From Nitrososphaerales archaeon (GTDB lineage Archaea > Thermoproteota > Nitrososphaeria > Nitrososphaerales > CADDZS01), in contig JASHXQ010000032.1 in assembly GCA_030043455.1 (NCBI GenBank), positions 1 through 13,017 on the forward strand: a stretch of 13,017 bases of DNA, written 5' to 3'. Positions 1 to 13,017 of this stretch are shown here, piece by piece. How positions within the stretch are numbered: position 1 is the stretch's first letter; every line of letters starts with the position of its first letter. Made by a program: the position numbers and the translations under genes. The notes beneath the pieces were generated by a model that was not told the DNA's origin, did not search any database, and saw only the letters and a list, made by a program, of their open reading frames with translations.

Positions 1-2
1 TT

Positions 3-10
3 CTTAATAG
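3..10 (+). promoter_or_regulatory. TATA-like box of the first LLM oxidoreductase
   Basis: The octamer CTTAATAG is centred about 28 bases before the ATG at 35. With the usual archaeal spacing of roughly 26 bases from TATA box to start site, transcription would begin at about 33-35, giving a leaderless mRNA. No Shine-Dalgarno-like purine run precedes the ATG. The box resembles the CTTAAATA boxes before the SWIM and binding-protein genes. Its upstream BRE lies outside the window. Confidence 0.5.
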
Positions 11-34
11 TTAAGTTGTGCAGAACCGGACTCA

Positions 35-1039
35 ATGAAATTCGGACTCAGACTCGCAGACTATTTTGGAACGACCCAGAACATGGTTGAACTTGCGATC
101 CTTGCCGAAAAAAACGGATTTGATCAATGTTGGGTCTCGCACGACGTGTTCATGCGGAGTTCTTTTGTTACTCTTACCTCGATTGCCGATCGCACTGAAA
201 AGATGATTTTGGGAAACACTATCCTAAATCCCTATACCACAAACCCCGCAGAGATCGCAATGTTCATTGCATCTCTGGATGAGCTATCAAATGGAAGGGC
301 TGTTTGTGGGATAAGCGCCGGAGCTCTCGAGTATATGGAATGGCTGGGCGTGCCAGCAACAAAACCATTGACCAGGACCAAAGAAGCTGTGGAACTTTTT
401 CGGTTACTCATTTCTGGTAAGAATGCAGAGTTTTCCGGTCGAGAATTTCATTGGACAAGTCAAGCCTACATGCGCTACAAACTTGCGAGAAAATATATTC
501 CAGTTTTCATCGGTGGACAAGGAGATAGGATGCTGGAGTATTCCGGGGAAGCTGGAGATGGGGCTCTCCCTCTTTTGTATCCTCCAGATTTTGCAGAATA
601 TGCGGTCGAGAAAATAAGCGAGGGGGCCATCAAAGCGGGAAAAAGACCTTCGGATGTTGAAATAGCGGGATGTGTTTGGATGTCTTTGGCAAAAACAAGA
701 GAGGAGTCCGTAACTTCTACTCTCAAGGAATTGATAGCCTATTTCGGTCCGCTGCTCGGAGAAAAAGGTCTTGGCTCTGTAGGTCTTTCACATGAACAGT
801 TCTCTGAGGTTCACAGCACCTTCAAGCAATCAGGCATTAAAGAGGCAGCAAAACTCGTCAACGAAAAAATGCTCAAACTGGCTATTCATGGTTCACCTGA
901 TGATTGCATCGGTCGACTCGAGAGATTGGAAAAGGCTGGTGTCAATACGGTACTCATTGGTTCTCCTCTCGGACCCAGTCCGAAAGATTCGATTAGGATT
1001 ATTGGTGACAGGATCATCCCCCATTTTAGAAAGAAGTAA
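35..1039 (+). CDS. LLM-class F420-type oxidoreductase (Mer-like)
   Basis: This 334-residue protein is a luciferase-like monooxygenase fold (TIM barrel) enzyme of the branch that includes F420-dependent methylenetetrahydromethanopterin reductase (Mer) and F420-dependent alcohol or sugar dehydrogenases. Visible signatures are the MKFGLRLADY first strand, NPYTTNP at residues 65-71 (compare NPYTRHP in Mer), the glycine-rich GISAG at 92-96, and IPVFIGGQGDRMLEYSGEAG around 155-174, where family members carry P-x-[IV]-GxQGxKMxxxAGExxDG. Length is normal for the family. The ATG at 35 is favoured because the conserved first strand starts there and a TATA-like box sits 28 bases upstream. It converges with the BrxL gene, 29 bases away. 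F420 use is inferred from family; the substrate is unknown. It could be an alternative dehydrogenase for the sugar pathway further right, or be unrelated to it. Confidence 0.82.
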   Translation: MKFGLRLADYFGTTQNMVELAILAEKNGFDQCWVSHDVFMRSSFVTLTSIADRTEKMILGNTILNPYTTNPAEIAMFIASLDELSNGRAVCGISAGALEYMEWLGVPATKPLTRTKEAVELFRLLISGKNAEFSGREFHWTSQAYMRYKLARKYIPVFIGGQGDRMLEYSGEAGDGALPLLYPPDFAEYAVEKISEGAIKAGKRPSDVEIAGCVWMSLAKTREESVTSTLKELIAYFGPLLGEKGLGSVGLSHEQFSEVHSTFKQSGIKEAAKLVNEKMLKLAIHGSPDDCIGRLERLEKAGVNTVLIGSPLGPSPKDSIRIIGDRIIPHFRKK

Positions 1040-1068
1040 AATTCGTATATTCCACGCCGGGGCCTCAA

Positions 1069-2577
1069 TTACCGTAGAGAATCTCCCGCAATCACGAATT
1101 GAATTTCTTTCTTTTGAGAGAACTCTTGCGGGGAAAGGAAACTCAGTAGGGAGTTTACCCTTTGTCTCGCACCAACGGCCACGTTCATCGCCAGAGTGAG
1201 GTCTTCCATGCCGAAGCTTCCGTCAGGACAAAGCAGTTTCAGCAGCCCCGAGGCGACCTTCTTGATCGCTTTCTCGTCTCGGATCGTTGCATTTTCCAGG
1301 TCCACTGTCGTCTTCCAGATCATGTCAGAGTAAGAACCTTGCATCGTCATCTGATGGAAGACTTCGGACAGATAGTCGACGACGATGCCGTAACCCGTCG
1401 CGAGGTGTTTGTTGGATTGTCGTATCTTCGGCAACTCCCAGCCGGGTATGGAGGCGTGAATACGATCGAGGAATGCGGAATCGCGCATGAACGCAGGCAG
1501 GGCGCTAGTGATGTTTGCGGTACTCGGTCTCGTCACTGAAAGTTCCATGTTGCCCATGAATACGAGGGACGCCCTAGCCTGCGCTTTTTTGGGCCCTCGC
1601 TCAAAAAAACCGTCGACCATGTAGTCCTTTAACTTACCGATCATCTCCTCGCTGTTTGCGAACACTAGTTTGCCGATCTCGTCCAAGACAACGCAATCTC
1701 TGAAGCTGATTTCACCGACAGTCTTCGTGGCGATGTTGTAAAACAAAGTGGCTGGACTCACTTTCCCTCCGGAGATTAGTCTGGTAGAATAGGAGACGTT
1801 CCTGTAGAGGTAGGTTTTGCCCGTCGCCTTCGGCCCCAATTCCAGGACGTTGCAGTTTGATTCCACGAGGGGTACGAGTCTGAGTAAAATCAAATGCTTC
1901 TGATTTTCGTCGTATACCGCGGGGTTTAGTCCAACGCTTTTGATCAAAAGATCGATCCATTCGCCTCTAGAGAATGGCTTTCTTTTTTCGGCGAACTCAC
2001 TCAAACGGACGTTTACAACCTCGAAGGGAGTGAATTTGGTCATGAGGACCGGCGTGCCAGAGTCTCTTTTATCAAAGACCTGTTCCTCGGGTGTGTACTT
2101 CAGGGTCGCAACGCCCCACATACCGGAGCGCAGCAAATCCGCGTTTTCATCAAGAATCGTGGGGAGGATTTTCGCGTCTCTGACAGACAGTGACGGGATA
2201 ATCAGCCGGTGCGTCGCCCCCTTGATGTCTGTCTCCACCTTGAACTCGTCCATCAAGGTGTAACTTCCCTGAGTCATGACATCGTGGAGAATCTTGTCCC
2301 TGTCTCGGAGTTCCGGAAAGTGGATTGTCACAAATTTCTGGAGTTTTGTAACCTCTTCCTGTGTTGGGTGGCCATTGGGGTAGAATTTCGCGATGAGGTA
2401 CTCGGAAATGAATCGCGGGAGTCTGGACATTTCGTGCGCCTGGACGAGCTCCTTCATGACTAGGTAGGGGCCAAAAGCGCGCACCAGTCTGGAGTCTAGA
2501 GCTCCCTCAACTGATGTTCGCGTCTTTATCGTCTTGTTATCAGGGGTCGATGCTAATTCTTCTTCCGTAGTATTCAA
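1069..2577 (-). CDS. brxL: BrxL-like AAA+ ATPase without the C-terminal Lon domain
   Basis: BrxL is the AAA+ effector of BREX phage-defence systems and assembles into rings on double-stranded DNA. This 502-residue protein shows the family N-terminal region (about 28-130, including QGSYTLMDEFKVETD at 103-117), Walker A GPKATGKT at 248-255, Walker B VVLDE at 296-300, sensor FMGN with Asn343, and a candidate arginine finger in FLDRIHASIPGW (Arg372). The ATPase motifs look intact. Bacterial BrxL is about 680 residues and ends in a Lon-protease-like domain; here the protein stops shortly after the RQRVNSLLSFLSP segment at 471-483, about where that domain would begin. The start is TTG, preceded by GAGGGG five to eight bases upstream, and its first bases overlap the stop of the SWIM gene (TTGA), so translation is probably coupled. 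No pglX, pglZ, brxA, brxB or brxC is present. Ring formation, DNA binding and defence are inferred from family. Confidence 0.85.
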   Translation of the reverse strand: MNTTEEELASTPDNKTIKTRTSVEGALDSRLVRAFGPYLVMKELVQAHEMSRLPRFISEYLIAKFYPNGHPTQEEVTKLQKFVTIHFPELRDRDKILHDVMTQGSYTLMDEFKVETDIKGATHRLIIPSLSVRDAKILPTILDENADLLRSGMWGVATLKYTPEEQVFDKRDSGTPVLMTKFTPFEVVNVRLSEFAEKRKPFSRGEWIDLLIKSVGLNPAVYDENQKHLILLRLVPLVESNCNVLELGPKATGKTYLYRNVSYSTRLISGGKVSPATLFYNIATKTVGEISFRDCVVLDEIGKLVFANSEEMIGKLKDYMVDGFFERGPKKAQARASLVFMGNMELSVTRPSTANITSALPAFMRDSAFLDRIHASIPGWELPKIRQSNKHLATGYGIVVDYLSEVFHQMTMQGSYSDMIWKTTVDLENATIRDEKAIKKVASGLLKLLCPDGSFGMEDLTLAMNVAVGARQRVNSLLSFLSPQEFSQKKEIQFVIAGDSLR

Positions 2578-3491
2578 GTCCCCCTCGCAAAACTTTCCAC
2601 GAGTAGGTCCCAGCTGCGGGCAGTTTTCTCTCTTGACACCTTCTTCTCCTCTTTCTTCTTTTCCATCGAGGATTTACCTGCGTATCCGGTATTCTCGGCA
2701 AACATCTCGAGCACTCTTCCAAGGGTAGCGAGCGTAGCTCTGTTATAGATTTCAAGTGCCGGTAGTGCGTACCTTCGTTCGATGGCAGAAATAATGGCAA
2801 GAGAAATGTAATTTACTGTCGCAGAAAATTCTCGAAGTGGATCAAAATCGAGGAGTTCTCGGGCCGTGCCACCGTAGTCTTGGCCGACTTCGTTGCCCCA
2901 CCGCCTAATCTTAGAGTAAATTTTTTGGAGCAAATCGAGATCTTCGCTTCTGGAGCTTGTCTCCGAAGAATCCGCGACATCTTGCAGACAGCTGACCACG
3001 TCCTGCCTTGTCTTCTCAAAAAGCGATCGGAGATATTCAGGATCCTCCTCGAACTCCTCCGGATTCCTAACCCAAGCGATCATTATAGCCGCCATATGAG
3101 GACAGAGATTTCCTGCGCGGCCGAGCGGGCACTGACAATCGCCGTAAGCAGAAATTTTGGTCGAACTATTTCTTTTTAGTGTAATGCCTGTTTTGAAGAA
3201 TTGGCGTTGATTATCGTCTCCTCCTCTTGCCTCTGCCTCTCCTCGGAGAGTATCGCCTGCGACTTTTTTCCGAGAGATCGCGATCCCTCCCTGCGCTGCC
3301 ACTCGATACAAGACCACACTGCAGATCCTACGAACCTTGAATTCCGTCAGGTTGCGGAGCACATTACTTGGGGCAATTTTTCCGCCACTCTTCGAGCCCC
3401 TGCGAAGGAGAAGAAACGTTAGTTCTTCCAGCTCATCTACCTTTTTGAAGAGGAGATCGGCATGCACGTGAAACTCGGACGATTGCGACAA
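2574..3491 (-). CDS. SWIM zinc-finger protein, partner of the BrxL-like gene
   Basis: This 305-residue protein has a SWIM-type zinc finger (CxC...CxH): Cys119, Cys121, Cys130 and His132 in GDCQCPLGRAGNLCPHM. SWIM domains bind DNA or protein. The N-terminal 110 residues look mixed alpha/beta. Residues 145-270 are predicted mainly helical. A lysine/glutamate-rich stretch at 276-289 suggests a flexible charged linker before the last helix. No nuclease or ATPase motif is visible. The TTG start is chosen because the CTTAAATA box lies about 33 bases upstream and no ATG exists nearby; GTG at residue 9 is the alternative. It is the first gene of an operon with the BrxL-like gene, with overlapping stop and start (TTGA). 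Such tight pairing suggests the two act together, the SWIM protein perhaps supplying target recognition or controlling the ATPase. That role is inference. Confidence 0.75.
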   Translation of the reverse strand: MSQSSEFHVHADLLFKKVDELEELTFLLLRRGSKSGGKIAPSNVLRNLTEFKVRRICSVVLYRVAAQGGIAISRKKVAGDTLRGEAEARGGDDNQRQFFKTGITLKRNSSTKISAYGDCQCPLGRAGNLCPHMAAIMIAWVRNPEEFEEDPEYLRSLFEKTRQDVVSCLQDVADSSETSSRSEDLDLLQKIYSKIRRWGNEVGQDYGGTARELLDFDPLREFSATVNYISLAIISAIERRYALPALEIYNRATLATLGRVLEMFAENTGYAGKSSMEKKKEEKKVSREKTARSWDLLVESFARGT

Positions 3492-3518
3492 GAAGGGTGG
3501 AAATAGGTGGAATGCGGA

Positions 3519-3530
3519 ATTATTTAAGCG
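3519..3530 (-). promoter_or_regulatory. TATA-like promoter of the SWIM-brxL operon
   Basis: On the minus strand the sequence reads CGCTTAAATAAT, with core CTTAAATA at 3528-3521. Its centre is about 33 bases from the TTG start at 3491, which would put transcription initiation near 3498 and leave a leader of about seven bases. The same octamer occurs before the ABC binding-protein gene (12696-12689). Confidence 0.55.
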
Positions 3531-3660
3531 GATGCAAAATTATCCCTCAAGGCGCGTCGGGAAACACAGATTCTCCAAATTGTAAGTGGTATGAAATGTT
3601 CTGTTTCCTAAGGATTCCAGGTAACCTATGTTGATCTACGAGTAAATTTGATCATGATCC
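3531..3660. other. Non-coding part of the 490-base gap between SWIM gene and ApnL
   Basis: No reading frame with protein-like composition, tRNA, terminator hairpin or repeat array was seen in this stretch. It lies between the operon promoter and the end of the broken small gene at 3661. Both flanking genes on its left read leftward, away from it. Confidence 0.4.
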
Positions 3661-3934
3661 CTACAATGTGAGGCACCCAGTTTTCTCTAGGTTTTCCAGA
3701 ATTGTCTCGCACATCTGTGGGTCCTCCACATCAAACCTGCCTTCGAGGAAGTTCTTTTCAATGGTAGAATACCGTTCCAGGACGCTACGACCTCGCGTTC
3801 CCTCTTTTTTTGATTAGCTGTCCCAGATCGTCCGTCGTTAGTCCCTGCACTCGTCTAAGCTCACTCTTACTGCGAAGCAGAGTGAATCTTATCTCTAAAG
3901 CGGCTTTACGGTTATGATCGCAATTGAGGTACAA
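3661..3934 (-). pseudogene. Small frameshifted gene of unknown function
   Basis: One minus-strand frame runs from about 3934 down to T7 at 3805-3811 (A7 on the coding strand) and ends in a TAG at 3787-3785. A different frame then continues downstream of the A7 run to a TAG at 3663-3661. Omitting one A joins them into a protein of about 90 residues, with DDLGQLIKKEGTRGRSVLER across the junction and CETILENLEKTG near the end. Both halves are charged, helix-forming and protein-like. The TTG at 3934 is the assumed start; the frame stays open further upstream into the antisense of the next gene, so the N-terminus is uncertain. No family was recognised. It could be a decayed gene, an A7 sequencing or assembly error, or a +1 frameshift site. 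It lies upstream of the SWIM-brxL pair on the same strand. Confidence 0.5.
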
Positions 3935-3944
3935 CTTTTTTTCC

Positions 3945-3957
3945 AGGTAAAAAATGG
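3945..3957 (+). promoter_or_regulatory. Weak TATA-like box of the D-apionate lactonase gene
   Basis: The A-rich segment GTAAAAAATG is centred about 31 bases before the ATG at 3982, the spacing seen at other promoters in the window. It is a poor match to the CTTAAATA form, so the assignment is tentative. Confidence 0.3.
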
Positions 3958-3981
3958 GGAATCGACGATCGCGAGAAATAA

Positions 3982-5964
3982 ATGGAAGATAACAACAAGA
4001 GAATATCTCAAGACGCACTTCTTTTTGGATCGGCACAATTTGTACCGTTCCAAAGGCGTTTGAGGGCGGGACCAGTATCTCTCGTTCTACAAGATGGCGC
4101 TATTCGCTACATCAGGCTGGGAAACGTGGAACTGGTCAGGCGTATCTACATGGCACTGCGAGATCAGAACTGGAATACCATTCCCACGGTTTATTCCGAT
4201 TGGAAGTACAATGTAAGTTCGAGTGACTTCTTGATCTCCTTCAATGCCCAAAATAAACTGGGGGATATCGATTTCGTGTGGACGGGATCGATCCTGGGCG
4301 ATCCCTCAGGAAGAGTATCTTATTCGATGAAGGGAAGGGTACAGCATCCCTTCAAAAAACGCATCATAGGAATGTGTGCCCTTTTCCCGATAAAAGAGTG
4401 CGCAGGACAGAGTGCAGAGGTTATCAAGAGCACCGGAGGCAACGTCAGTACCAGTTTCCCATTTTACATCTCTTCCTATCAACCGCTGCCGGGATTTGGC
4501 GACATTCGGAAACTGGATTTTCAAACGAAAGAGGATAGAGTGCCGGTTTCTGTAAGCTTCGAAGGCGATCTCTTCGAAATGGAGGACCAGCGAAGTTTCA
4601 CTGACGCCTCATACAAAGCGTATTCCACTTGGGTGAGGTCGGCAGAAGCTCAGGAGGTCAATGAGGGCGACGAGGTCTTTCAGACCATATCCATTTCGGT
4701 CAGCCCCCGCACTCCTTCTAACCCGGTACCTGATTCGAACTTTCCAGCGGTTGTTGATGTCGATTGGCAAAGATCGATACCTTTGCCCAAAATTGGCATT
4801 GGAATGTCAAGCGAGACGCGGGTACTCACCGAATTCGAAGCCACTCTTCTAAAGAAAATGGGGATCTCTCACCTGCGCTGCGATCTAGATCTGACGACGC
4901 ATGATTGGATGTCAAGCATGCAGATCGCCACTTCACAATCCCAACAGCTGTCAGTAGGTCTGGAGATTGCGGTCTTCGTTGACTCCCAGGCTGAAATAGA
5001 ATTGAAGCTTTTCAAGCTCGAACTCGACCGAGCTCGGCCGAATATCGCTTCCATATTGGTCATCGATAAAGGAGAACTTGCTACGACGCCTGAATCAATT
5101 AAAATTGCTCAAGTAATCTTAGGCGAATATCCATCGCATCCACTCATAGGTGGGGGCACTGATAGAAATTATTTCGATCTGAATTTCGTTCACCCATCAT
5201 TCGATCCTAATCTTGCTATTTTCTACTCGGTGAACCCACAGGTCCATGCCTTCGACGTGAGTTCAATTGTCGAGACATTGGAAGGACAATGGTGGACGAT
5301 GAAAACGGCGCAACGGTTGTACGGTAAAAATTCAGTAGCCGTTACTCCCATCACCCTAAAGCCGAGGTTTAATCCGGACGAGATAGTGCCGGAAGCTAAC
5401 GATCCCAAAGAACTACCACCCCAAGTTGATCCTCGGCAGATGTCCCTTTTCGGGGCGAGCTGGACTGCAGGAAGCGTGAAATCTTTGGCAGAATCGGGTG
5501 CGGCAAGTCTTACCTATTATCAGAGCGTAGGTTGGCGGGGCCTGATGGAAACTGAAAGTGGTTCAAAGTTACCGGATAAATTCTTGTCGAGGTCCAACAT
5601 GGTATTCCCGCTGTACCACGTTCTATGCGACATTTGCGAAATGAAGGGTGGTAATGTACATGTCTCAGAATCCAATCAGCCACTTTCCGTGAATGCCGTT
5701 ACAATCACGAGGCAAAAAGACGCTCGGACTTTGATTTACAATCTGACTTGGGAGACCCAGGAAGTCTCGATTCGCAAAATTCGATCTTCAAAAATTACGA
5801 TCCGAAGGCTTAATGATGAAACCGCTGAAAAAGCGATGTTTAGTCCTGTCCTATTCAGACAGGATTCAGGAATAATTAGAGATGTTGATGAAAATGGGAC
5901 GATCCGATTGAATCTGGCTCCATATGAAGTGGTTCGGATTGAAAGTCCGGATTATCTGGATTGA
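3982..5964 (+). CDS. apnL: D-apionate lactonase (D-apionolactonase) homologue
   Basis: ApnL hydrolyses D-apionolactone to D-apionate in the oxidative D-apiose pathway of bacteria. The 660-residue product shows the family pattern over its length: GPVSLVLQDGAIRYIRLG at 30-47 with RRIYMALRDQNW at 53-64, FPIKECAG at 135-142, the signature FEGDLFEMEDQRSFTDASYK at 193-212, a TIM-barrel part from about 265 with VHAFDVSSIVETL at 421-433 and TLKPRFNP at 458-465, then SLFGASWTAGSVKSLAESGA at 488-507 and a beta-rich C-terminal domain from about 555. Length is close to bacterial homologues. No signal peptide or membrane segment is seen, so it is cytoplasmic. The ATG at 3982 has a weak TATA-like box about 31 bases upstream. 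It precedes the phosphotriesterase-like gene by 58 bases and lies one gene away from a GH140/DUF4038 glycosidase, which supports an apiose role. A related branched-sugar lactone is possible as substrate. Confidence 0.85.
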   Translation: MEDNNKRISQDALLFGSAQFVPFQRRLRAGPVSLVLQDGAIRYIRLGNVELVRRIYMALRDQNWNTIPTVYSDWKYNVSSSDFLISFNAQNKLGDIDFVWTGSILGDPSGRVSYSMKGRVQHPFKKRIIGMCALFPIKECAGQSAEVIKSTGGNVSTSFPFYISSYQPLPGFGDIRKLDFQTKEDRVPVSVSFEGDLFEMEDQRSFTDASYKAYSTWVRSAEAQEVNEGDEVFQTISISVSPRTPSNPVPDSNFPAVVDVDWQRSIPLPKIGIGMSSETRVLTEFEATLLKKMGISHLRCDLDLTTHDWMSSMQIATSQSQQLSVGLEIAVFVDSQAEIELKLFKLELDRARPNIASILVIDKGELATTPESIKIAQVILGEYPSHPLIGGGTDRNYFDLNFVHPSFDPNLAIFYSVNPQVHAFDVSSIVETLEGQWWTMKTAQRLYGKNSVAVTPITLKPRFNPDEIVPEANDPKELPPQVDPRQMSLFGASWTAGSVKSLAESGAASLTYYQSVGWRGLMETESGSKLPDKFLSRSNMVFPLYHVLCDICEMKGGNVHVSESNQPLSVNAVTITRQKDARTLIYNLTWETQEVSIRKIRSSKITIRRLNDETAEKAMFSPVLFRQDSGIIRDVDENGTIRLNLAPYEVVRIESPDYLD

Positions 5965-5979
5965 AACAGTCCAGCAATT

Positions 5980-5994
5980 TTTGTTCAGAACAAA
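5980..5994. promoter_or_regulatory. Palindromic operator candidate before the phosphotriesterase-like gene
   Basis: TTTGTTC-A-GAACAAA is a perfect inverted repeat with 7-base arms and one central base. It overlaps the left edge of the A/T-rich TATA-like box of the next gene, where a bound regulator would block or help TBP/TFB loading. The T5 run at 5978-5982 could also serve as a T-tract terminator for the upstream lactonase gene. The bound protein is unknown. Confidence 0.45.
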
Positions 5995-6002
5995 TAAATA
6001 AC
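5990..6002 (+). promoter_or_regulatory. TATA-like box of the phosphotriesterase-like gene
   Basis: ACAAATAAATAAC is centred about 27 bases before the ATG at 6023, implying a leaderless transcript starting at about 6022. No Shine-Dalgarno sequence lies between the box and the ATG. The gene therefore seems to have its own promoter although it sits only 58 bases after the lactonase gene. Confidence 0.55.
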
Positions 6003-6022
6003 TTCAGCTCTGCTCAGCCCTT

Positions 6023-7099
6023 ATGATTAACACAGTCCTCGGGACGATCTCAGCTAGCGAGATGGGACCTACTATGGTCCACGAGCATTGCTTCATGGAT
6101 TCGGATACCGAGTTCTGGGTGAAGCTTGAGGATGTTCCTGAAAAATTCCAGAGTGTCTATCGTGGCCCCGTGATGATGTCGAACCTCGATCTGGTCAAGC
6201 GGGCAGCCGGCTACTCGATAGACAATGGGAACAACGGAGATTTGGATGAACGGATTCAGGAGCTAAGTGCTTACAAAGCTGCCGGAGGAATAACAGTGAT
6301 CGATGTTACACCGGAGGGCTTGGGAAGAAATAATCACCTGAACAAGCTTCCCCAGGCGTCCAGAGCATCCGGTGTAAACATAGTCGCCGCGACTGGACAG
6401 TACGTTCCAGCGGCTCACGCGCCTCGGATCAAAAACCAAACTGCGGAACAGATCTCGCAGGATCTGATCAAAGAAATAACGGAAGGGATTCTGAACAGCG
6501 GGTTCAAGGCAGGGGTGATCAAGACTGCGGTGGGCCCGAATCACTTTGGTGAGGCGGACGAGAAGATGATAAAGGCGGCCGCCCTAGCTCAAAAGGAAAC
6601 ACGCGTGCCGATAACCACCCATACTTGGGGTGATCTCCCTGGCAAGTGGCCCGGGTTCAAGATAATAGAAATGCTGCGAAAGAACGATGCGGACCCCAAC
6701 AAGTTCTATATGAGTCACATAGAGTGGACTGAGAGTCAGGAGAGAGACTGGGGTGCAGCAGTGAAGGCTGCGGCCGCGGGAGTTTATCTTTCCATCGATA
6801 ACTTTGGAAAAGAGTTTCCGTATGGCAGTCTCGACAACACTTTCGATGACTACGGGTACATAGGTGCGCCCACAGACCTGGACCGGTTGAGACTGATCAA
6901 GAAATTGATTTCCGAGGGCTATGAGGACAAGATCGTAGTGGGTCATGACAGCGCGTACAAAGTACAGAAGTTGGCATACGGGGGGCCGGGTCTCTGTCAT
7001 ATTCTCAACAACGTCCCCACTCTCTTCCGGCACGTGGGGATCGATGAGAGATATTTCGAGAAAATTGTGGAGGATAACCCGAGAAAGCTCTTCAGCTGA
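6023..7099 (+). CDS. Phosphotriesterase-family metal-dependent hydrolase, probably a lactonase
   Basis: This 358-residue protein belongs to the PTE family of the amidohydrolase superfamily (COG1735-like), whose members are mostly lactonases, including sugar and acyl-homoserine lactonases. The binuclear metal site can be followed: His20 and His22 in MVHEHCF, Lys167 in GVIKTAVG (the carboxylated bridging lysine), His200 in ITTHTW, His232 in MSHIEWT and Asp309 in VVGHDSAY. All six ligands are present, so it should be active. No signal peptide is visible. The ATG at 6023 is supported by a TATA-like box 27 bases upstream. A perfect 15-base palindrome overlaps the promoter. It lies between ApnL and the GH140-like gene (6 bases, convergent), so a sugar lactone, perhaps from another substrate of the same dehydrogenase, is the likely target. 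Substrate assignment is inference; organophosphate activity would be incidental. Confidence 0.8.
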   Translation: MINTVLGTISASEMGPTMVHEHCFMDSDTEFWVKLEDVPEKFQSVYRGPVMMSNLDLVKRAAGYSIDNGNNGDLDERIQELSAYKAAGGITVIDVTPEGLGRNNHLNKLPQASRASGVNIVAATGQYVPAAHAPRIKNQTAEQISQDLIKEITEGILNSGFKAGVIKTAVGPNHFGEADEKMIKAAALAQKETRVPITTHTWGDLPGKWPGFKIIEMLRKNDADPNKFYMSHIEWTESQERDWGAAVKAAAAGVYLSIDNFGKEFPYGSLDNTFDDYGYIGAPTDLDRLRLIKKLISEGYEDKIVVGHDSAYKVQKLAYGGPGLCHILNNVPTLFRHVGIDERYFEKIVEDNPRKLFS

Positions 7100-7105
7100 C
7101 CGACG

Positions 7106-8434
7106 CTACGAGCTGTTTCCCGGTGCTGGTAGTCCAGAGGTAGCATCATCGATTACAAGCGCCCAGTCTCCATCCTTCTGCGGTGTGAACTCGTGAGGTC
7201 CGGTGGTGAAATATTCTCCCGCGTCTGTCGCCTTCCCACTACTTGGGTCAAACCACCATGCCCTAACTCTGTTTGCTTCCACCTTTGTTAGATCCACCGT
7301 GATCGGCCGAGAGGTGGGCATGTAGACAATCAGGGAACGTCTGTCCTGAGTTGCGGCCACCCCCAGAGTGTCCAGACCGCGAAATTCCCCGAGACCGCTG
7401 GTCACGAGGATGTGGCTCTGATCGGGTATCAAATCGAACCATCTACGGGAACGAAAGAGATCGCCCCAGTGAAGCATCCCCATCGTGCCAGCCTTTTCCA
7501 TCTCGAGCTTCCACGGTCGCAACACCCCATGCGGCCACGCGGCGTTATTTGCAAACTCTCCTCCAAAGGACCAGATGAAAAAGTTCCCAAATACATGACC
7601 GAACCCCCCGGATAGTGCTGCCCAGTAGGCCTGCCGGCGAATCTGTACCTCCGACGAGTTGTGTTCAGCTTCGTAAGTGGATTCGATGAAAAACGTGGGC
7701 ATTATGGGTTTATGGTTGTAATCCGCCAACAGCTTTCGGTGCACTATTCCATAGGAGTAGGTTGCGTTAACGTCAAGCCAGCCACCCCCGGAAAAAATGT
7801 CTACGGACGAAAACTCCGGATAACACTGCGCTGTCATAAGATGGCGCTTGTCGTACTCCTTTATTCCGAGAGCAATCAAATCAACTCGCTCCAAGCCATC
7901 GCGGTCCGGGTTCCGGTCAGCAGCAATGGACCAAAGAATGTTGTCGAAATTAGAGTACCTCCTTCCTAGAAATCGGCCATACTCGAAGCACTGCGCGGGA
8001 GTCTGCGCTACAATCTCCTCGTACCACCCCTGGTCACTGTTGGGAACGCCAAGAAACATGGGACAGAGTAACACGAGGATATCATACTCCGCTGCTCTTT
8101 GGATCACCCAATCCACATGCGCAAAGTACTTTTCATTTGGAGTCGTAAAATCTCCGGGCTTGGAGAAAGGGGCTTCCCCGTAGAAATTATTTGGCGGATG
8201 CTGGCAAAAGGCGTGCTCGATCAGATTTACGAGAATTACGTTAAATCGCTTCTTGTTCCGGTTGGCGAGATAGTGCTCGGCATCCTCCCTCGATACCTCG
8301 ACAAACAGTGACCAGGGTGCTTCTCCCTGCAAAAGAAAGGGGATCTCTTCTTGATCTACAAGAAATCTCTTGTTTGAACTAATTTTCAATGGATACTTTA
8401 CGTGGCGGGAATTGGTAGTGCACGGAGCAGACAT
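7106..8434 (-). CDS. GH140/DUF4038 apiosidase-like glycoside hydrolase
   Basis: The 442-residue product matches the DUF4038 (apiosidase-like) TIM barrel; GH140 includes the characterised apiosidase BT1012, which cleaves at the apiose of rhamnogalacturonan-II. Visible features, numbered from the ATG at 8434, are the opening PLKISSNKRFLVDQEEIPFL (15-34), the APWSLF segment after it, the candidate acid Asp173 in SIAADRNP, and the candidate Glu251 in TFFIESTYEAEH, with a C-terminal beta domain from about 365 resembling the PF12904 module. The frame is open back to 8602, but the ATG at 8434 is favoured: homology begins just after it and a CTTAAATTT box is centred about 27 bases upstream, giving a leaderless mRNA. 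No signal peptide is seen, so it should act inside the cell on imported glycosides. DUF4038 proteins are diverse, so apiose specificity rests largely on the nearby lactonase. It converges with the phosphotriesterase-like gene. Confidence 0.8.
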   Translation of the reverse strand: MSAPCTTNSRHVKYPLKISSNKRFLVDQEEIPFLLQGEAPWSLFVEVSREDAEHYLANRNKKRFNVILVNLIEHAFCQHPPNNFYGEAPFSKPGDFTTPNEKYFAHVDWVIQRAAEYDILVLLCPMFLGVPNSDQGWYEEIVAQTPAQCFEYGRFLGRRYSNFDNILWSIAADRNPDRDGLERVDLIALGIKEYDKRHLMTAQCYPEFSSVDIFSGGGWLDVNATYSYGIVHRKLLADYNHKPIMPTFFIESTYEAEHNSSEVQIRRQAYWAALSGGFGHVFGNFFIWSFGGEFANNAAWPHGVLRPWKLEMEKAGTMGMLHWGDLFRSRRWFDLIPDQSHILVTSGLGEFRGLDTLGVAATQDRRSLIVYMPTSRPITVDLTKVEANRVRAWWFDPSSGKATDAGEYFTTGPHEFTPQKDGDWALVIDDATSGLPAPGNSS

Positions 8435-8456
8435 TGGCCACCGGACTTGGTACAGG

Positions 8457-8465
8457 AAATTTAAG
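8457..8465 (-). promoter_or_regulatory. TATA-like box of the GH140-like gene
   Basis: The minus strand reads CTTAAATTT, centred about 27 bases before the ATG at 8434. This places transcription initiation at or next to the A of that ATG and decides the start codon of the glycosidase. Because the box is nearly symmetric it might also drive rightward transcription toward the gene at 8583. A second rightward candidate is ATACTTTAGG at 8483-8492. Confidence 0.55.
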
Positions 8466-8582
8466 AGTTCACGAAAAGGGCGATACTTTAGGATGCATGT
8501 CGCACCAGAAGCAACTCTACGGCAAACACTTACTACTGTGGCTCGAGCTCGTGTCAGACTATCTGCCAGGGAAGGCGAAAGA

Positions 8583-9422
8583 ATGAAAATCGCAGTTAGC
8601 ACTGTGGCGCTGGTTCCTTATTACGGTCTACTGGATGCGATGAAGGCTTGTGCGAAGCTCGGGTTTTTGACTTTAGAGCTCCCGGGAGATCGACCGCATG
8701 CGTGGCCTAAGGATCTCAGAGGCGATGAAAGACGACAGATAGGACAGTATCTGCAAGAGAACCAACTTGAAGCTGAGATTATCAGCATCGATGGATCCTA
8801 TTTGCTGGGACCGGGATTATGTAGCGAAGATGAGGAAGTACGGAGCGATCTCTTCTCTTACATCAAGGATCTGATCGAGCTTGGTTCAGATCTCGGTTGC
8901 TCTAAATTTATTTTTGTTCCGGGGCGTCCGCTAAAAACGACACCAGATGCGAGAGGACGAGAACTCGCGAATAGAGCACTGGGGGAATGCTGCGATTATG
9001 CCAAGCGGTATAACATGCTTGTATGCATCGAAAATGCTCCGTTTCCGACTGGTTATCTGGAAACAGTAGAGAAAATGCAGAGTATGATACAAAACGTGTC
9101 TGCATCAAATCTCGCGGTGCGCTTAGATCCATGTCACTGCAACGTATCAAAGGAAGACTTTACAGAATTTTGCACTGCGTTCAGAGGAAAAATTGCAAGC
9201 GTCGGGCTCCACGATAATAAGGGAGATGCAGACTCACATCTTCCAATCGGAATGGGGAATGTGAAAATTGAGTCCGCGATCCATTCCCTCCGAAGCGTAG
9301 GATATGATGGAAGCATGACAATAGAAATCTTACCTTTTGAAGGATGGAGAGAGGAGCAGGTGGATGCGTATCTCTTAGAAAGCAAGAAGACCGTCGAAAA
9401 TTTGCTTGTTCGATCCGAATGA
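8583..9422 (+). CDS. Sugar isomerase/epimerase-like TIM-barrel protein (AP_endonuc_2 family)
   Basis: This 279-residue protein belongs to the xylose-isomerase-like TIM-barrel family (PF01261; COG1082), which holds sugar isomerases, epimerases, dehydratases and some sugar-acid decarboxylases. The probable metal ligands are Glu150 in CIENAPF, Asp182 in VRLDPCH, His210 in GLHDN and Glu248 in TIEILPF, with His185 and Glu149-region strands as expected. The frame is open back to 8370 and has another ATG at 8493. The ATG at 8583 is preferred because the first barrel strand MKIAVSTVAL starts exactly there and a weak purine run (GGGAAGGCGAAAG) precedes it; the extra 30 residues from 8493 look unlike the family. 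It is divergent from the GH140-like gene. In this context it may be a D-apiose isomerase or may act on an oxidised derivative such as 3-oxo-isoapionate; the sequence alone does not decide. Confidence 0.8.
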   Translation: MKIAVSTVALVPYYGLLDAMKACAKLGFLTLELPGDRPHAWPKDLRGDERRQIGQYLQENQLEAEIISIDGSYLLGPGLCSEDEEVRSDLFSYIKDLIELGSDLGCSKFIFVPGRPLKTTPDARGRELANRALGECCDYAKRYNMLVCIENAPFPTGYLETVEKMQSMIQNVSASNLAVRLDPCHCNVSKEDFTEFCTAFRGKIASVGLHDNKGDADSHLPIGMGNVKIESAIHSLRSVGYDGSMTIEILPFEGWREEQVDAYLLESKKTVENLLVRSE

Positions 9423-9473
9423 CGGCCCTTCCAGTCAGCGAAATAGCTTGCGTCCTTGGAAAGCTTTAACCTG

Positions 9474-9485
9474 CATATTATAATC
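9474..9485 (+). promoter_or_regulatory. TATA-like box of the FGD-like gene
   Basis: CATATTATAATC is centred about 28 bases before the TTG at 9508, predicting a leaderless transcript. AAGCTTTAACC at 9461-9471 is an alternative box giving a leader of about 15 bases. Two tandem copies of CGGGTTA (9494-9507) lie between the box and the start codon and could influence initiation or bind a regulator. Confidence 0.5.
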
Positions 9486-9507
9486 GTCAGAGTCGGGTTA
9501 CGGGTTA

Positions 9508-10518
9508 TTGATTTCCCCTAGGAAAAGGTCGGTGGGGTATTATTGCATCCCTGATATGAGGGATGCCCGGGCTCTGATCCGACATGCGAGGATGGCAGTA
9601 AAAGCCGGATTCAGCATGGTCTGGGTTGCTGATCACTTTCATCCGTGGTTTCACACAGAGGCGCATGAAGCGAATGCGTGGGTGTGGATGGCAGCTGCAA
9701 TGGCAGAGATAAGAGACGTTCCCTTTGGGACATTCGTCACCGCACCGATTCTAAGGTACCATCCCGGGATTGTCGCGCAAGCCTTCGCGACATTGCAGTC
9801 GATCTATGGAGATAGAGTGATCCTCGGTCTTGGCTCAGGAGAGGCGATGAATGAAATCCCTCTCGGATTCAAGTGGCCCTCAGTGAAAGAGAGAAAGGAG
9901 AGGATGAAAGAGGCCATAGAGGTAATTCACAAACTGTGGGGTGAAGAGTTTGTAACGTATCGGGGAAAGTACTATTCGCTCGAGGGCGCTAACCTGTACA
10001 TGAAAGCGACAATTCCGATCTATCTTGCCGCGTTTGGTCCCAAGATGGGAAAACTGGCGGGACGCGTGGCCGACGGCCTGATAACATCTGTACGGCCGTT
10101 CGAATATTTCACAAGCACTCTCTTTCCCGCCGTGGCTGAAGGAGCAAAGACTGCTGGTAGGAAGCTCGGTGATGTTACCAAGATTTTAGAAATCGATGTT
10201 TCGTGGTCGGACGAGTATGACAGTGCAATCGCCTCGACTCGTAGATGGAAGGCCGGATTGCTCCCTAGTCTGTTCGAAGATCCAATCTCGGATCCCCGAA
10301 TTATTGAGAAGATGGGACTCGATAGTGTTCCCGATAAAGCGCTGGATGAAATTTATGTAATCAGTTCAAGCCCCGAGGACCACATTAAGAAAATTGAGGA
10401 CGCCTTTACTTGCGGTTTCGATCACATTTGCCTCTTTAGCTCTAGTCCGAATGAGGACCGGACTATCGAGATGTACGGCAAGAAGGTTCTTCCGTATTTT
10501 GGGCAACAGACATCCTAA
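9508..10518 (+). CDS. F420-dependent FGD-like sugar dehydrogenase
   Basis: The 336-residue product resembles F420-dependent glucose-6-phosphate dehydrogenase (FGD), which oxidises the sugar anomeric carbon to a lactone while reducing F420. Residues matching the Mycobacterium enzyme's Asp39, His40, Trp44 and Glu109 are present as Asp42, His43, Trp47 (ADHFHPW) and Glu112 (GSGEAMNE), with the same 70-residue spacing; QAFATLQSIYGDRVILGLG is also typical. By eye alignment, the glucose-6-phosphate phosphate ligands Lys198, Lys259 and Arg283 are not kept: the last two fall at Glu in LFEDPISDP and Ile in DEIYVISSSP, and the first lies near Arg in TSVRPFEYF. The substrate is therefore probably unphosphorylated. 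The TTG start is supported by a TATA-like box 28 bases upstream; GTG at 9532 is possible. With ApnL nearby, a D-apiose 1-dehydrogenase making apionolactone is a reasonable inference. Confidence 0.83.
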   Translation: MISPRKRSVGYYCIPDMRDARALIRHARMAVKAGFSMVWVADHFHPWFHTEAHEANAWVWMAAAMAEIRDVPFGTFVTAPILRYHPGIVAQAFATLQSIYGDRVILGLGSGEAMNEIPLGFKWPSVKERKERMKEAIEVIHKLWGEEFVTYRGKYYSLEGANLYMKATIPIYLAAFGPKMGKLAGRVADGLITSVRPFEYFTSTLFPAVAEGAKTAGRKLGDVTKILEIDVSWSDEYDSAIASTRRWKAGLLPSLFEDPISDPRIIEKMGLDSVPDKALDEIYVISSSPEDHIKKIEDAFTCGFDHICLFSSSPNEDRTIEMYGKKVLPYFGQQTS

Positions 10519-10562
10519 GCATCCGCTGGAAAGAGCGAGATATTGCTAGCTTATTGAATTCA

Positions 10563-12653
10563 CTAAGAAGTAAAAGTCACCGTGTTGAAAATTGGTATCG
10601 TACTTATGCCACCGTAGAGGGGATCCATGTAGGCATTCTGGACGACGTTACTGTCCCAGGCCGGGGAGGAATCACCAAAGAGGTATTTGCAGATCCCCCA
10701 ACCCCAATAAGGTGCGTCATCGTAAATCTGTGTCTGAGCTTGTGTACAAATCGATTGTATCGTAGCTACGCTTGACCCGTTAAAGAAGGCCTCCTGACAA
10801 GCATCGGTGATTGGTGTACTGTAAATGGCTGTATTGGAAAACGCAGAGTTATTTGTTACAAAGGCCGTCCAATATTCGACCGGAGATAAGAATTCGGGTT
10901 GAGCGTCCTGGCCCTCGGGATCAATAATGTTCGAAACTGTCTGGGTGTTGTTTATCAAATACGAATAGGGCTCACAGATTATTTGACACCACTCATCGAA
11001 AGTATCTTCTTGGATCGTTATTGTGATTCCAATTTGAGCAACATCTGCCTGAACTACTGAGGCCCTGTTGAGGCAGAGGTCACAATTAGAGGCTATCGTC
11101 CAGTTCAGCGCAGGCAAGCCCTTGCCATTGGGAAAGCCAGCCGCTGCCAATTCCTGACTGGCTAACGTCAGATTGTATGAATAAGGCGTGTAGTTTCCCA
11201 GATCGTAGAACTGTGACCAAGCGGGATATTCTGGCCCCACAATCTGACTGAATCCCCCGACACCATACGATTGTGAAATTAGGGCGGTCATATTGATCGC
11301 GTGAACAATTGCGAGCCTCACATCAGTTATGTTCGTCGGATAAATTTGCGTATTGAATGATTCGAGGGCCATTTCTCCCGACGAAGGAGGCATGATGACG
11401 TATCCAAACTTTGTAGGGTTTGCTAGTATTAGACCAAAAACTGAAGCTTGGGTTGGATCGATCATCTGAGCTGCACCTGTAGAAAGATCAATGTATCTCG
11501 ATGTAGGATCTGGAACCACTCTGATGAGTATGCTCTTCACATGACCCGGATCGATAACGGGATTTGAAACAATGGTTGATTCAGGGAGGTTCTTGCCCCA
11601 GTAAGTGGGATTTTGAGCAAACTGCACGTACTGCTCATTTTGGACTCCAGTCACCATATACGGGCCAGTCCCTGGTATCGCATTCAAATTGAAATACGTA
11701 TTGAGAGCCGTGGGGGTGCCAAAGGCGCCGTTTTGCAATAGGTACTGGGCGTCATACATGCATCCAATCAATGCTTGAAGAGTTCCTAGGAACCACTGAA
11801 AAGAATGCACGAGATGGAAGGCGATTGTAGTCGCATTAACGACATAGATCGGCCACGAGCTATTGGTCATCATGGCCAAAGCCTGAGGGGTAGGGTTGAT
11901 CAATCCACTCTGTTGCAATAGGGAAATCGAAGCTGGTCCGAAATTCACTGGGGTCATGTTGAACAAGGGATAGCCATTGTACCACGCTGAGGAATTGTCA
12001 GACAAGTAATAGAATCCGTAGTACACTGTCCAAACTTGGTATGCGTTGAATGGATCTCCATTGGAGAATGTTACGTTGTTTCTGAGATTAAACGTCCACG
12101 TAGTTCCATCAGCAGAAACATTCCAAGAGGTTGCGAGATCGGGGAGGTACTGGATTACCCCGCTAGGATAATCGGCTGTCAAATTTACGGCTACCAGAGT
12201 TTGCCACGAAGTATATCCTGGAAGATCTGGATAAATCCCGGCACCCGGTGCCAAAAGTTGGTTGAGACTTCCAAGGGGCCAGGAACCGATGTCGATTGTG
12301 AAAGTATTGTTGTCGTAAACGCCTCCTACTGCAGAAGATGATACAGAGGTTGAACTGACGGTGGTTTGGGTTGTTGAGGTAGCCGTACTTGTAAGGCTGG
12401 ACGAAGATATAGAAGAGAAGGAACTAGAAGGGGATGAAGTCGACAATGAAGACATCGGGGAACTGGAGGAACTCGTAGTCAAGATAGACGAAGAGCTAGA
12501 GGAAGAAGAAGTTGAGCTGATAGAACTTGTTGTAGACGAGCTTTTGCTCACCCCCAATGATAGAACCGCCCCAGCGGCCACTACAATTATTACAATGACT
12601 ACAACTGCAACCAGGATTCTAGAGATAGCCAGGTTTTGCCTTCTGTAATACAA
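10563..12653 (-). CDS. ABC transporter family 5 solute-binding protein, membrane anchored
   Basis: This 696-residue protein is a family 5 (OppA/DppA-like) extracellular binding protein; in archaea such proteins bind oligosaccharides as well as peptides. It opens with basic MYYRRQNLA, then a hydrophobic segment (about 10-34, ISRILVAVVVIVIIVV), a Ser/Thr linker at about 36-108, and the binding domain from about 110 (PDLATSWNVSADGTTWTFNL; RNNVTFSNGDPF). The short basic start followed at once by the hydrophobic stretch resembles archaeal class III (pilin-like) signals, with possible cleavage after Ala9; a plain anchor is the alternative. About 16 N-X-S/T sequons suggest heavy glycosylation, and cysteine pairs (NCDLC, EWCQIIC) may form disulfides. 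The TTG start fits the CTTAAATA box 39 bases upstream; no ATG is close. An inverted repeat lies between box and start. No permease or ATPase gene is in the window. A plant glycoside ligand is inferred from neighbours only. Confidence 0.88.
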   Translation of the reverse strand: MYYRRQNLAISRILVAVVVIVIIVVAAGAVLSLGVSKSSSTTSSISSTSSSSSSSSILTTSSSSSPMSSLSTSSPSSSFSSISSSSLTSTATSTTQTTVSSTSVSSSAVGGVYDNNTFTIDIGSWPLGSLNQLLAPGAGIYPDLPGYTSWQTLVAVNLTADYPSGVIQYLPDLATSWNVSADGTTWTFNLRNNVTFSNGDPFNAYQVWTVYYGFYYLSDNSSAWYNGYPLFNMTPVNFGPASISLLQQSGLINPTPQALAMMTNSSWPIYVVNATTIAFHLVHSFQWFLGTLQALIGCMYDAQYLLQNGAFGTPTALNTYFNLNAIPGTGPYMVTGVQNEQYVQFAQNPTYWGKNLPESTIVSNPVIDPGHVKSILIRVVPDPTSRYIDLSTGAAQMIDPTQASVFGLILANPTKFGYVIMPPSSGEMALESFNTQIYPTNITDVRLAIVHAINMTALISQSYGVGGFSQIVGPEYPAWSQFYDLGNYTPYSYNLTLASQELAAAGFPNGKGLPALNWTIASNCDLCLNRASVVQADVAQIGITITIQEDTFDEWCQIICEPYSYLINNTQTVSNIIDPEGQDAQPEFLSPVEYWTAFVTNNSAFSNTAIYSTPITDACQEAFFNGSSVATIQSICTQAQTQIYDDAPYWGWGICKYLFGDSSPAWDSNVVQNAYMDPLYGGISTIPIFNTVTFTS

Positions 12654-12667
12654 AGAGTACGTTCAAA

Positions 12668-12689
12668 AGAAGCGGAACAAGCCGCTTCT
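12668..12689. repeat. Inverted repeat (operator candidate) in the binding-protein promoter
   Basis: AGAAGCGG and CCGCTTCT form a perfect 8-base inverted repeat separated by AACAAG. It spans from the edge of the CTTAAATA box to the expected transcription start near 12666, the place where a bound repressor would block polymerase. It could also form a hairpin at the very start of the mRNA if initiation is further upstream. The regulator is unknown and no second copy was noticed in the window. Confidence 0.5.
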
Positions 12690-12698
12690 ATTTAAGAA
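12689..12698 (-). promoter_or_regulatory. TATA-like box of the binding-protein gene
   Basis: The minus strand reads CTTAAATA at 12696-12689, the same octamer as before the SWIM gene. Initiation would fall near 12666, leaving a leader of about 13 bases before the TTG at 12653. The leader has no Shine-Dalgarno-like sequence. Confidence 0.55.
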
Positions 12699-12779
12699 TA
12701 GTCGAAATTTGGCCGAGTACTGCTTCGCAAATCTCTTGACAAGGTTCTGATCAATCTGCTTGCATCGCTATGAGTCGAT

Positions 12780-12828
12780 ATCTAGCCTCATGCTAGATTT
12801 TTCGTAAGTTTTTTAGCGAGACGCTAAA
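12780..12828. repeat. Two short hairpins between the VOC and binding-protein genes
   Basis: ATCTAG and CTAGAT (12780-12785, 12793-12798) form a 6-base stem with a 7-base loop, followed on the plus strand by T4. TTTAGCG and CGCTAAA (12812-12818, 12822-12828) form a perfect 7-base stem with a 3-base loop. No plus-strand gene ends just before them, and on the minus strand they are not followed by T runs, so they are not convincing terminators. They may be regulatory sites upstream of the binding-protein promoter. Nothing else was seen between 12700 and 12900. Confidence 0.3.
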
Positions 12829-12900
12829 CGGAACCATGTCTGACTAAAAGCTGTGAATTTTCCGTCGAACATGAAATCGGGTCCTTACAAATACAAAATT

Positions 12901-13017
12901 TCATTTCAAGCCGATCGTCTGTGGCCACGCGATTTCAAGAACTATTCCAAACAACTTTTCTGTATCCAGGTAGGCGTAGCGTGAGCCTTCAGGATAAGGA
13001 GGCGGACACTTGGATTC
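12901..13017 (-). CDS. C-terminal end of a VOC-family protein (partial)
   Basis: The last 38 codons of a minus-strand gene enter from the right edge and end in TGA at 12903-12901. The segment PPYPEGSRYAYLDTEKLFGI followed by VLEIAWP looks like the final strands of a vicinal-oxygen-chelate (glyoxalase/methylmalonyl-CoA epimerase-like) protein, where a [FY]AYLDTE...G..[LI]E stretch carries the last metal-binding glutamate; here that would be the Glu of VLEI. The rest of the gene is outside the window, so function and length cannot be judged. It reads toward the binding-protein gene with about 200 bases between its stop and that promoter. Confidence 0.6.
   Translation of the reverse strand, partial: ESKCPPPYPEGSRYAYLDTEKLFGIVLEIAWPQTIGLK

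Follow-up and report, generated by a model that had tools for sequence, protein, structure and literature searches.

The window, i.e. the whole stretch of 13,017 nucleotides analysed here, might encode an apioside-oxidation module of a probable Nitrososphaerales-type archaeon, in which an apioside would be converted to apiose, then by an F420-dependent enzyme to apionolactone, and finally to apionate; we consider the case for this reading evenly poised. To our knowledge, the oxidative D-apiose pathway, reportedly described by Carter et al. in 2018, is known only from bacteria. In a literature search of a collection poor in subscription papers, none of the titles and abstract openings listed dealt with archaeal apiose catabolism. 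The five genes singled out by an earlier, sequence-only reading were all retrieved as open reading frames at the same positions, and are listed below together with the gene of a solute-binding protein (SBP).

Table. Window genes with a possible part in apioside oxidation
Product	Positions	Strand	Profile matches
ApnL-like protein, candidate aldonolactonase, 660 aa	3982..5964	+	NF049900 213.2 bits
PTE-family metallohydrolase, candidate second lactonase	6023..7099	+	PF02126 175.9 bits
GH140/DUF4038 apiosidase-like glycosidase, 442 aa	7106..8434	-	PF13204 223.8 bits + PF12904 62.7 bits
Xylose-isomerase-like TIM barrel, putative epimerase/isomerase	8583..9422 (searched as 8580-9422)	+	PF01261 129.8 bits
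F420-dependent LLM dehydrogenase, TIGR03557 type; proposed 1-dehydrogenase for unphosphorylated sugar	9508..10518	+	PF00296; TIGR03557
Family 5 solute-binding protein (SBP), candidate importer binding part	10563..12653	-	PF00496 172.5 bits

The PTE-family gene starts 58 bases past the stop of the ApnL-like gene, the GH140 gene lies about 1.14 kb from the latter, and the GH140 and TIM-barrel genes are divergent. Since the genes occupy both strands, they do not form a single operon. TTG is the mechanical first start for the genes at 9508, 12653, 2577 and 3491, all of these being predicted starts only. The SBP has a hydrophobic segment at its N terminus and a Ser/Thr-rich linker, and we infer that it belongs to the apiose gene set.

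The ApnL-like protein had been read as a D-apionate lactonase homologue. This holds for the family, as the protein aligns end to end with NF049900 (D-apionate lactonase ApnL; residues 13-598 of 660 on profile positions 4-594 of 595) and its kin recur in apionate gene sets, but not for the strict equivalog, with a score far under the cut-off of 750 bits. Judged from its sequence, it thus belongs to the ApnL family but not to the strict equivalog, and is a candidate for hydrolysing D-apionolactone. The same profile gives 813.3 bits for ApnL of the reference locus of the oxidative pathway (L104, Shinella plasmid CP132317.1), with which the window protein shares about 26% identity, and 622.7, 615.4 and 256.3 bits at loci L106, L107 and L036. 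Homologues below the cut-off are common, being present in five of five genomes, with none above it. In a phylogenetic tree, the protein belongs to an archaeal-like clade (14 rows, SH-aLRT 100) that lies within the bacterial ApnL-like proteins. No relative was found in the viral contigs searched.

Ten residues (R60, W64, E199, E201, D202, R204, D208, K212, H422 and R485) are kept in 108 of 108 rows of a family alignment that includes Shinella ApnL (813 bits, passing the cut-off) and in which 31 positions were counted. Predicted models (pLDDT 93.0 and 87.7) consist of a mutarotase-like N domain (~24-245), a (beta/alpha)8 barrel (~270-522) and a C-terminal beta sandwich. Most of the invariant residues sit in the mutarotase-like domain. 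None of the ten has a known catalytic role, and E199, E201, H422 and R485 belong to a putative site. Based on the models and a PDB fold comparison, the barrel is of the clan GH-A kind, and strands 4 and 7 do not end in the conserved catalytic glutamates of this clan: E365 near strand 4 occurs in 69 of 108 rows and strand 7 ends in T-L-K-P-R without Glu, these positions being assigned via strand order on the model rather than superposition. An active clan GH-A glycosidase was therefore dropped as a candidate. A PDB sequence search gave no match up to E 1, and a Pfam-A scan assigned no family to either this protein or ApnL of L104; this blank carries no weight, and the Pfam copy is suspected to be without PF25837 and PF25838, the two families that the protein database assigns to the ApnL-like protein.

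The second key gene was correctly recognised as a GH140/DUF4038 glycosidase. Its product matches PF12904 and, well above the cut-off of 26.5 bits, PF13204 (Apiosidase), and among solved structures comes closest to 8t9w ('Apiosidase'; residues 18-434, 171 bits), ahead of 3kzs/5msy at 136 bits. D173 and E251, which we take to be the GH140 catalytic Asp/Glu pair as placed via the 8t9w alignment, are invariant in all 121 aligned rows (window protein plus the 120 relatives listed). Among the matches listed, the closest relatives are 63-77% alike, including the Thaumarchaeota-named P0127, and the Terriglobia-named P0189 and P0213 are 55-56% alike. No signal peptide is evident to the eye, and the enzyme is probably cytosolic. 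By homology, it is a candidate for releasing apiose. So far as the sequence tells, the refuting outcome named in the earlier reading, a best match among DUF4038 proteins of other activity, is not seen.

The class assignments of the remaining hydrolase and the TIM barrel also stand. The former, proposed as a second lactonase-type hydrolase, matches PF02126, has 9efa and 3k2g as its best solved relatives and contains H20, H22, K167, H200, H232 and D309, presumably the PTE two-metal ligand motif. The latter, described as sugar-isomerase-like, matches PF01261; its best NCBIfam is IolO (63.4 bits, below the cut-off of 300) and its structural relative is 3wqo (MJ1311). Among the TIM barrels compared, only that of L036 is matched (27%, E 4e-18). 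The idea that it is of the type found beside ApnO was abandoned, as it matched no ApnO-adjacent TIM barrel.

Like the oxidative D-apiose pathway, the window combines an ApnL-family lactonase with the logic of a sugar 1-dehydrogenase plus lactonase, and has a transport gene close by. Unlike it, the window has an F420 LLM enzyme where the pathway uses a Gfo/Idh/MocA dehydrogenase, adds GH140, PTE and TIM-barrel genes, and does not have ApnO, a RuBisCO-like protein or OiaK. Among the Pfam matches of the nine window genes, ApsD, ApnO, RuBisCO-like protein and OiaK were not found beside ApnL, with no match to PGDH_C, RuBisCO-like or Gfo/Idh/MocA families. RuBisCO-like proteins are mentioned in D-apiose catabolism in excerpts of PMC10103415 and PMC6302742. 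The proposal that this gene set liberates and oxidises apiose is thus backed by the enzyme classes and the bacterial gene association described below, and is not backed by the rest of the pathway, which is absent from the nine genes.

A scan of genome contigs yielded at least 591 ApnL-like stretches, of which 581 were confirmed, and 80 loci were kept, all bacterial by title. Bacterial relatives, 32-39% identical, adjoin canonical apionate genes. ApnO and/or a RuBisCO-like protein occur at 22 of the 80 loci (ApnO 20, RuBisCO-like protein 15, OiaK 15, ApsD-like 20). GH140-type genes lie in the flanks (up to 10 kb) of eight loci, against 0.54 expected from the GH140 density in 50 of the 80 genomes, which take in all eight positive loci including L036 and leave out L080, applied to the flanks of all 80 loci. 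PF13204 exceeds its cut-off in seven of the eight (weakly in L061, 39 bits); the GH140 gene of L036 runs off its contig and matches PF12904 only. In bacteria, the analysis therefore bore out the link of ApnL-like genes to GH140-type and apionate genes, and the GH140 enrichment points to a shared substrate. None of the six stretches fetched around same-clade bacterial GH140 genes (L103, L108-L112) carries an ApnL-like gene. GH140 occurs in 22 of 50 genomes with ApnL-like genes (E 1e-40) and in 2 of 201 Chloroflexota genomes (E 1e-50), rates that are not comparable given the different phyla and thresholds. In the class and phylum of G215 (Acidobacteria, L020), same-clade GH140 was found in 5 of 299 genomes (E 1e-100) and ApnL-like proteins in 5 of 297 (E 1e-60).

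The Chloroflexi locus L036 is similar to the window in that GH140 (an edge-cut fragment, 53%), PTE, TIM-barrel and ApnL-like genes occur inside 8.5 kb. It differs in that an SDR stands where the window has the F420 enzyme, and in carrying an FGGY kinase and a BhcC-like gene. The two PTE proteins are 28% alike, with GVMGELG in L036 and GVIKTAVG in the window, so that of L036 probably belongs to another subfamily.

Another possibility, which we regard as unlikely, might be that the same logic serves another sugar, with the glycosidase, an F420 sugar 1-dehydrogenase and the lactonases acting on a different furanose or branched sugar. The sub-cut-off ApnL score is consistent with this, as are the 58 of 80 bacterial loci with neither ApnO nor a RuBisCO-like protein (some with short flanks), the breadth of the Apiosidase Pfam family (128 matches in 50 genomes) and a TIM barrel unlike those of apionate loci. 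However, ApnO/RuBisCO-like contexts are scattered across the ApnL-like tree, also around the archaeal-like clade, and the common substrate suggested by the GH140-type enrichment argues for apiose as well.

The F420-type dehydrogenase was rightly classed, as it matches PF00296 and is barely over the TIGR03557 cut-off (212.4 versus 210.4 bits). H43, W47 and E112 are kept as equivalents of FGD1 His40, Trp44 and Glu109, and the FGD1 phosphate pocket K198/K259/R283 is replaced by R196/E257/I282, with the FGD1 residues taken from excerpts of PMC5352752 and PMC3478262. None of the 120 relatives listed (the best 120 of 1258) is basic at both the second and the third pocket position. Without this pocket, a free sugar is the likelier predicted substrate than glucose-6-phosphate. 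Equal contig sizes, together with source tags, suggest that the ApnL-like gene co-travels with the F420 gene twice (P0007 and P0243 on an 18,526-base contig, P0008 and P0246 on a 23,085-base contig) and with GH140 once (P0004 and P0130 on a 188,882-base contig). The last contig is absent among the F420 matches listed, and the first two among the GH140 matches listed.

The enzyme might instead be an Adf-like alcohol dehydrogenase or a supplier of F420H2 against oxidative stress, merely neighbouring an apiose hydrolysis pair. Its solved relatives fit this, with the F420-dependent alcohol dehydrogenase 1rhc (236 bits) ahead of FGD1 (211), and so does Gagatemarchaeum, whose up to 12 F420-G6PDH copies are interpreted as stress resistance in an excerpt of PMC10640624. 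This is nevertheless improbable, as the orthologues that apparently share two contigs with ApnL-like relatives are 75% and 78% alike and the pocket loss fits free-sugar oxidation. That the genes are chance neighbours, i.e. unrelated soil-archaeal metabolic genes without a joint pathway, would suit the mixed strands and is very improbable in view of the joint recurrence of four of these classes in L036 and the ApnL-like/GH140 proximity in bacteria.

The archaeal origin proposed earlier is likely from the taxon names of relatives, whereas the promoter-style argument is weak: TTTAWAWR has no match across the window against 3.25 expected, and the sole archaeal-type box noticed, TTCTTAAATAG, lies ~35-45 bases ahead of the SBP start. 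Of the 15 ApnL-like proteins closest to that of the window, three (P0005, P0013, P0014) bear Nitrososphaerales or Thaumarchaeota names, as do, among the matches listed, two relatives of the GH140 protein (P0127, P0235) and several of the F420 protein. The host is a probable heterotrophic Nitrososphaerales-type archaeon, probably from soil.

In the proposed apioside-oxidation module, an apiose-bearing glycoside would be taken up via the SBP and D-apiose freed by the GH140 enzyme, probably in the cytosol. The F420-dependent dehydrogenase would oxidise C1 of the furanose to give D-apionolactone and F420H2, a step proposed because of its FGD/Adf family and lost phosphate pocket. The ApnL-like protein would then hydrolyse D-apionolactone to D-apionate; as a guess, the PTE-family hydrolase might also act as a lactonase, and the TIM barrel might catalyse an epimerisation or isomerisation. 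The scheme calls for only one lactonase, and the two adjacent candidates count against it. Steps beyond apionate are not encoded within the window.

More tentatively, and with less than even confidence, this might be F420-based archaeal apiose oxidation: plant apiosides would be cut intracellularly, an F420 enzyme would turn apiose into its lactone, and a hydrolase combining a mutarotase domain with a disarmed glycosidase barrel would open that lactone. On this view, the many proteins of heterotrophic Thaumarchaeota called 'F420-dependent glucose-6-phosphate dehydrogenases' would form a family of free-sugar dehydrogenases supplying the F420 pool, rather than serving in stress defence with glucose-6-phosphate as substrate. 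If true, apiose use would extend to archaea, in which F420 would also serve the catabolic oxidation of sugars, and a substrate would be at hand for one branch of the enlarged F420 'G6PDH' family of heterotrophic soil Thaumarchaeota. The ApnL family would get a testable picture, with its invariants mostly in the mutarotase-like domain and a barrel without the glycosidase glutamates.

The Pfam and NCBIfam scans covered nine genes of the window, and all five genes that the sequence-only reading had assigned to a candidate D-apiose catabolic locus are present, from the ApnL-like to the F420 LLM dehydrogenase gene. A gap of 58 bases separates the ApnL-like and PTE-family genes on the same strand, the PTE stop lies 6 bases from the end of the oppositely oriented GH140 gene, and the GH140 and TIM genes are divergent. 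Elsewhere, the second LLM F420 protein scores 237 bits to the Mer family (cut-off 276). The BrxL gene is overlapped by the 305-aa gene, which has no match in either family set, and no other BREX families were found among the nine genes scanned.

Genes of the window and their family matches
Gene	Position	Strand	Remark
Second LLM F420 protein	35-1039	+	Mer family nearest
BrxL protein	1069-2577	-	NCBIfam 444.6 vs cut-off 329.3 bits
305-aa gene	2574-3491	-	CxC...CxH SWIM-like motif
ApnL-like	3982-5964	+	NF049900 match
PTE-family	6023-7099	+	
GH140	7106-8434	-	PF13204 + PF12904
TIM barrel	8583-9422	+	
F420 LLM dehydrogenase	9508-10518	+	
Family 5 solute-binding protein	10563-12653	-	next after F420 LLM dehydrogenase

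The identification of the glycosidase as GH140/apiosidase-like is borne out at the sequence level. Both Pfam domains exceed their cut-offs, and the best solved relative is the ‘Apiosidase’ 8t9w (171 bits over residues 18-434), followed by 3kzs/5msy (136). D173 and E251 align with the Asp and Glu of 8t9w and are invariant in 121/121 rows (the window protein and the best 120 relatives listed). Two listed relatives, P0127 (63%) and P0235 (56%), bear Nitrososphaerales or Thaumarchaeota names.

The proposed ApnL homology stands in part: the D-apionate lactonase model NF049900 aligns end to end, but at 213 bits, under the cut-off of 750. The 15 closest relatives (P0002-P0016) are 45-63% identical, three with Nitrososphaerales or Thaumarchaeota names. 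By comparison, a Shinella plasmid gene (L104) reaches 813 bits. Its surroundings, read as a canonical apionate neighbourhood, comprise a PGDH_C protein, an ABC transporter, a Gfo/Idh/MocA protein, ApnL, a RuBisCO-like protein and a four-carbon acid sugar kinase; we take the PGDH_C, Gfo/Idh/MocA and kinase proteins to be ApnO, ApsD and OiaK, respectively.

Using an archaeal-like ApnL profile, 80 bacterial loci were gathered; their ApnL-like proteins share 32-40% identity with that of the window. BLAST with the Shinella proteins (E 1e-10) matched ApnO in 20/80, RuBisCO-like in 15/80, OiaK in 15/80 and ApsD-like in 20/80. ApnO or a RuBisCO-like protein occurs in 22 loci (32-39% identical to the window protein) and neither within the flanks examined of the other 58. 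The Pfam scan of immediate neighbours agrees with these counts, with RuBisCO_large in 6/76 genes downstream and PGDH_C in 3/74 and Apiosidase in 2/74 upstream. In a quick tree (108 rows, LG+G4; 31/105 inner branches below 80), the archaeal-like clade (14 rows, SH-aLRT 100) is nested within bacterial rows. The ApnO/RuBisCO-like label requires 18 changes on this tree, against a mean of 20.3 after shuffling (40/500 shuffles as low), so it is dispersed rather than confined to a distant part. The archaeal-like clade is thus bracketed by likely apionate-pathway members, yet 58/80 loci have no apionate context in the flanks examined. TIM-barrel genes also lie between ApnO-like and ApsD-like genes, beside ApnL-like, at L113:6091-6906 (-) and L114:1691-2506 (-). 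No RuBisCO-like gene was found in these two stretches as examined, and the barrels are candidates for another apionate branch enzyme.

A GH140-type gene lies within the flanks (up to 10 kb) of the ApnL-like gene in 8/80 loci by BLAST and Pfam (L023, L025, L028, L032, L036, L038, L061, L075), with a weak domain match in L061 (39 bits) and a gene truncated at the contig edge in L036. At the background density of PF13204 (128 matches in 277.5 Mb, 50 of the 80-locus genomes), 0.54 would be expected in the flanks of all 80 loci (Poisson P = 1.2e-7 for at least 8; 1.7e-6 for at least 7). Counting against the association, an ApnL-like gene was found in 0/6 stretches around same-clade GH140 genes of Acidobacteria-group genomes (L103, L108-L112). 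Two of these stretches carry BhcC-like PLP enzymes, L111:4153-5232 (-) and L112:1050-2105 (+), 42-43% identical to L036:5338-6456 (+). The Chloroflexi contig L036 carries GH140, SDR, PTE, FGGY kinase, TIM, BhcC-like and ApnL-like genes. It shares four classes with the window (GH140, PTE, TIM, ApnL-like) but has an SDR as its dehydrogenase instead of an F420 LLM protein, and identity between the two loci is as low as 27-28% for PTE and TIM. Equal longest-contig sizes and identical source tags suggest that ApnL-like proteins share contigs with F420 proteins twice (P0007 and P0243, 18,526, ncbi; P0008 and P0246, 23,085, lgn) and with GH140 once (P0004 and P0130, 188,882, jgi, lgn, ena). All three on one contig were not found among the matches listed.

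Among solved proteins, the F420 dehydrogenase scores highest against Adf (1rhc, 236 bits), followed by FGD1 with 211 bits. It retains the counterparts of His40, Trp44 and Glu109. The FGD1 phosphate pocket, described in passages of PMC5352752 and PMC3478262 as Lys198, Lys259 and Arg283, is replaced by R196, E257 and I282, and basic residues at both of the latter two places occur in 0/120 listed relatives (best 120 of 1258). Because the pocket is replaced, and a relative without its residues had no FGD activity according to a passage of PMC3478262, the label ‘glucose-6-phosphate dehydrogenase’ appears doubtful for such proteins. In Gagatemarchaeum, up to 12 F420 ‘G6PDH’ copies were interpreted as stress resistance, as outlined in part of PMC10640624. 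Several listed F420 relatives bear Nitrososphaerales or Thaumarchaeota names; together with the similarly named ApnL-like and GH140 relatives, they make it likely that the window comes from an archaeon. An identical 328-aa protein, P0241, is found on two contigs, the longest of 15,792 bases, so a longer assembly of the locus seems to exist.

Genes for steps beyond apionate were not found among the nine scanned. The simplest account of the window genes jointly is a putative pathway in which an apioside would be taken up, apiose set free inside the cell and oxidised to its lactone by an F420-dependent step, and the lactone hydrolysed to apionate, with the PTE-family hydrolase as a candidate second lactonase.
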